A stretch of 64,000 nt of DNA from contig JAEUTO010000003.1 in NCBI GenBank assembly GCA_016787785.1, positions 124,001 to 188,000 on the forward strand. Reading direction: 5' to 3'. The notes below the pieces were generated by a model. The model made no database searches. It was not told the origin of the DNA and was given only the letters and a program-made list of their open reading frames with translations. This DNA comes from Bacteroidia bacterium (GTDB lineage Bacteria > Bacteroidota > Bacteroidia > B-17B0 > Aurantibacillaceae). Every line of letters begins with the position of its first letter. The stretch's first letter is position 1. Below are positions 1 through 64,000 of the stretch, one piece after another. Both the position numbers and the translations under genes were made by a program.

Positions 1-598
1 TTAAATTAAAATTAGAAGCACCCGGGTCGAAATCGGCAACGCCTGTATAAAATCCGGTCGTATAAATATTTCCCGATACATCTAATGCAATAGCATAAGG
101 TTGGTCTGATCCAGTTCCTCCCATGCTTACAGCGCCGACAAATGCTCCTGCCGAATTTAGCGCGAGCACAAAAATATCTTGTGAGCCCGAAGAAGTGAGA
201 TTAAATACTGCCGCGCTTGGATCAAAATCAACAGTTCCATTAAAATAACCTGTTATAAAAACATTACCAAGGCCATCAAGTGTTGCAGATATTCCCGCAT
301 CGCTACCAATTCCGCCGATACTTTTTGCCCAAACAAAATTGCCCAGAGCATCTAGTTTACTAATATAAATGTCCTGAGAGGCGGCTGAAGATGCAATGGT
401 AAAAGTGCCGGCTCCGGGATCAAAATCCGAAGTTCCGACAAATACCCCCGTGCTGTATACGTTTCCCGAGCCATCAGCTACAACGGCCTGCCCGCTTTCA
501 TTGCCAGCGGCACCTAAATTTTTTGCCCATTGAAAGGCTAAGTTTTGAGATGTTCCAAATAAAGAAATTAAGCAGAATGCAAATAGTAGTTTTTTCAT
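1..598 (-). CDS. SBBP-repeat secreted beta-propeller protein (3' part cut by window edge)
   Basis: The frame is open from an ATG at 598 to the window edge, so only the first 199 residues are seen. The N-terminus (MKKLLFAFCLISLFGTSQ) is a typical Bacteroidota signal peptide. Then come repeats with the pattern G-N-(V/I)-Y-(S/T)-T-G ... (A/S)DFDPG ... KLDALGNFVWAK, the SBBP beta-propeller module. The protein is a close paralogue of the one at 1619-3565, which ends in a T9SS sorting domain, so this one is probably also exported and attached to the surface; its own C-terminus is not visible. Function unknown. Confidence 0.85.
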   Translation of the reverse strand, partial: MKKLLFAFCLISLFGTSQNLAFQWAKNLGAAGNESGQAVVADGSGNVYSTGVFVGTSDFDPGAGTFTIASSAASQDIYISKLDALGNFVWAKSIGGIGSDAGISATLDGLGNVFITGYFNGTVDFDPSAAVFNLTSSGSQDIFVLALNSAGAFVGAVSMGGTGSDQPYAIALDVSGNIYTTGFYTGVADFDPGASNFNL

Positions 599-612
599 AA
601 GATATAGATTTA

Positions 613-630
613 TTAAGTAAAATTACTTAA
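613..630. promoter_or_regulatory. 18-bp inverted repeat upstream of the SBBP gene
   Basis: Eight-base arms TTAAGTAA and TTACTTAA are separated by AA, 15 bp upstream of the start codon at 598. This could be an operator or a small hairpin in the leader. The pairing is directly visible; a regulatory role is inference. Confidence 0.35.
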
Positions 631-716
631 GCTAAATCCTATCTTTTGGATGCTTATACAAGCGTTGGGTTTGAGTATACCCGTGTTTAATTTGGTTTGA
701 GAACTGTATTGCCGTT

Positions 717-1469
717 TTATGAAAAATTTTCGAGCAGCGTTAAAAGATTGTCCTTTTTCCGATGAGAAACGGGTACTTTCTCATTGTTTTCCAAAATTAA
801 GACGCCTCCATCTACTTTATCGAAGCGAACAATTTTTTTTATGTTAACCAAATGAGAATGGTGGGTTCTAAAAAATCCGAAATTTTGTAAAAGTTCTTCA
901 AATTCTTTTATTCCTTTTGATATTAAAATGTCCTTATGATCATTAATATGAAAAATGGTGTAAGCACCCGAAGCTTCACAACGAATAATATCTGATACTT
1001 TGATAAAGTAAATTGAATCGCTGTCTTTTAAGGCAATTTTTTTATCGTAATTTTTTATTTCCCCTAAGCTTTCCTGTAAAATTTGTAACTGTCTGTCTAA
1101 AGATTTGGTTTTAATATTTTTTTCAGCTCTGTTAACGCTTTCAATCAACTCAATAGAATCAATGGGCTTTAGCAAAAAATCAATAGCACTTAATTTAAAG
1201 GCATCTATAGCGTATTTATTGTGCGCTGTAATAAACACCAGTTGGAAGTTGACCTCTCCGTTTAATTGTTTAATAAGATCCATTCCAGTACCATCATCCA
1301 TTTCCACGTCTAAAAAAACGATATCTGGGTTGATATTGGAAATTGCTTTAATTCCATTTGCTACTCCATTCGCCTCTTCAACAGATTCAATTATTGGACA
1401 GTGCCCTGTAATTAGATCTTTTAACTCTGTTCTAATCGGTTCTTCGTTATCTATAATTAGTGCCTTCAC
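717..1469 (-). CDS. LytTR-family response regulator
   Basis: This is a 250-residue two-domain regulator. The receiver domain spans about residues 1-120, with acidic residues D7/E9, phospho-acceptor D54 (FLDVEMDDGTG), T81 and K101. A LytTR DNA-binding domain follows (about 150-250: IYFIKVSDIIRCEASGAY, FFRTHHSHLVNIKKI). I chose the GTG at 1469 because it starts exactly at the conserved KALIIDNEE strand. The frame stays open to an ATG at 1529, but that adds a hydrophobic stretch foreign to the family. The likely partner is the LytS-type kinase at 3730-5643, one gene further upstream on the same strand. It probably regulates nearby exported genes, but no target can be proven here. Confidence 0.88.
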   Translation of the reverse strand: MKALIIDNEEPIRTELKDLITGHCPIIESVEEANGVANGIKAISNINPDIVFLDVEMDDGTGMDLIKQLNGEVNFQLVFITAHNKYAIDAFKLSAIDFLLKPIDSIELIESVNRAEKNIKTKSLDRQLQILQESLGEIKNYDKKIALKDSDSIYFIKVSDIIRCEASGAYTIFHINDHKDILISKGIKEFEELLQNFGFFRTHHSHLVNIKKIVRFDKVDGGVLILENNEKVPVSHRKKDNLLTLLENFS

Positions 1470-1618
1470 ATAACAAAAATAGATAAAAAAAATAACTAAA
1501 CTACGAAGCCATTGGATAGACCACAACATAAAGAAAAAAAACCAAAATACTATTTGAACCCAAGATTTACTTATTTTCTGAAAAAATCGGTTCTCTGGCT
1601 TTTTATATAAACTAACTT

Positions 1619-3565
1619 TTATTTCACAACGACTATTTTTGCTTTAGTTGAATTTCCAATAAAATAGTAAATGCCTCCAGGTAATTTTGTTAAACTAATT
1701 CTGTGAACGTCGGTATTTATTTCAACCGTTTCCATAATTTGCCCAACAGTATTGACTAAATGATATATCCCCTTTTCTGCTGGTAAAACTGTAAACTCAC
1801 CGCTGTTTGGGTTAGGATAAATTTTTACATTTTCATTATTACCATTTAAAGGGGTTATATTTGTGCAGAGGCTTACGGTTAAAGTAACTGGAGTTCTAAC
1901 AGCACTTGTTGCGCATGTTATTGCTTCAGCGTAATAAGTATAATTACCAACACTAAGTATTGGAGTTTGGAAAACAGACCCGGTGCCAATACTACTTCCT
2001 CCAACAGCACTGTTATACCAATTTACAGTTCCCGAACTTGTTGCCGATAAACTTGCAGAACTGCCAACGCAAATTAATTGATTAACGGGATTGGTAGTGT
2101 TTAATGGTGCATTTGGTAATTGGCATTGTTTCAACTTATGCACAAAAACGTCCAAATTGCCCATTGAAGTGATCGTATAATTACTCATACTAGGATCGAA
2201 ATCTGCGGTGCCTCCAAAACAACCTGTGGTACTAATATTATTAAAAGCATCAATTTTTATGGCGTAACCTCTATCTCCACCTGACCCTGGTCCTCCAAAC
2301 TGCCCAGCCCAAATAAAACTACCCGATGAGTTTAATTTTAATATATAAGCATCATTACCGCCAACAGCAACCATAGTGTATGTGCCAATACCAGGATCAA
2401 AATCTGCGGTACCACCAAAATATCCAGTTGTATAAACATTGCCAAAATTATCCAAATCAATTCCTTGTCCATAATCAAAGGAAGTACCGCCAGCTTTTGT
2501 AGCCCAAATAAAATTTCCTAGCGCATCATATTTTGAAATAAACATATCCGTGTATCCTACAGATGCATAAGTGTAGCTTGCAGCACTGGGATCAAAATCG
2601 GCAGTGCCTTCAAAACTCCCACTTGTATAAAAATCGCCACTGGGGCCAACAACAATTGCAAGCCCATGATCGTTTAAACTGCCTCCCATTTGTTTTGTCC
2701 AAATAAAATTACCTAAAGGATCTAGTTTTAACACGAATTGATCAACTCCTCCAGATGAAGTTAAAGTATAAGTTGCTGGGCTTGGATCAAAATCTACCGT
2801 GTTATAAAATGCGCCGGTAACATATATATTGTTGAAGCTATCAAAATCCAATCCTAATCCAACCGAAGTATTATTTCCACTCATAGCAGCCGCCCATAAA
2901 AAGTTGCCTGCCGCGTCCAATTTTAAAACAAAAATATCGTTATCAATCGACGTTAAATTGAACACTCCGGCTCCAGGATCAAAATCACCTGTTCCGAAAA
3001 AACTACCTGTAGTGCATATATTTCCGAATCCATCAAGTTTAATGGAATATGCAGCATCGCCAGAATTACCTCCAACTTGTTTGGCCCATATAAGATTTCC
3101 TAAAGGATCTAGTTTTAATATAAACGCATCATTCACCCCGGATGAGGTTAATAATATTGATCCCGGACCTGGATCAAAATCTGCCGTACCAGTAAAGTAG
3201 CCAACCACATAAACATTGCCTAAATTATCAATAGTAATAGATTTCCCTTCATCATTTCCAGTTCCACCAAAGTTTTTTGACCATAAAAAATTTCCAGCCG
3301 AATCAAGTTTTGAAACAAAAATATCTGTAAAACCACTACTAGTTGAAGCCAACGTGTAGCTTGCTACTCCAGGATCAAAATCGGCTATGTCATAAAAAAA
3401 ACCTGTTGTGTAAGTATTGCCAATTGAATCGACATCAATTCCATAACCTTGCTCTTGGTTTGGACCGCCAATTTGCTTTGCCCACTTTAGCGCTGGGTTT
3501 TGTGCGCTTAAAAAATAATTTAAAAACAAAAAGAAAGAAACATTTATAAAGTTATAAGTTTTCAT
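1619..3565 (-). CDS. SBBP-repeat secreted protein with T9SS C-terminal sorting domain
   Basis: The protein has 648 residues. A signal peptide (about 1-22, ending LSAQ) is followed by about nine repeats of 45-50 residues carrying the hallmark (A/V)DFDPG and LDxxGNFxW, which form a beta-propeller of the SBBP type. Around 475-570 there is an Ig-like, Cys-containing module (ICVGSSASLSATSSG). The last 75 residues (KIYPNPNSGEF ... GGIYYFIG ... AKIVVVK) match the type-A T9SS sorting domain. It should be secreted through the type IX system and anchored at the cell surface or released. It lies between a LytTR regulator and a LytS-type kinase, and is a paralogue of the partial gene at 1-598. Substrate or ligand unknown. 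Confidence 0.88.
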   Translation of the reverse strand: MKTYNFINVSFFLFLNYFLSAQNPALKWAKQIGGPNQEQGYGIDVDSIGNTYTTGFFYDIADFDPGVASYTLASTSSGFTDIFVSKLDSAGNFLWSKNFGGTGNDEGKSITIDNLGNVYVVGYFTGTADFDPGPGSILLTSSGVNDAFILKLDPLGNLIWAKQVGGNSGDAAYSIKLDGFGNICTTGSFFGTGDFDPGAGVFNLTSIDNDIFVLKLDAAGNFLWAAAMSGNNTSVGLGLDFDSFNNIYVTGAFYNTVDFDPSPATYTLTSSGGVDQFVLKLDPLGNFIWTKQMGGSLNDHGLAIVVGPSGDFYTSGSFEGTADFDPSAASYTYASVGYTDMFISKYDALGNFIWATKAGGTSFDYGQGIDLDNFGNVYTTGYFGGTADFDPGIGTYTMVAVGGNDAYILKLNSSGSFIWAGQFGGPGSGGDRGYAIKIDAFNNISTTGCFGGTADFDPSMSNYTITSMGNLDVFVHKLKQCQLPNAPLNTTNPVNQLICVGSSASLSATSSGTVNWYNSAVGGSSIGTGSVFQTPILSVGNYTYYAEAITCATSAVRTPVTLTVSLCTNITPLNGNNENVKIYPNPNSGEFTVLPAEKGIYHLVNTVGQIMETVEINTDVHRISLTKLPGGIYYFIGNSTKAKIVVVK

Positions 3566-3729
3566 GTTTTCAATTATTAATTGGTTTGTATACCTAAGTT
3601 ATAACTAACAACCGATTAATTAATATTAAATACACTGCTGTATCGATTGGTTTTACAAACGTCCTTAAATTAAGAATAACTGACCATTAATTTAAAATGA
3701 TGTCAGTACTTTTTTATCGAATAGTGTTT

Positions 3730-5643
3730 TTAAACTGAATAAATAATAGGAAGGAAAATGATTACAGTTAAACCTTGCACCGCGCTTGTATTTATTTCAA
3801 AGCGTGCATTTGATTTGTGTTGTTTATTCAGAAGAAATAGTCTGTCAGTAACAATCTGTGTAGCTCTTGATGGATATGTCTTTTGACTGAGCGATGTACT
3901 TTTGAATCCAACGCCGTTGTCTTTAATAGTTATTTTTAATTCCTTCGAAAGAATTTCAAAACCAAGAAAGAGCATTCCTTTTTCTGCAACATCCGAAAAT
4001 CCATGTTCGATTGCATTCTCTGCAAAGGGTTGAATGATCATCGACGGAAGCAACAATTCACTTGCGTCCACTTCACTTCCTAACTCTATTTCATAATTAA
4101 ATCTTCCCGGGTATCGTAATTTTTGGATTTCAAAATAGTTATTCAAAAAATCAATTTCTGTTTCAATAGTAATAAGTTCATTGTAACTGCTTTCGAGCGA
4201 CTGACGCATGATCTTCGAATACTTGGTCAAATAATCTGCCGTTTTTGCTGAATTGTTTTCTTTTAAAGCAAAGGCGCGTAGCGACGAAAGAATATTGAAG
4301 AAAAAATGGGGATCCATGCGTGCCCTGTTCAAGCGCTGCTCTGTTTCAATGGTTTTTAATTTGTTCTTGGTAATAGATTGACGGTAAAAGAATATAATAA
4401 TTATAATAGCAAAAAAAGACGAAATAACCGCTACTATTAAAAATTTTGTATTGATGGCAGCAACTTCCTTCTCGTTGTTTAATTCCATTATTTTTTTTTC
4501 ATTCGCTACTTTATCGAATTTTTGCGACAACTCGTTTATTTCTTTGCTTTTATCAATGTTATATAAACTGTCTTTTATGGCATTGTAATGTTCTATGGCA
4601 TCCAGTGCTTCCGAAAAATTTCCTGCTCTTTTATTAACTTGATACGCTCTTTCATAATAAGAAAACCAATAATATTGAATGTTAAAGTTTTTTAACTGGC
4701 TTTTCATTGAATCCAGGTAAACCAAAGCGGGTTTACTTTGACCTTTTAACATATAGTAATCTGCGAACTTCGCGTAACTCATAATTATTTCGCCCGGATA
4801 TAAGTAATTTCTATATGTTAAAGCTTCCTTACCGTATTTAAATCCCAAGTCAAGTTCGTTTTTAACGTAGTAGTTATCGGAAATAATATTTAAAATAGGA
4901 TAAGCTCTTGTATAGTAACCGTGTTCCTTAATTAATTCGTAAGCCTCTTTAGCAATTGCGATTGAGCTATCAACATACGTTGGAGAAATCACCCGCAAAT
5001 CCATATAGGCACGTGAAATGATATTGCGGGCAAATATTTTAGCATAGGGTCTTTTTAGTTTTGGAAACAAAGCAATTGCCTTATTCTTGTAGTCATTGGC
5101 TTCCTTGTTCTGTGAATCGGCAACCATTATGTCTGCCAATTTACAATAGGTTAAAACCAAACCATCCATATTTGAAGTTTTTTCAAAAAGTGGGATTGCT
5201 TTTATAAAATACGCTAATGATGTTTTTTTATCTCCCGATCTATAATAAACAATCCCTAAATAATAATAAATATCAGCTCGTAGGGAATCGGGAACGTTTT
5301 TGTTTCTTTCCAAAATACCTTCTAAAATTATTGTAGCTGTATCGAACTTATTTTTTTGCTGGTAGCCAATAGCAACATATAATTTGGCTTTGTTTAAATA
5401 ACCAATATCGTTTGTTTTTTCTAATTCGCTTTGAGCCTTTTTAGCATAAAGTAATACGGAGTCTGGCTTACCATATTTCTCAATATGTAACAGTGCTATT
5501 TTTAAACATTGAACAGCGTGTTTTTTTCCGCTTAGGTCTTTTAACTCTAATTTCAATTCTTCGAGTTCCTGAGCGTTAAAGGTAAACCCACCCAACAGAA
5601 TTATAAAAAATAATATGCAATATTTATTGAAACGAAAACACAT
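3730..5643 (-). CDS. TPR sensor histidine kinase, LytS/YehU type
   Basis: The protein has 637 residues from the ATG at 5643; a GTG at 5652 is an alternative three codons upstream. It has a signal peptide (about 1-25, ending FNAQ), periplasmic tetratricopeptide repeats to about residue 370, a short coiled coil and one membrane helix (FLIVAVISSFFAIIIIIFFY, about 400-420). A His_kinase domain follows with phospho-accepting His in RMDPHFFFN, N-box IIQPFAENAIEHGF and DNGVGF. The C-terminal G2 glycine loop is weak. It probably signals to the LytTR regulator at 717-1469, with an SBBP surface protein gene in between. The stimulus is unknown. Confidence 0.88.
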   Translation of the reverse strand: MCFRFNKYCILFFIILLGGFTFNAQELEELKLELKDLSGKKHAVQCLKIALLHIEKYGKPDSVLLYAKKAQSELEKTNDIGYLNKAKLYVAIGYQQKNKFDTATIILEGILERNKNVPDSLRADIYYYLGIVYYRSGDKKTSLAYFIKAIPLFEKTSNMDGLVLTYCKLADIMVADSQNKEANDYKNKAIALFPKLKRPYAKIFARNIISRAYMDLRVISPTYVDSSIAIAKEAYELIKEHGYYTRAYPILNIISDNYYVKNELDLGFKYGKEALTYRNYLYPGEIIMSYAKFADYYMLKGQSKPALVYLDSMKSQLKNFNIQYYWFSYYERAYQVNKRAGNFSEALDAIEHYNAIKDSLYNIDKSKEINELSQKFDKVANEKKIMELNNEKEVAAINTKFLIVAVISSFFAIIIIIFFYRQSITKNKLKTIETEQRLNRARMDPHFFFNILSSLRAFALKENNSAKTADYLTKYSKIMRQSLESSYNELITIETEIDFLNNYFEIQKLRYPGRFNYEIELGSEVDASELLLPSMIIQPFAENAIEHGFSDVAEKGMLFLGFEILSKELKITIKDNGVGFKSTSLSQKTYPSRATQIVTDRLFLLNKQHKSNARFEINTSAVQGLTVIIFLPIIYSV

Positions 5644-5723
5644 CTTTAACACCAGCCAAAATTAATTAAAAATATTTAGTGACAAGTAGGTATGAAAAAA
5701 TAATAAGATCGATATGCCTTAGA

Positions 5724-7799
5724 TCAATTATCTGCCAGCACCAAGTTCTCCATCCCCACTGTCATCTTCATCAAACCAAATTTAATGAACACTTTTTCGT
5801 TCTTTATCTCTTCTACAATTCCAATTTCAGTTCCACTTAGTATTTTTACCTTACTGCCAACTTTTAATTTAGGTTTGATGTTAGCAATTTTCTTTTCAGA
5901 GAAATTATCAAGTTTATTTTGCTTTCGTAATTCAATTTGTTTTTTTGTTTCTGCGGTTATACCGTCAATAAACCGTTTTATCACCGCTTTCCGATCTCCC
6001 TTTTTATTCCAGTCATCCATCAAACGTAAGTACTTTTGCCCGTAATCAGCCAAACGTGCCAATTCAATTTTACGTTCACGTTCGCGCTCTATTTTCTCCT
6101 GCCAGGTATCAAATAATACATGATATTTTTCTTTGGCCATCTTCTTTAAGAACTCTTCATGTTCGGCTTTTTCCAACTGTTCGTCCAGCTTGGTTTTTTG
6201 CGTTTGAACTTCAGCAAGAAGGCGATTGAATTTTAATTTATCTCTGTCTACTTTTTGTTTGGCACGCTCAATAATGTGTTTAGGAAAACCAACCCGCTCG
6301 GCAACTTCAAACGTGTAACTACTTCCTGGCTCACCAATACTTAAAATATATTTCGGTTCTAAATGTTCAATATCAAATAGCATACAGCCGTTAAAAGTGC
6401 CTTCTAATTTTTCTGCCAGTAATTTTACATTACTAAAATGCGAAGTAATAACGCCTTTTGTTTTCGAATTCTCAATACTCTCTAACACTGCTTCTGCAAT
6501 AGCACTGCCAAGTTCAGGATCGGTGCCGGATCCAAACTCATCCATCAAAACCAATGTGCTTTCATTTATCTCGTTTAAAATAGAAGTCATTGATTTTAGT
6601 TTTGCACTGTAAGTACTAAGTTCATTTTCTATACTTTGTGTATCGCCAATATCAATTAATATTTTATCGAAAAAACAATACTTACTATTTTCTTTTACGG
6701 GAATAAGCAAACCACTTTGCAACATCATTTGCAAAATACCAATAGTTTTTAAACCAATGGTTTTACCACCGGCGTTTGGACCACTAATTACCAACACTCT
6801 ATTGTCCGAATTCAGTTCAACAGTTAGTGGAATAGTTTTTCTGCCACTTTTTTTATTTTGTAAGAACAATAAAGGATGATAAGCTGCAATAATATGCAGA
6901 TCAAAACCTTCTTTTATCTCCGGCAGAGTTGCGTTAAGGTCTACTGCGAAAAGTGCTTTGGCTTTTAAAAAATCAACAAAACCTAAAATTTGAAATCCCC
7001 TCTTTAATTCAGGAACATAAGGTTTTATCAGGGCACAAAGTTCACGCAAGATCCTGTTCACTTCACGCTGCTCATCAATTTCTAACTCCGCAACTTCATT
7101 ATTAACCGCAATAGTAACGCCGGGCTCAATAAAAATTGTTTTGCCGCTTTCGCTTTTACTGTGCACAAAGCCCGAAACTTCAGATTTATATTCTACTAAA
7201 ACCGCTAAAGTTCTTCGTCCGTTAAAAAAACCTTCTTCGTTCTCGCGTAAATAACCTTGTTTGCGCAGATCGTTCACATGGTTATAAAAACGTTTGTCGC
7301 TCTCTCGTCTTTTTTCGATGATCTGTTTTCGTATCCTGTTCAGTTCTGCCGAAGCTGTATTTTTCACCTGTGCTTCAGCATCAATAATTCTGTTTATTTC
7401 ATCTACAACAATTTCGCAAACGTTAGCGTCTTCCGCTAATCCAAAAAGATAAGGTTGTGTGGTTTTTTTACTTTTTAAAAAACGAATAAGGGTATTAATG
7501 ACCTCGGTTGTTTTTAAAACTTTTAGCAAATGTGTTTCACTCAAAAGTGAGCCTTCCAAATTCAGAACGGTCAATTCTTCCATCACATCTTCGTGCTCAA
7601 CAGAAGGAAAATACCCGTTTGCCGCAAGCAAAACTTTAATTTCATTTGTCTGGTTTAGCTCAACGATCATTTCCTTAGAATAATTACCAGGGGAAATTGC
7701 ATCACAGAGCGATTTTGCTTGTCTGCCACAGCATTTCTGCTTAACAAGTTCTTTTACCTTGTCAAACTGAAGCAACTCACTATTTTTTTGATCGATCAT
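5724..7799 (-). CDS. mutS2: MutS2-family DNA-binding ATPase lacking the Smr domain
   Basis: The protein has 691 residues. The MutS core and clamp region is N-terminal. The ABC-type ATPase has Walker A (VISGPNAGGKTIGLKT), Walker B (LVLMDEFGSGTDPELGSA) and the switch His in VITSHFSNVKLL. A long charged coiled coil (about 520-600) and a small KOW-like beta segment (KLKVGSKVKILSGTEIGIVEEI) end the protein. MutS2 is known to act on branched DNA and on collided or stalled ribosomes, usually with a C-terminal Smr nuclease domain. Here the reading frame ends directly after the KOW-like segment and no Smr motif follows in the next 70 bp. The ATPase is intact, so this looks like a shortened but functional family member rather than a broken gene. 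Confidence 0.9.
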   Translation of the reverse strand: MIDQKNSELLQFDKVKELVKQKCCGRQAKSLCDAISPGNYSKEMIVELNQTNEIKVLLAANGYFPSVEHEDVMEELTVLNLEGSLLSETHLLKVLKTTEVINTLIRFLKSKKTTQPYLFGLAEDANVCEIVVDEINRIIDAEAQVKNTASAELNRIRKQIIEKRRESDKRFYNHVNDLRKQGYLRENEEGFFNGRRTLAVLVEYKSEVSGFVHSKSESGKTIFIEPGVTIAVNNEVAELEIDEQREVNRILRELCALIKPYVPELKRGFQILGFVDFLKAKALFAVDLNATLPEIKEGFDLHIIAAYHPLLFLQNKKSGRKTIPLTVELNSDNRVLVISGPNAGGKTIGLKTIGILQMMLQSGLLIPVKENSKYCFFDKILIDIGDTQSIENELSTYSAKLKSMTSILNEINESTLVLMDEFGSGTDPELGSAIAEAVLESIENSKTKGVITSHFSNVKLLAEKLEGTFNGCMLFDIEHLEPKYILSIGEPGSSYTFEVAERVGFPKHIIERAKQKVDRDKLKFNRLLAEVQTQKTKLDEQLEKAEHEEFLKKMAKEKYHVLFDTWQEKIERERERKIELARLADYGQKYLRLMDDWNKKGDRKAVIKRFIDGITAETKKQIELRKQNKLDNFSEKKIANIKPKLKVGSKVKILSGTEIGIVEEIKNEKVFIKFGLMKMTVGMENLVLADN

Positions 7800-7854
7800 T
7801 AATTTATAAGGACAATTAGTTCAATTAAAAATTTTAATTAAATTTATAATTCAT

Positions 7855-10017
7855 TTGAGACAAATTTATACAATAATTTTTTGCTGCGCGTTAATTTTTG
7901 TTAGCTCTCAAACTAACGACGTTGATTCCATAAAGGCTTTATTGGCGAAAAACACAGCAGATTCTACGCGTTTAAGATTATTATCGAATTTAAGTGAAGT
8001 TTGCAGCGAAAATGATATTGCAAAATACGCTAACGAAGCTGTTATTATGGGTAATAAAATGTTAGGATCCAGTAATCTATCAAACGCAGAAAGAAAAAGA
8101 ACAATAAAATTATTGGGAACAGCTTATAACAATTTAGGTTATTATAATGGCTTAAAAGGCAACACCACCCTTTCACTCGATCTGTTTAAACAAGGTTTGG
8201 CCATGATGGAACGATGTCACGATACCTCTGGCATGGCATCCTCATTTGGCAATATTGCTGCCATCTATTATAATCAGGGCAAAGTAGAAGAAGCATTAAA
8301 AAACTATAATAAATGTTTAACCCTCAGGCAAATGATAAACGACAAGTTTAACATTGCACCATCGTTAAATAATATTGGTAACATTTATGACGGGCAGGGA
8401 CAAACTGAAAAAGCCTTATCCTATTTTGAACAGAGCCTGAAATTGTGCCTGGAAATAAAAGACAGAAAAGGCGAAGCAATTTCTTTAAATGATATTAGTA
8501 GTATCTGCATAAAGAATGGGCAAACTGATAAAGCCCTTGAATATTTAACACGCTGTTTAAAGATCCAGGAGGAAATTGGCAGCAAATACGATGCTGCTTA
8601 TACTTTAGAAAGTATGGGAAATCTGTATCAGTTATTGGGCAAAACCAAACTGGCAATTGAAACCTTTAATAAAAGTCTTGATTTAAGGATTGAGCTGGAT
8701 GATAAACAGGGTATATCTTATTCTTATAATTCTTTAGGCACCGCTTATATGGAGCAGAAGGAGTATAAAAAGGCTGAAAATTTTGCCCTTAAAAGCTTAG
8801 AGATAAGTAAGCAAATTGGTTACCCAAGAAACGTTAGAAATGTAGCGCAGCTTTTATACCAGATCTATAAAAAAGAAAATAAGGCGCCAGAGGCCTTGAA
8901 GATGTTTGAACTATACATCAAAATGCAGGATAGCATTTTAAATACAGAGACGAGGGAAGCAAGTATAAAAAGTCAACTACAATACGAATTCGCTAAAAAA
9001 TTTATTGCCGATAGCATAAAGAATGTAGAAGAAAAAAATATTTCTGCCACCAAGATCGCTCTTCAAAACTCCGAACTTAAACAACAACAAACCATGCGCT
9101 ATGTGCTTGTATTTGGACTTATTCTTGTAGGCGCTTTTTTAATTTTCTTTTACAATCGTTTCAGAGTTACGAGACATCAAAAGAATATCATTCAAACACA
9201 AAGCCAAATAACTGAAAAACAAAGGTCTGAGCTTGAAATAAAAAACAAGAATATTACCGAAAGTATTTTAGTGGCAAAAGAAATTCAATACATTATTTTT
9301 CCGTCAGAGGCTGAACTCGCAAAAACATTCCCACAGCATTTTATGTTCTTTAAACCCTGCGACATTTTAAGTGGCGATTTTTTATGGCTAAAAACTGTTG
9401 GTCAAAAAACCTATCTTGTTCTTGGTGATTGCACAGGACATGGTGTTCCCGCGTCTTTACTAACCATGTTCGCAAACGAGTTTTTGAACAAGATCATTAT
9501 CCAACAAAAAATAAATAAGGCTAACGAAATATTAGCCATGATAAATGAAGAGATCTATAATTACGTTCAACGCAAACAAAAAAATTCAAAAAGTTTGGAT
9601 GAAGGAATGGATATTGGATTATGCATAATTGATAAAGAAAAGAACGAGCTTACTTTTTGCGGCGCCAAAACAAATCTATTTTATACTAATAAACAAGGCG
9701 AACTTTCTATTGCAAACGGTAACAAAATAAATTTAGGAAAAGAACTTATAACGAAAGAGTCATGCATTGAGCATGCTTTAACTATTGCAGGAATTGATAC
9801 TATTTACATGACAACCGACGGCCTGACCGATCAACTTAAATATAAAACAAACAAAACAAAATTTGGTTTTAAAGGTTTTGAAAATTTTATTTTAAAGAAT
9901 GCTTCCCTGACTTTGGCGGATCAAAAAAACGAAATGCAAAAAGTTTTCGAGGAGATAGTTTTGCAACACGCTCAAATTGATGATGTTCTTGTTTTTGCAG
10001 GAAAAATATCCGGTTAA
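7855..10017 (+). CDS. TPR-membrane-SpoIIE (PP2C) serine phosphatase, tandem copy 1
   Basis: The protein has 720 residues, starting with TTG because no in-frame ATG lies nearby. A signal peptide (about 1-20, ending VSSQ) leads into seven or more TPRs (to about 370). A membrane helix (YVLVFGLILVGAFLIFFY, about 415-433) and a short coiled coil precede the SpoIIE phosphatase domain. Metal-binding signatures are CDILSGDFLW, LGDCTGHGVPAS, DEGMDIGLC and TTDGLTDQ. SpoIIE phosphatases typically dephosphorylate anti-anti-sigma factors of the SpoIIAA type; none is encoded here. The next gene is a tandem paralogue with an almost identical catalytic domain. Sensor input probably comes through the exported TPR part. 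Confidence 0.88.
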   Translation: MRQIYTIIFCCALIFVSSQTNDVDSIKALLAKNTADSTRLRLLSNLSEVCSENDIAKYANEAVIMGNKMLGSSNLSNAERKRTIKLLGTAYNNLGYYNGLKGNTTLSLDLFKQGLAMMERCHDTSGMASSFGNIAAIYYNQGKVEEALKNYNKCLTLRQMINDKFNIAPSLNNIGNIYDGQGQTEKALSYFEQSLKLCLEIKDRKGEAISLNDISSICIKNGQTDKALEYLTRCLKIQEEIGSKYDAAYTLESMGNLYQLLGKTKLAIETFNKSLDLRIELDDKQGISYSYNSLGTAYMEQKEYKKAENFALKSLEISKQIGYPRNVRNVAQLLYQIYKKENKAPEALKMFELYIKMQDSILNTETREASIKSQLQYEFAKKFIADSIKNVEEKNISATKIALQNSELKQQQTMRYVLVFGLILVGAFLIFFYNRFRVTRHQKNIIQTQSQITEKQRSELEIKNKNITESILVAKEIQYIIFPSEAELAKTFPQHFMFFKPCDILSGDFLWLKTVGQKTYLVLGDCTGHGVPASLLTMFANEFLNKIIIQQKINKANEILAMINEEIYNYVQRKQKNSKSLDEGMDIGLCIIDKEKNELTFCGAKTNLFYTNKQGELSIANGNKINLGKELITKESCIEHALTIAGIDTIYMTTDGLTDQLKYKTNKTKFGFKGFENFILKNASLTLADQKNEMQKVFEEIVLQHAQIDDVLVFAGKISG

Positions 10018-10036
10018 TAAAAAAATATTACGCCTT

Positions 10037-10044
10037 TATCTTTG
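10037..10044 (+). promoter_or_regulatory. -7 promoter box for the second phosphatase gene
   Basis: TATCTTTG matches the Bacteroidota -7 consensus TAnnTTTG exactly and lies 36 bp upstream of the TTG start at 10080. No clear -33 TTTG is present at the right spacing, so strength is uncertain. It suggests the second tandem gene can be transcribed separately from the first. Confidence 0.5.
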
Positions 10045-10079
10045 AAAATATAGTTTTTTTTAGCTAGCTTTAAGAACCT

Positions 10080-12407
10080 TTGAAGCTAATTTACATATTC
10101 CTTTTTTGCCTGTCATCAGTTCTTATTAGCTCCCAAAACAAGGAGCTTGACTCTTTAAAACAATGCTTAAAAGTAGCCAAAGCAGATAGCACAAAACTGA
10201 GGCTGTATTCGCGCCTTTCAGAAATTTGTGAAGAAAAAGATATTCCTTTATATACTACACCTGCAATTTCTTTAGCCGAAAGTATCTTTAAAACAACTAA
10301 ATCAAATAGTCTTAATACAAATAGTTCTGATATTAATTTATCCGACCTTCCGCCTAAGGCAAAAAAAAGTATTTTAAACTCTTACGGCCGCGCGCTCAAC
10401 AGCCAGGGCATCTACGAAATTAGCCAGGGAAATAATCCCCAGGGCATAGCCATTTTTGAAAAAGCACTAAAAGTGCAAAGCGAAAACAACGATACCCTTC
10501 TAATGGCTGCTACACTTGGTAATATTGGCGCTAACCTATACTTTATTGGGCAAATTCAAAGATCAATGGATGCCTATCAACAAAGCCTTACTTTTTTTAA
10601 TGACATAAACGATAAAAAAGGCATTGCACAAACCTATAATGGCATTAGCATGGTGTATCGCAGCCAGGGCAATGTTTTAAAAGGCATCGATTATATGTTC
10701 AAGAGTTTAAAGATAAGCGAGGAATTAAAGGACAAAGAAGCTATTGCCAACCAGTATAATAATTTATGTGTTTATTATTTGGATGTTGAAGATTTTCAAA
10801 AAGCAAAAGAGTTTGGCGAAAAAAGTTTAGAGATCGCTCAAAAAAATAATTTTAAAAGCGTTCAAAGTAACGCTTATAATAATTTGGCTTATGTCTATAA
10901 AAAAAATGGTGATACAACGCGACTGTTGCAGTATTTAAATTTAAGTTTAAATCTAAGTTTGGAAGCCGGTAATAAAAATGAATTGGTAACTGCTTACAAT
11001 AATATGGGTGTTGTTTACAAAGACAAAAAAAATTACAAAGAAGCCATCAACTATTTTGAAAAGGCCTTAGGCATTGCCAATACAATTGGTGCAAAAGACG
11101 GACAAGCCAACTCATACACAAAATTAGGATCTGTTTACCTGGCCTTGAACGATAAAACAAAAGCCTTGCAAAATGCCTTAAAAGCCTACCACTTAAGTAA
11201 CGAATTGGGCACGCCTGTAGATATACGAAACGCTGCAGAATTGCTAAAAGACATTTATACAGGTACCGGGCAATATCAAAAAGCCCTTGAAATGACCCAT
11301 ATTTATTATGCTACCCGCGATAGCATCTTAAATAATAACTACAAACAGGAAGCCATTAAAAAACAATACAAGTACGAATTTGATAAAAAACTAATTGCCG
11401 ATAGTATAAAAAATGTAGAAGAAAAAAATATTTCAACAACAAAAATAGCGCTTCAAAACTCTGAGTTAAAACAACAGCAATTATTTCGTTATGCGCTTAT
11501 TATAGGGCTGGTTTTGATAACCGCTTTTTTAATTTTCTTTTATAACCGTTTCAGGATAACACAAAAACAAAAGAATATTATTCAAACACAAAATGAGGTA
11601 ACTGAAAAACAAAGAAACGAACTTGAATTAAAGAACAAGAACATTACCGAGAGCATTCTCGTAGCAAAAGAAATTCAGTACATTATTTTTCCTTCAGAAG
11701 CTGAACTTGCAAAAACATTTCCGCAGCACTTTATGTTCTTTAAACCCTGCGATATTTTGAGTGGCGATTTTTTATGGCTTAAAACAATAGAACAAAGAAC
11801 TTTTGTTATACTGGGAGATTGCACGGGTCATGGTGTTCCGGCATCTTTATTAACTATGTTCGCCAATGAGTTCTTAAATAAAATTATCGTTCAGCAAAAA
11901 ATAACCAAGGCTTCAGAAATATTGCAATTGGTAAACGAAGAGATCTACAATTACATTCAACGCAAACAAAAAAATATAAAAACGCTGGATGAAGGAATGG
12001 ATATTGGTATTTGCGTAATTGATAAACAAAAAAACGAGCTTACTTTTTGTGGCGCAAAAATAGATCTTTTGTACACGAGTAAACATGCAGGTTTAAATAT
12101 TGCCAATGGTAACAAACTGGTTTTGGGTAAAGAACTACATCCTGAAAAAATTTATTTAGAACACATCTTGCCTATTGGCGGTATTGATACCATTTACATG
12201 ACAACCGATGGTTTAAATGATCAGTTCAAGTACAAAACGAATAAAACTAAATTTGGTTTTAAAGGTTTTGAAAATTTTATCAAACAAAATAACAGCAAGC
12301 CTTTGGAAGAACAAAAACAGAGTTTACAGAGTGTTTTTGACGACATCGTTGCCCAACAGGTCCAAATTGACGATATTTTGGCCTTTGCCTGTAAAATATC
12401 AAATTAA
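10080..12407 (+). CDS. TPR-membrane-SpoIIE (PP2C) serine phosphatase, tandem copy 2
   Basis: The protein has 775 residues with a TTG start. Layout matches copy 1: signal peptide (ending LISSQ), TPR array, membrane helix (YALIIGLVLITAFLIFFY, about 468-486), coiled coil and SpoIIE domain. The segment from ITESILVAKEIQ through CDILSGDFLWLKT is identical to copy 1 in protein sequence, while the DNA differs at many third positions. The TPR halves have diverged and this copy has about 55 extra residues near the N-terminus. That is the pattern of an old tandem duplication with a conserved output domain and drifting sensors. Phosphatase metal ligands (LGDCTGHGVPAS, DEGMDIGIC, TTDGLNDQ) are intact. 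Confidence 0.88.
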   Translation: MKLIYIFLFCLSSVLISSQNKELDSLKQCLKVAKADSTKLRLYSRLSEICEEKDIPLYTTPAISLAESIFKTTKSNSLNTNSSDINLSDLPPKAKKSILNSYGRALNSQGIYEISQGNNPQGIAIFEKALKVQSENNDTLLMAATLGNIGANLYFIGQIQRSMDAYQQSLTFFNDINDKKGIAQTYNGISMVYRSQGNVLKGIDYMFKSLKISEELKDKEAIANQYNNLCVYYLDVEDFQKAKEFGEKSLEIAQKNNFKSVQSNAYNNLAYVYKKNGDTTRLLQYLNLSLNLSLEAGNKNELVTAYNNMGVVYKDKKNYKEAINYFEKALGIANTIGAKDGQANSYTKLGSVYLALNDKTKALQNALKAYHLSNELGTPVDIRNAAELLKDIYTGTGQYQKALEMTHIYYATRDSILNNNYKQEAIKKQYKYEFDKKLIADSIKNVEEKNISTTKIALQNSELKQQQLFRYALIIGLVLITAFLIFFYNRFRITQKQKNIIQTQNEVTEKQRNELELKNKNITESILVAKEIQYIIFPSEAELAKTFPQHFMFFKPCDILSGDFLWLKTIEQRTFVILGDCTGHGVPASLLTMFANEFLNKIIVQQKITKASEILQLVNEEIYNYIQRKQKNIKTLDEGMDIGICVIDKQKNELTFCGAKIDLLYTSKHAGLNIANGNKLVLGKELHPEKIYLEHILPIGGIDTIYMTTDGLNDQFKYKTNKTKFGFKGFENFIKQNNSKPLEEQKQSLQSVFDDIVAQQVQIDDILAFACKISN

Positions 12408-12415
12408 ATACAAAT

Positions 12416-12454
12416 AATACGACTAAAATCAGTAATTAAATATTTTGTCGTATT
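12416..12454. promoter_or_regulatory. Inverted repeat overlapping the -33 box of the DUF349 gene
   Basis: AATACGAC (12416-12423) pairs with GTCGTATT (12447-12454), and pairing continues inward through TAAAAT/ATTTT with one bulged base. The right arm covers the -33 TTTG of the promoter at 12444-12474. It may be the end-of-transcript hairpin for the phosphatase gene, an operator, or both. The geometry is seen; the role is inference. Confidence 0.45.
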
Positions 12455-12474
12455 AATTCTATATCCTATTTTTG
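12444..12474 (+). promoter_or_regulatory. Bacteroidota-type promoter of the DUF349 gene
   Basis: TTTG at 12444-12447, a 19-bp spacer and TATTTTTG at 12467-12474 fit the known TTTG/TAnnTTTG promoter of this phylum in both boxes and in spacing. Transcription would start near 12481, leaving a leader of about 14 bases before the ATG at 12495. Confidence 0.75.
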
Positions 12475-12494
12475 ATAGTACCTATTTAAAATAA

Positions 12495-14228
12495 ATGAAA
12501 ACTGAATTAATCGCTAAACTGGAAGAACTGCTATCGAAAGATGCAGGTGAAGTTGCTGCTAATGTGCGTGCTCTGCAGAAAGAGTATCAAAAACTTTGGA
12601 CAACTGAATTTGAAACCGCAAGACAAGCCTTTGTTGATGAAGGCGGTAAACCAAAAGAATTTGAATATCCAAAACAGGCCGAAGACCTGCAATTTGAGAG
12701 TTTAATAGAAAAACACACTCAAATGAAAAAGGATGGGGAAGCAAAAGTTGCTGCCGAGCAGGCCAAGAACCTTTCTATAAAAAATGAGATCATTTCTAAA
12801 ATAAAAGACCTTAGTAAATTAAGTGATAATGTAGGTGCCGCTGTTAAGATGTTGCAGGAATTACAAAGCCAATGGAAAAACACAGGCTCTGTATCGTCTC
12901 ATAAATACAAAGAGGTTCAGGCAGATTACAGTAAAGCTGTAGAAGAATTCTATTATAATTTAAAGATCTTCCGCGACCTGCAAGAGCATGACCTTAAAAA
13001 GAACTTTGAGCTAAAATCAGAATTGCTTGTAAAATTAAAAGCTATTCAATCGATCGAAAATATTAAAGAAGCAGAACGTTTGATAAAAGTTTACCGTAAC
13101 GAGTGGGACGAGATTGGTCCGGTGCCAAACAGTAAATGGGAAATTATTAAACAGGAATACAAAGCTGTTTTAGATGAAACTTACTCTAAAATAAAAACGC
13201 ATTACAACGGTATTGAAGAGAAAAAAGGAAATAATTTACAGTCCAAACTGGAGTTGATAGAAAAGGCTAAAGCGCTTGTTACTGCTGCTTCAGAAGGAAA
13301 TGTAAAATGGAACGAAACTACCGAACAGTTAATTGCTTTGCAAAACGAATGGAAAACTGTTGGCAGAACGACTGAAAAAGATAACGAAAAGATCTGGGCA
13401 GAATTCAGAGAAATTTGCGATACTTTTTTTGATAAGAAAAAAGAATTCTTTGCCGGGCAAAACGAAAAATTTGCAGCCAACAGGAAAATAAAATCTGATC
13501 TTATTGCAAAAGCAGAAGCTCTGAAAGACAGTACCGACTGGCAAAAAACAAGTACCGACCTTATTCGTTTGCAAGATAATTGGAAAAAATATCCAAGCAA
13601 CGGCGATAAAGAAGAGCCAAAATTATTTGCACGTTTCAGAAAAGCCTGTAACCATTTTTTTGATGCCAAAAAGAAACATTATGAAGATGTAGATGCATCT
13701 TTTGAAACTAATCTGGTAGCTAAAGAAGCTATTCTTGCACGCTTTATGGAATTGAAATTAAGCGATGATAATAAAGCAAACCGCGAACAGCTAAAGGCTA
13801 TTTCTGATGAATGGAATGCGGCAGGCATGGTTCCAATGAAAGATAAGAAACGCTTGAATGACGCTTTTTATAACCGACTGGACGAATTGTATGAGCAAAT
13901 GAACATTGATAAAACAGAGATTGCCGTTATACAGTTCAGAACTAAATTAGACCGCATGGTTGCTTCTGAAAATGGTTTTGATCTTTTACGTAAGGAATCT
14001 GATTTTCTCAAAAAATCTATTGACGAAATTACAGCGCGCATTCGCACCTATGACAATAATCTTGGGTTCTTTAAAACATCAAAAGGCAACACTAGTTTTT
14101 TGAAAGAGGTAGAAGATAAAATTGCCGGCGAAAAAGCAAAAATTGCTGAGTTAACTGCCAAGCGTAAATTAATTACTGAAGAATTGAACAAGTTACGCGA
14201 GACGGATAAAACCAAGACGGAAGCGTAA
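12495..14228 (+). CDS. DUF349 domain-containing protein
   Basis: The protein has 577 residues, is cytoplasmic and is highly charged. It is built from five or more repeats of about 70-75 residues with the DUF349 pattern (LQxxWKxxGxVxxxK ... W..F...C..FFDKKKxFF). Examples are LQSQWKNTGSVSSHK, YRNEWDEIGPVPNSK, LQNEWKTVGRTTEKD and LQDNWKKYPSNG. The C-terminus is a coiled coil (EVEDKIAGEKAKIAELTAKRK). Members are common in Bacteroidota and have no agreed function. It is preceded by a strong promoter and followed by a clear terminator, so it is a single-gene transcript. Confidence 0.85.
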   Translation: MKTELIAKLEELLSKDAGEVAANVRALQKEYQKLWTTEFETARQAFVDEGGKPKEFEYPKQAEDLQFESLIEKHTQMKKDGEAKVAAEQAKNLSIKNEIISKIKDLSKLSDNVGAAVKMLQELQSQWKNTGSVSSHKYKEVQADYSKAVEEFYYNLKIFRDLQEHDLKKNFELKSELLVKLKAIQSIENIKEAERLIKVYRNEWDEIGPVPNSKWEIIKQEYKAVLDETYSKIKTHYNGIEEKKGNNLQSKLELIEKAKALVTAASEGNVKWNETTEQLIALQNEWKTVGRTTEKDNEKIWAEFREICDTFFDKKKEFFAGQNEKFAANRKIKSDLIAKAEALKDSTDWQKTSTDLIRLQDNWKKYPSNGDKEEPKLFARFRKACNHFFDAKKKHYEDVDASFETNLVAKEAILARFMELKLSDDNKANREQLKAISDEWNAAGMVPMKDKKRLNDAFYNRLDELYEQMNIDKTEIAVIQFRTKLDRMVASENGFDLLRKESDFLKKSIDEITARIRTYDNNLGFFKTSKGNTSFLKEVEDKIAGEKAKIAELTAKRKLITEELNKLRETDKTKTEA

Positions 14229-14248
14229 TTAAATATTAAATTATCATT

Positions 14249-14283
14249 AAAAGATCTCTTCGCCAACCGGGGAGATCTTTTTG
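14249..14283. terminator. Rho-independent terminator between the DUF349 gene and gmk
   Basis: AAAAGATCTC (14249-14258) pairs with GAGATCTTTT (14272-14281) around a 13-base loop and is followed by T-rich sequence. It lies between convergent genes and can serve both strands. Confidence 0.75.
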
Positions 14284-14293
14284 TTTTAAAAAA

Positions 14294-14872
14294 CTAGTCT
14301 TTTATTTGTAAAAATTCTTTTACCAGTTCCTCTGCTTTAGCACAGGCCTCGGCCAAATTCTCGTTCAATATAAAAACATCAAATAATTCGGCGGTCTTTA
14401 GTTCTTTTTCAGCTTTTTCAACGCGGCGGGCTATACTTTCTTTACTGTCTGTACTTCTTGAGTGTAGACGTTCTTCCAGGATCTTAATGCTTGGCGGCAT
14501 CACAAAAACGGCCAACGAATCCTGTTTAAACTGATTTTTAAGGTTCAATCCCCCTTCCACGTCAATATCAAAGATCACGGCCTTGCCCTTTGCCCAAATG
14601 CGCTCTACTTCCGACCTTAAAGTGCCATAATGGGTTCCGGCATACACCTCTTCCCACTCCAAAAACTCGTTATTACTTACTTTCTGTTTAAATTCCTCCT
14701 GTGAGAGGTAATGATAATCCTTCCCGTTCTCTTCTACCCCACGTTTTGGGCGGCTTGTAGCCGAAATAGAGAATTCGATATGGTCGGGAAAGGTCTTTAA
14801 AATATGCCTCACAAGGGTGGTTTTACCCGAACCCGAAGGGGCTGAAAATATGATGAGTTTGCCTTTAAGCAT
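14294..14872 (-). CDS. gmk: Guanylate kinase
   Basis: The protein has 192 residues, normal for the family. It catalyses ATP + GMP to ADP + GDP in purine nucleotide synthesis. The P-loop IIFSAPSGSGKTTL is at residues 6-19, and the GMP-binding region SISATSRPKRGVEENGKDYHYLS and the lid follow. I chose the ATG at 14872 because the upstream TTG at 14878 lies inside the -7 promoter box TATATTTG. The gene converges with the DUF349 gene. Confidence 0.95.
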   Translation of the reverse strand: MLKGKLIIFSAPSGSGKTTLVRHILKTFPDHIEFSISATSRPKRGVEENGKDYHYLSQEEFKQKVSNNEFLEWEEVYAGTHYGTLRSEVERIWAKGKAVIFDIDVEGGLNLKNQFKQDSLAVFVMPPSIKILEERLHSRSTDSKESIARRVEKAEKELKTAELFDVFILNENLAEACAKAEELVKEFLQIKD

Positions 14873-14875
14873 TCG

Positions 14876-14883
14876 CAAATATA
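14876..14883 (-). promoter_or_regulatory. -7 promoter box of gmk
   Basis: On the minus strand TATATTTG matches TAnnTTTG. Its last bases almost touch the ATG at 14872, so the transcript would have virtually no leader. No good -33 box was found. Confidence 0.45.
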
Positions 14884-14905
14884 AAACAAATCGCCCGATT
14901 TCATA

Positions 14906-15080
14906 TTAAACCCGGATTATGCATTGGGAATTTGTTATGAGTATCAAAAGCCCAATAAAATATGAACTTTTGCAAATGAGGCATAGTAAGTACCATGGTG
15001 AATGAGCAAAAGTTGCCAAGCCTCATATTTTGCAGGGCTTTTGGTACGGAATAGAATTCCTAATGGATAATCCGGGTTAA
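14906..15080. repeat. 175-bp imperfect palindrome, possible MITE or long structured element
   Basis: Nested arms pair across the whole intergenic region: AACCCGGATTAT (14909-14920) with ATAATCCGGGTT (15067-15078), CAAAAGCCC (14945-14953) with GGGCTTTTG (15035-15043), AAAATATGA (14957-14965) with TCATATTTT (15023-15031), and AACTTTTGC (14965-14973) with GCAAAAGTT (15006-15014). ACCATGGT lies near the centre. TTAA occurs at both outer ends. The shape suits a miniature inverted-repeat element with no coding capacity, or a large hairpin RNA between gmk and the receptor gene. No gene lies here. Confidence 0.6.
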
Positions 15081-15160
15081 CGTTAATATACCATAAAACC
15101 TCCTGTCATCCTTAACTGTTACCATTAATAAAATAAAGGCTATAAAACCTGAAAATCTCG

Positions 15161-15168
15161 TAATTTTG
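15161..15168 (+). promoter_or_regulatory. -7 promoter box of the TonB-type receptor gene
   Basis: TAATTTTG matches TAnnTTTG and lies 13 bp before the ATG at 15182, giving a leader of about seven bases. The -33 element is not obvious. Confidence 0.5.
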
Positions 15169-15181
15169 CCTTGTAAATACC

Positions 15182-17707
15182 ATGAAAAAACTTTTACTTT
15201 TTATAGCCCTTATTCTCTCTTTTTCTTTTTTCGCCCAGGGACCTCCTAACGGTGGAAATAAAGATATGATGAAAGCACTTAAAGATATTAAAGGGCGTGT
15301 TTATGGAAAAATTATTGATGCCAAAACAAAAAAACCGGTAGAGTTTGCTTCGGTGGTTGTTTTATGGTACAATAAAGATAGTTTGTTGGGTGGTTCCTTA
15401 ACAAAAGAAAATGGTGAATTCAATATAGAAAATCTGCCTGCCATGGGCGGCTTTAGATTCAGGGCCACGCAAATTGGATATAAACCTTACGAGACCAAGA
15501 TCTACATTTCAATGCCAAATAAACTGGAGCAGGACCTTGGCGATATTGCATTTGAGATCGATCAAAAAATGCTGAACGAAGTTGAAGTAGTTACAGAAAA
15601 AAGTAATGTTGTTATGTCAATTGACAAACGTACTTATAATGTAGATAAAGATATTTCAGTACGAGGCGGCACCGCGGCAGACGTTATGAAAAATGTACCA
15701 GGTGTAACTATGGATGCAGACGGTAATGCGCAATTAAGAAATCAAAGTCCAACTATTTTTGTGGATGGAAGACCAACTAACCTTACCCTGGTTCAAATTC
15801 CTGCAGATCAAATTGATCGTGTTGAAATTATTACCAACCCTTCGGTTAAATACGATGCCAACACAACCGGTGGTATATTGAACATTATCATGAAAAAGAA
15901 TTTAAAGCCCGGTTACAATGGCATGATAATGGCTAACGCCGGTACTGGTGATAGATACGGCGGCATGTTAATGCTAAATGTAAAAGATGGTCGCTGGAAT
16001 ATTTCTTCTATGTATTCGTTTAACCAGGCTATTAATAAAACATTAGGCTATACTAAAAGAACACAGTTAGATAGCACTGGAAATCCCTCAGGTTATTTTA
16101 ACCAAAACAACAATACTAATTTTAAAAATCAATTTCATTTCGGAAGATTAGGAATTGATTATGGCATAAATAACCGTAACACTATTTCGTTGAACGGCAT
16201 GATCGTGGCCGGCGCCTTTGATACGAAAGATTACCAGGCTTATGAAGTATTAGATAAAAATTCTAAACAGGTATTAAATGGCGGGCGTGTAAATTTACAG
16301 AACGCCGCTTTCCAAAATTATAATGCCCAGGTGGTATACAAAAAAACCTATCCAAAAGCAGGAAAAGAATTAACCGCTGATGGAAGCTTTAATTATACCG
16401 ATTCGCATAACGGTTATTTGTTTACGACCGATACACATTTAAATCCTGATACGATAAGCATTCCAAACGATTATCAAAAAAATGTTGGTAAAAGTAACGC
16501 AAATCAATTCACCTTTCAATTAGATTATGTAAATCCAATAAGCGAAACACGGAAATTTGAAGCCGGTATAAAATCCTTTTACAAAAATTCGTTAAGCGAG
16601 AACAACACTTCTAACGCGGTTGCCAATCAGGATAATTATACCCGTGATAGCATTATGAGTAACCGTTACGTTATTGATGATATGATAAACGCAGCTTATG
16701 TAAATTATAACGATAAGATCTTCTGGGATATTTCTTATCAGGCCGGTTTGCGTTTTGAGCAATCGTATTACAAAGGAAATATTACGGATAAAAAACAAAG
16801 CTTCTCTTATAATTATCCCTCTTCGCCGGATGATATCTTAAAATCTTTGTTCCCGGGAATTTATTTTTCGAAGAAATTAAAAAAGAGCCAGGAGTTGCAG
16901 GTGAATTTTAGCCGCAAGATCAACCGCCCCAATTTTTTCCAGTTAATGCCATTTGTAATGTTTGCCGATAAACAAAATTACCGTATTGGTAACCCACAAT
17001 TAAAACCTGAATTTAAAAATATTGCAGAACTTAATTACAACAAAACATACAGCAAAGGCAGTTATTTAGGTTCCGGCTATTTCCGTTACGAGGAGCAACC
17101 AATTACGGATGTGGCATACCCTTCGCAATTTGATCCAACGGTTTTGGTTAACACAACGGTAAATGGTAAAAACTCTATACGTTACGGTATGGAGCACACG
17201 GTAAAATATACCTTCTTTAAAAATTTAGATGCCACATTAAATGCCAACATCTTTTACATTTATTTATACGGTCAAGTTGTGCCAACCGAACCGGATGTAA
17301 AAGCTGAAGGTTATGCTTACAATACAAAAGCTACTTTATCATATCGTTTCCCAAAACAATTAACTCTACAGGTAAATGGAAATTATGAGTCACCCCGCAT
17401 TTTATTATTAGGAGCAAGTAACGAAGTGTATTCTATGGATGTATCCTTAAATAAAATGATCGGTACAAAATGGATCTTTAACCTGCAACTAAGCGATGCC
17501 TTTAATACCCGCCGCATGGGCGCGCATTACGAAACGCCGTATTACACACAGGATCTTTCGAGAAGAAGAGAGGCCCGCTTTTTAAAATTTACGATCACGC
17601 ATTTATTTGGAAAAATGGATGCCTCTATCTTTAAACGCGGTAAACAAATGAAAGGTCTTGGCGACCAAAACCAGGGCAACAGCGATGGCTTAGATTTTGG
17701 AAAATAA
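15182..17707 (+). CDS. TonB-dependent-receptor-like outer membrane beta-barrel protein
   Basis: The protein has 841 residues. Signal peptide MKKLLLFIALILSFSFFAQ is followed by a carboxypeptidase-regulatory-like domain (about 35-120: GRVYGKIIDAKTKKPVEFASVVV). A plug-like segment (VEVVTEKSNVVMSIDKRTYNV, GGTAADVMKNVPGVTMDADG, VEIITNPSVKYDANTTGGILNIIMKK) precedes a long outer-membrane barrel. This is the OMP_b-brl_3 type of receptor, usually without a clear TonB box. The substrate cannot be told. No SusD partner is adjacent; folB follows after two bases, so they may share a transcript without a functional link. Confidence 0.85.
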   Translation: MKKLLLFIALILSFSFFAQGPPNGGNKDMMKALKDIKGRVYGKIIDAKTKKPVEFASVVVLWYNKDSLLGGSLTKENGEFNIENLPAMGGFRFRATQIGYKPYETKIYISMPNKLEQDLGDIAFEIDQKMLNEVEVVTEKSNVVMSIDKRTYNVDKDISVRGGTAADVMKNVPGVTMDADGNAQLRNQSPTIFVDGRPTNLTLVQIPADQIDRVEIITNPSVKYDANTTGGILNIIMKKNLKPGYNGMIMANAGTGDRYGGMLMLNVKDGRWNISSMYSFNQAINKTLGYTKRTQLDSTGNPSGYFNQNNNTNFKNQFHFGRLGIDYGINNRNTISLNGMIVAGAFDTKDYQAYEVLDKNSKQVLNGGRVNLQNAAFQNYNAQVVYKKTYPKAGKELTADGSFNYTDSHNGYLFTTDTHLNPDTISIPNDYQKNVGKSNANQFTFQLDYVNPISETRKFEAGIKSFYKNSLSENNTSNAVANQDNYTRDSIMSNRYVIDDMINAAYVNYNDKIFWDISYQAGLRFEQSYYKGNITDKKQSFSYNYPSSPDDILKSLFPGIYFSKKLKKSQELQVNFSRKINRPNFFQLMPFVMFADKQNYRIGNPQLKPEFKNIAELNYNKTYSKGSYLGSGYFRYEEQPITDVAYPSQFDPTVLVNTTVNGKNSIRYGMEHTVKYTFFKNLDATLNANIFYIYLYGQVVPTEPDVKAEGYAYNTKATLSYRFPKQLTLQVNGNYESPRILLLGASNEVYSMDVSLNKMIGTKWIFNLQLSDAFNTRRMGAHYETPYYTQDLSRRREARFLKFTITHLFGKMDASIFKRGKQMKGLGDQNQGNSDGLDFGK

Positions 17708-17709
17708 GT

Positions 17710-18063
17710 ATGACACATCAAATAAATATTGAAGGAATAAAATTGTACGCTTACCACGGTTGTTTGGAAGAGGAAGCAAGAATTGGCGCACATTACATTG
17801 TAGATGTGTATATGACCACCGATTTTAGCGAAGCTGCAAAAACAGATGATCTTTCAAAAACACTGGATTATTGTACCGTTTACGACATCAGCAAAGCCGA
17901 AATGGCCATAAGAAGCAAACTAATTGAACAGGTTTGCGACCGCATTTTCAAAAGAATAAAAACGGCTTTCCCCACCCTTAAAACACTTGAAGTTAAAGTC
18001 ACCAAGCTGTCACCGCCTATGAACGGGGACGTTGAGAGGGTTAGCGCAGTTATTAAAGACTAA
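17710..18063 (+). CDS. folB: Dihydroneopterin aldolase
   Basis: The protein has 117 residues, standard size. It converts 7,8-dihydroneopterin to 6-hydroxymethyl-dihydropterin and glycolaldehyde in folate synthesis. Seen: GIKLYAYHGCLEEEARIG with the substrate-binding Glu (E20-E22 region), LDYCTVYD, and the catalytic Lys in VKVTKLSPPMNGDVERVSAVI (K99). It starts two bases after the receptor gene stop and is followed by the pterin dehydratase and thiL, a small cofactor group. Confidence 0.93.
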   Translation: MTHQINIEGIKLYAYHGCLEEEARIGAHYIVDVYMTTDFSEAAKTDDLSKTLDYCTVYDISKAEMAIRSKLIEQVCDRIFKRIKTAFPTLKTLEVKVTKLSPPMNGDVERVSAVIKD

Positions 18064-18097
18064 TTTTCGGTTTTTAAATAAATCGTATCTTTAACAC

Positions 18098-18394
18098 ATG
18101 AGGCCAAAGGCATTTACACAGCAGGAAATTGATGCTGAATTTTTAAATTTAAAAGATTGGACGCTTAACGGCAAAAGTCTTTCTAAAGAAATTGCTTTCA
18201 AAAATTTTGTGCAGGCTTTTGGTTTTATGACACAGGTTGCTTTAGAAGCCGAAAAATTAGACCATCATCCTGATTGGAAAAATGGATACAACAAAGTTTC
18301 TATAACATTAAGCACACATGATGCCGGTGGCTTAACTGAACTGGATTTTAAACTGGCAAAAAAAATAGATAAAATTTTAGCGAATGGATTTTGA
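18098..18394 (+). CDS. Pterin-4a-carbinolamine dehydratase
   Basis: The protein has 98 residues. It dehydrates 4a-hydroxytetrahydropterin and belongs to the PCD/DCoH family. The active-site motif is complete: [27 protein letters not shown], with H56, H57, D59 and H74. Upstream TATCTTTA (18086-18093) is one base off the -7 consensus, just before the ATG. The 3' end overlaps thiL by 11 bases. Its position next to folB suggests pterin recycling; no aromatic hydroxylase is seen in the window. Confidence 0.92.
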
Positions 18395-19430
18395 CAACAC
18401 AGGAGATACCGAACTTTCTGAATTAGGAGAATTTGGTTTAATTAAACATTTAACACAACACATCGAACTATATCACGACTCCACCATTAAAGGAGTTGGC
18501 GATGATGCCGCTGTAATTGACAACGGCAAAATGGAAACCGTTATCTCTACCGACATGCTCGTAGAAGGCGTGCATTTTGATCTTACCTATGTGCCTTTAA
18601 AACATTTGGGCTACAAAAGTGTGGTGGTTAATTTAAGCGATATTTACGCCATGAACGCGGAACCGCGTCAGATCGTGGTGTCCATTGCTATCTCTAACCG
18701 TTTTAAATTAGCTGCTTTAGAAGAGTTATATGCCGGTATGTTACTGGCCTGCAAAAAATACAATGTTGATTTGGTTGGTGGCGATACAACCTCCAGCTTA
18801 ACAGGATTAGTAATAAGTATTACTGCTATTGGCGCTGCAAAAAAAGAAGACATTGTTTACCGCAGCGGTGCTAAAGAAAGTAATTTGTTATGCGTTACCG
18901 GTGACCTTGGTGGCGCCTACATGGGACTACAAATTTTAGAAAGAGAAAAAGCTGTTTATGTTGAAAATCCAAAATTACAACCAGACCTTGAAGGCAAAGA
19001 TTATATTTTAGAGCGCCAGTTAAAACCCGAAGCACGAAAAGATATTTTTGAATTATTTAAAAAATTAAAATTAAAGCCCACCTCTATGATAGATGTGAGC
19101 GATGGTTTGTCTTCTGAGATCTTACATCTTTGTACGCAATCTAACGTGGGGGTTGAATTATACGAAGAAAAAATTCCGATCGATCCGTTAACAAATGATA
19201 CCGCTATGGAATTTAATCTTGACCCTACCCTTTGTGTTTTAAGTGGGGGCGAAGATTACGAATTATTGTTTACCATAGATATTGGCGATTACGATAAAGT
19301 AAAAAATTTACCTGACTTTACCATTATTGGCCACATTACCAACGAAGCAAAAGGCCGTTTAATGGTTGCCAGGGCAGGCTCTGTGCACGACCTGAAAGCA
19401 CAGGGCTGGAATGCTTTGTTGAAAAAATAG
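18384..19430 (+). CDS. thiL: Thiamine-monophosphate kinase
   Basis: The protein has 348 residues. It phosphorylates thiamine phosphate to thiamine diphosphate using ATP. Family signatures: [10 protein letters not shown] (38-46), [47 protein letters not shown] and [10 protein letters not shown]. The start overlaps the dehydratase stop by 11 bases (translational coupling likely). It is the last gene of ordinary composition before the cassette-like island. Confidence 0.95.
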
Positions 19431-19442
19431 TTATATTTATTG

Positions 19443-19528
19443 AACCGAATAGGATGAAAAAATCACCCCAAGCCGACCAAAATGTGCAGACTGGGGTGAT
19501 AAAATCACGCCTATAAGGTAGTTATAGC
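19443..19528 (+). other. attC-like recombination site 0 (imperfect long hairpin ending in GTTATAGC)
   Basis: ATCACCCCA (19462-19470) pairs perfectly with TGGGGTGAT (19492-19500). Outside it ATAGG (19449-19453) pairs with CCTAT (19510-19514), leaving unpaired bases between the two helices. The structure ends with GTTATAGC (19521-19528), which resembles an integron R' core (GTTRRRY). That octamer is the exact complement of GCTATAAC at 20133-20140, as expected for the two ends of one gene cassette. It could also act as the thiL terminator, although it lacks a T-tract. Confidence 0.5.
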
Positions 19529-19572
19529 GCATTGCCGCGGACAGACATTCCGTTTAAAAAAAGACTTCGGAC

Positions 19573-20103
19573 ATGAAAAAGGAGAATATTAATAAGGACA
19601 TCGCCGACGCCGTCAAAAGTCTTTTGAAAATGGCTCGTGACTCTTCTTTCAATCACATTTCGGACAATTGCTCTTATATCATTTCAGAAATTAAACACAG
19701 CGACAAAAACTTCTTTGAGCAAACTAAAATTCGCAAGGCAGACAACGACAAAAAGACACCAAAGTCATTCGCGGACATCATTGCAGACCTAGAAAAATTA
19801 TATCCGGACCTTTATGACGTCAATTTGTATGTTTACAAAGCCGACAAAGACTCTACAATAGTTGAAATACAATATTTTCCTCGTTCATCTCACGACACTG
19901 AATATCAAAAAATATCTGCGGGACAGGAGACAATGCTTCATTGCAAAGTAGCTCTTCCATCATACGCTAGTGAAACAAAAGAGAAATTTGACATCAACTG
20001 GGAACATGGGACATTAAATCATAAGTGGAAAATGTTTTGGTGGCGACGAAAAACAAAAAAATATCTTCAAAGTAAAGGCATTAAAATACAGGCGGACACG
20101 TAA
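19573..20103 (+). CDS. Hypothetical protein, cassette ORF 1
   Basis: The protein has 176 residues, soluble, without signal peptide or recognised motif. Its N-terminal half is helical and charged (KDIADAVKSLLKMARDSS); a beta-rich middle (NLYVYKADKDSTIVEIQYFP) and a Trp/basic tail (WKMFWWRRKTKKYL) follow. Asp is encoded almost only by GAC, unlike the neighbouring thiL and receptor genes, where GAT dominates. The ORF sits between two attC-like hairpins with its start about 50 bases after the GTTATAGC core, a normal gene-cassette arrangement. I do not recognise a family. Confidence 0.75.
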   Translation: MKKENINKDIADAVKSLLKMARDSSFNHISDNCSYIISEIKHSDKNFFEQTKIRKADNDKKTPKSFADIIADLEKLYPDLYDVNLYVYKADKDSTIVEIQYFPRSSHDTEYQKISAGQETMLHCKVALPSYASETKEKFDINWEHGTLNHKWKMFWWRRKTKKYLQSKGIKIQADT

Positions 20104-20132
20104 GCGTGTCGCACCTGTGTGGCGGCAACGAC

Positions 20133-20228
20133 GCTATAACAGCACCTACTTGCAATTTTTTGCGGGTTAACGCTCAAATATGTAACTTGACCAGCAAAAA
20201 ACTGCAAGTAGCTGCCAAACGTTAGCCC
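20133..20228 (+). other. attC-like recombination site 1
   Basis: The 96-bp element begins with GCTATAAC (20133-20140) and ends with GTTAGCCC (20221-20228). Inside, CTACTTGCAATTTTTTGC (20146-20163) pairs with its complement at 20194-20211 with one mismatch in 18, around a 30-base loop that contains GTTAAC. Outer AGCA/TGCC bases add partial pairing. Size, imperfect stem, large loop and the AAC ... GTT ends fit an integron attC site. A covariance search was not possible, so this remains a pattern-based call. Confidence 0.6.
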
Positions 20229-20262
20229 CAATGTTGCGGACAGACTGACAATCACAGAAAAA

Positions 20263-20754
20263 ATGAAAGACATTTACTTAACGACAACTCTTAAGGACAA
20301 ATACATGAAGGACTTTACTGAAAATGTTTTGCACGGACAGTTTTGGCCTTTAGACGAAGGGCTTCCTGAAATTCTCACAGACATCAATAAAAATCCAAAG
20401 GTTCAGACACTTTACTCCAAAAAATGTCAATGTGTTAACTGGGGCGACGAAGACAGTTACTTTGAATTTTGTTATTCTCAAGATCTTGAATTAAATATAT
20501 TTCAATCAATTATTCCAAATTTAATTTACGAGTTCAATGCAGACACAAAATCAAGACTTGGTTACTTGTTTCAACACCCAAAACTAAATCCTAACTTTCA
20601 TGCAGACAAACCAAAAAAAGGCATTGGCTGTATTGACGATGTCAATTATTTTAATGTGAATAATATAAAAATTATATTGCACTCGACAGACAAACAAACA
20701 CATGACGACTTTTGGACCAAAATACAAAAGACATTCGGACAATTGGGTTTATAA
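20263..20754 (+). CDS. Hypothetical protein, cassette ORF 2
   Basis: The protein has 163 residues, without signal peptide or membrane helix and with no recognised family. It has an aromatic, acidic middle (CVNWGDEDSYFEFCYSQDLEL) and a C-terminal part (IKIILHSTDKQTHDDFWTKIQKTFGQLGL). The codon bias towards GAC is the same as in cassette ORF 1. It lies between attC-like sites 1 and 2, and its leader shares the decamer GCGGACAGAC at almost the same distance from the core as in cassette 1. Confidence 0.75.
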   Translation: MKDIYLTTTLKDKYMKDFTENVLHGQFWPLDEGLPEILTDINKNPKVQTLYSKKCQCVNWGDEDSYFEFCYSQDLELNIFQSIIPNLIYEFNADTKSRLGYLFQHPKLNPNFHADKPKKGIGCIDDVNYFNVNNIKIILHSTDKQTHDDFWTKIQKTFGQLGL

Positions 20755-20773
20755 AGCTGCGTGCGCAACACTA

Positions 20774-20809
20774 GGACTAACAGCAAGCCATGGCGCAAAA
20801 CGTTATGAT
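20774..20809 (+). other. Short attC-like site 2
   Basis: GGACTAAC (20774-20781) is the complement of the cassette-2 start GTTAGCCC with one mismatch. A small hairpin on GCCATGGC follows, and then GTTATGAT (20802-20809) after AAAAC. At 36 bp it is shorter than most attC sites, so it may be truncated. Support rests mainly on the end complementarity and position between two short ORFs. Confidence 0.35.
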
Positions 20810-20824
20810 CGACGGTGACAAAAA

Positions 20825-21172
20825 ATGACTCATAAACAAAAACTCATACTCTTTTTAATTTTTTGTGACCCCGGTGTAAGGGACATCTATAGACTTATTA
20901 AATTCTTTGACCGAGCAGACCATGTAAACTTTCCATCAAACATGACGGCTAATTTAAAATTTTTGCTTGACGATAACTTAATACAAGTTGCTAAGTGGTT
21001 CGACAACAAAATGGAACCCTTTGAGTATTCAATAACAGAAAAGGGTAAAGCCTATCTTGACGAAAATTTTAATGACGAAGAAATTATAGCTTATATAAAA
21101 GGGATGATTGAGCCGGGTATTTTATTAGAAGTGACTCAAGCTTACATCGACAAAAAAAATAAAAACCAATGA
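20825..21172 (+). CDS. Small winged-helix-like protein, cassette ORF 3
   Basis: The protein has 115 residues. The segment FLLDDNLIQVAKWFDNKMEPFEYSITEKGKAYLDENF looks like the recognition helix and wing of a PadR/MarR-type winged helix; the N-terminal helix is hydrophobic (LILFLIFCDPGVRDIYRL). This assignment is tentative. Its last four bases overlap the start of the GNAT gene (ATGA), so the two are translationally coupled. It is preceded by attC-like site 2, but no matching attC (expected ATCATAAC) was found downstream, so the cassette seems to have lost its 3' end. Confidence 0.65.
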   Translation: MTHKQKLILFLIFCDPGVRDIYRLIKFFDRADHVNFPSNMTANLKFLLDDNLIQVAKWFDNKMEPFEYSITEKGKAYLDENFNDEEIIAYIKGMIEPGILLEVTQAYIDKKNKNQ

Positions 21173-21681
21173 TCTTACGAAAAGCAACTTTTTTAGAATT
21201 ACCTATTATCTGGCAGATCTTACAACAAGCTATTGAACAGAGAAGACAAGATGGAAGTACGCAATGGCAAAATGGTTATCCAAATGAACAAAGCATTCAT
21301 GATGATATAACCAAAGGTTACGGTTATGTACTTGTTGATAACGAAGAGATAGTGGCTTACGCTGCAATTATTTTTGATATTGAACCTGCCTATACCGATA
21401 TTATAGGAAAATGGCTAAGCGCCGGTGATTATGTTGTGGTGCATCGTGTAGCAACAGCCAACGCCGTTAAAGGCAAAGGTGTGGCCACCTATCTCTTTAA
21501 ACAAATAGAAGAATTAAGTATTGAGAAAAAAGTGTACAGCATTAAGGTAGACACTAACTTTGATAACATTCCCATGCTAAAAATTGTAGACCGGTTGGGC
21601 TATACTTATTGTGGTGAAGTGTTCTTTAATGGTTCGCCCCGACGAGCCTATGAAAAAGTATTGCAAAAGCCCCATCACTAA
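21169..21681 (+). CDS. GNAT-family N-acetyltransferase
   Basis: The protein has 170 residues. The acetyl-CoA binding signature is visible in VVVHRVATANAVKGKGVATYLFKQIEE (motif A, Q/RxxGxG/A variant), followed by VYSIKVDTNFDNIPMLKIVDRLGYTYCGEVFF (motif B). The acceptor substrate is unknown. Codon use resembles the chromosomal background rather than the cassette ORFs. ATGA overlap with ORF 3 suggests co-expression, perhaps created by the island's insertion. Confidence 0.88.
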   Translation: MILRKATFLELPIIWQILQQAIEQRRQDGSTQWQNGYPNEQSIHDDITKGYGYVLVDNEEIVAYAAIIFDIEPAYTDIIGKWLSAGDYVVVHRVATANAVKGKGVATYLFKQIEELSIEKKVYSIKVDTNFDNIPMLKIVDRLGYTYCGEVFFNGSPRRAYEKVLQKPHH

Positions 21682-21693
21682 GTAAAACATTAA

Positions 21694-21713
21694 TAATTTG
21701 TTGCAACAAATTA
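21694..21713. promoter_or_regulatory. 20-bp perfect palindrome overlapping a -7 box
   Basis: TAATTTGTTGCAACAAATTA is a perfect inverted repeat with no loop. Its last two bases are the first two of the -7 box TACTTTTG (21712-21719). A dimeric repressor bound here would block the third SpoIIE phosphatase gene. A terminator is unlikely because there is no loop or T-tract. The symmetry is seen; the regulator is unknown. Confidence 0.55.
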
Positions 21714-21719
21714 CTTTTG
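21712..21719 (+). promoter_or_regulatory. -7 promoter box of the third SpoIIE phosphatase gene
   Basis: TACTTTTG matches TAnnTTTG exactly. The TTG of the box is also the first possible start codon of the long frame (21717), so that start would lie upstream of the transcript's first base. No -33 TTTG was found at 17-23 bp. Confidence 0.5.
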
Positions 21720-23987
21720 TATATTCATAATTCCAAATCTATCTTCCTGGAGCAAATAAAAAAAATAGTTATACTTTTTTTGCTGTTATTTTACATAACA
21801 GGCTTTTCGCAATCGCCCAATGTTTTCGATAAAAAAGAAAAAGAGCTGATAAATAAATACAGCAACATTATAAAAGACAGCAACAGCAACGATACGTTAC
21901 TTGCCAACGCTTATGTAGAGCTAAGTAATTTCCTATACCGCATTAATCCCGATACGCTGGTATATCTTTGCGAAAAAGGCAGGCTTATTGCCGAAAAAAA
22001 TATTTCTAAATATCCTGTCAAACATCCATCTGTCCGTTCGCTAAAAAAATCATTATCAACGGCTCTTAATAATATGGGTTTTTATCGCGAAGAAAAAGGC
22101 GATATTCTCTCTGCACTTGAATTCTATCTTAAATGTGTAAAAATTGATGAAGAACTGGACAACAAAGAGGCATTGGGTTACTCTTATTGTAATCTTGGTG
22201 TTGTTTACAAACACTTAGGTGACGTTGAGGCGGCATTAGAATTTTACGAAAAAAGTTTAAAGATCCGCGAAGAGATCGGAGATAAAAATGGTATGGCTGA
22301 TTCGTACTCCAACATTGGCGTTGTGCATCAAAATCATGGTGATCTTGAAACTGCTTTAAAGTATTTTCATAAAAGTTTAGCCATTGATGAAGAAATAAAG
22401 AACAATAAAGGAATGGGATCTTCTAATGCCAATATTGGTTTCGTTCATTCATTGTCGGGAGATCTTAAAAAAGCACTGGAATATTATAACAAAAGTCTTG
22501 TGGCCTATAAAGCCGCTTCTGATAAGGCCGGCATGGCCGAAGTTTATAATTACATGGGCACAAGCTATAAAAGACTGGTAAAAACAGATAATACGGATGC
22601 TGTTTCTGATTCTATGGCACGGCTTTCATTAATGTATTTTCAAAAAAGTTATGCACTCGATAAAGAGTTTGGTGATAGTGAAGGCATGTCAAAATCCATG
22701 GCAAGTATGGGCCTTTTATTTTTGGAGGCCGGTAATGCTTTAGGTTTAAGTGAAAAAGAAGCTTTAGCAAAAGCAAAAGAGATGGGAGAAGCAGGTTTAA
22801 AGTTAGCTAAAGAAGTTGGAGGCCTATACTACATTATGGCTAACGCGGCCGTAATGAATCAGGTATATAAAAAAGAAGGCAAATGGAAAGAAGCCTACGA
22901 AATGTATACACTACAAGTGAGTATGAACGATAGTGTTAACTCAGAAAATAATTTGAAGGCCAGCGCAAAACAAAATATTAAATACGAATATGATAAACGC
23001 GAGGCCATAAAGGATAAAGAACATGAGAATGAGATATTACTTTCAACAACACGCGAAGAAAAACAACGCACTTATACGTTAATTGGTTTAGCCGCTTCGG
23101 TATTGCTTGTTGCATTCCTCATCTTTGTTTTTAATCGTTTAAAAATAACGCGCAAACAAAAAAATAAAATTGAACTGCAGCGTAAAGAAATAGAACAAAC
23201 ACATCAACTGCTGAGCGAACATCATAAAGAGATACAAGACTCCATTGCGTACGCTAAACGCATACAGGACGCCATACTTCCTTCGATGGCATCTATGAAC
23301 AAAGCACTAAAGAACGGATTTGTGCTTTACAGACCAAAGGATGTTGTAGCAGGCGATTTTTTTTGGATGGAAAACTACGCGGATAAAATATTTTTTGCAG
23401 CAGCCGATTGCACCGGTCATGGTGTGCCTGGCGCTATGGTTAGCATGATCTGCAGTAATGCATTGTCAAAAGCCTTGCTGGAAGAAAAACCAAATTCTAC
23501 CGGCGATCTGCTTGATAAAACCAGAGACATTGTTATTAAACAAATGGCCAAAAGCGGCGACATGGTGAAAGACGGCATGGATATTTCTCTCTGCGCAATA
23601 GATTTTAGATCAATGCGCTTACAATGGAGCGGCGCAAATAATCCTTTATGGATCCTAAGAAAAAATGAAAGCGCGGTTATTGAGCTTTTAGAATTTAAAC
23701 CCGATAAACAACCGATCGGTTTGCATGATCATAGTACTATATTTACTTCGCATGATATTACTTTGCAAAAGGGTGATATTGTTTATGTATTCACCGATGG
23801 TTTCCAGGACCAGTTTGGCGGCGAGAGGGGAAAAAAATTCAAGGCGTCGCAAATGAAAGAAAAGCTAAAAGCTTTTTACGAAAAAGAAATGGATGAGCAA
23901 AAAATTCTTCTTGAAAAAGAATTTGAAAAATGGAAAGGCGCTCTTGACCAGGTTGACGACGTTTGTATTATTGGATTAAAAGTATAA
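21717..23987 (+). CDS. TPR-membrane-SpoIIE (PP2C) serine phosphatase, third copy
   Basis: The protein has up to 756 residues. A signal peptide (IVILFLLLFYITGFSQ) precedes five or more TPRs, a membrane helix (YTLIGLAASVLLVAFLIFVF, about 456-475), a coiled coil (KQKNKIELQRKEIEQTHQLL) and a SpoIIE domain with VVAGDFFWME, AADCTGHGVPGAMVS, KDGMDISLC and VFTDGFQDQFGG. It is more distant from the pair at 7855-12407 than those are from each other. The real start is uncertain: TTG at 21717 overlaps the promoter box, and the next usable in-frame codon before the hydrophobic core is a CTG at 21747. The output substrate is not in the window. Confidence 0.87.
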   Translation: MYIHNSKSIFLEQIKKIVILFLLLFYITGFSQSPNVFDKKEKELINKYSNIIKDSNSNDTLLANAYVELSNFLYRINPDTLVYLCEKGRLIAEKNISKYPVKHPSVRSLKKSLSTALNNMGFYREEKGDILSALEFYLKCVKIDEELDNKEALGYSYCNLGVVYKHLGDVEAALEFYEKSLKIREEIGDKNGMADSYSNIGVVHQNHGDLETALKYFHKSLAIDEEIKNNKGMGSSNANIGFVHSLSGDLKKALEYYNKSLVAYKAASDKAGMAEVYNYMGTSYKRLVKTDNTDAVSDSMARLSLMYFQKSYALDKEFGDSEGMSKSMASMGLLFLEAGNALGLSEKEALAKAKEMGEAGLKLAKEVGGLYYIMANAAVMNQVYKKEGKWKEAYEMYTLQVSMNDSVNSENNLKASAKQNIKYEYDKREAIKDKEHENEILLSTTREEKQRTYTLIGLAASVLLVAFLIFVFNRLKITRKQKNKIELQRKEIEQTHQLLSEHHKEIQDSIAYAKRIQDAILPSMASMNKALKNGFVLYRPKDVVAGDFFWMENYADKIFFAAADCTGHGVPGAMVSMICSNALSKALLEEKPNSTGDLLDKTRDIVIKQMAKSGDMVKDGMDISLCAIDFRSMRLQWSGANNPLWILRKNESAVIELLEFKPDKQPIGLHDHSTIFTSHDITLQKGDIVYVFTDGFQDQFGGERGKKFKASQMKEKLKAFYEKEMDEQKILLEKEFEKWKGALDQVDDVCIIGLKV

Positions 23988-23997
23988 TTTAAAAAAA

Positions 23998-24507
23998 TCA
24001 CTTCTTACTTTTCTCAATTTCAAATCCAAAATCCATAATTAAGGGTAATGGATCTACACGCATACCTTGCTCAAACGAGAATTGATATTTTCCTGCTAAG
24101 GGAAAACGTACATTTTTTTTGATAGGAACTTTAAAGTCAAAAATATCACCGGCACCACTCCCCTGCCATTTTCCTTTATCATCGGATAAAATAACCTCCA
24201 TGGTATCTGTCAATACTTTTCCGTCGGGATATTTTGTAGTTACAAATACAAATAAATTCCTGTAAGGATAAGCATCGGCATGGCGCACCATTAACGAAAT
24301 ATTATTTAAAGTAAGGGTATCGGTAATCTCAAGATCAAACACAGCCTTGTCTTTGGCATACCATTCGTTCTCATTAAACTTTTGATATTTAGAATAAACT
24401 ACATTATTGTTGCAGGATGACAATAAAAAAATTGCCAAATAAAATAATGCAGCTTTTTTAAGTATCGGTCTTTGGAGGATCGTTCTTAGGCGTATTCTTG
24501 TTGTCAT
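23998..24507 (-). CDS. gldH: Gliding motility lipoprotein GldH
   Basis: The protein has about 169 residues from the ATG at 24507. The lipobox FLLSSC gives an outer-membrane lipoprotein. The body (VVYSKYQKFNENEWYAKDKAVFDLEI ... HADAYPYRNLFVFVTTKYP ... GKWQGSGAGDIFDF ... FPLAGKYQFSFEQGMRVDPL) matches GldH of the Flavobacterium gliding apparatus. GldH is needed for gliding and is linked to the T9SS machinery. The start overlaps the ricT 3' end by 50 bases in another frame. No ATG lies closer to the hydrophobic core, so the N-terminal 15 residues may be an artefact if a rarer start is used. Confidence 0.88.
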   Translation of the reverse strand: MTTRIRLRTILQRPILKKAALFYLAIFLLSSCNNNVVYSKYQKFNENEWYAKDKAVFDLEITDTLTLNNISLMVRHADAYPYRNLFVFVTTKYPDGKVLTDTMEVILSDDKGKWQGSGAGDIFDFKVPIKKNVRFPLAGKYQFSFEQGMRVDPLPLIMDFGFEIEKSKK

Positions 24508-25909
24508 TATTTGGCTTGTTAAATTTCTTGTTCGGGTTATTGTTATTCCTGTTTGGGTTATTGTTATTCCTGTTTGGATTATTGTTCTTGTTGTTAGGAT
24601 TATTATTTGGCTTGTTATTAGGGTTATTATTTCCACCACCCTGCATTTTTGGTTTTTGGTTAGGGTTTTGGTTTGTTTTTTGATTAGGATTAGTGGTATT
24701 CTTTTGGTTCGGGTTATTGTTTGGCTTCTGGTTAGGATTGTTATTTGGCTTGTTGTTATTATTCCTGTTTGGTTTATTGTGTTGTTTTGCTTTCGGTTTT
24801 CTATCAAAACGTGTTAAACTATCCTGACCCACTACATTTTCAAAAACAGGTTGATCTACCGCTTTTGCAAGCGCTTCGGTAACAATAGCCGATTTAATAT
24901 CGTCAGGCAGATCGCCTTTTGCATTTGCTTCCAAAACAGAATGAACCGTTTTTACATTTAACGGAATAAAAACACCCGGATCGTGACGGTAACTAAACCA
25001 CATCATACGACGGAAAATATCGGTCTTTTGTAAAAAAGCTTCTCCTTTTTTGGTCAGTAATTTTTTACCATCCATATCCGGAAATTCTTTTAACGCATCA
25101 ATGTAACTATCCAACTCGTAATTTAAACAGCATTTTAATTTACCGCATTGGCCCGCTAATTTTAACGGGTTTAATGATAACTGTTGGTATCTTGCCGCAG
25201 ACGTGCTAACTGTTCTAAAATCGGTTAACCAGGTACTGCAACATAATTCTCTTCCACAAGCGCCAATACCGCCTAAACGCGCAGCTTCCTGTCTCGCTCC
25301 TATCTGGCGCATTTCAACACGCACTTTAAACTCCTCGGCCAATACTTTGATCAGTTCCCTAAAATCCACACGCGCATCGGCGGTATAATAAAAAATAGCT
25401 TTCGATTTATCGCCCTGAAATTCTACATCACTTAACTTCATCTCTAAACCAAGCTTTAAAGCAATGGTTCTTGCGCGAAACATCGTGTTTACTTCTAAAG
25501 ACTGTGCTTCTTTCCATTTATCAATATCGCTTTGTTTTGCTTTACGATAAACTTTGCGGATCTCTTCGCTGTCAAAATTTACATTCCTTTTTTTAAGTTG
25601 AAGTTTAACTAATTCGCCGGTTAAAGAAACAGTTCCGATATCATGCCCCGGAGATGCCTCTACGGCAATTACCTCGCCAACACTTAAGGGTAAATTATTG
25701 AGATTCCTGAAAAATTCTTTCCTGGAATTCTTAAAACGCACTTCTACTATATCAAATTGACTTTGACCTTCGGGTAAATTCATATTCCCCAACCAGTCAA
25801 AAACGGTTAGCTTGTTACAACCATCGGCAGTACCACAAGAACCGTTATTATTACAGCCAGCCGGAACTCCATTTTTTTCAGTTCCGCATCCGCCACTTCC
25901 ACATCCCAT
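24458..25909 (-). CDS. ricT: RicT/PSP1-domain protein with Asn-Pro-Lys-rich tail
   Basis: The protein has 483 residues. The N-terminus is Gly/Cys-rich (MGCGSGGCGTEKNGVPAGC), and the PSP1 (YaaT) domain follows at about 50-330 with RQIGARQEAARLGGIGACGREL, CCSTWLTDF and CGKLKCCLNYELDSY. Cys residues resemble those that bind Fe-S in RicT of Bacillus, where the RicAFT complex aids RNA processing. No RicA or RicF genes are nearby. From about residue 378 the protein turns into a 106-residue low-complexity tail of Asn, Pro, Lys and Gln repeats, beyond the conserved domain. gldH follows with a 50-base overlap. Confidence 0.9.
   Translation of the reverse strand: MGCGSGGCGTEKNGVPAGCNNNGSCGTADGCNKLTVFDWLGNMNLPEGQSQFDIVEVRFKNSRKEFFRNLNNLPLSVGEVIAVEASPGHDIGTVSLTGELVKLQLKKRNVNFDSEEIRKVYRKAKQSDIDKWKEAQSLEVNTMFRARTIALKLGLEMKLSDVEFQGDKSKAIFYYTADARVDFRELIKVLAEEFKVRVEMRQIGARQEAARLGGIGACGRELCCSTWLTDFRTVSTSAARYQQLSLNPLKLAGQCGKLKCCLNYELDSYIDALKEFPDMDGKKLLTKKGEAFLQKTDIFRRMMWFSYRHDPGVFIPLNVKTVHSVLEANAKGDLPDDIKSAIVTEALAKAVDQPVFENVVGQDSLTRFDRKPKAKQHNKPNRNNNNKPNNNPNQKPNNNPNQKNTTNPNQKTNQNPNQKPKMQGGGNNNPNNKPNNNPNNKNNNPNRNNNNPNRNNNNPNKKFNKPNNDNKNTPKNDPPKTDT
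24461..24778 (-). repeat. Low-complexity tandem repeats encoding the RicT tail
   Basis: Short degenerate units coding for NPNQKPNN, NPNKKN and NNPNRN recur here. The opposite strand reads as Leu/Phe-rich frames that are not genes. Such tracts are prone to slippage and can vary in length between strains. Confidence 0.7.
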
Positions 25910-25927
25910 AGTTCAAAAATTTATGTC

Positions 25928-25959
25928 TAAAGATATAGATTTTAGCCCTTAAATCCAAA
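25928..25959 (-). promoter_or_regulatory. Promoter of ricT
   Basis: On the minus strand TTTG (25956-25959), a 20-bp spacer and TATCTTTA (25928-25935) match the phylum consensus except for the last base of the -7 box. The start codon is at 25909. Confidence 0.55.
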
Positions 25960-26017
25960 AGGAAGGAATAGCCTATGTATTAGCCATTTGTAAGCGCTAA
26001 ATCTTTGGCTTTTTTCA

Positions 26018-26025
26018 TATCTTTG
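26018..26025 (+). promoter_or_regulatory. -7 promoter box of the secreted paralogue pair
   Basis: TATCTTTG matches TAnnTTTG. It lies five bases before the TTG start at 26031, so the message would be almost leaderless. The -33 box is not clear. Confidence 0.5.
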
Positions 26026-26030
26026 AAGGG

Positions 26031-26912
26031 TTGAGGCATTTATTCCTATATCTATTTTTCCTGCTAGCATTTGTCTTAAAAAGTCAGGATAAACTGTACT
26101 TTTTAGATGGCACCACCAAAAAAGGGAAAGTTACTGAAATTGGTCCTGAGCAAATTGTACTAAAAATTAATTTTGAGAATAATGAATTTCCAAGATCCTC
26201 GGTATTATTAATAGAATTTGCCGACGGTTCTTTTGAAAAAATAAATGATCCCGAAAAAAATATCATTGCCTCTCCGGATAAAAAAGAGAATTTCCATTTT
26301 AAACAAAAAGAAAAAGAGATCTATAGCTACAATCATGTTTCTGTAAATAGTCTGGCGCTTTGTAATGCAGATATCTCAGCTTTTTACGAACGCATTTTAC
26401 CATCGAAAAAAGTTGGACTGGGCCTAATGGGTGCCTATAATTTTAATTTGTATGCTACATTTCCAAATGCATTTTTTGCTGTTTTAACCAATGCAAAAAA
26501 ACATTACGATCTTGGCGGTTATATTAATTTTTATCCCGGAAATACTGAAAAAAGAACGTACATGCATTTTGGTGTAATGGTAAAGCATACCTCTTTTAGC
26601 TACAGCAGTGTAAAAGAAGACAGTGTAAAAGTTGGTAATTCGGTGGCCGTAACGGTTAATTATACGTACACAAAGGGCAGTCAATTGGCCACCATATTTA
26701 CAATTGGCACACATAGCGATGTAACAAATAATTTTTTCATAAAAACTATTTTTGGTTTGGGTGCTTTTAAACTTCGTGGGGATTACAGAGACCAATATAA
26801 CATGGTTTTAAATCAAAACAACACTTCTAACTCCGGTAAGCCGGCAGACCCATTGAACGTAAAATTTTTACCGAAATTTTATTTTGGGATAAATCTTGGA
26901 TTTAAATTATAA
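26031..26912 (+). CDS. Exported protein with SH3-like N-terminus and probable outer-membrane barrel (paralogue A)
   Basis: The protein has 293 residues with a TTG start. Signal peptide MRHLFLYLFFLLAFVLKSQ is followed by a small beta module (DKLYFLDGTTKKGKVTEIGPEQIVLKI ... RSSVLLIEFADGSFEKI). The remainder is rich in alternating hydrophobic strands and ends LPKFYFGINLGFKL, as outer-membrane barrels do. The next gene has the same layout and overlaps by one base (TAATG), so they are co-translated paralogues. No catalytic motif is seen. Confidence 0.75.
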   Translation: MRHLFLYLFFLLAFVLKSQDKLYFLDGTTKKGKVTEIGPEQIVLKINFENNEFPRSSVLLIEFADGSFEKINDPEKNIIASPDKKENFHFKQKEKEIYSYNHVSVNSLALCNADISAFYERILPSKKVGLGLMGAYNFNLYATFPNAFFAVLTNAKKHYDLGGYINFYPGNTEKRTYMHFGVMVKHTSFSYSSVKEDSVKVGNSVAVTVNYTYTKGSQLATIFTIGTHSDVTNNFFIKTIFGLGAFKLRGDYRDQYNMVLNQNNTSNSGKPADPLNVKFLPKFYFGINLGFKL

Positions 26913-27670
26913 TGCGAAAAATATACATATTGCTATTTATTTTTTCGTTGAACTTACATGCGCAAGACAAACTTTTCTTTAAGAACGGCACCAAAAAAAA
27001 TGGCTTTATTGTTTCCATATCAAGCGACGTTGTTTATTATAAGGACGCCGATACTTCTTTAAAAACACAGCAGATCCCTAAGACAGAGCTACTTTTGGTT
27101 GAGAACTATAAAGGAGAGCTGTTTATTTTTTCGGGAGAGAAAAAAAATACTATTAAAAAAAATTTAGATACAGTTGTTTACAAAAGAAATGCTATAGGCA
27201 TACAACCGCTGGGCATTTTTATGGGACGCGTTACTTTTGTTTACGAACGTTTTACAAAAGATAATAAAATTGGATTTGCTTTTCCATTGGCATTGACCTT
27301 TGACCCTAGCGGAAAATTATACAATTCAACACTTGATACCAGCAAAAATGCGCCAAAAAGATTAAGCGGTGTTAATTTTATTGGAGGCGTAGATGTAAAT
27401 TTTTATATAGGAAGAAAAACAAATTCAAAGTTTTTTATTGGGCCGAGAATAAGATATGGCACCGATATGTTTGCCGAAGGAATTGAAGCTTACACAATAC
27501 AAACGCAATTTGGCTGGAAATATGGCAAGCCGGAAAAAGCGGGCATACAACATTTGTCGTTCGGTTTTGGTGTGGTAAGAATTTTATCTTCACCGGCCGG
27601 CGCGCAAATTAGTCCAAAACAAGCGTATGCTGCCTTTAGTTTAAATTACAGAATTGGAGCCAAATGGTAA
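26912..27670 (+). CDS. Exported protein with SH3-like N-terminus and probable outer-membrane barrel (paralogue B)
   Basis: The protein has 252 residues. Signal peptide MRKIYILLFIFSLNLHAQ is followed by DKLFFKNGTKKNGFIVSISSDVVYYK, clearly related to the start of paralogue A, then a strand-rich domain ending AYAAFSLNYRIGAKW with a terminal aromatic residue as in outer-membrane barrels. Start and stop with the upstream gene share one base. The two could form a pair in the outer membrane, but no partner or ligand is indicated. Confidence 0.75.
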   Translation: MRKIYILLFIFSLNLHAQDKLFFKNGTKKNGFIVSISSDVVYYKDADTSLKTQQIPKTELLLVENYKGELFIFSGEKKNTIKKNLDTVVYKRNAIGIQPLGIFMGRVTFVYERFTKDNKIGFAFPLALTFDPSGKLYNSTLDTSKNAPKRLSGVNFIGGVDVNFYIGRKTNSKFFIGPRIRYGTDMFAEGIEAYTIQTQFGWKYGKPEKAGIQHLSFGFGVVRILSSPAGAQISPKQAYAAFSLNYRIGAKW

Positions 27671-27697
27671 TCCCTTTTAAATTTTTTATTTTAAATT

Positions 27698-28627
27698 TTA
27701 GATTAGCTTGAATCTTTCTTCAAAGCCTTTATTGCCCTGTAAACCACCGCTATGAATAACAAGTAATTTTGATCCGGGTTTTATTTTCTTTGTACGAATA
27801 AGATCGAATACAGCATAAAATAATTTGGCGGTGTACACGTGATCTAAAGGAATTTCATATTCAGTTTCGAAATCTTTTTTAAACCCCAGCAGATCTTTAT
27901 CCATTTTGGCATAACCGTTAAAACAATACATATTGGTGATACAGTTATTTTCTATTTGCGGTTTCTCCAGTTCCTCGTTTCCGGTAACAAAAATATATTT
28001 ATCCGGAAAAAAGTTCTGCAATTTTTCATTGGTTTCTTTCACCAAAACATTTTCTCCTTTTAAAACGGAAATACCAATAACCTTTTGCCCAGGCTTGCAG
28101 GAAGCTACAATGCCCGAATAAGTTGTAGCTGTGCCACAAGCGCAGAATATAAAATTATGATCCCATTCGGGTCTTAAAATTTCCATGCAGCCTAAAATGC
28201 CTTCCAAATTATTTCCTCCTTCGGGTATTAAATAATGCGGACCAAACTTTCGGTTCAAGTGTTTTTTAAAATCAATAGCGTCTTTTGTTGAATATGTTTC
28301 TCGATCAACAAAATAAAACTGCATACCCTTTTCCTTAGCGGTTTGTAACGTTGGATTTAAGATCGGTGTTTCTTCGCCACGAATAACTGCAATACAATTT
28401 AAGCGTAATGCTTTGCAGGCTGCAGCTGTAGCGGCAATATGATTAGAGTATGCGCCACCAAAAGTGATGATGGTTTTTTGTTCGTCCTGCCTGGCTTTTT
28501 TAATATTTTTTTTTAGCTTGAACCATTTGTTACCGCTAACTTCCGGATCAATTAAATCCAGACGCAGCACATCGATCTCAACATCCTGATACCGGATTTT
28601 ATGGATAATTGGTTCGTACCTGATCAT
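27698..28627 (-). CDS. PLP-dependent 1-aminocyclopropane-1-carboxylate deaminase/D-cysteine desulfhydrase family enzyme
   Basis: The protein has 309 residues, fold type II PLP enzyme. The PLP lysine is K34 in EVSGNKWFKLKKN, and the substrate/phosphate region TFGGAYSNHIAATAAACK is present. GGNNLEGILGCME and CGTATTYSGI form the PLP phosphate cup, and LLVIHSGGLQG closes the domain. The family includes D-cysteine desulfhydrases and ACC deaminases; sequence alone does not decide, and D-cysteine desulfhydrase is the more common activity. It lies six bases after pepT on the same strand and probably shares its transcript, consistent with amino-acid catabolism. Confidence 0.87.
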   Translation of the reverse strand: MIRYEPIIHKIRYQDVEIDVLRLDLIDPEVSGNKWFKLKKNIKKARQDEQKTIITFGGAYSNHIAATAAACKALRLNCIAVIRGEETPILNPTLQTAKEKGMQFYFVDRETYSTKDAIDFKKHLNRKFGPHYLIPEGGNNLEGILGCMEILRPEWDHNFIFCACGTATTYSGIVASCKPGQKVIGISVLKGENVLVKETNEKLQNFFPDKYIFVTGNEELEKPQIENNCITNMYCFNGYAKMDKDLLGFKKDFETEYEIPLDHVYTAKLFYAVFDLIRTKKIKPGSKLLVIHSGGLQGNKGFEERFKLI

Positions 28628-28633
28628 GGAAAT

Positions 28634-29884
28634 TTACTTCGCCTTCTCTTCCCAAATGCTTACCAGGTGCACAATTGTTTCTGTTGCCTTTTGCATATCA
28701 GAAACACTCACCCACTCCTGCTTGCTGTGAAATGCGTGTTCGCCGGCATAAATATTAGGACAAGGCAAACCCATGAACGACAAACGCGAACCATCGGTTC
28801 CACCGCGAATGCTTGATAACACGGGCTCTACGCCGGTTCTTTTAATAGCTTCCAGAGCATAATCAACTACCTGCGGACAAGTGTTTAGCACATCTTTCAT
28901 ATTACGGTATTGCTGTGTAACCGTAAATTCGTATGAACATTTATCGTAATGCGACAATACCTCAACCGTTATTTGTCTTAACTCTTCTTCAAGCGCTAGA
29001 AGCGTTGGCGTATCAAAAGCACGAATAATAAATTTAATTTCAACTTCTTCCAAACCGCCATTAATGGCAACCGGGTGCATAAAAGGTTGTTTCTTCTCAG
29101 TTGTTTCGGGTGTTTTATGCGCTGGAATTTTATTTACAATTTGCGCTGCTATTTTTATAGCGTGTTGCATTTTATCTTTTGCGAAACCGGGATGTGTTGG
29201 AAAGCCTTTGATCTTAAGGCTTACACCGTCAGCACTGAAGGTTTCATTCTCAACATGGCCAAGCGTTTCGCCATCCATCGTGTAACCAAATTCAGCATCC
29301 AGTTTTTTAATATTTACTTTATCTGCGCCTCTTCCAATTTCTTCGTCGGGAGTAAACAAAATTCTGATCTTGCCATGTTTTACTTCCGGGTGAAGCATTA
29401 AATAATTAGCAGCATCCATAATTTCTGCAAGGCCAGCTTTATTATCGGCGCCAAGCAAAGTAGTTCCATCAGCAGTTACAATATCGTTTCCAATTTGATC
29501 GGCCAATGCCGGATGCTCGCTGAATTTTATTACTTGCGTATTATCGTTAGGTAGAACAATATCCTTACCATTATAATTTTTATGAATTACAGGATTTACG
29601 TTGGTACCACTGCAATCAGGAGAGGTATCCATATGTGAACAAAAACAAATTGCCGGAACTTTTTTTGAAGTGTTGCTTTCGATGGTTGCATAGATGTAGC
29701 CGTGCTCATCCATCTCTGCATCTTTAATACCCATTTGTTTTAGCTCTTCTACTAAAACTTTGCCTAAGTTTTTTTGTTTTTCGGTACTCGGACAAGTTGA
29801 AGATGTTGGATCAGATTGCGTATCTATTTTTGCGTATTTAACGAAACGATCGGTTACGGTAAATTTGTAATTTTTGAAGTCCAT
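28634..29884 (-). CDS. pepT: Peptidase T (tripeptide aminopeptidase)
   Basis: The protein has 416 residues, family M20B. Metal ligands and catalytic residues are visible: H84 and D86 in FCSHMDTSPD, D147 in LLGADNKAG, E181/E182 in TPDEEIGRGAD, plus D-G-E in YTMDGETLG and the late His in AGEHAFHSKQEW. It releases N-terminal residues from tripeptides in the cytoplasm. It is the first gene of a two-gene unit with the PLP enzyme. Confidence 0.95.
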   Translation of the reverse strand: MDFKNYKFTVTDRFVKYAKIDTQSDPTSSTCPSTEKQKNLGKVLVEELKQMGIKDAEMDEHGYIYATIESNTSKKVPAICFCSHMDTSPDCSGTNVNPVIHKNYNGKDIVLPNDNTQVIKFSEHPALADQIGNDIVTADGTTLLGADNKAGLAEIMDAANYLMLHPEVKHGKIRILFTPDEEIGRGADKVNIKKLDAEFGYTMDGETLGHVENETFSADGVSLKIKGFPTHPGFAKDKMQHAIKIAAQIVNKIPAHKTPETTEKKQPFMHPVAINGGLEEVEIKFIIRAFDTPTLLALEEELRQITVEVLSHYDKCSYEFTVTQQYRNMKDVLNTCPQVVDYALEAIKRTGVEPVLSSIRGGTDGSRLSFMGLPCPNIYAGEHAFHSKQEWVSVSDMQKATETIVHLVSIWEEKAK

Positions 29885-29946
29885 GATTTTAAGGTTAGAC
29901 TTTAAAAATACAAATTATTGGTAGGTTTTACAATCTATTATTAAAT

Positions 29947-30052
29947 GTCAGTTCGAGTGATTTTTGCGCGCCTCTTGCAAAAATTGTATCGAGAACAATA
30001 AAGCGTCTTGATACGAAAATTCAAAGAGACTGAATTTTCTACTCGACGTGAC
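29947..30052. repeat. Flavobacterial-type intergenic palindromic repeat
   Basis: Outer ends GTCAGTTCGAGT and ACTCGACGTGAC are complementary at 10 of 12 positions. Inside, TATCGAGA faces TCTTGATA and AAAATTCA faces TGAATTTT. The style (GTCA-TTCGAGTG ... CTCGA-TGAC) resembles degenerate repeats scattered in flavobacterial intergenic regions. It lies between divergent pepT and a small lipoprotein gene and has no ORF. Confidence 0.55.
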
Positions 30053-30140
30053 AATAGTAAAAACGAACAAAACTCAATGATTTAACAGTTTAAAATTTGA
30101 AATGCAGATTTCATTTTATAACTTTAATAAAAATGAGATC

Positions 30141-30383
30141 ATGAATAAATTCAAACTTTTAAATCGAGTCGCTTTTGTTTTTTTACTGGTGTTATCTGTT
30201 TCTTGCAATAATGAACCGCGGAAAAAATGTAACAGATCATTTGAAGTTAATGTGACAAACAAAATGGATACAGTAAATAGAAAAGACTGCGATGGATTAA
30301 AGCAAGGGATCTGGGTTCCAAGTCCTTCAAATAAACAAACAGATACTCTTTATTACAGAAATGATACTTTGCTAACTAATTAA
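30141..30383 (+). CDS. Small putative lipoprotein
   Basis: The protein has 80 residues from the ATG at 30141; an upstream ATG at 30102 would spoil the signal peptide. MNKFKLLNRVAFVFLLVLSVSC is a lipoprotein signal with lipobox LSVSC. The mature part contains DCDGLKQGIWVPSPSNKQTDTLYYRNDT, similar to the MORN-like 'KQG-W ... Y-NG' pattern in many Bacteroidota lipoproteins. It ends inside the clpX 3' end (4-base convergent overlap). Function unknown. Confidence 0.65.
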   Translation: MNKFKLLNRVAFVFLLVLSVSCNNEPRKKCNRSFEVNVTNKMDTVNRKDCDGLKQGIWVPSPSNKQTDTLYYRNDTLLTN

Positions 30384-31624
30384 GCAACTTTTAGCTGGCT
30401 TAATTTTGCTTTTTTAAGTTTATCCAAGGCGTAATCCATAGTAACGGTAAATTGTTTTACCGGCTTGTCTTCACTTGGTAAGCTGTACATAATGTCGGTC
30501 ATGATGGCTTCGCAGAGACCTCTTAAACCACGCGCGCCTAATTTAAACTCAAGGGCTTTATCTACTATCAAATTTAAAACATCATCATCGATATCCAGTT
30601 TAGTGCCTTCCATTTTAAACAATTGTTTGTATTGTTTAATTAAAGCATTTTTTGGATCGGTTAATATTTGACGAAGCGCATTTCTATCTAACGGTTTTAA
30701 ATAGGTTAACACCGGTAAACGCCCAATGAGTTCAGGAATTAATCCAAAAGATTTAAGATCCTGCGGCGAAACGTATTGTAATAAATTTCCTTTGTCAAAC
30801 TCTTCATCATTAACCGATGAAGCATAACCAACAGCCTGTGTATTTAAGCGTTGTGCGATCTTTTTCTCGATACCATCAAAAGCACCACCGCAAATAAATA
30901 AAATATTCTTGGTGTTAACCGCAATCATTTTCGCATCAGGGTGTTTACGTCCTCCTTGCGGTGGAACATTTACGATCGTGCCTTCCAATAACTTTAACAT
31001 TGCTTGTTGAACACCTTCGCCGCTCACATCACGTGTGATTGAAGGATTATCGCTTTTGCGCGCGATCTTATCTAGTTCATCAATAAACACGATCCCCTTT
31101 TCAGCTGCAGCTACATCATAATCTGCAGCTTGTAATAAACGGGTTAAAATACTTTCCACGTCTTCGCCAACATAACCTGCTTCTGTAAGCACTGTAGCAT
31201 CGGCAATACAAAAAGGTACATTCAACATAGTTGCAATGGTACGCGCCAGTAAAGTTTTACCGGTTCCGGTTTCACCAACTAAAATTAAATTTGATTTATC
31301 TATCTCAACTTCTTCTTTATTGTTTTTTTGAACGTGAGCAATTCGTTTAAAATGATTGTAAACGGCAACAGCTAATACTTTTTTAGCATCATCCTGCCCT
31401 ATTACATACTCATCCAGTTTTTCTTTTATAGCTGCAGGCTTTAATAAATTAAGTGCTTGCTGAAGTTGTTGCTTCTGCTCGCCCATTGCTTCTTCTTTAA
31501 TTAAATTAAAAGCCTGGTTAATACAATTATCACAAATGTGACCATTGATACCGGCGATCAAAATTTTCGCCTCTTTTTTATCTCTCCCGCACATTGAGCA
31601 GCGCAGAGCTGTTTCTTTTGCCAT
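30380..31624 (-). CDS. clpX: ATP-dependent Clp protease ATP-binding subunit ClpX
   Basis: The protein has 414 residues, full length. The N-terminal zinc finger uses C9, C12, C31 and C34. The AAA+ domain has Walker A GETGTGKT (117-124), pore loop GYVGEDVE (150-157), Walker [12 protein letters not shown] loop (226-228) and sensor-2 GARGLR. The IGF position that contacts ClpP reads VGY (AVGYASS), a variant of the E. coli loop. It unfolds substrates for ClpP; clpP is not in the window. Confidence 0.96.
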
Positions 31625-31655
31625 TGTTTTAAATTAATAGAGAACTATTTTGTTC

Positions 31656-32048
31656 TTATTTATCAAAATATTTTTTCATATAAGTAAAGTAATGGTCTTT
31701 CCATCCTTTCTTATAATTTTCTCCCTGGTCGTCAGGTATGTTTGTATGCGTTATCGTTAACAACGTAAAATCATCTTTGTACGTAAAAAATAATTCAATT
31801 ATCGAATCCTCATCTGTTTCTGCAAAATCGGTAGTGCGCCATTTTTGAATAATCCTTTTATGCGGAAAGATCTCTACATTACTTCCTGTTATGTAGCCAT
31901 CCCATGCTGAAAATGCTCCTCCTTCACTGGTGCTTGTTTTTGCTTTTGCGCCTCCTGTAAATTCTGAATGTATTTTATCATTTAACCAACCTGAAAAAAC
32001 TTCTTTTGGTGTACAATTTAATTTTACTGATACTTTTATCTTTTCCAC
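31656..32048 (-). CDS. SRPBCC/AHSA1-family protein
   Basis: The protein has 130 residues. MEKIKVSVKLNCTPKEVFSGWLN at the start and YKKGWKDHYFTYMKKYF at the end are typical of the START/SRPBCC fold of the AHSA1 (Hsp90 ATPase activator-like) family, which binds hydrophobic ligands. In between it has SAWDGYITGSNVEIFPHKRIIQKWRTTDF. No enzymatic role can be assigned. It lies between dxs and clpX on the same strand. Confidence 0.85.
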   Translation of the reverse strand: MEKIKVSVKLNCTPKEVFSGWLNDKIHSEFTGGAKAKTSTSEGGAFSAWDGYITGSNVEIFPHKRIIQKWRTTDFAETDEDSIIELFFTYKDDFTLLTITHTNIPDDQGENYKKGWKDHYFTYMKKYFDK

Positions 32049-32063
32049 TTTTCTATCTAAATT

Positions 32064-34019
32064 TTATGCGTGATTTTTTAAATCTTCTTTTTTCTCTTTT
32101 AAAATTTCAATTACAGAAGCCGCGATCTTATTTGGAGAAAACCCACATTCTTCGTACAACTCTAACTGCTCGCCATGCTCTATAAAATTATCCGGTATTC
32201 CCAATCGTACTAGTTGGGCCGAATAATTATTATCTGCCATGAACTCCAATACTGCACTTCCCATGCCACCCATTATGCAACCATCTTCTACTGTAATTAC
32301 TTTTTTGTATTTGCTAAATACTTCGTGTAACAAGGCTTCATCAATTGGTTTTACAAACCGCATATCGTAATGCGCCGGTTCAATGCCTTGTTCTTTTAAT
32401 TGTTCAAGCGCAGTGGTAACCAAATTACCAGGGTGCCCTATGGATAAGATAGCAACTTTCGTTCCATCCTTAATTTTTCTGCCATGCCCGATTTCAATTT
32501 TCTTAAATGGCGTTTTCCAATTTACCATTACACCCTGGCCACGAGGATAACGAATACTAAACGGACCTTTTACCTCATCTAACTGCGCAGTGTACATTAA
32601 ATTTCGTAATTCTTCTTCGTTCATGGGTGCACTCACGATCATGTTTGGAATGCAACGGAAATAAGCAAGATCAAAAGCACCGTGGTGTGTAGGACCATCA
32701 GCTCCTGCCAAACCGCCCCTATCCAAACAAAAAATAACTTTTAGATTTTGTAAAGCCACATCGTGTAAAACCTGATCGTAGGCTCTTTGCATAAACGAAG
32801 AATAAATATTGCAATAAGGAACTAACCCCTGCGTTGCTAAACCAGCACTAAATGTAACAGCATGCTGTTCTGCAATACCTACATCAAAGGCGCGATCGGG
32901 CATTGCTTTCATCATAATGTTCAACGAACAACCTGATGGCATAGCCGGGGTAATACCTGTAATTTTTAAATTCTTTTCTGCCAGTTCTACCATGGTGTGA
33001 CCAAACACATCCTGGTATTTTGGCGGTTGCGGAGTTTTTGGAATTACTTTAATGATCTCGCCGGTCTCTTTATTAAAAAGGCCCGGAGAGTGCCATATAG
33101 TTTCATTTCCTTCTTCGCTAAATTTATAACCTTTACCTTTTTTGGTAAGAACATGTAATAATTTTGGTCCCGGAATATCTTTAAGATCGGCCAGTACTTT
33201 TGTTAATCGCACTACATCATGCCCGTCAACCGGACCGAAATAGCGAAACTTTAATGATTCAAATAAATTACTTTGTTTTAGCAAAGATGTTTTAACCGCG
33301 TTCTCTACTTTACTTGCAATTTCCTGAGCGTTGGGACCAAACTTGCTTATTTTGCCAAGTAATTCCCACACTTTATCTTTTGCTTTGTTGTAAGTATGCG
33401 ATGTTGTTATGTCGGTTAAGTATTCTTTTAATGCACCAACGTTTGGATCGATGCTCATGCAATTATCGTTTAGAACAACTAAAAGATTTGCATTAGTAAC
33501 ACCGGCGTGATTTAAACCTTCAAAGGCCAAACCCGCTGTCATAGAGCCATCGCCAATTACAGCGATATGATTTTTATCTTTTAAATTATTGTACTTGCTG
33601 GCAACTGCCATACCAAGCGCTGCGCTTATGGAAGTAGATGAATGACCTACGCCAAAGGTATCGTACTCGCTTTCGCTGCGCTTTGGAAAGCCGCTAAGCC
33701 CCTTGTAAATGCGGTTTGTGTGAAAAACATCCCTGCGCCCTGTTAAGATCTTGTGGCCGTATGCCTGGTGACCAACGTCCCAAACCAATTGATCATAAGG
33801 TGTATTAAAGATATAATGAAGCGCAACAGTCAATTCAACAACGCCTAAAGAAGCGCCAAAGTGACCGCCTTTGACAGAAACAAGGTCAATAATATATTGA
33901 CGAAGTTCTGTGCTAATTTGCTCTAATTGATCTTCGGTTAATTTTTTTAGATCGGAAGGTGAATTTATCTTAGCTAGTAATTCTCCTGGAATAAAACCTG
34001 AACCTTTTACAATTTCCAT
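32064..34019 (-). CDS. dxs: 1-deoxy-D-xylulose-5-phosphate synthase
   Basis: The protein has 651 residues. It condenses pyruvate and glyceraldehyde 3-phosphate, the first step of the MEP isoprenoid pathway. TPP site: GDGSMTAGLAFEGLNHAG ... NDN. Other signatures are VWDVGHQAYGHKILTGRRD, FGVGHSSTSISAALG, GIAEQHAVTFSAGLA, CLDRGGLAGADGPTHHG and YPRGQGV. Its ATG almost coincides with the predicted transcription start (the -7 box ends at 34025), so the message may be leaderless. Confidence 0.96.
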   Translation of the reverse strand: MEIVKGSGFIPGELLAKINSPSDLKKLTEDQLEQISTELRQYIIDLVSVKGGHFGASLGVVELTVALHYIFNTPYDQLVWDVGHQAYGHKILTGRRDVFHTNRIYKGLSGFPKRSESEYDTFGVGHSSTSISAALGMAVASKYNNLKDKNHIAVIGDGSMTAGLAFEGLNHAGVTNANLLVVLNDNCMSIDPNVGALKEYLTDITTSHTYNKAKDKVWELLGKISKFGPNAQEIASKVENAVKTSLLKQSNLFESLKFRYFGPVDGHDVVRLTKVLADLKDIPGPKLLHVLTKKGKGYKFSEEGNETIWHSPGLFNKETGEIIKVIPKTPQPPKYQDVFGHTMVELAEKNLKITGITPAMPSGCSLNIMMKAMPDRAFDVGIAEQHAVTFSAGLATQGLVPYCNIYSSFMQRAYDQVLHDVALQNLKVIFCLDRGGLAGADGPTHHGAFDLAYFRCIPNMIVSAPMNEEELRNLMYTAQLDEVKGPFSIRYPRGQGVMVNWKTPFKKIEIGHGRKIKDGTKVAILSIGHPGNLVTTALEQLKEQGIEPAHYDMRFVKPIDEALLHEVFSKYKKVITVEDGCIMGGMGSAVLEFMADNNYSAQLVRLGIPDNFIEHGEQLELYEECGFSPNKIAASVIEILKEKKEDLKNHA

Positions 34020-34024
34020 TGATA

Positions 34025-34032
34025 CAAATATA
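34025..34032 (-). promoter_or_regulatory. -7 promoter box of dxs
   Basis: On the minus strand TATATTTG matches TAnnTTTG and lies five bases before the ATG at 34019, so transcription would start at or next to the start codon. No -33 TTTG was found. Confidence 0.45.
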
Positions 34033-34128
34033 AAAAAAATATTAAAAATTTAACGGAAAGCAGCCCCTGAAATTGCTTAAAGTCTTACATAATTAACGTT
34101 TTTTCTACCAATATGGATGTAATTTCGA

Positions 34129-34872
34129 TTAAAGTTTCAAGGTTTCCCTTAATTTAGAATATCCTGAGCGGCTGAGGGGAATTTTTGCCCCATTTTTAAG
34201 CAGAGCCAAATTATTGTTTTTGTCAAGCGCTTCTATTTTTGTAAGGTAATTTAAGTTTAAAATAAAGGAGCGATGAACGCGAACAAATTGATCGGGATCC
34301 AAAACCTCTTCATAATAACTCATGGTTTTCTTTTTTAAATAGAATGTTTCGTTATTGAATATTTTTACATAATCATCGTAAGCCTCGATATAAATAATTT
34401 GCGAAGTTGGTAAAATAAGAATGCTTGTTCCATTTTTCACAACCACGCGGTGCGCTTCTTCGGTGTGTTTTTTTGAAACCGATTCAAGTTGCTCCATTTT
34501 TTTATAGGTTTCTTTTTCGGGAACATTCTCAATAAACTTTTTCACAGCTTTTTCAAAGCGTTCCTGGTTAAAGGGTTTTAATAAATAATCTACAGCGTTT
34601 TGCTCAAAGGCTTTCAATGCATATTCATCAAAAGCCGTAGTAAAAATTACAGCAGGTTTTTTTTCCAATAATTCTAAGGTCTCAAAACCATTTATTTTAG
34701 GCATTTGAATATCTAAAAATATCAAAGCCGGATCGTGCTGCTGAATTGCTTTTACAGCTTCAAAACCATCGCCACACTCGGCAACAATCTCTACCTGTTT
34801 AAAAGCAGAAAGATATTCTTTCACAATTTGTCTTGCCAATGGCTCGTCGTCTATTAAAATTACTTTTATCAT
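34129..34872 (-). CDS. LytTR-family response regulator
   Basis: The protein has 247 residues. In the receiver domain D8/D9, D54 (IFLDIQMPKINGFET), T79 and K99 are conserved. The LytTR domain (about 140-245) has SQIIYIEAYDDYVKIF and FVRVHRSFILNLNYL. It overlaps the kinase gene by one base (TAATG), so the pair is co-translated. A DUF4288 gene and a LiaF-like membrane gene lie upstream on the same strand, suggesting an envelope-stress operon. Confidence 0.93.
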   Translation of the reverse strand: MIKVILIDDEPLARQIVKEYLSAFKQVEIVAECGDGFEAVKAIQQHDPALIFLDIQMPKINGFETLELLEKKPAVIFTTAFDEYALKAFEQNAVDYLLKPFNQERFEKAVKKFIENVPEKETYKKMEQLESVSKKHTEEAHRVVVKNGTSILILPTSQIIYIEAYDDYVKIFNNETFYLKKKTMSYYEEVLDPDQFVRVHRSFILNLNYLTKIEALDKNNNLALLKNGAKIPLSRSGYSKLRETLKL

Positions 34873-35903
34873 TACTGCGGGATTAAAATAATAGTTGTAA
34901 AAATTGAATTGTTTTTTTCGATCACTAAAAGATCCGTTCTATGGTAGATCAATTGCAAACGCTTTTGAATTAAAGATAAACCAAAACCCTCGCCCTTGCG
35001 CGATTGCGAGGTGCTTTCGTCATAAGGATTAGTAATAGCAATAGCCAGCAAATTATTTTTTATTTGTGCGTTAACTGAAATTTCTACATTATCTAACACA
35101 TTGTATAAACCAAATTTTATTGCATTCTCAACCACGGGTTGAAGTATTAAAGCAGGGAGTTTTAAATTTAATGTGTTTTCATCAACATTAAAATTAACCG
35201 TTAAACGGTGACCAAATCTTACTTTTTCAATTTCGAGATATAATTTTAGCAGATTTATTTCTTCGCTGAACGGTACATTCTTATTCTCATCTTTTTTTAA
35301 GGTGCCACGTAAAAAATCAGAAAGGTTCTGGATCATTTTGCGCGCCTGCTGCGGTTCAGAAACAACCAAAGCATTAATGGAATTTAAGCTGTTGAACAAA
35401 AAATGTGGTTGTAATTGTTGGCGTAATTTTATTAATTCGGCCTGACGCAAGGTGTTCTCGGCATCAAATTTAAGTTCGTTACTTTCTGTTTGCTTTTTTA
35501 TAAAATACAAAAACCATAAAATTACGGAGAAGAACGTAATTTGCAGGAAGGCAACTACGATGCGTATAAGGATGGTCTTATTGAACATAACGGCAAAGTC
35601 GGAACCATAATAAAACTCGGTAAGAATAATTTTTTCGGAACAAATAATTCCGGCAATAATAGCACTTATAAAAACAAATCGGGTTGTATAATGGCTAATG
35701 TAACTACCGCTGTACTTTTGAACAAAAAAGATAATAGTAATGCCTGTTAATATAAGGCCAAGAGAGATACTGGAATCAATAAAAGCAAAACTTAAATTAT
35801 TAAAGATCTGAAAAATTACAAAGCACTGTAACCCCCACCAGATAATGAACCAGGCAATTAGCGCAGTAATTAACTGCATGCGCGACGGGAGTTTGTCTTT
35901 CAT
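34872..35903 (-). CDS. LytS-type sensor histidine kinase
   Basis: The protein has 343 residues. Four membrane helices lie in the first 135 residues (e.g. LITALIAWFIIWWGLQCF, SVILWFLYFI). The His_kinase domain has phospho-acceptor H167 in QLQPHFLFNSLNSI, N-box LILQPVVENAIKFG and GEGFGLSLIQKRL. It has no extracellular sensor domain, so it probably senses the membrane itself or a partner. The response regulator at 34129-34872 is the evident partner. Confidence 0.93.
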   Translation of the reverse strand: MKDKLPSRMQLITALIAWFIIWWGLQCFVIFQIFNNLSFAFIDSSISLGLILTGITIIFFVQKYSGSYISHYTTRFVFISAIIAGIICSEKIILTEFYYGSDFAVMFNKTILIRIVVAFLQITFFSVILWFLYFIKKQTESNELKFDAENTLRQAELIKLRQQLQPHFLFNSLNSINALVVSEPQQARKMIQNLSDFLRGTLKKDENKNVPFSEEINLLKLYLEIEKVRFGHRLTVNFNVDENTLNLKLPALILQPVVENAIKFGLYNVLDNVEISVNAQIKNNLLAIAITNPYDESTSQSRKGEGFGLSLIQKRLQLIYHRTDLLVIEKNNSIFTTIILIPQ

Positions 35904-35912
35904 ATTTTACTT

Positions 35913-36260
35913 TTAGTAAAAGCTCAAATTCTTGGCCTGTATGCCCATTGCTTTTTGTAACACCGAATTTATAAAACTTTCTTTTTCTTTTGTTTCAATT
36001 GTGTTTGAATATATTTCAACACCATCCGAAAGTTCGTTAATTAAATTTAATTCGCTTGCATCAATAAAACGCCAGTTTACTAATTTGTTTTTTGCGTTAT
36101 AAAACGAGCTTTGCAGGCTTTTACCCAGGCTTTTTGCCTTGTAATAAGCTTCTTCTTCGTTGCTTGCTTTTATTAAACGGAACTGTTCATCAAATTCTGC
36201 TTTTACAGTTGATTCGCTTACTTCGATGCTGAAAATTAATTTTGCTAAATACCAATTCAT
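35913..36260 (-). CDS. DUF4288 domain-containing protein
   Basis: The protein has 115 residues. The opening MNWYLAKLIFSIEV and EFDEQFRLIKASNEEEAYYKAKSLG, WRFIDASELNLI and DGVEIYSNTIE match DUF4288, a small cytoplasmic family without known function. It lies nine bases upstream of the kinase gene on the same strand and so belongs to the same operon. Confidence 0.82.
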   Translation of the reverse strand: MNWYLAKLIFSIEVSESTVKAEFDEQFRLIKASNEEEAYYKAKSLGKSLQSSFYNAKNKLVNWRFIDASELNLINELSDGVEIYSNTIETKEKESFINSVLQKAMGIQAKNLSFY

Positions 36261-36280
36261 GATTTTATTTTTTTTAACTA

Positions 36281-37066
36281 TTAATAAGAAACTATTTCTA
36301 TTCCCGACATAAAAATATGTCCGTTAAGAATCAGCGTTTTTTTCTGGTCCATGTCATTCACATTAAGCAATGGGCGTTTATCTTCAATACCGGCAAACAC
36401 GCACTCAATATCAGATTTAATTACCCAATTGGGAGGAATTACCAATTTAACACCACCAAATTGCTGTTTAATTGTAAGAACAGCTTCGGTAACAATTTCA
36501 GCCTGCATTAAATTTAATTTACAACCACCAAAGGTGTTTTTGATCTCTCCACCCTTAAAATCCTTACTAAAAACATTTTTATCTGTGCCGGCAAAAATAT
36601 TATTTGCATAAATATAATCTTCGTTACTGGTTGTTTGCGTTGTTTCGCTTGCAAAACCGTTAAAGCGGTTTTTCTGGTGTCCAAATTTTCCATATTCGCG
36701 GTATTTGTTTTTTGGCTTAAAAATTAAAACAATACCTATAATAAATAGTATAATAGGGATCTTGTAATGGATAATAGCAAAATCGGGAAATGCCTGGCTC
36801 GCTAAAAACAAAGTGCCAATTAAGATCAAAATAAGGCCTTTTGCACTGCGAAAATTATTTTTAATTAATGCGATGATGCCAATTCCAATTAATATGGTTG
36901 GCCAGGTAAAGAAGCATTCCGGAATAAAATATCCCATTTGTTTGAACATATAAACAAGACCGGCAATTATTATAAAAATACCTGCAGTTACATGGCCTCT
37001 TCTTTGGTTCTTTTGCCAATTATTAAAGTCCGGATCGTTCTTAAACTGTTCTTCTAAAGTTGTCAT
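36281..37066 (-). CDS. LiaF-like/DUF5668 membrane protein
   Basis: The protein has 261 residues. It has four closely packed membrane helices in residues 25-125 (GHVTAGIFIIIAGLVYMF, WPTILIGIGIIALI, LILILIGTLFLAS, IPIILFIIGIVLIF). A soluble beta domain follows with FAGTDKNVFSKDFKGGEIKNTFGGCKLNL and IPPNWVIKSDIECVFAGIEDKR, which resembles the LiaF C-terminal (DUF2154-type) repeat. LiaF homologues repress LytS/LiaS-like kinases in envelope stress. The LytS/LytTR genes directly downstream make a similar role plausible (inference). Confidence 0.8.
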   Translation of the reverse strand: MTTLEEQFKNDPDFNNWQKNQRRGHVTAGIFIIIAGLVYMFKQMGYFIPECFFTWPTILIGIGIIALIKNNFRSAKGLILILIGTLFLASQAFPDFAIIHYKIPIILFIIGIVLIFKPKNKYREYGKFGHQKNRFNGFASETTQTTSNEDYIYANNIFAGTDKNVFSKDFKGGEIKNTFGGCKLNLMQAEIVTEAVLTIKQQFGGVKLVIPPNWVIKSDIECVFAGIEDKRPLLNVNDMDQKKTLILNGHIFMSGIEIVSY

Positions 37067-37172
37067 TGTATTTAAATTTTCATCAAATGTAATAACACAA
37101 CAGGGGCTGTAAAACAGCTAATCGGTGAGCGGAATTAAACAGGGGGTGAACGAAGAAAGTAAGGGGTAAATA

Positions 37173-37204
37173 AAAAAGCCGCAGAAGTGTGCCTGCGGCT
37201 TTTT
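37173..37204. terminator. Rho-independent terminator
   Basis: AAAAAGCCGCAG pairs with CTGCGGCTTTTT (12 bp, short loop), with poly-T on both sides. It ends the TPR/PD40 gene on the minus strand and insulates the downstream LiaF-like operon. Confidence 0.8.
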
Positions 37205-37205
37205 G

Positions 37206-38855
37206 CTATTTTTTAAGTAAGTATCCTTTTTCGAGAGAGATAGTTTCTTTATCGCTTGTTTTAAGAACTATTTCTTCAGAGATCTCTTTAAATCCCTTTT
37301 TATTAATGGTTAGTTTGTAGTTACCGCCTTTTAATGTAAAGAAGTATTCGCCGTTCTCGTTAGTTGTAGTTGAAGATACCTGCGTTCCTGAAGCATCTTT
37401 CAAAACAACCTCAACATCAGGAAGACCATACCCTTCGTAGCCATCACGTACAGTACCTTTTAAGATACTTAAGCCATTGCTCTTTATTTTTTTACCATCT
37501 TTCTCAAGAATGGCGTAATCTTTAAGGTCGATCTTGTAAATATCGCTCTCTCCTAATCCACCGGCCCTATCGCTTGAAATATAAGCGTATTTAGCGTCAG
37601 CACTTAAAGTTAACTGACCTTCTTTACCAATAGAGTTAATTGGGTAACCAACGTTTACAGGCGCGCTCCATTTTCCACCCTCGAAAACAGTTTTAAATAC
37701 ATCATAACTACCCATACTTCCGGGGCCATCGCTACAAAAGAAAAGCGTTTTACCATCGGGCGCTAAGAACATTCCGGCTTCATCATAGCCTGTGTTTACA
37801 GTTGGACCAAGGTTTACCGGCTTACCATATTCTTTTTTATTTATTTTTTCTACCATGTAAATGTCGCTGCGTCCCATACCACCATCGCGTTCACTAAAGA
37901 AAAATAATTTTTTCCCATCCGGTGAAATGCAGGCGCCACCTTCCCAATAGCTCGATGCTACAGGCTTGCCAATTGGCTCAGGGGTTTTCCATTTACCATT
38001 ATTTATTTTACTTACAAAAACGTCGCCACCACGCGATTCTTTATCCTTGATGTCGTTCTTATAAATAAAAATTTGCTTTCCATCAGGCGAAATACTACTA
38101 ACAGCGTCGTGCGCTTTTGTATTTACAGAGCCCGGAACCTCAGCAGCTTTTGCAAAATTCTTCGTAGCTGAATCATAACTTGCAATATAAATATCTTCAA
38201 AATATTTACCATCCCCTTCAACATCCACAACAGCGTTTGTTCCTTCAGGGCGATTAGTTGTAAATACTAATTTTGTTCCATCTGCAGTAAGACACGGGTT
38301 TTTATCGTTGAATTTGCTATTGATCTCGGTTCCTAAATTCACAACTGTAACGTCTAAAGGCGCCGTTGTCATTGCCTTTGCGTTTTGAGCCTGTTTTAGA
38401 TAAAGATCTGCATCTTCGGCATTTTCTTTATCAGGATTTGGAGCCGATTTAAAGGCGTTAATTTCTTCTATGGCTTTATCAAAATTACTTTCTGCATGGT
38501 AGATCCGTCCAAGTGTAATATGCGCTTCCGGTTTTTCGGCAGCATTAGCTTCTATACTTTTTAATAAATATTCTTTAGCCTTATCATTTTGCTTTAAATT
38601 AAAGTGACAAAAACCTATATAATACAACACCGAAGCGTTTTTTGGATTGTTCTTTTCCACCTCACGGTAAGTATTAATTGCGCCAACAAAATCGCCGGCA
38701 TACATTTTTTGTTTTGCAATTACCATTTTTGCAGCATCGCCCGCATCAGTAAAGACATTGGTTTTTTTATCCTTTTTGTCTTTTTTTTCTGTTTCGGTTG
38801 TTTGAGCAATTGACACGAACGAAAGTGCCAGGAATATTAGTAAATATTTCTTCAT
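37206..38855 (-). CDS. TPR/PD40 propeller protein with Cna/carboxypeptidase-regulatory domain
   Basis: The protein has 549 residues from the ATG at 38855, which starts the signal peptide MKKYLLIFLALSFVSIAQ. TPRs (about 45-150) are followed by a PD40/WD40-like beta-propeller with recurring SPDGKKLFFFSERDGGMGRSDIY, APDGKTLFFCSDGPGSMGSYD and SADAKYAYISSDRAGGLGESDIY. A small regulatory beta-sandwich (LKGTVRDGYEGYGLPDVEVVL ... YFFTLKGGNYKLTINKKGF) ends it. The layout equals the T9SS component PorE but without the OmpA-like peptidoglycan-binding domain. So it may be a periplasmic or surface adaptor; its role is unknown. Confidence 0.85.
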   Translation of the reverse strand: MKKYLLIFLALSFVSIAQTTETEKKDKKDKKTNVFTDAGDAAKMVIAKQKMYAGDFVGAINTYREVEKNNPKNASVLYYIGFCHFNLKQNDKAKEYLLKSIEANAAEKPEAHITLGRIYHAESNFDKAIEEINAFKSAPNPDKENAEDADLYLKQAQNAKAMTTAPLDVTVVNLGTEINSKFNDKNPCLTADGTKLVFTTNRPEGTNAVVDVEGDGKYFEDIYIASYDSATKNFAKAAEVPGSVNTKAHDAVSSISPDGKQIFIYKNDIKDKESRGGDVFVSKINNGKWKTPEPIGKPVASSYWEGGACISPDGKKLFFFSERDGGMGRSDIYMVEKINKKEYGKPVNLGPTVNTGYDEAGMFLAPDGKTLFFCSDGPGSMGSYDVFKTVFEGGKWSAPVNVGYPINSIGKEGQLTLSADAKYAYISSDRAGGLGESDIYKIDLKDYAILEKDGKKIKSNGLSILKGTVRDGYEGYGLPDVEVVLKDASGTQVSSTTTNENGEYFFTLKGGNYKLTINKKGFKEISEEIVLKTSDKETISLEKGYLLKK

Positions 38856-39007
38856 AATGTTGAATTTGTAACGAAATCTAAAATACAAATAAAATTTTAA
38901 CAGAGGATGTTATTTTATAGAAAAGTTTTTTTAACTTTATCTTGCAAAATCACAGAAAACATGAGCTTGCCACAAAATTTTTACCAAAACAAAACAATTT
39001 ATCATTC

Positions 39008-39376
39008 ATGAATAAGATCTCATTTTCATTAAAGGCCCTTTGTTTAGCTGTATTATTAGTATCCTGCGAGAATAAGATCGGTAAGCTGGAACCGAAGGCC
39101 CCACCAGTTCCTGCAAACGCCTGCGATAGCGTTAAATTTTCAACGTATATACATCCTGTTATTATTGCAAATTGTGCCCAAAGTGGTTGTCATAATTCAG
39201 GCTCTCCTAATGGAGATTATACAACGTATGCCGGTGTATCTGCAAAGGTTAGCAATGGCTCGTTTAAGAACAGGGTTATAAGTGGCGGCTCACCCATGCC
39301 GGCTTCAGGAAGGCTTGCGCAGGCGAAATTAGACAGCATTCAGTGCTGGTTAGATAAAGGCGCGCCAAATAACTAA
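39008..39376 (+). CDS. Lipoprotein with a CX4CH cytochrome-like motif
   Basis: The protein has 122 residues from the ATG at 39008. Lipobox LLVSC gives an outer-membrane or periplasmic lipoprotein. The core VKFSTYIHPVIIANCAQSGCHNSGSPNGD resembles the 'IxPIxxxxCxxxxCH' segment of planctomycete-type cytochrome c domains, but the spacing is CX4CH rather than CXXCH, so covalent heme is uncertain. A second Cys lies in QCWLDKGAP. It is followed by a strong terminator and convergent valS, so it is a single-gene unit. Confidence 0.72.
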   Translation: MNKISFSLKALCLAVLLVSCENKIGKLEPKAPPVPANACDSVKFSTYIHPVIIANCAQSGCHNSGSPNGDYTTYAGVSAKVSNGSFKNRVISGGSPMPASGRLAQAKLDSIQCWLDKGAPNN

Positions 39377-39397
39377 ATAAACAAATTACTAAATAAG

Positions 39398-39424
39398 AAA
39401 GCCGCTAATTTTTAGCGGCTTTTT
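39398..39424. terminator. Bidirectional terminator
   Basis: AAAGCCGCTA and TAGCGGCTTT pair around a five-base T-rich loop, with runs of A and T on the outer sides. It lies between convergent genes (lipoprotein and valS). Confidence 0.8.
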
Positions 39425-39428
39425 AATT

Positions 39429-42074
39429 TTATAAAGAAGCTAATTGCTCTTCAATAGACTTTATTTTATTTAAAGCATCGCTTTCTTTTTTACGCTCTAC
39501 CTCAATAACTTCGGGTTTTGCATTAGCAACAAAGCGTTCGTTAGATAATTTTATTTGTACCGATTTTAAGAAGCCCTTGTTGTATTCGAGCTCTTTTGCA
39601 AGACGTTCTTTTTCTTCAGCCACGTTTATGTTTCCTGTAAGCGGAACAAAGAATTCTGCATTTTGCACCATAAAACTAAAAGCGCCTTCCACTTTATCTT
39701 TGGTGTAAGTGTATGAAGATAAGTTTGCCAATTTAATGATCACAGAATCAAAACGGGAGAACTGTTCGCCAACATCTGATCTTTCTTTTACTTCCAGTTT
39801 TTCTTTTGGTGAGATATTTTTTTGCTGACGGATATTACGCACCTGCGCTACAACCTCTTTAAGCACTTCAAATGCTCCCAATGTTTCTTTATTTTGCGCA
39901 TTTACTGCAGGCCACTCGGCTACAATAATACAATCCATCTCCGCCCTTTCTTTTGTTAAATGCCAGATCTCTTCTGTAATAAAAGGCATCCATGGATGCA
40001 TGATCTTTAAAAGCGATTCTAAATAATTGATGGTTGCGTCGTAAGTTATTTTATCAATTGGCTGCGCTTTGCCATCAATAAACTCGGGTTTAATAACTTC
40101 TAAATACCAGGCACAAAAATCGTCCCATACCAGTTTGTATGTTGCCATTAGGGCATCACTCATTCTGTATTTAGAATAATGGTCGTTTATTATCTCCAGC
40201 TGTTCCGATAAACGGTTACCGAACCATTCAACAGCAGTTTTACTTGCTTCAGGTTGCGAAACGTTAGTGCCAACTTCAAAACCCTGTATCAATCTAAACG
40301 CGTTCCAAACTTTATTGGCAAAATTTCTTCCCTGCTCGCAATAGCTTTCATCAAACAAAAGATCGTTGCCGGCGGGTGAACTTAGTAGCATGCCAACACG
40401 CACGCCATCGGCGCCATACTTGGTAATTAGCTCTAGTGGATCGGGCGAGTTACCTAAACTCTTACTCATTTTGCGACCTTGTTTATCGCGTACAATACCG
40501 GTTAAATATACATTGTTAAAGGGTTTTAAACCTGTGTATTCTTTACCGGCAATGATCATACGCGCTACCCAGAAAAATAAAATTTCGGGAGCTGTAACAA
40601 GATCATTTGTTGGATAATAATATTTTAGATCTGCATTTGCATTTTCCCATCCTTTTTTAATAATATCCGGATCAAAAACCGTTAAAGGCCACAACCACGA
40701 AGAGAACCAGGTGTCCAGTACATCCTCATCCTGTTTAATATCTAAAAATTTAACCTCGGCATTTTGTTCTTTTAATTTTTCAAAAGCCTCTTGTTTTGTT
40801 TTGCAAACAACGGTATTTCCTTTATCATCGTACCATGCAGGGATCTGTTGGCCCCACCACAACTGGCGGCTAATGCACCAATCGTGTACATTTTCCATCC
40901 AATGTTTGTAGGTGTTAATGAATTTTTCGGGAATTAATTTTACATCGTTATTTAAAACGGCTTCTAAAGCGGGTTTGCTAATGTCTTCCATTTTAAGGAA
41001 CCACTGCATGCTCAAACGCGGCTCTATTACTGCATCTGTGCGCTCGCTATAACCAACTTTATTTTTTATCTCTTCTATTTTCTCAACCAGCCCTTGCTCC
41101 TGCAGATCTTTAATAATTTGTTTACGGCAGGCAAACCTGTCCATACCAACATATGCGCCGGCAGCTTCGCTTATCTTTCCATCTTGTGTTAAGGCATCAA
41201 TTACTGGTAATTTATATTTCTGACCCAAATTAAAGTCATTGATATCGTGTGCCGGTGTTACTTTAAGGGCACCGGTACCAAAACTTGCATCAACGTATTC
41301 GTCAAAAATAATTGGCACTACTCTGTTTACAACAGGCACAATAATATTTTTACCTTTTAACTTCGTGTAACGCTCATCGTGCGGGTTAACACACACGGCT
41401 GTATCCCCCATAATCGTCTCCGGACGAGTGGTAGCAACAGTTATAAACTCATCAGAATTTTCAATTTTATACTTTACGTAGACCAATTTGCTATTGGTCT
41501 CTTTATGAATAACCTCTTCATCACTAACGGCAGTAAGGCCTTGTGGGTCCCAGTTAACCATACGCACGCCACGATAAATTTGCTTTTTATTATAGAGATC
41601 AATAAACACATCAATAACCGCATCGCTTAACTCCGGCTCCATGGTAAAGCGCGTGCGGCTCCAGTCGCAGCTGGCGCCTAAATATTTTAGTTGTTCTAAG
41701 ATAATGCCACCATACTTCTCTTTCCAGCCCCAGGCATGCTTTAAGAAGTCTTCCCGCGAAAGATGTGTTTTTTTGATTCCCTGATCTGCTAATAATTTTA
41801 CAACCTTAGCTTCGGTAGCGATACTTGCATGATCGGTGCCCGGCACCCAGCAGGCATTGAATCCCAGCATACGTGCGCGACGGATCAATACATCCTGAAT
41901 AGTGTTATTGAGCATATGACCCATGTGCAACACGCCGGTAACGTTAGGTGGCGGGATCACAATGGTGTATGCTTTACGATGATCGGGAGTTGATTTAAAA
42001 AAGTTTTTCTCCGTCCAGTACGGATACCACTTGCTTTCGGCCTCCTGGGGGTTGTATGTTTTTGCTATGTCCAT
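39429..42074 (-). CDS. valS: Valyl-tRNA synthetase
   Basis: The protein has 881 residues from the ATG at 42074; an in-frame ATG at 42083 adds MFN. It is a class I synthetase charging tRNA-Val. HIGH motif: [14 protein letters not shown]. The CP1 editing domain has [17 protein letters not shown], and [16 protein letters not shown] is typical. KMSKS is in [15 protein letters not shown]. The C-terminal coiled coil ([29 protein letters not shown]) is the usual ValS tail. All domains are present. Confidence 0.96.
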
Positions 42075-42108
42075 GTTAAACAATCAAAAATTATTATGTT
42101 AAAAATCG

Positions 42109-42116
42109 CAAAAATA
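42109..42116 (-). promoter_or_regulatory. -7 promoter box of valS
   Basis: On the minus strand TATTTTTG matches TAnnTTTG. The distance to the ATG at 42074 leaves a leader of about 30 bases. No T-box or other aminoacyl-tRNA leader structure is obvious there. Confidence 0.45.
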
Positions 42117-42193
42117 CACAAACAATTGGGTTGATGTTATATCTTTATGGCACGATTTATGGTATAAATTTACAACAACAAAAAAACATTATT

Positions 42194-42697
42194 ATGAAAA
42201 AATTAATTTTAACATTAGGATTAGTAGCAGGCTTATCTGCATTAACTATTGCACAAGAGGTGCACAATGCAAATGATGGTCATGGCCATGGTGCAGCAAC
42301 AGAGAACACACAGCCTACTAGTTTAGCTGATATTAAATTAGACAAAACTACCCATGATTACGGTAACATTAAACAAGGTGATAACGGTGAATGTGAGTTT
42401 AAATTCACTAACAACGGTAAAGAGCCTTTGGTAATTACTAATTGTATGGGAAGCTGCGGTTGTACTGTACCACAATGCCCTAAAGAACCAATTTTACCGG
42501 GTAAAAGTGGTGTAATTAAAGTAAAATATGATACCCAACGTGTTGGTGGCATTTACAAAACTGTAACTGTTAACTCAAATGCAAAAAGCGGTACGCAAAC
42601 TTTAACCATTAAAGGTAATATTGACGCAAAACCTGTTGATGTTGCTTTTCCTGAAAACCAAACACCTACTGGTGCTCCGGTTGAAAAGAAAGGTTAA
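42194..42697 (+). CDS. DUF1573 domain protein (copy 1)
   Basis: The protein has 167 residues from the ATG at 42194; the frame is open upstream to 42131, but the signal peptide MKKLILTLGLVAGLSALTIAQ begins here. The DUF1573 Ig-like fold has DKTTHDYGNIKQGDNGECEFKFTNNGKEPLVITNC, GSCGCTVPQCPKEPILPGKSGVIKVKYDT and KTVTVNSNA. It has a His-rich linker (HNANDGHGHGAA). DUF1573 proteins are abundant in Bacteroidota and resemble ASPM/SPD/Hydin-type beta-sandwiches. The Cys pair C-x-C may be oxidised or bind metal. It is first of three consecutive copies. Confidence 0.87.
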   Translation: MKKLILTLGLVAGLSALTIAQEVHNANDGHGHGAATENTQPTSLADIKLDKTTHDYGNIKQGDNGECEFKFTNNGKEPLVITNCMGSCGCTVPQCPKEPILPGKSGVIKVKYDTQRVGGIYKTVTVNSNAKSGTQTLTIKGNIDAKPVDVAFPENQTPTGAPVEKKG

Positions 42698-42716
42698 TAT
42701 TTAAACTAAAAACAAC

Positions 42717-43157
42717 ATGAAAAAGCTATTTTCTATATTAGTAATGGTATTGGGCTTAACCTTTGGTTTAAATGCACAAGAATCTACTATTCCTAACCCA
42801 GACCCTAATGCTCCCGACATTAAGTTCGAGAACGAAGTATTGGATTATGGCGTTATTGATTACGATGCTAATGGAATTCGTGAATTTAAATTTACTAATA
42901 CAGGAAAAACACCTTTAACTATCACTTCGGTTACCGGAGAGTGTGGCTGTACTGCTACTACTATTGATGGTAAACCGGGTTGGCCTACAGAACCTATTTT
43001 ACCTGGAAAAAGCGGAGTAATTAAGGTAAAGTATGACACTAAACGTGAAGGTCGTTTTGAAAAGAACGTTACTGTAGCTTCTAATGCTAAATTCTCATCA
43101 AAAAAAATACGCATTAAAGGTGAAATTAAAGCTAAACCTACAACAGGTGAAAATTAA
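42717..43157 (+). CDS. DUF1573 domain protein (copy 2)
   Basis: The protein has 146 residues. Signal peptide MKKLFSILVMVLGLTFGLNAQ is followed by one DUF1573 domain (LDYGVIDYDANGIREFKFTNTGKTPLTITSVTGECGCTA ... GWPTEPILPGKSGVIKVKYDT). It begins 19 bases after copy 1 and shares long identical segments with it (EPILPGKSGVIKVKYDTxR), so the pair arose by duplication. A terminator follows the stop. Confidence 0.88.
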   Translation: MKKLFSILVMVLGLTFGLNAQESTIPNPDPNAPDIKFENEVLDYGVIDYDANGIREFKFTNTGKTPLTITSVTGECGCTATTIDGKPGWPTEPILPGKSGVIKVKYDTKREGRFEKNVTVASNAKFSSKKIRIKGEIKAKPTTGEN

Positions 43158-43170
43158 TTTCAATAAATTC

Positions 43171-43206
43171 TTAAAAGATCCTCTTGGTAAAACCGAGGGG
43201 ATTTTT
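43171..43206 (+). terminator. Rho-independent terminator or attenuator between DUF1573 copies 2 and 3
   Basis: GATCCTCTTGG pairs with CCGAGGGGATT (11 bp with three G-T wobbles) around TAAAA, followed by TTTTTT. It lies inside the leader of copy 3, so copy 3 needs read-through or a separate promoter. Copy 2 to 3 could thus be attenuated. Confidence 0.65.
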
Positions 43207-43578
43207 TGTTTTAAAAAGGCCTTGTTGTTTACACTATGCCTTGCTGCATCTTACGGTTTTTCGCAAGCTAAGATCGAATTAAAAGATGCTAAACAAAGCT
43301 TTGGAACTGTAAATAAGGGAGAGGTTGTAAAACTGGATTATGAATTTACGAATACCGGTAACCAACCTTTAGTTATAACAGAAGCCGAAGTTAGTTGCTC
43401 CTGCACAACTGTAGATTTTCCAAAACAACCTATTGCTCCAAATCAATCTGGTAAAGTTGTTGTGAGCTTTGATACTAAAACTGTTTACGACAGACAAGAC
43501 AGGGTTGTACTATTAAAAAGCAATGATCCTAAATCGCCTGCAAAACTTAGGTACAAAGGAAATGTTCATAGAAAATAA
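43201..43578 (+). CDS. DUF1573 domain protein (copy 3, start uncertain)
   Basis: The protein has about 125 residues. The domain KIELKDAKQSFGTVNKGEVVKLDYEFTNTGNQPLVITEAEVSCSCTTVDFPKQPIAPNQSGKVVVSFDT is clear. The signal peptide FKKALLFTLCLAASYGFSQ has no ATG in front of it. Possible starts are ATT at 43201, TTG at 43222 or 43225 (both lose the basic n-region), or ATG at 43084, which overlaps copy 2 by 74 bases in another frame. I give 43201 only because it preserves the signal peptide. The stop is certain. It may be translated after terminator read-through. Confidence 0.7.
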   Translation: MFCFKKALLFTLCLAASYGFSQAKIELKDAKQSFGTVNKGEVVKLDYEFTNTGNQPLVITEAEVSCSCTTVDFPKQPIAPNQSGKVVVSFDTKTVYDRQDRVVLLKSNDPKSPAKLRYKGNVHRK

Positions 43579-43650
43579 CAGATAATGGAAAAGGTAAGAT
43601 GGCAAATGTAAAATGGACGTTGCAACTTCTTCCATTTTCCCTTTTACATC

Positions 43651-44415
43651 TTACATTGCCTTAAGTTGCCTGTAAAACTCCGAAACAATAATTGCCGTGG
43701 CCATTGCCGCATTTAAAGATTCGGTGCCATTGCTTTGGTGCGAAGGAATAGTAATAGGTTTATTAATTAGTTTTAAATTGGCATCGCTAATACCGTTAGC
43801 CTCGTTACCGATAATTATTAACCCGTTGTTTAGTTTGTTATTGTAGATGGTACTGCCGTTTAAAACCGCCCCATACACATTTTCGATCTTTTCTTTTTTT
43901 AAAAGCTCATCTAATTCGCTATAAATAACATTAACCCGCAAAAATGCGCCCATTGTGGCCTGTATCACTTTTGGATTATATAGATCGCAACTTGCCTGTG
44001 AACAAAAAACATTTTTTATTCCAAACCAATCGGCCAAACGCACGATGGTTCCAAAATTTCCCGGATCACGAATATCGTCCATATACAAAGTAAAATCCTT
44101 CTTAAAATCAAAAGCACCCGATCTATCCTTAAAATAATTGCAAAGTGCCACTACCTGGTTTGGATTATTCTGCAATGAGATCTTTTGTAATTCCTCCTCT
44201 GTTATTTCTAAATGATCGATGTTAAATCGTTGTAATTCTTTCTTGTAATTTAAAAGAAATTCTTTTGTAGCATATACTGTTGAAACGAGGTCGCTTTTCT
44301 GTAAGATGACCTCCGAAACTGATTTAACACCTTCAACAATAAATAATTTTTGGTTATCTCTTTGTTTTTTGAGGTGTAATGATTGTATTTCTTTTATTTG
44401 ATTTTTACTAAGCAT
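43651..44415 (-). CDS. TrmH-family (SpoU) RNA 2'-O-methyltransferase
   Basis: The protein has 254 residues. An N-terminal substrate-binding domain (FIVEGVKSVSEVI) precedes the knotted SPOUT methyltransferase domain. The three SpoU motifs are MDDIRDPGNFGTIVRLADWFG (motif 1), LIIIGNEANGIS (motif 2) and ITIPSHQSNGTESLNAAMATAI (motif 3). It uses S-adenosylmethionine to methylate tRNA or 23S rRNA; the exact target cannot be read from sequence. It is divergent from the TamL-like gene. Confidence 0.9.
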   Translation of the reverse strand: MLSKNQIKEIQSLHLKKQRDNQKLFIVEGVKSVSEVILQKSDLVSTVYATKEFLLNYKKELQRFNIDHLEITEEELQKISLQNNPNQVVALCNYFKDRSGAFDFKKDFTLYMDDIRDPGNFGTIVRLADWFGIKNVFCSQASCDLYNPKVIQATMGAFLRVNVIYSELDELLKKEKIENVYGAVLNGSTIYNNKLNNGLIIIGNEANGISDANLKLINKPITIPSHQSNGTESLNAAMATAIIVSEFYRQLKAM

Positions 44416-44461
44416 AATTTACCCTAAATTAGCATATTTATTAAGAGCTTGTTTAAGAGAT

Positions 44462-47005
44462 TTGAAATTATTTACAAAAATACCTAACAGACCGTATTTA
44501 AAAAAAATAATACCTGCGTTTTTAGTTTTTTTGCTTGCTCAAGTTTTTATTTCGTGCAATCCAACAAAAAAATTATTACCACACGAATATTTACTAGATA
44601 AGGTAGAGGTTCTTAACACTAAACAAACTAACCAACCAAAAGAAAATTTTGAGGCGTTTTTCAGACAAAAACCAAACCGCAAATTATTATTCGGAAGCGT
44701 TCATTTTTTTGTGTGGTGGTATAACTTGTTTGACGATGAAAAGATAAGGCAGAAAAAAATTGAACGAAATTTAAAATATGATAAGATAAATTCTGACAGG
44801 GTTTTAGCTGCAGAAAAAAAGAACGAAGAAAGGGCGAAAAAAGGAAAAAAACCTAAAACCCCTAAGTTAAAAGATAAATCCAGTCAAATGGTTGTAGAAA
44901 GTATCCGTGATATTGGTGAACCTGCAGTAGTATTTGATTCGCTTTTAACCGAGCAAACCCGGATGCAAATGGTTAAATTTCTATTCAGCAAAGGTTATTT
45001 TAATAATAGGGTTACCGATACAATTGAATTTAGCAAAGATTCAAAACGTGCAACAACCAAATACATCCTTTATCCAAAAGAACCGTACACGGTAAACAAG
45101 ATCACCTATCTAATGGAAGATGAAAAGCTCGGCGCGCTGATATTAAATGACACAGTAAATACGTTGCTTAAAGTGGGTATGCAATATGATACTGATAAAT
45201 TGCAAGCCGAAAGACAACGTATAACAGAATTCGCCTCGAACAACGGTTATTTTTATTTTGAAAATGCTTATGTAAATTTTGATGTCGATTCCAATTTCAA
45301 CAACCATTCAGTATCAGTAATTATCAATTTAAAAAAATATGCAAAGTCTTACAGCTCATCAAACGATTCTTTGGTATACGTAAACCATCCTCGCATGAAG
45401 GTTGAGAATGTGTTTATTATAACCGAACCTGTGTATACTGATATAAAAGAGGCAAAATTTAAAGACACACTTAAAACAAAAAGAGAAGGAACCGTTTTTT
45501 TATTGAACTCGCGGCTTGCCTACAGGCAACCAATAATTATTAATAATACTGATATATACAAGGGCCAATGGTTTAGAAAAGATACTTCAGAGCGAACCTA
45601 TAAACAATTATTAGGTTTGGGGATTTTTAAAAATGTAACCATTAAATTTTTAAAGAACGAAGACCATTCTAACCGTTTGGATTGTTATATCATTTGCAAT
45701 CCATTATTAAAACAATCTTTAACCGCAGAAACAGAAGGCACCAACACCAGTGGCAACTTAGGTATCGATGGAAGTATCGTATACCAGAATAAGAATTTTT
45801 TTAGAGGTGGGGAGTTAATTGAATTAAAATTACAAGCTGCAATTTCGGCACAAAAACAGTTTTCGAAAGATACAACCACGTATGTTAATTCGGTTGAAGA
45901 TGTTCTTGACCTTAACCGTTTACAACGTACATTTAATACAGTACAATTTGGGCCAGAGTTTACCTTTTCTGTTCCCAGAGCCTTTTTTCCATTTTCATTA
46001 TTGCCTTTTAAAAAGGATATGTTACCCCGTACCTACGTTAAGACCTCTCTTAATTACCAGGCAAGACCCGAATTTAGCAGAGTAATTACCAATATTGATT
46101 ATGGCTTTAGTTTTAGAAGTAACAAAGGAAGGTTAAGACATGATTTCATTCCTTTTGAAGCTTATCTGGTTCGCGCAAAACTAGCAGACAAATTCGAAAA
46201 AGATCTTGGTGATCTTAACGACGCATTTTTGTTGAATTCATTTCGCGATCACATTACCACATTAAGCAAATATAGTTTAACCTACACATCAAAAGAAAAT
46301 TCAAATACCAGTCGCAAAACTGTTCATTATGTTAAGTGGACCATAGCTTCGTCAGGTTCTATCCTTCGCCAATATTTTATAGCGCGGGGTGAAAAAGCGG
46401 ATTCTTTAGGGCGTTATCTTTTATTTAAAATTCCTTTTGCGCAATTTTTAAAAACAGATATTGATTACAGGATCTATATTCCTGTTAGAACAAAGAGCAG
46501 AATTGTTTACCGCGTTGCTGGCGGAATTGGAAAACCTCTGAAAAATTTAAGTGGTTTACCTTACGAGCAAAGTTATTTTAGTGGTGGCCCCAACAGTGTA
46601 AGAGCCTGGCGCGCGCGTACTCTTGGCCCGGGAGGCTATGATGCAACCAATAGCTCAGCCAAATATGATAAAATTGGTGATATATTACTGGAAGGGAACG
46701 TGGAGTACCGTTTTCATATTATTAAATCTTTTAATGGTGCATTTTTTGTAGATGCAGGAAATATCTGGCGCCTGAAAAAAGATGAAACAAAACCTGACGG
46801 CGAATTTGTAGTAGAAAAATTCGCAGATCAAATTGCTATCGGTAGCGGTCTGGGTATTCGTTGGGACCTTGGATTTTTTGTATTGCGTATGGATTTCGCC
46901 GTCCCTATAAAAGACCCTAAATATGCAGTTGGCGACAGATGGACCTATGACAAAAAACCTTACAAACAAATTGTTGCTAACTTTGGTATTGGATATCCGT
47001 TTTAA
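44462..47005 (+). CDS. TamL-like BamA-family outer membrane lipoprotein
   Basis: The protein has 847 residues with a TTG start (no ATG nearby). The signal ends in lipobox VFISCNPTKKLLP, so it is a lipoprotein, unlike BamA or TamA. POTRA-like domains follow (to about 420), then an Omp85 beta-barrel. The barrel has the surface-antigen signature YEQSYFSGGPNSVRAWRARTLGPG (R-A-W/F-R motif) and ends IVANFGIGYPF. The lipid-anchored variant, TamL, is described in Bacteroidota as working in outer-membrane assembly. No TamB gene is in the window. Confidence 0.87.
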   Translation: MKLFTKIPNRPYLKKIIPAFLVFLLAQVFISCNPTKKLLPHEYLLDKVEVLNTKQTNQPKENFEAFFRQKPNRKLLFGSVHFFVWWYNLFDDEKIRQKKIERNLKYDKINSDRVLAAEKKNEERAKKGKKPKTPKLKDKSSQMVVESIRDIGEPAVVFDSLLTEQTRMQMVKFLFSKGYFNNRVTDTIEFSKDSKRATTKYILYPKEPYTVNKITYLMEDEKLGALILNDTVNTLLKVGMQYDTDKLQAERQRITEFASNNGYFYFENAYVNFDVDSNFNNHSVSVIINLKKYAKSYSSSNDSLVYVNHPRMKVENVFIITEPVYTDIKEAKFKDTLKTKREGTVFLLNSRLAYRQPIIINNTDIYKGQWFRKDTSERTYKQLLGLGIFKNVTIKFLKNEDHSNRLDCYIICNPLLKQSLTAETEGTNTSGNLGIDGSIVYQNKNFFRGGELIELKLQAAISAQKQFSKDTTTYVNSVEDVLDLNRLQRTFNTVQFGPEFTFSVPRAFFPFSLLPFKKDMLPRTYVKTSLNYQARPEFSRVITNIDYGFSFRSNKGRLRHDFIPFEAYLVRAKLADKFEKDLGDLNDAFLLNSFRDHITTLSKYSLTYTSKENSNTSRKTVHYVKWTIASSGSILRQYFIARGEKADSLGRYLLFKIPFAQFLKTDIDYRIYIPVRTKSRIVYRVAGGIGKPLKNLSGLPYEQSYFSGGPNSVRAWRARTLGPGGYDATNSSAKYDKIGDILLEGNVEYRFHIIKSFNGAFFVDAGNIWRLKKDETKPDGEFVVEKFADQIAIGSGLGIRWDLGFFVLRMDFAVPIKDPKYAVGDRWTYDKKPYKQIVANFGIGYPF

Positions 47006-47101
47006 TATTGTTTGATGAAATGGTCATGCTTACTAAAACGCAAACACATAATAATTAACCGGCTTTTACATATGGCAATTAAAAAACAATAACTTATACA
47101 T

Positions 47102-47974
47102 ATGAAAGTAGCAGGATTTACTATAATCAGGAACGCTTTAAAATTTGATTACCCCGTAGTTGAAGCCATTACCTCTATTTTACCAATATGCGATAAATTT
47201 TATGTTGGTGTTGGCAATAGCGATGATGATACAAGGAAATTAATTGAGAACATAGCTTCTGATAAAATAATAATTATTGATACCGTTTGGGATGATAATT
47301 TGCGGGAAGGCGGGAAGATATTATCTATTGAAACAAACAAAGTTTTTGACGCGATCCCACAAGAATTTGATTGGTGTTTTTATATCCAGAGTGATGAGTG
47401 TGTGCATGAAGCAGATCTTCCAAAAATAAAAACTGCTATGGAACTTTATGAAGATGATGTTGCGGTTGATGGTTTATTATTTGAATACAAACATTTTTAT
47501 GGTCAGTACAATTATATTGGCATTGGCAGAAGGTGGTACAAAAATGAAATACGCATTATTAAAAATAATAAACACATACGTTCTTATAAAGATGCACAGG
47601 GTTTTAGAACAGATACAGATAAAAAATTACGCGTTAAAAAAACAGGCGCTTTTATTTACCATTATGGTTGGGTGAAACCGCCGCAAGCGCAACAGGCAAA
47701 GCAAGCCAGCTTTCATAAAATGTGGCATGATGATGAATGGATGAAAAGTAATATTCCAACTGTGGAAGAATTTGATTATAGCAATATTGATCTGTTAGGA
47801 GAATACAAAGCTTCACATCCAAAAGTGTTTGAAGAGCGCATTAAAAAAGCAACCTGGAAATTTATTTACGATAAAACAAAAGTAAAAACCAATTTTAAAT
47901 ATCAGTTCTTATTTTGGGTAGAGAAGTTAACTGGCTGGCGTGTGGGTGAGAATAGAAATTATACTGAAGTTTGA
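47102..47974 (+). CDS. Glycosyltransferase family 2-like protein
   Basis: The protein has 290 residues, soluble. GT-A features: MKVAGFTIIRNALKFDYPVVEAITS, then ILPICDKFYVGVGNSDDDTR and EFDWCFYIQSDECVHEADLP, a likely DXD-type acidic site. A C-terminal region with YHYGWVKPP and WRVGENRNY follows. The acceptor cannot be determined. It has no membrane helix and no polysaccharide cluster next to it. It stands alone between tamL and the convergent paa operon. Confidence 0.8.
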   Translation: MKVAGFTIIRNALKFDYPVVEAITSILPICDKFYVGVGNSDDDTRKLIENIASDKIIIIDTVWDDNLREGGKILSIETNKVFDAIPQEFDWCFYIQSDECVHEADLPKIKTAMELYEDDVAVDGLLFEYKHFYGQYNYIGIGRRWYKNEIRIIKNNKHIRSYKDAQGFRTDTDKKLRVKKTGAFIYHYGWVKPPQAQQAKQASFHKMWHDDEWMKSNIPTVEEFDYSNIDLLGEYKASHPKVFEERIKKATWKFIYDKTKVKTNFKYQFLFWVEKLTGWRVGENRNYTEV

Positions 47975-48046
47975 TTTAAGGTTTTAGAGGTCAGATTTGA
48001 ATTAACTACTTTAACTTCTTAAATCTTATATCTAAGATCTTACTTC

Positions 48047-48535
48047 TTAAATACACTTAAAATAATCAAAGGCCTCTAAACACTCATCGCATTTATAAAG
48101 GGCTTTGCAGGCTGTGCTGCCAAACTGCGATACCAAATGCGTTTTGGTGCTTTTACATCTTGGACAGGTAATGTTTTTTGTTTTACCGGTTAAAAAAGAT
48201 TTATCGCTGGTTGATTCTTCCGGCGGAGCAATGCCGTATTTCTGCAATTTTAATTTTGCTTCTTGGCTTAACCAATCGGTTGTCCAGGCCGGGTTATAAA
48301 CTGTTTTAATTTTTACCGTTTCAAAACCGTTCACTAATAATTTTTTCCTTACATCGTCCTCCATTTGTTTCATGGCCGGACAACCACTATAAGTGGGCGT
48401 AATTGTAATTTCAATAGTTTTATCATCTGCAAACTTTACATCTCTTATTACCCCTAATTCCACAATAGAAATTACAGGAATCTCCGGATCAGGAATTTCT
48501 GAAAGAAGGGAATAAATATTTTCTTTTGTTTGCAT
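48047..48535 (-). CDS. paaD: Phenylacetyl-CoA epoxidase subunit PaaD
   Basis: The protein has 162 residues from the ATG at 48535. It carries the FeS-assembly-like fold (DUF59/MIP18: EIPDPEIPVISIVELGVIRDV ... TPTYSGCPAMKQMEDDV) and a C-terminal Cys cluster (CPRCKST ... STACKALYKCDECLEAFDYFKC) that can bind zinc. PaaD is needed for activity of the PaaABCE epoxidase and is thought to help in its Fe or Fe-S maturation. It is the last gene of the minus-strand paaA-B-C-smORF-D set. Confidence 0.93.
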   Translation of the reverse strand: MQTKENIYSLLSEIPDPEIPVISIVELGVIRDVKFADDKTIEITITPTYSGCPAMKQMEDDVRKKLLVNGFETVKIKTVYNPAWTTDWLSQEAKLKLQKYGIAPPEESTSDKSFLTGKTKNITCPRCKSTKTHLVSQFGSTACKALYKCDECLEAFDYFKCI

Positions 48536-48576
48536 TTTGTTTTGCCGCTTTGGCAAGAGAGCCCGCTAAGAAATTT

Positions 48577-48669
48577 CTAAAGTATCCAAATGGCAGCAAT
48601 GATCATGATCACAATAATTACAAGATATTGCCAAACATCAACAAAATAAGGAGAAAGTTTTTTCCACAT
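48577..48669 (-). CDS. 30-residue single-span membrane protein between paaC and paaD
   Basis: The ATG at 48669 and TAG at 48577 give 30 residues: a short N-terminus MWKKLSPYFVDVWQY, then one hydrophobic helix LVIIVIMIIAAIWIL to the end. The ORF starts 20 bases after the paaC stop, ends 41 bases before the paaD start, and is preceded by AAGG at a usable distance. The shape (Trp-flanked helix, Lys near the N-terminus, no charged residue in the helix) resembles the small subunits of respiratory oxidases. I do not recognise the family; coding status is inferred. Confidence 0.6.
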   Translation of the reverse strand: MWKKLSPYFVDVWQYLVIIVIMIIAAIWIL

Positions 48670-48689
48670 GTTTTTACCTTGAATTTATT

Positions 48690-49448
48690 TTACCACTTCG
48701 CAGTTGGGTGCATGCGCGGCAACGATTGCATTTCTGCTAAAATATAACTTAAATGTTCGCCATGTAAACCTTTACGACTGCCGGTTTGCACATACGTTCC
48801 CTCGGGGGCTACCAAATTTGCTTTGGCCAACAATTGATTAATTTCTTTTTCCCAATTTGCTTTTAATGTGCTTAGATCAACTGCAACGCCTTCTTTTATT
48901 AATAGAGCATCCACCTCGTTCATTTCAAATAATTCGCCGGCAAAAGGCCAGATCTCATTCAAACCTTTTTGCAAACGGTTAAAACTTTCTTCGGTGCCAT
49001 TGCCAAAACGATTTACCCAACTAAAACTGTGACGTTTGTGATAAGTAATTTCTTTAATTGATTTAGCCGCAATACCAGCCAACGTTTCGTCTTTACTTTT
49101 TGCTAACTCGGTATAAAACGCAAGATCAAAACAGTCGATCAATGCTTGCCTGATAATTGTTTTTGCATAATCGCCATTTGGTTGTTCGGTAATTAATGCA
49201 TTAAAATATTCACGGTCGCTCCTAAAAAAAGCAATATCATCTTCTGTTCTTCCTTTACCTTCAACTTTTGCAGCATACTCTAAAAGTGCTTTTGCGCGAC
49301 CAAAAATATCCAGAGCAATATTGGTTAAGGCTAGATCCTCTTCTAAAAAAGGGCCATGGCCTGTCCATTCACTTAAACGCTGTGCTAAAATTAAACTTGT
49401 ATCGCCTAATCTTAAAGTGTAATTAACTAATGCTTCCTGTGATGTCAT
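48690..49448 (-). CDS. paaC: Phenylacetyl-CoA epoxidase subunit PaaC
   Basis: The protein has 252 residues, a ferritin-like di-iron-fold structural partner of PaaA. Family features: LRLGDTSLILAQRLSEWTGHGPFLEEDLALTNIALD, RSDREYFNALITEQPNGDYAKTI and SIKEITYHKRHSFSWVNRFGNGTEES. The latter is typical of PaaC, where the iron ligands are degenerate and the protein is catalytically silent. It directly follows paaB by four bases. Confidence 0.95.
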   Translation of the reverse strand: MTSQEALVNYTLRLGDTSLILAQRLSEWTGHGPFLEEDLALTNIALDIFGRAKALLEYAAKVEGKGRTEDDIAFFRSDREYFNALITEQPNGDYAKTIIRQALIDCFDLAFYTELAKSKDETLAGIAAKSIKEITYHKRHSFSWVNRFGNGTEESFNRLQKGLNEIWPFAGELFEMNEVDALLIKEGVAVDLSTLKANWEKEINQLLAKANLVAPEGTYVQTGSRKGLHGEHLSYILAEMQSLPRMHPTAKW

Positions 49449-49451
49449 AAA

Positions 49452-49742
49452 TTACATATGTCCGACACCGTCGGGAATTTGATAAAAAGTTGGGTGACGA
49501 TAAATTTTATCGTTTGATGGCTCAAAGAATGAACCCATATCTTCAGGACTGCTTGAAACAATTGCACTGCTTGGCACAACCCAAAGGGCCATTCCTTCGC
49601 CGCGGCGTGTATAAAGATCGCGTGCATTTTGCAAAGCCATTTCTTTATCGTAAGCGTGTAAGTTGCCGCAATGTACGAACGGTTGCCCCGCTTTTTTTTG
49701 TACAAATACTTCCCATAATGGGCCTTGAGAATCGTTACTCAT
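49452..49742 (-). CDS. paaB: Phenylacetyl-CoA epoxidase subunit PaaB
   Basis: The protein has 96 residues. WEVFVQKKAGQPFVHCGNLHAYDKEMALQNARDLYTRRGEGMALWVVP is the PaaB signature. It forms part of the PaaABCE complex and may bridge the PaaAC subcomplexes. It lies between paaA and paaC on the same strand with no promoter box in between. Confidence 0.95.
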   Translation of the reverse strand: MSNDSQGPLWEVFVQKKAGQPFVHCGNLHAYDKEMALQNARDLYTRRGEGMALWVVPSSAIVSSSPEDMGSFFEPSNDKIYRHPTFYQIPDGVGHM

Positions 49743-49783
49743 ATTATTTTTCTGGTATCTAAACCTTTTCTTTTAATTAATTT

Positions 49784-50725
49784 TTATGCTGCCTGGTAAT
49801 TCTCGTTTTGTTTCTTTGCGTAAGCAGCTGCAGCCTCTCTTACCCATGCGCCTTCGCTATGCGATTTATTGCGCGAGGCCAAACGTTCCTTGTTACAAGG
49901 TCCGTTTCCTTTTATCACCGCTTTAAATTCGGTCCAATCCGGCTCACTAAAATCATATCCTTTTTTTGCCTCGTTCCATTTTAAATTTTTATCAGGCACA
50001 ACTAATCCTAAGTATTCGATTTGAGGCATGGTTTGATTTACGAAACGTTGGCGTAATTCATCGTTTGTTTCGCGTTTGATACGCCATTTGAGCGCATTCT
50101 CGCTATTCGGACTTTCAATATCCGGCGGGCCAAACATCATCAACGTTGGATACCACCAACGGTTTAACGCATCCTGCGCCATTTCTTTCTGGGCAGGTGT
50201 ACCAAAAGCCAAATGGGTCATTAATTCATATCCCTGGCGTTGGTGAAAACTCTCTTCTTTGCAAATACGCACCATAGCACGGGCGTAAGGCCCATAAGAA
50301 GTACGTTGTAACATTACTTGATTCATAATGGCAGCACCATCCACCAGCCAACCCACTGCGCCAACATCGGCCCAGGTTAAAGTTGGGTAGTTAAAAATAG
50401 AAGAATATTTTGCTTTTCCTGTAAGCAGTGCATCTAACATCTCATCACGGCTCGTACCAAGCGATTCGGCTGCTGTGTATAAATACAATCCATGTCCGCC
50501 TTCATCCTGCACCTTAGCTAAAAGTACCAATTTAGCACGTAAACTTGGGGCGCGGGTAATCCAATTGCCCTCAGGCAGCATCCCAACAATTTCGCTATGC
50601 GCGTGCTGCGATATTTGACGTATCAAATGTTTACGGTAATTATCGGGCATCCAATCTTTTGGTTCAATGATATCGTTTTTAGCCAATTTAGCCTCGAAAA
50701 GATCTTCAAAATTTACAACTCCCAT
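49784..50725 (-). CDS. paaA: Phenylacetyl-CoA epoxidase catalytic subunit PaaA
   Basis: The protein has 313 residues, the di-iron catalytic subunit that epoxidises the ring of phenylacetyl-CoA using O2. ExxH-type ligands are visible in [19 protein letters not shown] and [14 protein letters not shown]. The adjacent [19 protein letters not shown] and [19 protein letters not shown] are also typical. It is the first gene of the operon and has a clear promoter at 50749-50780. No paaK or ring-opening enzymes are seen within the window. Confidence 0.96.
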
Positions 50726-50748
50726 GATTTATAAGGTAATAGTTCTTA

Positions 50749-50780
50749 CAAAGATAGGATTTATGCGGTTTTTATCCAAA
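50749..50780 (-). promoter_or_regulatory. Promoter of the paaABCD operon
   Basis: On the minus strand TTTG (50777-50780), a 20-bp spacer and TATCTTTG (50749-50756) fit the phylum consensus in both boxes. The transcription start would be near 50742, about 17 bases before the paaA ATG. Confidence 0.72.
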
Positions 50781-50848
50781 AAATTGGTGGTTTTATATGC
50801 CCTGTCCGTCGTATTCTCAAATAAATTTTTTTATCCCTCCTAAAGCCC

Positions 50849-50856
50849 TATTTTTG
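50849..50856 (+). promoter_or_regulatory. -7 promoter box of paaE
   Basis: TATTTTTG matches TAnnTTTG and lies 18 bases before the paaE ATG. The -33 region is T-rich (ATTTTTTTAT) but lacks the G. Together with the paaA promoter, it makes the 149-bp gap a divergent control region. Confidence 0.5.
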
Positions 50857-50874
50857 CACACTATTTATTGAATT

Positions 50875-51939
50875 ATGGCACGTTTTCACACCCTAAAAGT
50901 TAAAGATATTAAGCGCGAAACGGCGGATGCTGTTTCTGTGGCTTTCGAAATTCCACCGCAACAACAACCCGAGTATCAATTTAAACAAGGACAATATATT
51001 ACCTTAAAAATGAACATAGGTGGTGAAGAAATTCGCCGCTCTTACAGTTTGTGCTCAAGTCCCTACGAAAAAGAATTGCGCGTTGCCATAAAAGCTGTAA
51101 AAGGCGGTAAAATGTCAACCTACATTAATGGCGAGTTAAAAGTTGGCGCAAGTATAGATGTAATGACACCAATGGGTTCGTTTTATTCTGTTCTTTCGGG
51201 TGGAAATAAGAAAAAATATGTTTTGGTTGCCGGTGGAAGTGGAATTACGCCTATGATGAGCATTATTAAAAGTATTTTATATGTTGAAAAACAAAGCACA
51301 GTTACGTTGATATATGCGAATAAAGACGAGGCTTCAACTATTTTTAAATCAGAATTAGATGCCTTAGCTAGTAACAATTCAAATTTAAGTTTGGTTTATG
51401 TTTTTGATCAACCTCAAACTAAAATTTCTGACTTGCAATGCGGAATTATTACAACGGATAAAGCAAAAGCATTAATTGAAAATTTTGGCGGCGTAAATGC
51501 TGACGAATATTTTATTTGTGGTCCGGGACCAATGATGGAAAATGTAAAAACCACTTTAGAAGGGCTAAAAATTGCGAAAGAGAAAATTCATATTGAATAT
51601 TTTACCGCTGTAATTGATGCCGTAAATAAAGCAGAAAATAATACCCTTGGTGCTGATGTAAAATCAAAGATCACCGTTCTGCAATACGGTATTGAAACTA
51701 ATTTTGAATTAAAAACCAGCAGCATTACTATTTTGGATGCTGCCATAGAGGCCGGTGTTGACGCACCTTTTAGCTGCAAAGGAGCGGTTTGTTGCACTTG
51801 CCGCGCAAAAGTTTTAGAAGGAAAAGTAAAAATGGATGCTAATTTTGCGTTAACAGATGCAGAGGTAGAAGAAGGTTTTATTTTAACCTGTCAGTCACAT
51901 CCAATAACCGAAAAGGTGGTTATTGATTACGATGCCTAA
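50875..51939 (+). CDS. paaE: Phenylacetyl-CoA epoxidase reductase subunit PaaE
   Basis: The protein has 354 residues. The FAD-binding domain has EEIRRSYSLCSSP, and the NAD(P)-binding part VLVAGGSGITPMMSIIKS and YFICGPGPMM. A C-terminal plant-type [2Fe-2S] domain has PFSCKGAVCCTCRAKVLEG ... FILTCQSHP with its four Cys ligands. It passes electrons from NADPH to PaaA. Here it is divergent from paaABCD, whereas in E. coli it follows paaD in the same operon. Confidence 0.95.
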   Translation: MARFHTLKVKDIKRETADAVSVAFEIPPQQQPEYQFKQGQYITLKMNIGGEEIRRSYSLCSSPYEKELRVAIKAVKGGKMSTYINGELKVGASIDVMTPMGSFYSVLSGGNKKKYVLVAGGSGITPMMSIIKSILYVEKQSTVTLIYANKDEASTIFKSELDALASNNSNLSLVYVFDQPQTKISDLQCGIITTDKAKALIENFGGVNADEYFICGPGPMMENVKTTLEGLKIAKEKIHIEYFTAVIDAVNKAENNTLGADVKSKITVLQYGIETNFELKTSSITILDAAIEAGVDAPFSCKGAVCCTCRAKVLEGKVKMDANFALTDAEVEEGFILTCQSHPITEKVVIDYDA

Positions 51940-51945
51940 TTGATC

Positions 51946-52647
51946 TTATTTATAGATCTCTAATAAAAATCGTCCAAGATCATAATTTAATTCTATTGGT
52001 TTATTCTTACCAATAGAAATGTTTATTCCGTTTTGAGTATTAGTAACATCATTTACATTTTTTTTACCCGACGGCAAAATATAAAATACCGAGGCGGCAT
52101 CTTTTGGAAAACTATGATTTTGGTGTTTTGACCGCTTGTTTGTAAGCGTAACATTATACAATTTGTAGGGTTCGGTTGTTATCGAATAATATTTTTTAGG
52201 GTCAAAGGCAATCTTTTTTTGATTGAGATAAAAATAAGCCGTATCGTTTTTTGCACGATTTTGATTAAAAATAAATATCCTGTTCTTGTTGTTCTTCTTT
52301 TTATTCTCTTTTATATAATTAACGCCGGTAAAGTACATTTTTACGGTTACCGAAGAGTTGTTCTCATCTTCAAAAACGTTTTCGATAAAATATAAATTGG
52401 CGCCAACTGTTTTTGCTTTTGCTTTAAGGAGATTGTACCAATGATCAAGCAAGATATTATGATGCTCGCCTGAAATTTTAACGGATGCCATGAACTGTAG
52501 CTTAGCAGTGTCATTAACATCTTCTATGTACTGCATTTCTGTTACAAAATAATCGTGTTTATAGTTAGATTGGCTTAAAACTTCTATGTTTTGAGGAAAA
52601 CAAAGCGAAAAGAAAAGTTGAAATATAAAAACACAAAAGTATTTCAT
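51946..52647 (-). CDS. Hypothetical exported protein
   Basis: The protein has 233 residues. A signal peptide-like start (MKYFCVFIFQLFFSLCFPQ) precedes a predominantly beta domain with no recognised motif (YKHDYFVTEMQYIEDVNDTAKLQFMASVKISGEH ... GANLYFIENVFEDENNSSVTVKMYFTGVNYI). The gene converges with paaE and follows the peroxiredoxin gene. No function is proposed. Confidence 0.72.
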   Translation of the reverse strand: MKYFCVFIFQLFFSLCFPQNIEVLSQSNYKHDYFVTEMQYIEDVNDTAKLQFMASVKISGEHHNILLDHWYNLLKAKAKTVGANLYFIENVFEDENNSSVTVKMYFTGVNYIKENKKKNNKNRIFIFNQNRAKNDTAYFYLNQKKIAFDPKKYYSITTEPYKLYNVTLTNKRSKHQNHSFPKDAASVFYILPSGKKNVNDVTNTQNGINISIGKNKPIELNYDLGRFLLEIYK

Positions 52648-52670
52648 GTATTGAATGTACTACATAAAAT

Positions 52671-52700
52671 AAAAAAAGCCAAACATTTCTGTCTGGCTTT
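52671..52700 (-). terminator. Terminator of the 2-Cys peroxiredoxin gene
   Basis: Read on the minus strand, AAAGCCA (52694-52700) pairs with TGGCTTT (52675-52681), the arm extended by TGT/ACA with a mismatch, and is followed by a run of T. It lies 20 bases after the stop at 52720. Confidence 0.65.
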
Positions 52701-52719
52701 AAATTGATTAGTATAATAA

Positions 52720-53352
52720 TTAGTGCTTGCTTAAATAATCTGCCACACCCGCGTGTGTATCTTTTAAACCTTCTGCGCCTTTTGTCCAATTAGCAGGACA
52801 AACCTCTCCATTTTCCTCAAAAAATTGTAAAGCATCAACCATACGTAACGTCTCATCAACATTACGGCCTAAAGGAAGGTCGTTGATCAGTTGATGGCGA
52901 ACTGTACCTTCTTTATCGATCAGATATAAGCCTCTGAAAGCGATCATTGGTCCTGTTGCTACAAGGTCGCCATCTTCATTCACATCATAATCACCAAACA
53001 ATGTACCATAACTAAGTGAAATGGTTTTTGTAGTATCGGCAACAATTGGATAAGTAACGCCTTTAATACCGCCGTCTTTTTTTGCCATTTGCAACCAACC
53101 CCAGTGACTCTCTTCTGTATCTGTACTGCAGCCTACTACCGCACAATTACGACTTTCGAACTCTTTTAACTTCTCCTGGAAAGCATGTAATTCTGTTGGA
53201 CAAACAAATGTGAAATCTTTTGGGTAAAAGAAGAACACCACGTGTTTTTTTCCAAGATATTGATCTAACGAGAAATCTGATACGATCTCTCCACCTTTGA
53301 TAACTGCACCTGCTCTAAAGAACGGCGCTTTTTTTCCTACTAAACTTGACAT
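52720..53352 (-). CDS. Typical 2-Cys peroxiredoxin (AhpC/Prx1 family)
   Basis: The protein has 210 residues. The peroxidatic Cys is C51 in FFYPKDFTFVCPTELHAF and the resolving Cys C185 in NGEVCPANWTKG. The active-site Arg is in AFRGLYLIDKEG. It reduces H2O2 and organic peroxides, with recycling by an AhpF/thioredoxin partner not in the window. The floppy YF motif at the C-terminus that makes Prx1 enzymes sensitive is absent (it ends GVADYLSKH). It is divergent from the second peroxiredoxin. Confidence 0.92.
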   Translation of the reverse strand: MSSLVGKKAPFFRAGAVIKGGEIVSDFSLDQYLGKKHVVFFFYPKDFTFVCPTELHAFQEKLKEFESRNCAVVGCSTDTEESHWGWLQMAKKDGGIKGVTYPIVADTTKTISLSYGTLFGDYDVNEDGDLVATGPMIAFRGLYLIDKEGTVRHQLINDLPLGRNVDETLRMVDALQFFEENGEVCPANWTKGAEGLKDTHAGVADYLSKH

Positions 53353-53459
53353 ATGTATAATTTTTAATTGATTTAATATATTGTGTAAAAGTATAAATTA
53401 CTTTTTAAACGGATTTAAAGTATTATTGTTTAAAATTAACCAAGTTAACAATTATTAGT

Positions 53460-53930
53460 ATGAGTATAGAAATTAATAAACCCGCCCCCGATTTTAAATT
53501 ATTTAATACGGTAAAAAAAGAAGTTACTTTAAGCGAAAACAAAGGAAAGAACGTACTTCTACTTTTTTTTCCGCTGGCATTTACCAGTACTTGCACGGCA
53601 GAGTTGTGTAATATACGCGATAATTATGCTATGTATAACGACCTAAATGCTGTTGTTTATGGCATTTCAAACGACTCATTGTTCGTTCTTGGCAAATTTA
53701 AAGAAGAACAAAAGTTAAATTTTGATCTTTTGAGCGATTTTAATAAAACGGTTTCAGCTGCTTACGATAGCTTATATCCTGATTTTATTTTTGGAATGCA
53801 AGGCGTAAGCAAACGCGCCTCTTTTATTATAGATAAAAACGGAATAGTTAAATACGCTGAAATACTTGAAAAAGCGTCCGATCTACCAAATTTTGAAGCT
53901 ATAAAAGCCTGCTTAGAAAAATTACAATAA
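53460..53930 (+). CDS. Peroxiredoxin, Bcp/AhpE-like
   Basis: The protein has 156 residues. Redoxin fold: APDFKLFNTVKKEVTLSENKGKNVLLLFFPLAFTSTCTAELCNIRD. Peroxidatic C45 is followed by C50, the CX4C spacing used by PrxQ-type enzymes for an intrahelical disulfide. The conserved GVSKRASFIIDKNGIVKY follows. It probably reduces peroxides with thioredoxin. It is separated from rnhB by three bases, so they are likely one transcript. Confidence 0.88.
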   Translation: MSIEINKPAPDFKLFNTVKKEVTLSENKGKNVLLLFFPLAFTSTCTAELCNIRDNYAMYNDLNAVVYGISNDSLFVLGKFKEEQKLNFDLLSDFNKTVSAAYDSLYPDFIFGMQGVSKRASFIIDKNGIVKYAEILEKASDLPNFEAIKACLEKLQ

Positions 53931-53933
53931 CCC

Positions 53934-54536
53934 TTGCTCAAGTCATACTTTGATAAAAATTTAACAGAAGCCGGTTGTGATGAGGCCGGCAGGGGCTGCT
54001 TGGCAGGCCCTGTTTATGCCGCTGCGGTAATTTTACCTAAAAACTATAGGAATAAATGGTTAAACGACAGCAAAAAATTAAGCGATGCCGATCGTTACGA
54101 ATTGCGCCCAGAAATTGAAGAAAAAGCTTTAACCTGGGCTGTAGGTATTGTAGATCATAAAGAAATTGATGAGATAAATATTTTAAACGCGTCTTTTCTT
54201 GGAATGCATCGCGCCGTAGATCGGTTGAAAATAATCCCGGAACTGTTATTGATCGATGGCAACAGATTCAAAGCTTACAAAAACATTCCTCACCAATGCA
54301 TTATTAAAGGCGATGGAAAATTTTTAAGTATTGCTGCGGCAAGCATACTAGCAAAGACTTACCGCGATGATTTTATGAAATCTGCTGCTTTAATTCATCC
54401 GCAATACAGTTGGGAAAGTAATATGGGTTACCCAACAAAAAAACACCGCGAAGCGATAAGACAGCACGGCGTAAGCCCTATACACCGTTTAACTTTTCAG
54501 CTATTGCCTCGTCAGTTGGAGTTAGAATTGGAGTAA
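53934..54536 (+). CDS. rnhB: Ribonuclease HII
   Basis: The protein has 200 residues with a TTG start three bases after the peroxiredoxin stop. It hydrolyses RNA in RNA-DNA hybrids and single ribonucleotides. The catalytic carboxylates are D16 and E17 (AGCDEAGRG), D108 ([10 protein letters not shown]) and D145 (AKTYRDDFM). The 3' motif [25 protein letters not shown] is complete. Confidence 0.94.
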
Positions 54537-54609
54537 TCCACAGTCTTTTATGTAAAACTCCATCTTTTAGTGACATTTTGAAATACTAAAATCTGTACTT
54601 TAGTTAAAC

Positions 54610-57216
54610 GTGACCCTTTTTAAAAAAATACTTTTTGGTTTATTTGTTGTTTTAGCTTTAACGTTTGCCGTTTGGGCTTATTTTAATTTAAAGAACAGTA
54701 AAAAACCAACCGTAAATGCACTTTCAGTTCTACCCGATAAGTGTTTAGTGTATTTAAACACCAACGATTTTTTTGAATTAAATAAGAAAATAAATTCTCA
54801 GAGTTTAATTGCAGATAAATTAAAGTTGTTTGGCGACGTAAATTTATTTTGCACTACCCTTCATTCATTTGATTCGGTTTTTAAAGCAAATACTTTGTTT
54901 GAGGAAATGTTAAAAAAAGGCAGCATACACTTTGCTCTGTACGAGAATTTAAATTGGATATCTACCTTTAATATTAAACGTCTTGGAAACCAGGAGTTAA
55001 TTATAGGCGAACTTGTTAAACTTTTAAATGCACAAAAAGTAGAAAATGATACATACACCTTCAGTCTAAACAAGCAAGATAAATTTTATTTTACTTTAAA
55101 TTCAGGTGTTGCAATTATTTCGAATAGTTCGGCTGGTATTAGCAATGCTTTAAATAAAGCAAATGCCAAGCTTGATAAGAACAAATCGTTCCTGGCTTTT
55201 AAAAATACTCTGGAAGAAAATAGCCTTCTTTCTATTTACCTGGATCATAAGCTTTATGCAAAAAGTAACGCAGCAACAAAATTAAACTTAACACTTGCTT
55301 GCAAAACAGGGTATTCGTCAGGCAGTTTTAATATTGAGCCATCACAACTAACGCTTAATGGTTATACAAAACCGGATAGCACTGAAATAATTTCGGCTTT
55401 TTACGATCAGGAGCCACAAAGCCCTGACTTTTTAAACTTATTACCAAATAACACTTCTTCTTTTAAGGCCTACGGCTTTGGTTCGTTCGAGAGCTTAAAT
55501 AAAACCATAAATAAAACAAGCGCTAACCCGAACAGTAAATTCTGGAAACTAGTAACCGATACTGCCCTTTTTAATATTGAAAATGAATTTTACCAAAATG
55601 CGCAAAGCTACCTTGTTAATTTTGAATCGAAGATACCGGGAGAAAATTTTGTGCTACTAAGAATTACCGATACTACAAAGGCTATAGAACATTTGGGTTT
55701 TATGAGTGATTCATTGATCAATGAAGATTCAACCTTTATTTACAAATTAAAAAGTAAAGACAACAAACAAGCTTTAAAATTATTCGTTACTTTCCTTAAT
55801 GCTTCAACCAATTACGCTGCTCTTTACCGGTCGCATTTGATCTTTTCTGAGAATAAGGAAGAACTAGTAAGATTATTAACAGATCTAAAAAATGAAACTT
55901 CAGTCTCGAAGAACGAAAGTTTTATCGTGTATAAGAATCAAAATCTATCTGAAGATTTTAATTATTTGGTATATAATTCGCCTAATAAATATAAACGTGA
56001 GATAAGTAGCTTTTTTAATTTTGAATTAAAGGGCGAAAAAAATCCCTTTGATAATTTTAAGCACTTTTCATTCTCGATCAGTAACAATAAGAATAATTTC
56101 AAGTTTCGCTGGCAGTTAATGAACGAAGCCGAAATGGTAAATAAAGAACAAAATGTATTGTGGACCCTTGATCTTGACGCTCCATCTGCTATGCAGCCGA
56201 ACGGTTTTATAAATCATATTACGAAAGAGAACGAGCTGGTAATACAGGATGAAACAAAAATGTTTTACCTTATAAACGCAAAAGGAACTATTCTTTGGCA
56301 GAAAAAACTAAGTGAAAAAATAATGTCTAAGATCTTTACAGTAGATATTTTTAAGAATAATAAATATCAATTATTATTTAGCTCCGAAAATTATCTGCAT
56401 TTAATTGATCGCAATGGCAATTATGTGCAAGGTTACCCGGTTAAATTGCCTGCTGCAGCAAGTTCGGGGTTATCTGTTCTTGATTATGATAACGACAAAG
56501 ACTATCGCCTTTTTATTGCCTGCAAAAATAACATGATCTATAACTATTCTATTTTTGGAGTAAAGGTAGATAAGTTTGCCACCGTTAAAACCGATGCGGA
56601 AGTTACATTACCTGTTCAATATGCGAAAGTAGGTTTAAGCGATTATTTAATTACTGCCGACAAAGAAGGCAAGATCTATACTTTTAGCCGTAAAGGCGAA
56701 GCCCGCATAGGGTTAAAGAATAAAACAATAGAAAATTGCTCGGCATTTTATGTTGACGCAACAAATAATATTAATTCAACTTATTTAATTTATATTGATG
56801 ATAAAAATAATTTGATCAATAAAATATCTTTCTCGGATAAAAAAGTGATAGAGAAATTAGGTAATGATATTGAGCTTGCTAGTATTAAATTCAGTAATGT
56901 TGACGACAACAAGGCTATGGACGTTATCATTACAAAACCTAATGCTATTTTTGCTTATAACTTAAATGGCAACTTGTTATTTGAAAAAGCAGTTGAAAGC
57001 GAATTGACTGAAACGGATTTTTATAGCGACGAAAGTCATTCTTTGTTTTTGTCGTTCAGTAATACAAAACAAGAATTAATATTATTAGATCAGTTAAAAC
57101 AAAAATTAAAATCAATTCACGCTACAGCACAGCCTTTAATAAGCAATTTGTTTAACGACAATAAAAAATATTTAATTGTGACCGATGGTATGCACTTAAA
57201 TTGTGTGGCGCTTTAG
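54610..57216 (+). CDS. Large membrane-anchored protein with DUF3352-like and C-terminal propeller parts
   Basis: The protein has 868 residues with a GTG start. A single N-terminal helix (ILFGLFVVLALTFAVWAYF) serves as anchor. A long beta-rich domain (about 40-500: LSVLPDKCLVYLNTNDFFELN ... SLIADKLKLFG) resembles DUF3352. The last part has quinoprotein-like repeats (KMFYLINAKGTILWQKKL, YLHLIDRNGNYVQGYPVKLP, DNDKDYRLFIACKNNMIYNY), likely a beta-propeller. No catalytic residues are evident. It ends with a four-base convergent overlap with purM. Confidence 0.75.
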   Translation: MTLFKKILFGLFVVLALTFAVWAYFNLKNSKKPTVNALSVLPDKCLVYLNTNDFFELNKKINSQSLIADKLKLFGDVNLFCTTLHSFDSVFKANTLFEEMLKKGSIHFALYENLNWISTFNIKRLGNQELIIGELVKLLNAQKVENDTYTFSLNKQDKFYFTLNSGVAIISNSSAGISNALNKANAKLDKNKSFLAFKNTLEENSLLSIYLDHKLYAKSNAATKLNLTLACKTGYSSGSFNIEPSQLTLNGYTKPDSTEIISAFYDQEPQSPDFLNLLPNNTSSFKAYGFGSFESLNKTINKTSANPNSKFWKLVTDTALFNIENEFYQNAQSYLVNFESKIPGENFVLLRITDTTKAIEHLGFMSDSLINEDSTFIYKLKSKDNKQALKLFVTFLNASTNYAALYRSHLIFSENKEELVRLLTDLKNETSVSKNESFIVYKNQNLSEDFNYLVYNSPNKYKREISSFFNFELKGEKNPFDNFKHFSFSISNNKNNFKFRWQLMNEAEMVNKEQNVLWTLDLDAPSAMQPNGFINHITKENELVIQDETKMFYLINAKGTILWQKKLSEKIMSKIFTVDIFKNNKYQLLFSSENYLHLIDRNGNYVQGYPVKLPAAASSGLSVLDYDNDKDYRLFIACKNNMIYNYSIFGVKVDKFATVKTDAEVTLPVQYAKVGLSDYLITADKEGKIYTFSRKGEARIGLKNKTIENCSAFYVDATNNINSTYLIYIDDKNNLINKISFSDKKVIEKLGNDIELASIKFSNVDDNKAMDVIITKPNAIFAYNLNGNLLFEKAVESELTETDFYSDESHSLFLSFSNTKQELILLDQLKQKLKSIHATAQPLISNLFNDNKKYLIVTDGMHLNCVAL

Positions 57217-58415
57217 TAAACAAAAGTACCGAACTCAGTATTAAGCGTTACCTTTTTGCCTTCACCCTTCTCTACCCTGCCAATTATTTTTGCATCAACA
57301 TTAAAGCTTTTGCTTATTGCAATAATTTTTTCGGCAAACTGTTCGTCTACATAGATTTCCATGCGGTGGCCCATGTTAAAGACCTTGTACATTTCTTTAT
57401 GATCAGTATGACTTTGCTCTTGTATGGTTTTAAATAATGGCGGCACGGCAAATAAATTATCCTTTATTACATGCAAACCTTCGTTTAAAAAATGTAACAC
57501 CTTGGTTTGAGCACCACCACTGCAGTGTACAAGTCCATTAATGTTCTTGCCAAGTTCCGAAATAACTTTTTTAATAACCGGCGCGTAAGTTCTCGTAGCA
57601 GATAAAACCAATTTGCCCGCATCTATCATTTCTTTTATTTGTTTACCGTTACTATCGGTATAGCTAACTTCAATTTTATCTGTCAGGTTTAAACCACCAG
57701 TATAAACCACACTTTCCGGTAACGCGGCATCAAAACTTTCTGGGAATTTTTTTGCAAGATTTTTATTGAATACATCGTGTCTTGCGCTTGTTAAGCCGTT
57801 ACTTCCCATGCCACCATTGTATTCAGTCTCATACGAAGCTTTGCCGTAACTGCATAAACCTATAATTACATTTCCTGCCTTTATGGTGTCATTAGAAATA
57901 ACTTTGTTGCGCTCCATTCTGCAAATAACCGTGCTATCTACAATTAAAGTTCTTACAAGATCCCCAACGTCTGCGGTTTCGCCACCGGTAGATGAAATAG
58001 AAATTCCGTTCTCCTGTAAATTCTTTAAAACATCTTCGGTACCATTTATAATTGCCGAGATAACTTCTCCCGGGATCAAATTCTTATTTCTTCCTATGGT
58101 TGATGATAGCAAAATATTATCAGTACCGCCAACACAAATAAGGTCATCAAGGTTCATAATAACTGCATCCTGCGCAATACCTTTCCATACACCCAGATCG
58201 CCAGTCTCTTTCCAATACATATAGGCAAGAGAAGATTTTGTGCCTGCACCGTCAGCATGCATTACCAAACAGTGGTCTTTGCTACCGCTTAAATAATCTG
58301 GCACGATTTTACAAAAAGCTTTTGGAAACAAACCCTTATCTAATTTGGCTATTGCAGCATGTACATCCTCTTTAGAGGCCGAAACACCACGAAGATTATA
58401 TTTATCGTCACTCAT
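57213..58415 (-). CDS. purM: Phosphoribosylformylglycinamidine cyclo-ligase (AIR synthase)
   Basis: The protein has 400 residues, the long type usual for Bacteroidota. It makes 5-aminoimidazole ribotide from FGAM and ATP, step five of purine synthesis. Family marks: MHADGAGTKSSLAYMYWKETGD, VIMNLDDLICVGGTDNILLSSTIGRNK, GETADVGDLVRTLIVDST, VIIGLCSYGKASYE and GLVHCSGGAQTK. It is transcribed away from mqnA; the two starts are 71 bp apart. Confidence 0.93.
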   Translation of the reverse strand: MSDDKYNLRGVSASKEDVHAAIAKLDKGLFPKAFCKIVPDYLSGSKDHCLVMHADGAGTKSSLAYMYWKETGDLGVWKGIAQDAVIMNLDDLICVGGTDNILLSSTIGRNKNLIPGEVISAIINGTEDVLKNLQENGISISSTGGETADVGDLVRTLIVDSTVICRMERNKVISNDTIKAGNVIIGLCSYGKASYETEYNGGMGSNGLTSARHDVFNKNLAKKFPESFDAALPESVVYTGGLNLTDKIEVSYTDSNGKQIKEMIDAGKLVLSATRTYAPVIKKVISELGKNINGLVHCSGGAQTKVLHFLNEGLHVIKDNLFAVPPLFKTIQEQSHTDHKEMYKVFNMGHRMEIYVDEQFAEKIIAISKSFNVDAKIIGRVEKGEGKKVTLNTEFGTFVY

Positions 58416-58437
58416 AATTCAATGCCAAAGATAAATA

Positions 58438-58466
58438 TTTGAATTTATATATATTGTTTATTTTTG
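58438..58466 (+). promoter_or_regulatory. Promoter of mqnA
   Basis: TTTG at 58438-58441, a 17-bp spacer and TATTTTTG at 58459-58466 fit the phylum consensus within its known spacing range. The start would be near 58473, which supports the ATG at 58487 over the earlier in-frame ATG at 58439. Confidence 0.65.
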
Positions 58467-58486
58467 CACAGTCCTACTTTAAACTA

Positions 58487-59239
58487 ATGATAAAAATATC
58501 CATTGTTAATTATACCAATACTTTACCCTTTAAATGGGCGCTGAAGCGCAGTCAGTTTATTGGAAAGATAGAGTTGCATGAAGATATTCCAAGCATTTGC
58601 GCCCAAAAACTAAAGTTTAAGCAGGTAGATCTGGCTTTGGTGCCCGTGGCTCTTTTAGCAGAATTAGATAGTTACTTTATTGAGACCAACTTTTGTATTG
58701 GCGCCAACGGAAAGGTAGATAGTGTGAAACTATACAGCCAGGTGCCCTTGGGTGAAATAAAGACTGTGACATTAGACTATCAGTCAAAATCATCTATCAC
58801 TTTAACCAAAGTATTGTTCAGATTTTTTTGGAAAGAAAAAGTTGACTATTTAGATGCAAACCCCGGATTTGAGAAAGACATAAAAGATACAAATGCAGCC
58901 GTTGTAATTGGTGATAGAACTTTTAGCCTAAACGGCAAATATAAATACGAATACGATCTTGCCGAAGAGTGGAAAAAATTTACCGGTTTGCCGTTTGTTT
59001 TTGCGGCCTGGGTGAGCACAGAAAAATTACCCGCAGATTTCATAACTGAATTTAATGCCGTTTTAAAATATGGTATTGATAATATTCTAAAAGCTGTAGA
59101 TGATGATTACAATGTGAAAGATCTATCTAAAGAAAAAACTATTGAATACTTAAGCGAACGCATTGATTATAATTTAAACTCAGATAAACATAAAGCCTTG
59201 GATCTTTTTTTAGATTACATTAAGCAACTAAATGAGTAA
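58487..59239 (+). CDS. mqnA: Chorismate dehydratase MqnA (futalosine pathway)
   Basis: The protein has 250 residues from the ATG at 58487; the in-frame ATG at 58439 lies upstream of the promoter box. It has a periplasmic-binding-protein fold with KISIVNYTNTLPFKWAL, LALVPVALLAEL, VKLYSQVPLGEIKTVTLDYQSKSS and DRTFSLNGKYKYEYDLAEEWKKFTGLPFVFAAWVS. MqnA dehydrates chorismate to 3-enolpyruvylbenzoate, the first step of futalosine menaquinone synthesis. Other mqn genes are not in the window. A terminator follows. Confidence 0.9.
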   Translation: MIKISIVNYTNTLPFKWALKRSQFIGKIELHEDIPSICAQKLKFKQVDLALVPVALLAELDSYFIETNFCIGANGKVDSVKLYSQVPLGEIKTVTLDYQSKSSITLTKVLFRFFWKEKVDYLDANPGFEKDIKDTNAAVVIGDRTFSLNGKYKYEYDLAEEWKKFTGLPFVFAAWVSTEKLPADFITEFNAVLKYGIDNILKAVDDDYNVKDLSKEKTIEYLSERIDYNLNSDKHKALDLFLDYIKQLNE

Positions 59240-59243
59240 AAAA

Positions 59244-59274
59244 GCTTTCTAATGAAACCATTAAAAAGCCTTTT
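59244..59274 (+). terminator. Probable terminator of mqnA
   Basis: GCTTTCTAATG (59244-59254) pairs with CATTAAAAAGC (59259-59269) with one mismatch around an AAAC loop, and TTTT follows at 59271. The stem is weak in GC, so confidence is moderate. Confidence 0.5.
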
Positions 59275-59325
59275 ATTTAACTCATCACTAATTGGCATTT
59301 TTGTACAAGTTGGCTTCGCGAAAAT

Positions 59326-60000
59326 TTATTTATCACACTTATTTGTTTCTAAATTAAATTCTGCTTTTCTATCTCCTAAAGTTGCTCCAAGATCAGACTG
59401 CATTTTAAAACAATTAAATTTTTGATTTTTCCCTTGATTAACTTCATTAAAACAATTGCATACAGCCTTAACCTTCTCTTCAAATGTTCTAGGTGCGTTT
59501 TCGGAATTAGAACCGGCATTATTTTTTGCATTCGTAATTTCTTTTTCACACTGCCCAACTAATTTTTGATAAATTCCATACTCTGCACTGCCTTTTCCCA
59601 AAGCATATACATGTTCTTCCTGCATACTCAAACATTTCGATCTATCTTCTTGTTTTTGAGTCTTCATCATCTTTTTTAAACAACCGCACATTTCCGCAGC
59701 CATACTCTCGCCGCTAACCGCGGTGGCTTTACTTGATGTTTGGGTTTGCTTAGAGGGTGACTTTTGAACGTTACCATTTATTTCATTTAGTTTCAGTCTG
59801 CCCGAAGCAACTTCTTCATTCCACGATGCGTCATAATCATCATACGATACCAAAAAAGTATTGTTTCCTTTAACTTCTAAAATTTTACCCGAGTACCATT
59901 GACCTTGATAATCAATGAGCACCTTTGTTCCTTTATTAAATTGAGCAAATACTGTTATGTTAATAATCAGCAATGCTACGATTAGATTAATTTTTTTCAT
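59326..60000 (-). CDS. Exported protein with Tudor/Agenet-like domain and Cys-rich C-terminus
   Basis: The protein has 224 residues. The signal peptide ends FAQ, then KGTKVLIDYQGQWYSGKILEVKGNNTFLVSYDDYDASWNEEV is a Tudor/Agenet-like beta barrel. A Ser/Thr-rich linker precedes two homologous Cys-containing helical segments (AEMCGCLKKMMKTQKQEDRSKCLSMQEEH and KAVCNCFNEVNQGKNQKFNCFKMQSD), with C-x-C pairs likely disulfide-bonded. It follows the LRR gene by six bases on the same strand. Function unknown. Confidence 0.78.
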   Translation of the reverse strand: MKKINLIVALLIINITVFAQFNKGTKVLIDYQGQWYSGKILEVKGNNTFLVSYDDYDASWNEEVASGRLKLNEINGNVQKSPSKQTQTSSKATAVSGESMAAEMCGCLKKMMKTQKQEDRSKCLSMQEEHVYALGKGSAEYGIYQKLVGQCEKEITNAKNNAGSNSENAPRTFEEKVKAVCNCFNEVNQGKNQKFNCFKMQSDLGATLGDRKAEFNLETNKCDK

Positions 60001-60006
60001 AATGCC

Positions 60007-61044
60007 TTATTCTTCGTCTTTAATACTTATATCAATATTTGGTAATTTGGTTTGTAGTTCTTTTTGCTGCTGCTCGGTAATAGTGGATGTGATATAGATT
60101 TTTTCTAATGAAACGCAGTTGTATAGTGGGCTTAGATCAGGGATACTTAACCCTTGTATTTCGAGCGTTGTGAGTTTTCGTTTTTCGTTTAATGCTTCGA
60201 GCGAAGTTACTTTCGTTTTAACCAAACTCAGTTTTACTAAATCGGCCATATTTAAAACCCCTGCAATACTATTTAAACCACATTCATCGGCATATAGCTC
60301 TTCCATCTTTGTATTATTAATTAAAAAATCTAAATTTTTTACGTTTGAGCACCCAATAAAACTAACCTCTACAAGATTAGTTAATCCTTGAACAGATTTT
60401 AAATTTTCCTCTGTAATTATTTTATTATTTTCAATTTCAAGTTTTTCAAGCAACTTAAAATTTGCAAGAAAGGCAACATTTGAAAACGTATTGTTTTCGC
60501 CACTAAGACTTAAAGTGGTTAACTTATTAAATGAAGTAACAAAACTTACATCATTAAGCCCTGAAACTGAAAGCATGAGATAGTTTAAATTAGTTAATGT
60601 TGCCAGTTTCTTCGTGTTGATAACTGTATTGCTTGAAATACTGAGCGCCTCAAGTTGTGAAAGTTTTGAAATTACCGTTACATCCAAAGCTTTATTGGCA
60701 GCCTTATTTATTTGACTGTATATCGCAAGTTTTTTGAGTTTTTTTAGTGCTTCTATTGGCTTAATATCTGTAACTGATGTTTTATTTGGATAACTTTTAC
60801 CAATTTGAAGTCGCTCAATCCAATCCAACTTACAAACCGTTTCAAAATCTTTTTGCGAACAATCTGGCCCAATAGCAACAGTTAATTTTTCCTTTCCTTT
60901 AATGTTATTAATATAGTCGATGGCTTCCGGAGAGGTTTTGAAAATTTTAATATCAAATGCATCGTTTATTACAAAATCTTTCATGTTTTGTGAGTTCATG
61001 CTTAAGGCTATGCTTGCGAAAGCGAGTAAAATTTTTGTTTTCAT
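60007..61044 (-). CDS. Exported leucine-rich repeat protein
   Basis: The protein has 345 residues. Signal peptide (MKTKILLAFASIALSMNSQ) and a series of LRR units (about 95-330) with pattern LxxLxxLxLxxNxI, for example LLEKLEIENNKIITEENLKSV and LVKLSLVKTKVTSLEALNEKRKL. LRR proteins of this size usually mediate protein contact. It is part of a four-gene minus-strand run (59326-62520) of exported or membrane proteins. Confidence 0.83.
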   Translation of the reverse strand: MKTKILLAFASIALSMNSQNMKDFVINDAFDIKIFKTSPEAIDYINNIKGKEKLTVAIGPDCSQKDFETVCKLDWIERLQIGKSYPNKTSVTDIKPIEALKKLKKLAIYSQINKAANKALDVTVISKLSQLEALSISSNTVINTKKLATLTNLNYLMLSVSGLNDVSFVTSFNKLTTLSLSGENNTFSNVAFLANFKLLEKLEIENNKIITEENLKSVQGLTNLVEVSFIGCSNVKNLDFLINNTKMEELYADECGLNSIAGVLNMADLVKLSLVKTKVTSLEALNEKRKLTTLEIQGLSIPDLSPLYNCVSLEKIYITSTITEQQQKELQTKLPNIDISIKDEE

Positions 61045-61088
61045 ATTGTTATTTTATTTTATAAAAAGTTATTATTAATTCAAATCGG

Positions 61089-61535
61089 TTATTTATTTTT
61101 TGTGAGAAATGCAATTCCAAAAAATGCGAAAAAAACAAAAAATATACTTACAATTAGGGTTGGAAACCATATGTCTATCCATCTGTCCAATTCAGCATTT
61201 TTAGGGTTATCAATACAATATCTTACATTTACCTTTTCACCAAAGATGATGGCATTATTCGATGACACGGACCCTCGAAACTCAACTATTTTTCCGGTTG
61301 ATTCTGTAAAGCGTACAATTGGATATTTAGATGTGCTGTAATTACCGTCATAATCTTTACTTCGGCTAGTGTACACATCAACAACTTCTCCTGTTGTTAT
61401 GATAGAGTTGTTTAAAAAATAACGCGCATTACAAAAACAAATAACTGCTATTGTCAGAAAGACTAATGCTATTGCAGATATAATAATACCTATTCGCCTA
61501 AAGCCAAAATCTCTTTTATGAATGTAATATGCCAT
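61089..61535 (-). CDS. DUF3592-type membrane protein
   Basis: The protein has 148 residues. Two membrane helices (IGIIISAIALVFLTIAVICF, about 16-35; FPTLIVSIFFVFFAFFGIAFL, about 124-144) flank a beta domain. That domain (TTGEVVDVYTSRSKDYDGNYSTSKYPIVRFTESTGKIVEFRGSVSSN ... GEKVNVRYCIDNPKNAEL) is the DUF3592 signature. Function unknown. It lies between the LRR gene and the HTH-fusion gene. Confidence 0.82.
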   Translation of the reverse strand: MAYYIHKRDFGFRRIGIIISAIALVFLTIAVICFCNARYFLNNSIITTGEVVDVYTSRSKDYDGNYSTSKYPIVRFTESTGKIVEFRGSVSSNNAIIFGEKVNVRYCIDNPKNAELDRWIDIWFPTLIVSIFFVFFAFFGIAFLTKNK

Positions 61536-61578
61536 TATTTATTTTGACTAAACTCGATAGTATATTGGTTAAAAAAAA

Positions 61579-62520
61579 TTACTTTTTGTTTTTTGAATTT
61601 CCGCCGTTAAGCTCGTTTGTTTTTTCATTCGCTTGGTTAATAGCGTCAAACAAATCGCTCTTCCTTCCTATAGTTAAATCAAGAGCCTGCTTTTGTAATT
61701 TATCGCTTGTAATAATTTTAATAGTTATAACGTTGCTTAACAAAACAGGATCATGACTAGGAATAATGTCATACATATCTGATTTTGGATTATATACTTG
61801 TTTATAATTTTGCCCGGTAACTTTAGCGGTTAATGTGTATTCTTTTAGGCCATTGTTTCCTTCCTTAGAATAAATATATTTTTGACCGCAGGCATTGCGC
61901 GTATAACTAATAGAAAACTGACCGCTTCCGTCCGGGTTATTATCTTCTGGTGCCAAGGCAATAACAAGTCGTTTATATTTAGTGCCGGGCTTTATGCTTG
62001 ACGACACATCTGCCCCATCATAAAGTTCTTGCGATCTGATGGTGTGCACTATTGGAAAGGTATATTCGTCAACATGAAAATCCTTTGTTTCAATAACACA
62101 AGTAATTTCTTCGTATTTTAAAATACTTTCGAGATCAAATAATTGAAGTACGAGCAACTTATCTTTAGATGAACTAGATTCTGGTTTTTGTATTTGGTTT
62201 TCTTTCTCATCGAGTTTAATAAAGCTCAAATCTATATTGTTTTGAGAATGACAATAAATGCTTGCGAACGTAATTAGGCCAAGAATAGTTGTTTTTAGGT
62301 TTTTCATATTATTAATTTTTAGGGGTTTTAAGGTTTTGTTTTTATAAACAGCAACAGCTTCGAGCCTGGATTTGACATTTAACTTTGAAAACATGCGCCG
62401 CAAATGAGTTTTAACGGTAGTAACAGATAACGTAAGTGTTTTGGCAATCTCATCATTTGATTTACCAGACATTAAACAAGCCATCACTTCCTTTTCTCGA
62501 TCAGATAATTTTGTATTCAT
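61579..62520 (-). CDS. LuxR-type HTH joined in frame to an exported protein
   Basis: The protein has 313 residues. Residues 5-60 are a complete LuxR/GerE HTH (LSDREKEVMACLMSGKSNDEIAKTLTLSVTTVKTHLRRMF ... LNVKSRLEAV). At M72 (62307) a full signal-peptide sequence begins (MKNLKTTILGLITFASIYCHSQ), followed by a 220-residue exported beta-rich domain (YTLTAKVTGQNYKQ ... KKK). Either the hydrophobic segment anchors a one-component regulator, with HTH inside and sensor outside, or two genes were fused by loss of a stop. AT-rich sequence before M72 looks like a normal leader, so an internal start is possible. Confidence 0.7.
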   Translation of the reverse strand: MNTKLSDREKEVMACLMSGKSNDEIAKTLTLSVTTVKTHLRRMFSKLNVKSRLEAVAVYKNKTLKPLKINNMKNLKTTILGLITFASIYCHSQNNIDLSFIKLDEKENQIQKPESSSSKDKLLVLQLFDLESILKYEEITCVIETKDFHVDEYTFPIVHTIRSQELYDGADVSSSIKPGTKYKRLVIALAPEDNNPDGSGQFSISYTRNACGQKYIYSKEGNNGLKEYTLTAKVTGQNYKQVYNPKSDMYDIIPSHDPVLLSNVITIKIITSDKLQKQALDLTIGRKSDLFDAINQANEKTNELNGGNSKNKK

Positions 62521-62569
62521 AATTTGCGTAAAAGTACTACCGGTAAAAAGCCTCTTTTGTCATCCAAAA

Positions 62570-62612
62570 GGATGAATTTTTGGAAATAATTACTTTTGTT
62601 GTAAATTCATCC
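62570..62612. promoter_or_regulatory. Inverted repeat spanning the divergent promoter region
   Basis: GGATGAATTT (62570-62579) is the exact complement of AAATTCATCC (62603-62612), bracketing the -7 box at 62591-62598. A further CATCC at 62561-62565 forms CATCC-AAAA-GGATG with the left arm. These are plausible binding sites for the divergently encoded HTH protein. This is inference from symmetry. Confidence 0.5.
62591..62598 (+). promoter_or_regulatory. -7 promoter box of the TPR regulator gene
   Basis: TACTTTTG matches TAnnTTTG. It is 17 bases before the ATG at 62615 and sits between the arms of the inverted repeat. Confidence 0.55.
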
Positions 62613-62614
62613 TA

Positions 62615-64000
62615 ATGAACTACAAGACAAAAAACATACTTATATTACTTATTATCAGTTTATTAGGGAGTTTGCATGCGCAATACCCCTCCAATTTTAA
62701 AATTTTAGTTGAAAGAACTGATAGCGTTTTAAAAAATAATAATGAAGGGGCTTTAAAATGGATCGAAAGAGAATTAGCAACGCAAGAAACTAAAAAAGAC
62801 ACTTATTTTGAGGCCTACCTAAACGATAAAAAAGCTGATCTTTTAAGAACAAAAGGATTTTATGATGAATCAATAATTACACTTGAAACAAATCTTAAAC
62901 TTAAAGAAAAGCTAAAAAACAGCAAATTTTTATCTGAAACATACACGCTCATTGGAAAAACATACGCCAACAAAGGTGATTACGAAAAATCAATAGCCGC
63001 GTTTTTAAACGCTTTAACTTTGCTTGAAAAAATAAGCGAAAAAAAAGGGATTGCTTTTAGCCTAAACAACATAGCTGTTGTTTACGATCTACAAAAAAAT
63101 TACTTTAAAGCAATGCAATATTACCAAAAATCAATTGCCATTAAACTTCAATTAAAAGATTCTTCAGGGTTAGCTGCCGGCTACAATAATTTAGCAATTA
63201 CTTTTTTTAATTTAAGGGACATTGATCGATCTATTGAATTTCATAAAAAAGCTTTGGCATTAAATGAAAGTCTTAAAAGAGAAGAGCCTCTTGCTCGCTC
63301 GCTTAACAACTTAGGCTTTGCTTTATATGAGAAAAAAGAAATGGATAATGCACTAAACTACCTTATGAGGGCTTACGCCATGCGATTAAAATTCGAAAAT
63401 CAAAAAGATATTGCAACCACACAAAACAATTTATCTTTGGTTTGGCTATCAAAAGGAAATATAGATAGCGCAGACTTATACAATAGAAATGTATTAATTG
63501 TAGCAAAAAAAATAAACGCATTTAATCTTTTAAAAGATGCTTACTCCGCTAAAGCAGAAATAGAATTCTCAAAAAAAAATTACAAGAACGCCGGATATTA
63601 TAAAGACTCATTAATAATGTACAAAGATTCACTAATAAACGAAAACAATATTCAATCTGTAGCAGAAATGGAAGCTAGATATGAATACGAAAAAATGAAA
63701 CGAGATATTAGTGAAAAAAGTTTAGATATTGCTATTAAGGAAAAGAGCATTAAAGACACCAAACTTAAAATGAGTTATTGGATAATTTGGTCATTGATTT
63801 TAATTTTACTTCTTTCTGTTTCAATTATAATCTTATACTCCACTAAAAAAAAGAAATCTATTGTTACGGCACAAAAATTACTTATTGAAAAGCAAAACGA
63901 TGACCTAAATAAAATAAACCGCTTGGTATCTGAAAAATTAGATAAAACCGCTTTAAGTTTGGATCAAAAAAACAGTATGCTTGACTTATTTTATAAAGAA
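62615..64000 (+). CDS. TPR membrane sensor, probably of the TPR-LuxR type (3' end cut by window edge)
   Basis: The frame is open from the ATG at 62615 to the window edge (462 residues seen). The signal peptide ends LHAQ; TPRs cover about 30-340 (GDYEKSIAAFLNALTLLEKI, NYFKAMQYYQKSIAIKLQL). A membrane helix (WIIWSLILILLLSVSIIILY) starts about residue 389 and is followed by a coiled coil (EKQNDDLNKINRLVSEKLDKT). In Bacteroidota this layout usually ends in a LuxR-type HTH, sometimes in a kinase; the decisive part is outside the window. It is divergent from the gene holding a free LuxR HTH at its N-terminus. Confidence 0.85.
   Translation, partial: MNYKTKNILILLIISLLGSLHAQYPSNFKILVERTDSVLKNNNEGALKWIERELATQETKKDTYFEAYLNDKKADLLRTKGFYDESIITLETNLKLKEKLKNSKFLSETYTLIGKTYANKGDYEKSIAAFLNALTLLEKISEKKGIAFSLNNIAVVYDLQKNYFKAMQYYQKSIAIKLQLKDSSGLAAGYNNLAITFFNLRDIDRSIEFHKKALALNESLKREEPLARSLNNLGFALYEKKEMDNALNYLMRAYAMRLKFENQKDIATTQNNLSLVWLSKGNIDSADLYNRNVLIVAKKINAFNLLKDAYSAKAEIEFSKKNYKNAGYYKDSLIMYKDSLINENNIQSVAEMEARYEYEKMKRDISEKSLDIAIKEKSIKDTKLKMSYWIIWSLILILLLSVSIIILYSTKKKKSIVTAQKLLIEKQNDDLNKINRLVSEKLDKTALSLDQKNSMLDLFYKE

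Follow-up and report, generated by a model that had tools for sequence, protein, structure and literature searches.

A cassette array without integrase in a Bacteroidota chromosome, probably the remnant of an integron of the IntX type

The DNA analyzed here, a window of 64,000 nucleotides from the genome of a Bacteroidia bacterium, carries what is very probably the remnant of an integron (we put the probability of this reading at about 0.88). An attI, two recognisable gene cassettes and a truncated third are present, the integrase is missing, and intact relatives of the element appear to use a tyrosine recombinase that we call IntX. A first-pass annotation had taken the locus for an integrase-less cluster of attC sites, and we likewise find that this Bacteroidota chromosome contains an array of integron-type cassettes with no integrase. 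However, we read it not as a bare attC cluster but as an integron that lacks its integrase, because the array opens with a recognisable attI behind thiL, a site that had been overlooked.

The layout of the locus is given in Table 1. Integron DNA starts directly after the thiL stop codon, at the point where the closest relative (genome G005), which is 92% identical up to the end of thiL, diverges; homology to G005 returns at about 21160. In G005 the flanks are approximately 90% identical to those of the window, with 1.8 kb of unrelated DNA separating thiL from the GNAT gene; our search for a clean empty site found none. In genome G012 (contig C22, 5961-8032), a gene related to this flanking GNAT gene lies 1.5 kb behind an attC. 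No integrase is visible anywhere in the 64-kb window, in agreement with the first reading, and no IntX remnant was found at the locus itself. An Rfam search of the window gave no match.

Table 1. The cassette array and its chromosomal flanks, in positions of the window.
Feature	Position	Strand	Remarks
thiL-like gene (AIR synthase family; Pfam AIRS)	18384..19430	+	chromosomal left flank
promoter-like box TATATTTA	19432..19439	+	Bacteroidota -7 type TAnnTTTG, 1 mismatch
attI	19454..19526	+	imperfect inverted repeat, end CCTATAAGGTAG^TTA
gene cassette 1	19521..20220	+	start GTTATAGCG-CA-TTGCCGC pairs with end GCGGCAACGACGCTATAAC
cassette ORF1, 176 aa, without known family	19573..20103	+	
attC 1	20133..20229	+	R'' 20133-20140, L'' from 20142, L' to 20215, 5-nt spacer after L', R' from 20221
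gene cassette 2	20221..20801	+	start GTTAGCCCCAATGTTGCG pairs with end CGCAACACTAGGACTAAC, 3 mismatches
cassette ORF2, 163 aa, without known family	20263..20754	+	
collapsed attC 2	20774..20810	+	R'' GGACTAAC, short GCAAGCCATGGCGC, AAAAC, R' GTTATGATC
truncated cassette 3	20802..21160	+	no closing attC ahead of resumed chromosome
cassette ORF3, 115 aa	20825..21172	+	weak winged-helix match (HTH_34 E 0.0022, below cut-off)
GNAT acetyltransferase gene	21169..21681	+	chromosomal right flank; 93% orthologue in G005

The three orphan ORFs between these flanking genes all lie on the plus strand, as originally described, and none of them has a family in Pfam or NCBIfam (for ORF3, an assignment from two weak PADLOC matches was not trusted). 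Among the 86 other genomes of the family, ORF2 has no relative and ORF3 has one very weak match. ORF1, for which no match was found among plasmids, has a sole clear relative in the same genomes, a pseudogene that lies behind an attC in a member of another genus (G077). The array is therefore unlike a block of fixed syntenic genes, an arrangement that the earlier annotation had named as an argument against cassettes, since the ORFs are nearly absent from the family and the corresponding interval of G005 is unrelated. Moreover, DNA homology between cassette 1 and the G077 cassette starts exactly at 19521, where G077 has an attC and not an attI. Two genera carry this cassette at different sites, which suggests that cassettes move as units with their ends at G^TT.

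The most telling feature of the locus is the match between the two ends of each cassette. The first-pass annotation had pointed out that the octamer GTTATAGC (19521-19528) is the reverse complement of GCTATAAC (20133-20140), and both sequences and coordinates are correct. This match extends to the first nine bases of cassette 1 (from 19521, GTTATAGCG), which are the exact reverse complement of the end CGCTATAAC (20140), and pairing resumes as TTGCCGC past an internal loop of 2 and 3 bases. Likewise, the single difference reported between the start of cassette 2 (GTTAGCCC, 20221) and its end (GGACTAAC, 20774-20781) holds, with pairing that extends through A(A/G)TGTTGCG. The two hairpins said to separate the ORFs fared less evenly. 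The first (20133-20229) is genuine, with 29-nt arms that are 86% complementary, but the second (20774-20810) is merely a collapsed remnant from which the middle of the hairpin is gone; contig C5 of the same genome holds a longer attC with the start CACCTAAC and a CAAGCCATGG arm. For cassette 3, an end of the form GATCATAAC was not found in the sequence before the chromosome resumes.

Searches for attC employed a rule of the form TAAC-1 nt-arm ... arm-5 nt-GTTA, which demands TAAC and GTTA, so that other cores are missed and the invariance of those four bases is partly built in. A looser hairpin scan was dropped, as it gave far too many matches in AT-rich DNA. Over the whole 64-kb window the rule finds one match per strand and shuffled sequences give 1.5. 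Because this is shuffle level, our claim for the window rests on the match of cassette ends together with the evidence from relatives, and not on the hairpin alone.

The attI of the window, which starts within approximately 25 bases of the thiL stop codon, was recovered by a profile made from 54 attI of relatives with the window attI left out (32.4 bits; E 8.5e-8 in 1.94 Mb, E-values of models built in this analysis being rough). Its nearest copy, in G023, reads AATCACCCCAACCCTACCAAAATGCGCAGACAGGAGTGAT...CTATAAGGTAGTTAGTGG where the window has AATCACCCCAAGCCGACCAAAATGTGCAGACTGGGGTGAT...CTATAAGGTAGTTATAGC, and crossover in the window site would fall between G19521 and T19522. In most IntX loci a promoter, TATATTTG or similar, lies 10-25 nt past the IntX stop codon, and the box at 19432..19439 probably occupies the position that the cassette promoter has in these integrons. 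Separately, a leader, GCGGACAGAC, is common to many cassettes approximately 15-20 bases past the crossover and ahead of the start codon, as at ~19536-19545 and ~20236-20245 of the window and at cassette starts in contigs C5 and C6 of the source genome.

How the locus came to be without a recombinase allows two answers. The simplest reading is that IntX was lost from it. Alternatively, the cassettes could have been inserted by IntX acting in trans at a bare attI-like site, in which case the locus would never have had the gene; the end of thiL lies only a few bases ahead of the promoter and attI, no trace of IntX is left there, and a second attI without IntX is known at contig C10. We nevertheless hold this to be rather unlikely, as a 73-nt attI with a promoter-like box at the usual distance exceeds the needs of a stray crossover site. 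At C10 (~820,700-821,340, minus strand; L022) this second attI likewise has no integrase; behind it come a cassette whose ends match and an attC, making it another integrase-free integron in the source genome.

Contig C6 of the same genome encodes a tyrosine recombinase of 374 amino acids, IntX, followed by an attI, a cassette that starts with GTTAGGGGTA and an attC whose R'' is TACCCCTAAC, with the contig end about 1 kb further. Contig C5 opens inside an array with the same kind of end matches, and we would guess that C6 runs on into C5. The recombinase on C6 is probably the cognate integrase of the window array. An attC covariance model scores attC 1 at 94 bits (E 3.5e-23, with the window copy among its 14 training sequences) and gives 13 matches in the source genome, on searches of which our genome-wide statements rest. 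The suggestion that the same hairpins and an IntI gene might be found elsewhere in the genome was thus borne out for the hairpins, in 13 places if that of the window is counted, but not for the integrase: no IntI over the cut-off of TIGR02249 was found in the source genome, where IntX is the best partial match. One subclass of attC, 98 nt long, has a loop (TTTTTTGC..GTTAACGCTCAAATRTGTAACTTG..GCAAAAAA) far more conserved than its stem, with copies at 20155-20205 of the window and on contigs C4, C5, C13, C2 and C10 of the source genome (G000).

The arrangement seen on C6 recurs across Bacteroidota, where IntX orthologues are followed by promoter, attI and cassette arrays on one strand. IntX-like genes (E <= 1e-70) are present in 56 of the 87 family genomes, and also in Flavobacterium limicola, F. 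palustre, F. cheongpyeongense, Algoriphagus, Kaistella and Galbibacter, on Chryseobacterium plasmids and in many MAGs. Within 32 family loci (265 kb of DNA behind IntX or its more distant relatives), the attC rule finds 67 sites on the cassette strand versus 2 on the opposite strand and 3 in shuffled sequence. For 80 loci from named genomes, the DNA behind IntX (289 kb) holds 53 sites on the cassette strand versus 2 on the other, and the DNA upstream of IntX (658 kb) holds only 8, divided 6 and 2 by strand. Genomes with IntX have a median of 4 attC versus 1 in those without (p 3e-4). Some family genomes have attC but no full IntX, which fits loss of the gene or fragmented assemblies, yet weakens the correlation between attC and IntX. 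The longest view of an array is offered by G060, with 14 attC in series behind IntX, and the complete genome G003 has two IntX, each with attI and cassettes behind it. Most genomes in the comparison are drafts or MAGs, and in most drafts the contig ends soon after IntX, as is expected because of repeats, leaving many arrays unreadable to their end.

Departures from this layout, and more distant versions of it, were also noted. In some loci of G052, G005 and others (L058, L059, L076), a short gene lies directly behind IntX at the usual position of promoter and attI; by eye it resembles an ORF6N-domain protein. IntX-like recombinases of greater divergence are present in Spirochaetota, Nitrospirota and Fusibacter (L186, L187, L188, L198, L199), with attC-like sites behind the gene in L187 and L198.

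The relation between cassette ends found in the window is general among these arrays. The starting and ending 9-mers are reverse complementary (at least 8 of 9 positions) in 61 of 72 cassettes that start at an attC, compared to a mean of 6.3 and a maximum of 13 when ends are swapped between cassettes, and the same match is found for 28 of 33 first cassettes behind attI (swapped ends: mean 2.8, maximum 8). Positions 10-11 of the cassette mismatch, and positions 12-14, often with positions beyond, are paired again. At position 11, an A in the start faces a G in the reverse-complemented end in 66 of 89 cases, which corresponds to a G.T wobble on the bottom strand; overall, mismatches in this sense number 132, versus 35 in the opposite sense. 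Folding of the circular form gives greater stability to the bottom strand in 89 of 89 cases; for attC 1, whose bottom strand the first-pass annotation had recommended folding, the energies in this form are -47.5 kcal/mol for the bottom and -38.7 kcal/mol for the top. Judged from sequence, the pairing of ends, the wobble and the folding bias are what recombination through a folded bottom strand would demand of a cassette, here achieved with a distinctive geometry.

Intact relatives of the window element carry on one strand the IntX gene (~350-380 aa), a TAnnTTTG promoter just behind it, attI, and from one to many cassettes that each end in an attC. We propose that an excised cassette is a circle whose bottom strand would fold into a long hairpin, comprising L arms, a 4-nt bulge and a 9-bp R box, and continuing through a 2-nt loop with a G.T wobble into an outer stem of several base pairs. 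IntX would then cut between G and TTA and join the cassette to a double-stranded attI. Both catalysis by IntX and its use of single-stranded DNA are suggested by the sequences, and the N-terminal domain of the protein may take part in recognising the hairpin.

IntX is not an IntI. Its catalytic residues (R231, K259, H321, R324, H347 and Y356) are invariant in 18 orthologues, and it lacks the IntI-specific additional domain near patch III, an extra domain that has been described as the mark separating IntI from other integrases (PMC9024848). Residues 183-239 of IntI4 (2A3V) face merely 15 residues of IntX, whereas XerA aligns throughout, and 31 + 10 residues of IntI1, the one protein that a search for further IntI references returned, are absent from all aligned IntX. 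A classification of tyrosine recombinases has noted incomplete conservation of the IntI insertion within its integron-like subgroup, although the insertion is essential for function (PMC8138268). IntX scores 202.6 bits with the IntI model TIGR02249, short of the cut-off of 265, and 216 bits with the XerA model NF040815, for which the cut-off is 220. In a phylogenetic tree with long outgroup branches, the IntI clade (100/100) and the IntX clade (100/99) are separate, and the best structural match to the whole IntX model is IntI4.

Approximately 60 residues form an N-terminal domain ahead of the catalytic core, with the order strand-strand-helix-strand-strand-helix. There is a weak resemblance to HARP in Pfam (matches in 3 of 37 members, the best at E 0.0043), in a sequence search of PDB (E 0.28) and in the best Foldseek match (probability 0.47), and we offer a HARP domain of the SMARCAL1 type as a lead. 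If this assignment is right, then a module for the recognition of branched DNA would replace the IntI domain.

These properties bear on the possibility that the array is a classical integron, built by an ordinary IntI that was lost or acted in trans, with IntX only a passenger. Complementarity of R'' and R', the layout of the array and bottom-strand folding are all classical, and true IntI is present in other classes of the phylum (in a 396-genome sample of the whole phylum, 105 genomes are over the cut-off). However, of the 107 genomes in the phylum that gave an IntI match just one shares the class of the window, the source genome has no IntI over the cut-off, and at the attI of arrays in dozens of genomes it is IntX that is found. 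The attC sites also form imperfect hairpins with L''/L' arms inside R''/R', as in classical attC, but the classical R' core GTTRRRY occurs in 7 of 65 only (R'' RYYYAAC in 9 of 67), the L arms are offset by a constant 4 bases (registers 1 and 5, 2 and 6, and so on), which stands out versus other registers, and the outer stem is extended. We consider a classical origin improbable.

Still harder to sustain is the idea that the genes are Xer/pdif-like modules, carried between double-stranded XerC/XerD sites with no folding of single strands. The core of IntX is closest to XerA and XerD, and pdif modules are known on plasmids that also carry tet(X) (PMC7530245). Yet a pdif site measures 28 bp, made up of two arms of 11 bp plus a 6-bp spacer (PMC7530245), whereas the sites described here are hairpins of 57-235 nt and the two ends of a cassette covary, and a double-stranded site would leave the uniform bottom-strand bias unexplained. 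Finally, although the hairpin loop recurs in conserved form at several genomic positions and the simple rule alone performs at chance level over the window, chance or another family of hairpins (terminators, MITE-like repeats) beside short orphan genes is negligible as an explanation, because such elements would not give complementarity between start and end of the same gene with a new sequence each time, because strand and position are tied to IntX, and because the excess of sites behind the recombinase in relatives excludes chance.

The reach of the IntX-type system may extend to resistance genes, as it appears from sequence to have carried tet(X) as a cassette. In the unit ISCR2-xerD-tet(X3)-res, the 'xerD' gene (TnpF) ahead of tet(X3) has a product with 51.5% identity to the IntX of G000 over residues 138-374 and 76% to a relative in Arundinibacter, and by this comparison it belongs, in truncated form, to the IntX relatives. 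Behind it, a TATATTTG promoter and an attI-like repeat that does not reach the attI profile precede the tet(X3) cassette, which begins at the crossover base with GTTATGTGC-CA-TTTTTG. Both tet(X2), on the Myroides plasmid p63039, and tet(X5), in Acinetobacter, have the same start base as tet(X3) with different hairpins ahead. In tet(X2) the end AAAACGGCACATAAC is the exact 9-base complement of the start and an attC follows. A perfect 3' end for tet(X3) was considered and rejected, as its R'' is altered and the perfect pair belongs to the tet(X2) cassette.

Other resistance genes occupy similar positions. The E. coli plasmid pYSP8-1 has an attI (25.3 bits, E 1.4e-5 with our profile) ahead of its estT-tet(X4) pair, and estT there begins with GTTAGCGGG-CA-TTGT, a match to ACAACGACCCGCTAAC at the end of estT in the tet(X5) plasmid. 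Plasmid p63039 has attC also between a GNAT gene, blaOXA, blaMYO-1 and aadS. On clinical or farm plasmids, tet(X2), tet(X3), tet(X5), estT, blaOXA, blaMYO-1, aadS and a GNAT gene are all found between IntX-type crossover sites (L206, 4052-6180; L224, 2785-4330; L226, 2690-3010; L207, 1960-2060; L227). Judged by sequence, these tet(X) and estT cassettes have exact boundaries. In the published descriptions of ISCR2-xerD-tet(X3)-res that we consulted we found no mention of attC, the unit being treated there as part of the ISCR2 element. If our interpretation is true, it would supply a concrete route by which tet(X), a determinant of last-resort tigecycline resistance, and estT became mobile before their capture by ISCR2.

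Taken further, these findings incline us somewhat toward a second class of integron, in which hairpin cassettes are recombined by a recombinase that never had, or has lost, the IntI domain and recognises the folded strand through a HARP-like N terminus. Such a class would be widespread in Bacteroidota and would be the source platform of tet(X), estT and several beta-lactamase and aminoglycoside genes on plasmids of other bacteria. The protein family as such is not unknown, because NCBI automatic names of some IntX-type proteins contain 'integron integrase', and no description of IntX arrays was found in the mainly open-access journal literature that we searched. A 2022 survey with IntegronFinder named one complete integron in Bacteroidetes, that of Salinibacter ruber (PMC9024848); the existence of a second class would explain why Bacteroidota seemed nearly free of integrons. 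If many arrays are served by a recombinase that lacks the IntI domain, comparison would also make it possible to test what the recombination of folded single strands requires.

Among the known systems that come near, classical integrons that use IntI (class 1, the Vibrio superintegrons) share with the IntX system an integrase gene, an attI, a promoter and cassette arrays in one direction, as well as attC hairpins with R'' and R' complementary within the same circle, better folding of the bottom strand and crossover at G^TT. They differ in that IntX has no IntI-specific domain and has another domain at its N terminus, in that IntX-type attC have a GTTA core without GTTRRRY, a one-sided bulge of 4 nt and a 9-bp R box with 2-nt loop and outer stem, and in that attI lies behind the 3' end of the integrase gene, such that integrase and cassettes run in the same direction. 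CALIN (clusters of attC lacking an integron integrase, defined by at least two attC within 4 kb under the IntegronFinder model) likewise consist of a cassette cluster away from an integrase. The window has one intact and one collapsed attC, both of the IntX type, and it retains an attI. XerA, XerC and XerD share the catalytic core, which in IntX is closest to XerA in sequence, but IntX carries an additional domain at its N terminus and goes together with attI and arrays of hairpins, and its sites are not dif-like as those of pdif modules are. The ISCR2-xerD-tet(X3)-res unit, in turn, resembles the IntX system in having a truncated relative of IntX and, behind it, a tet(X3) cassette whose start is the crossover base.
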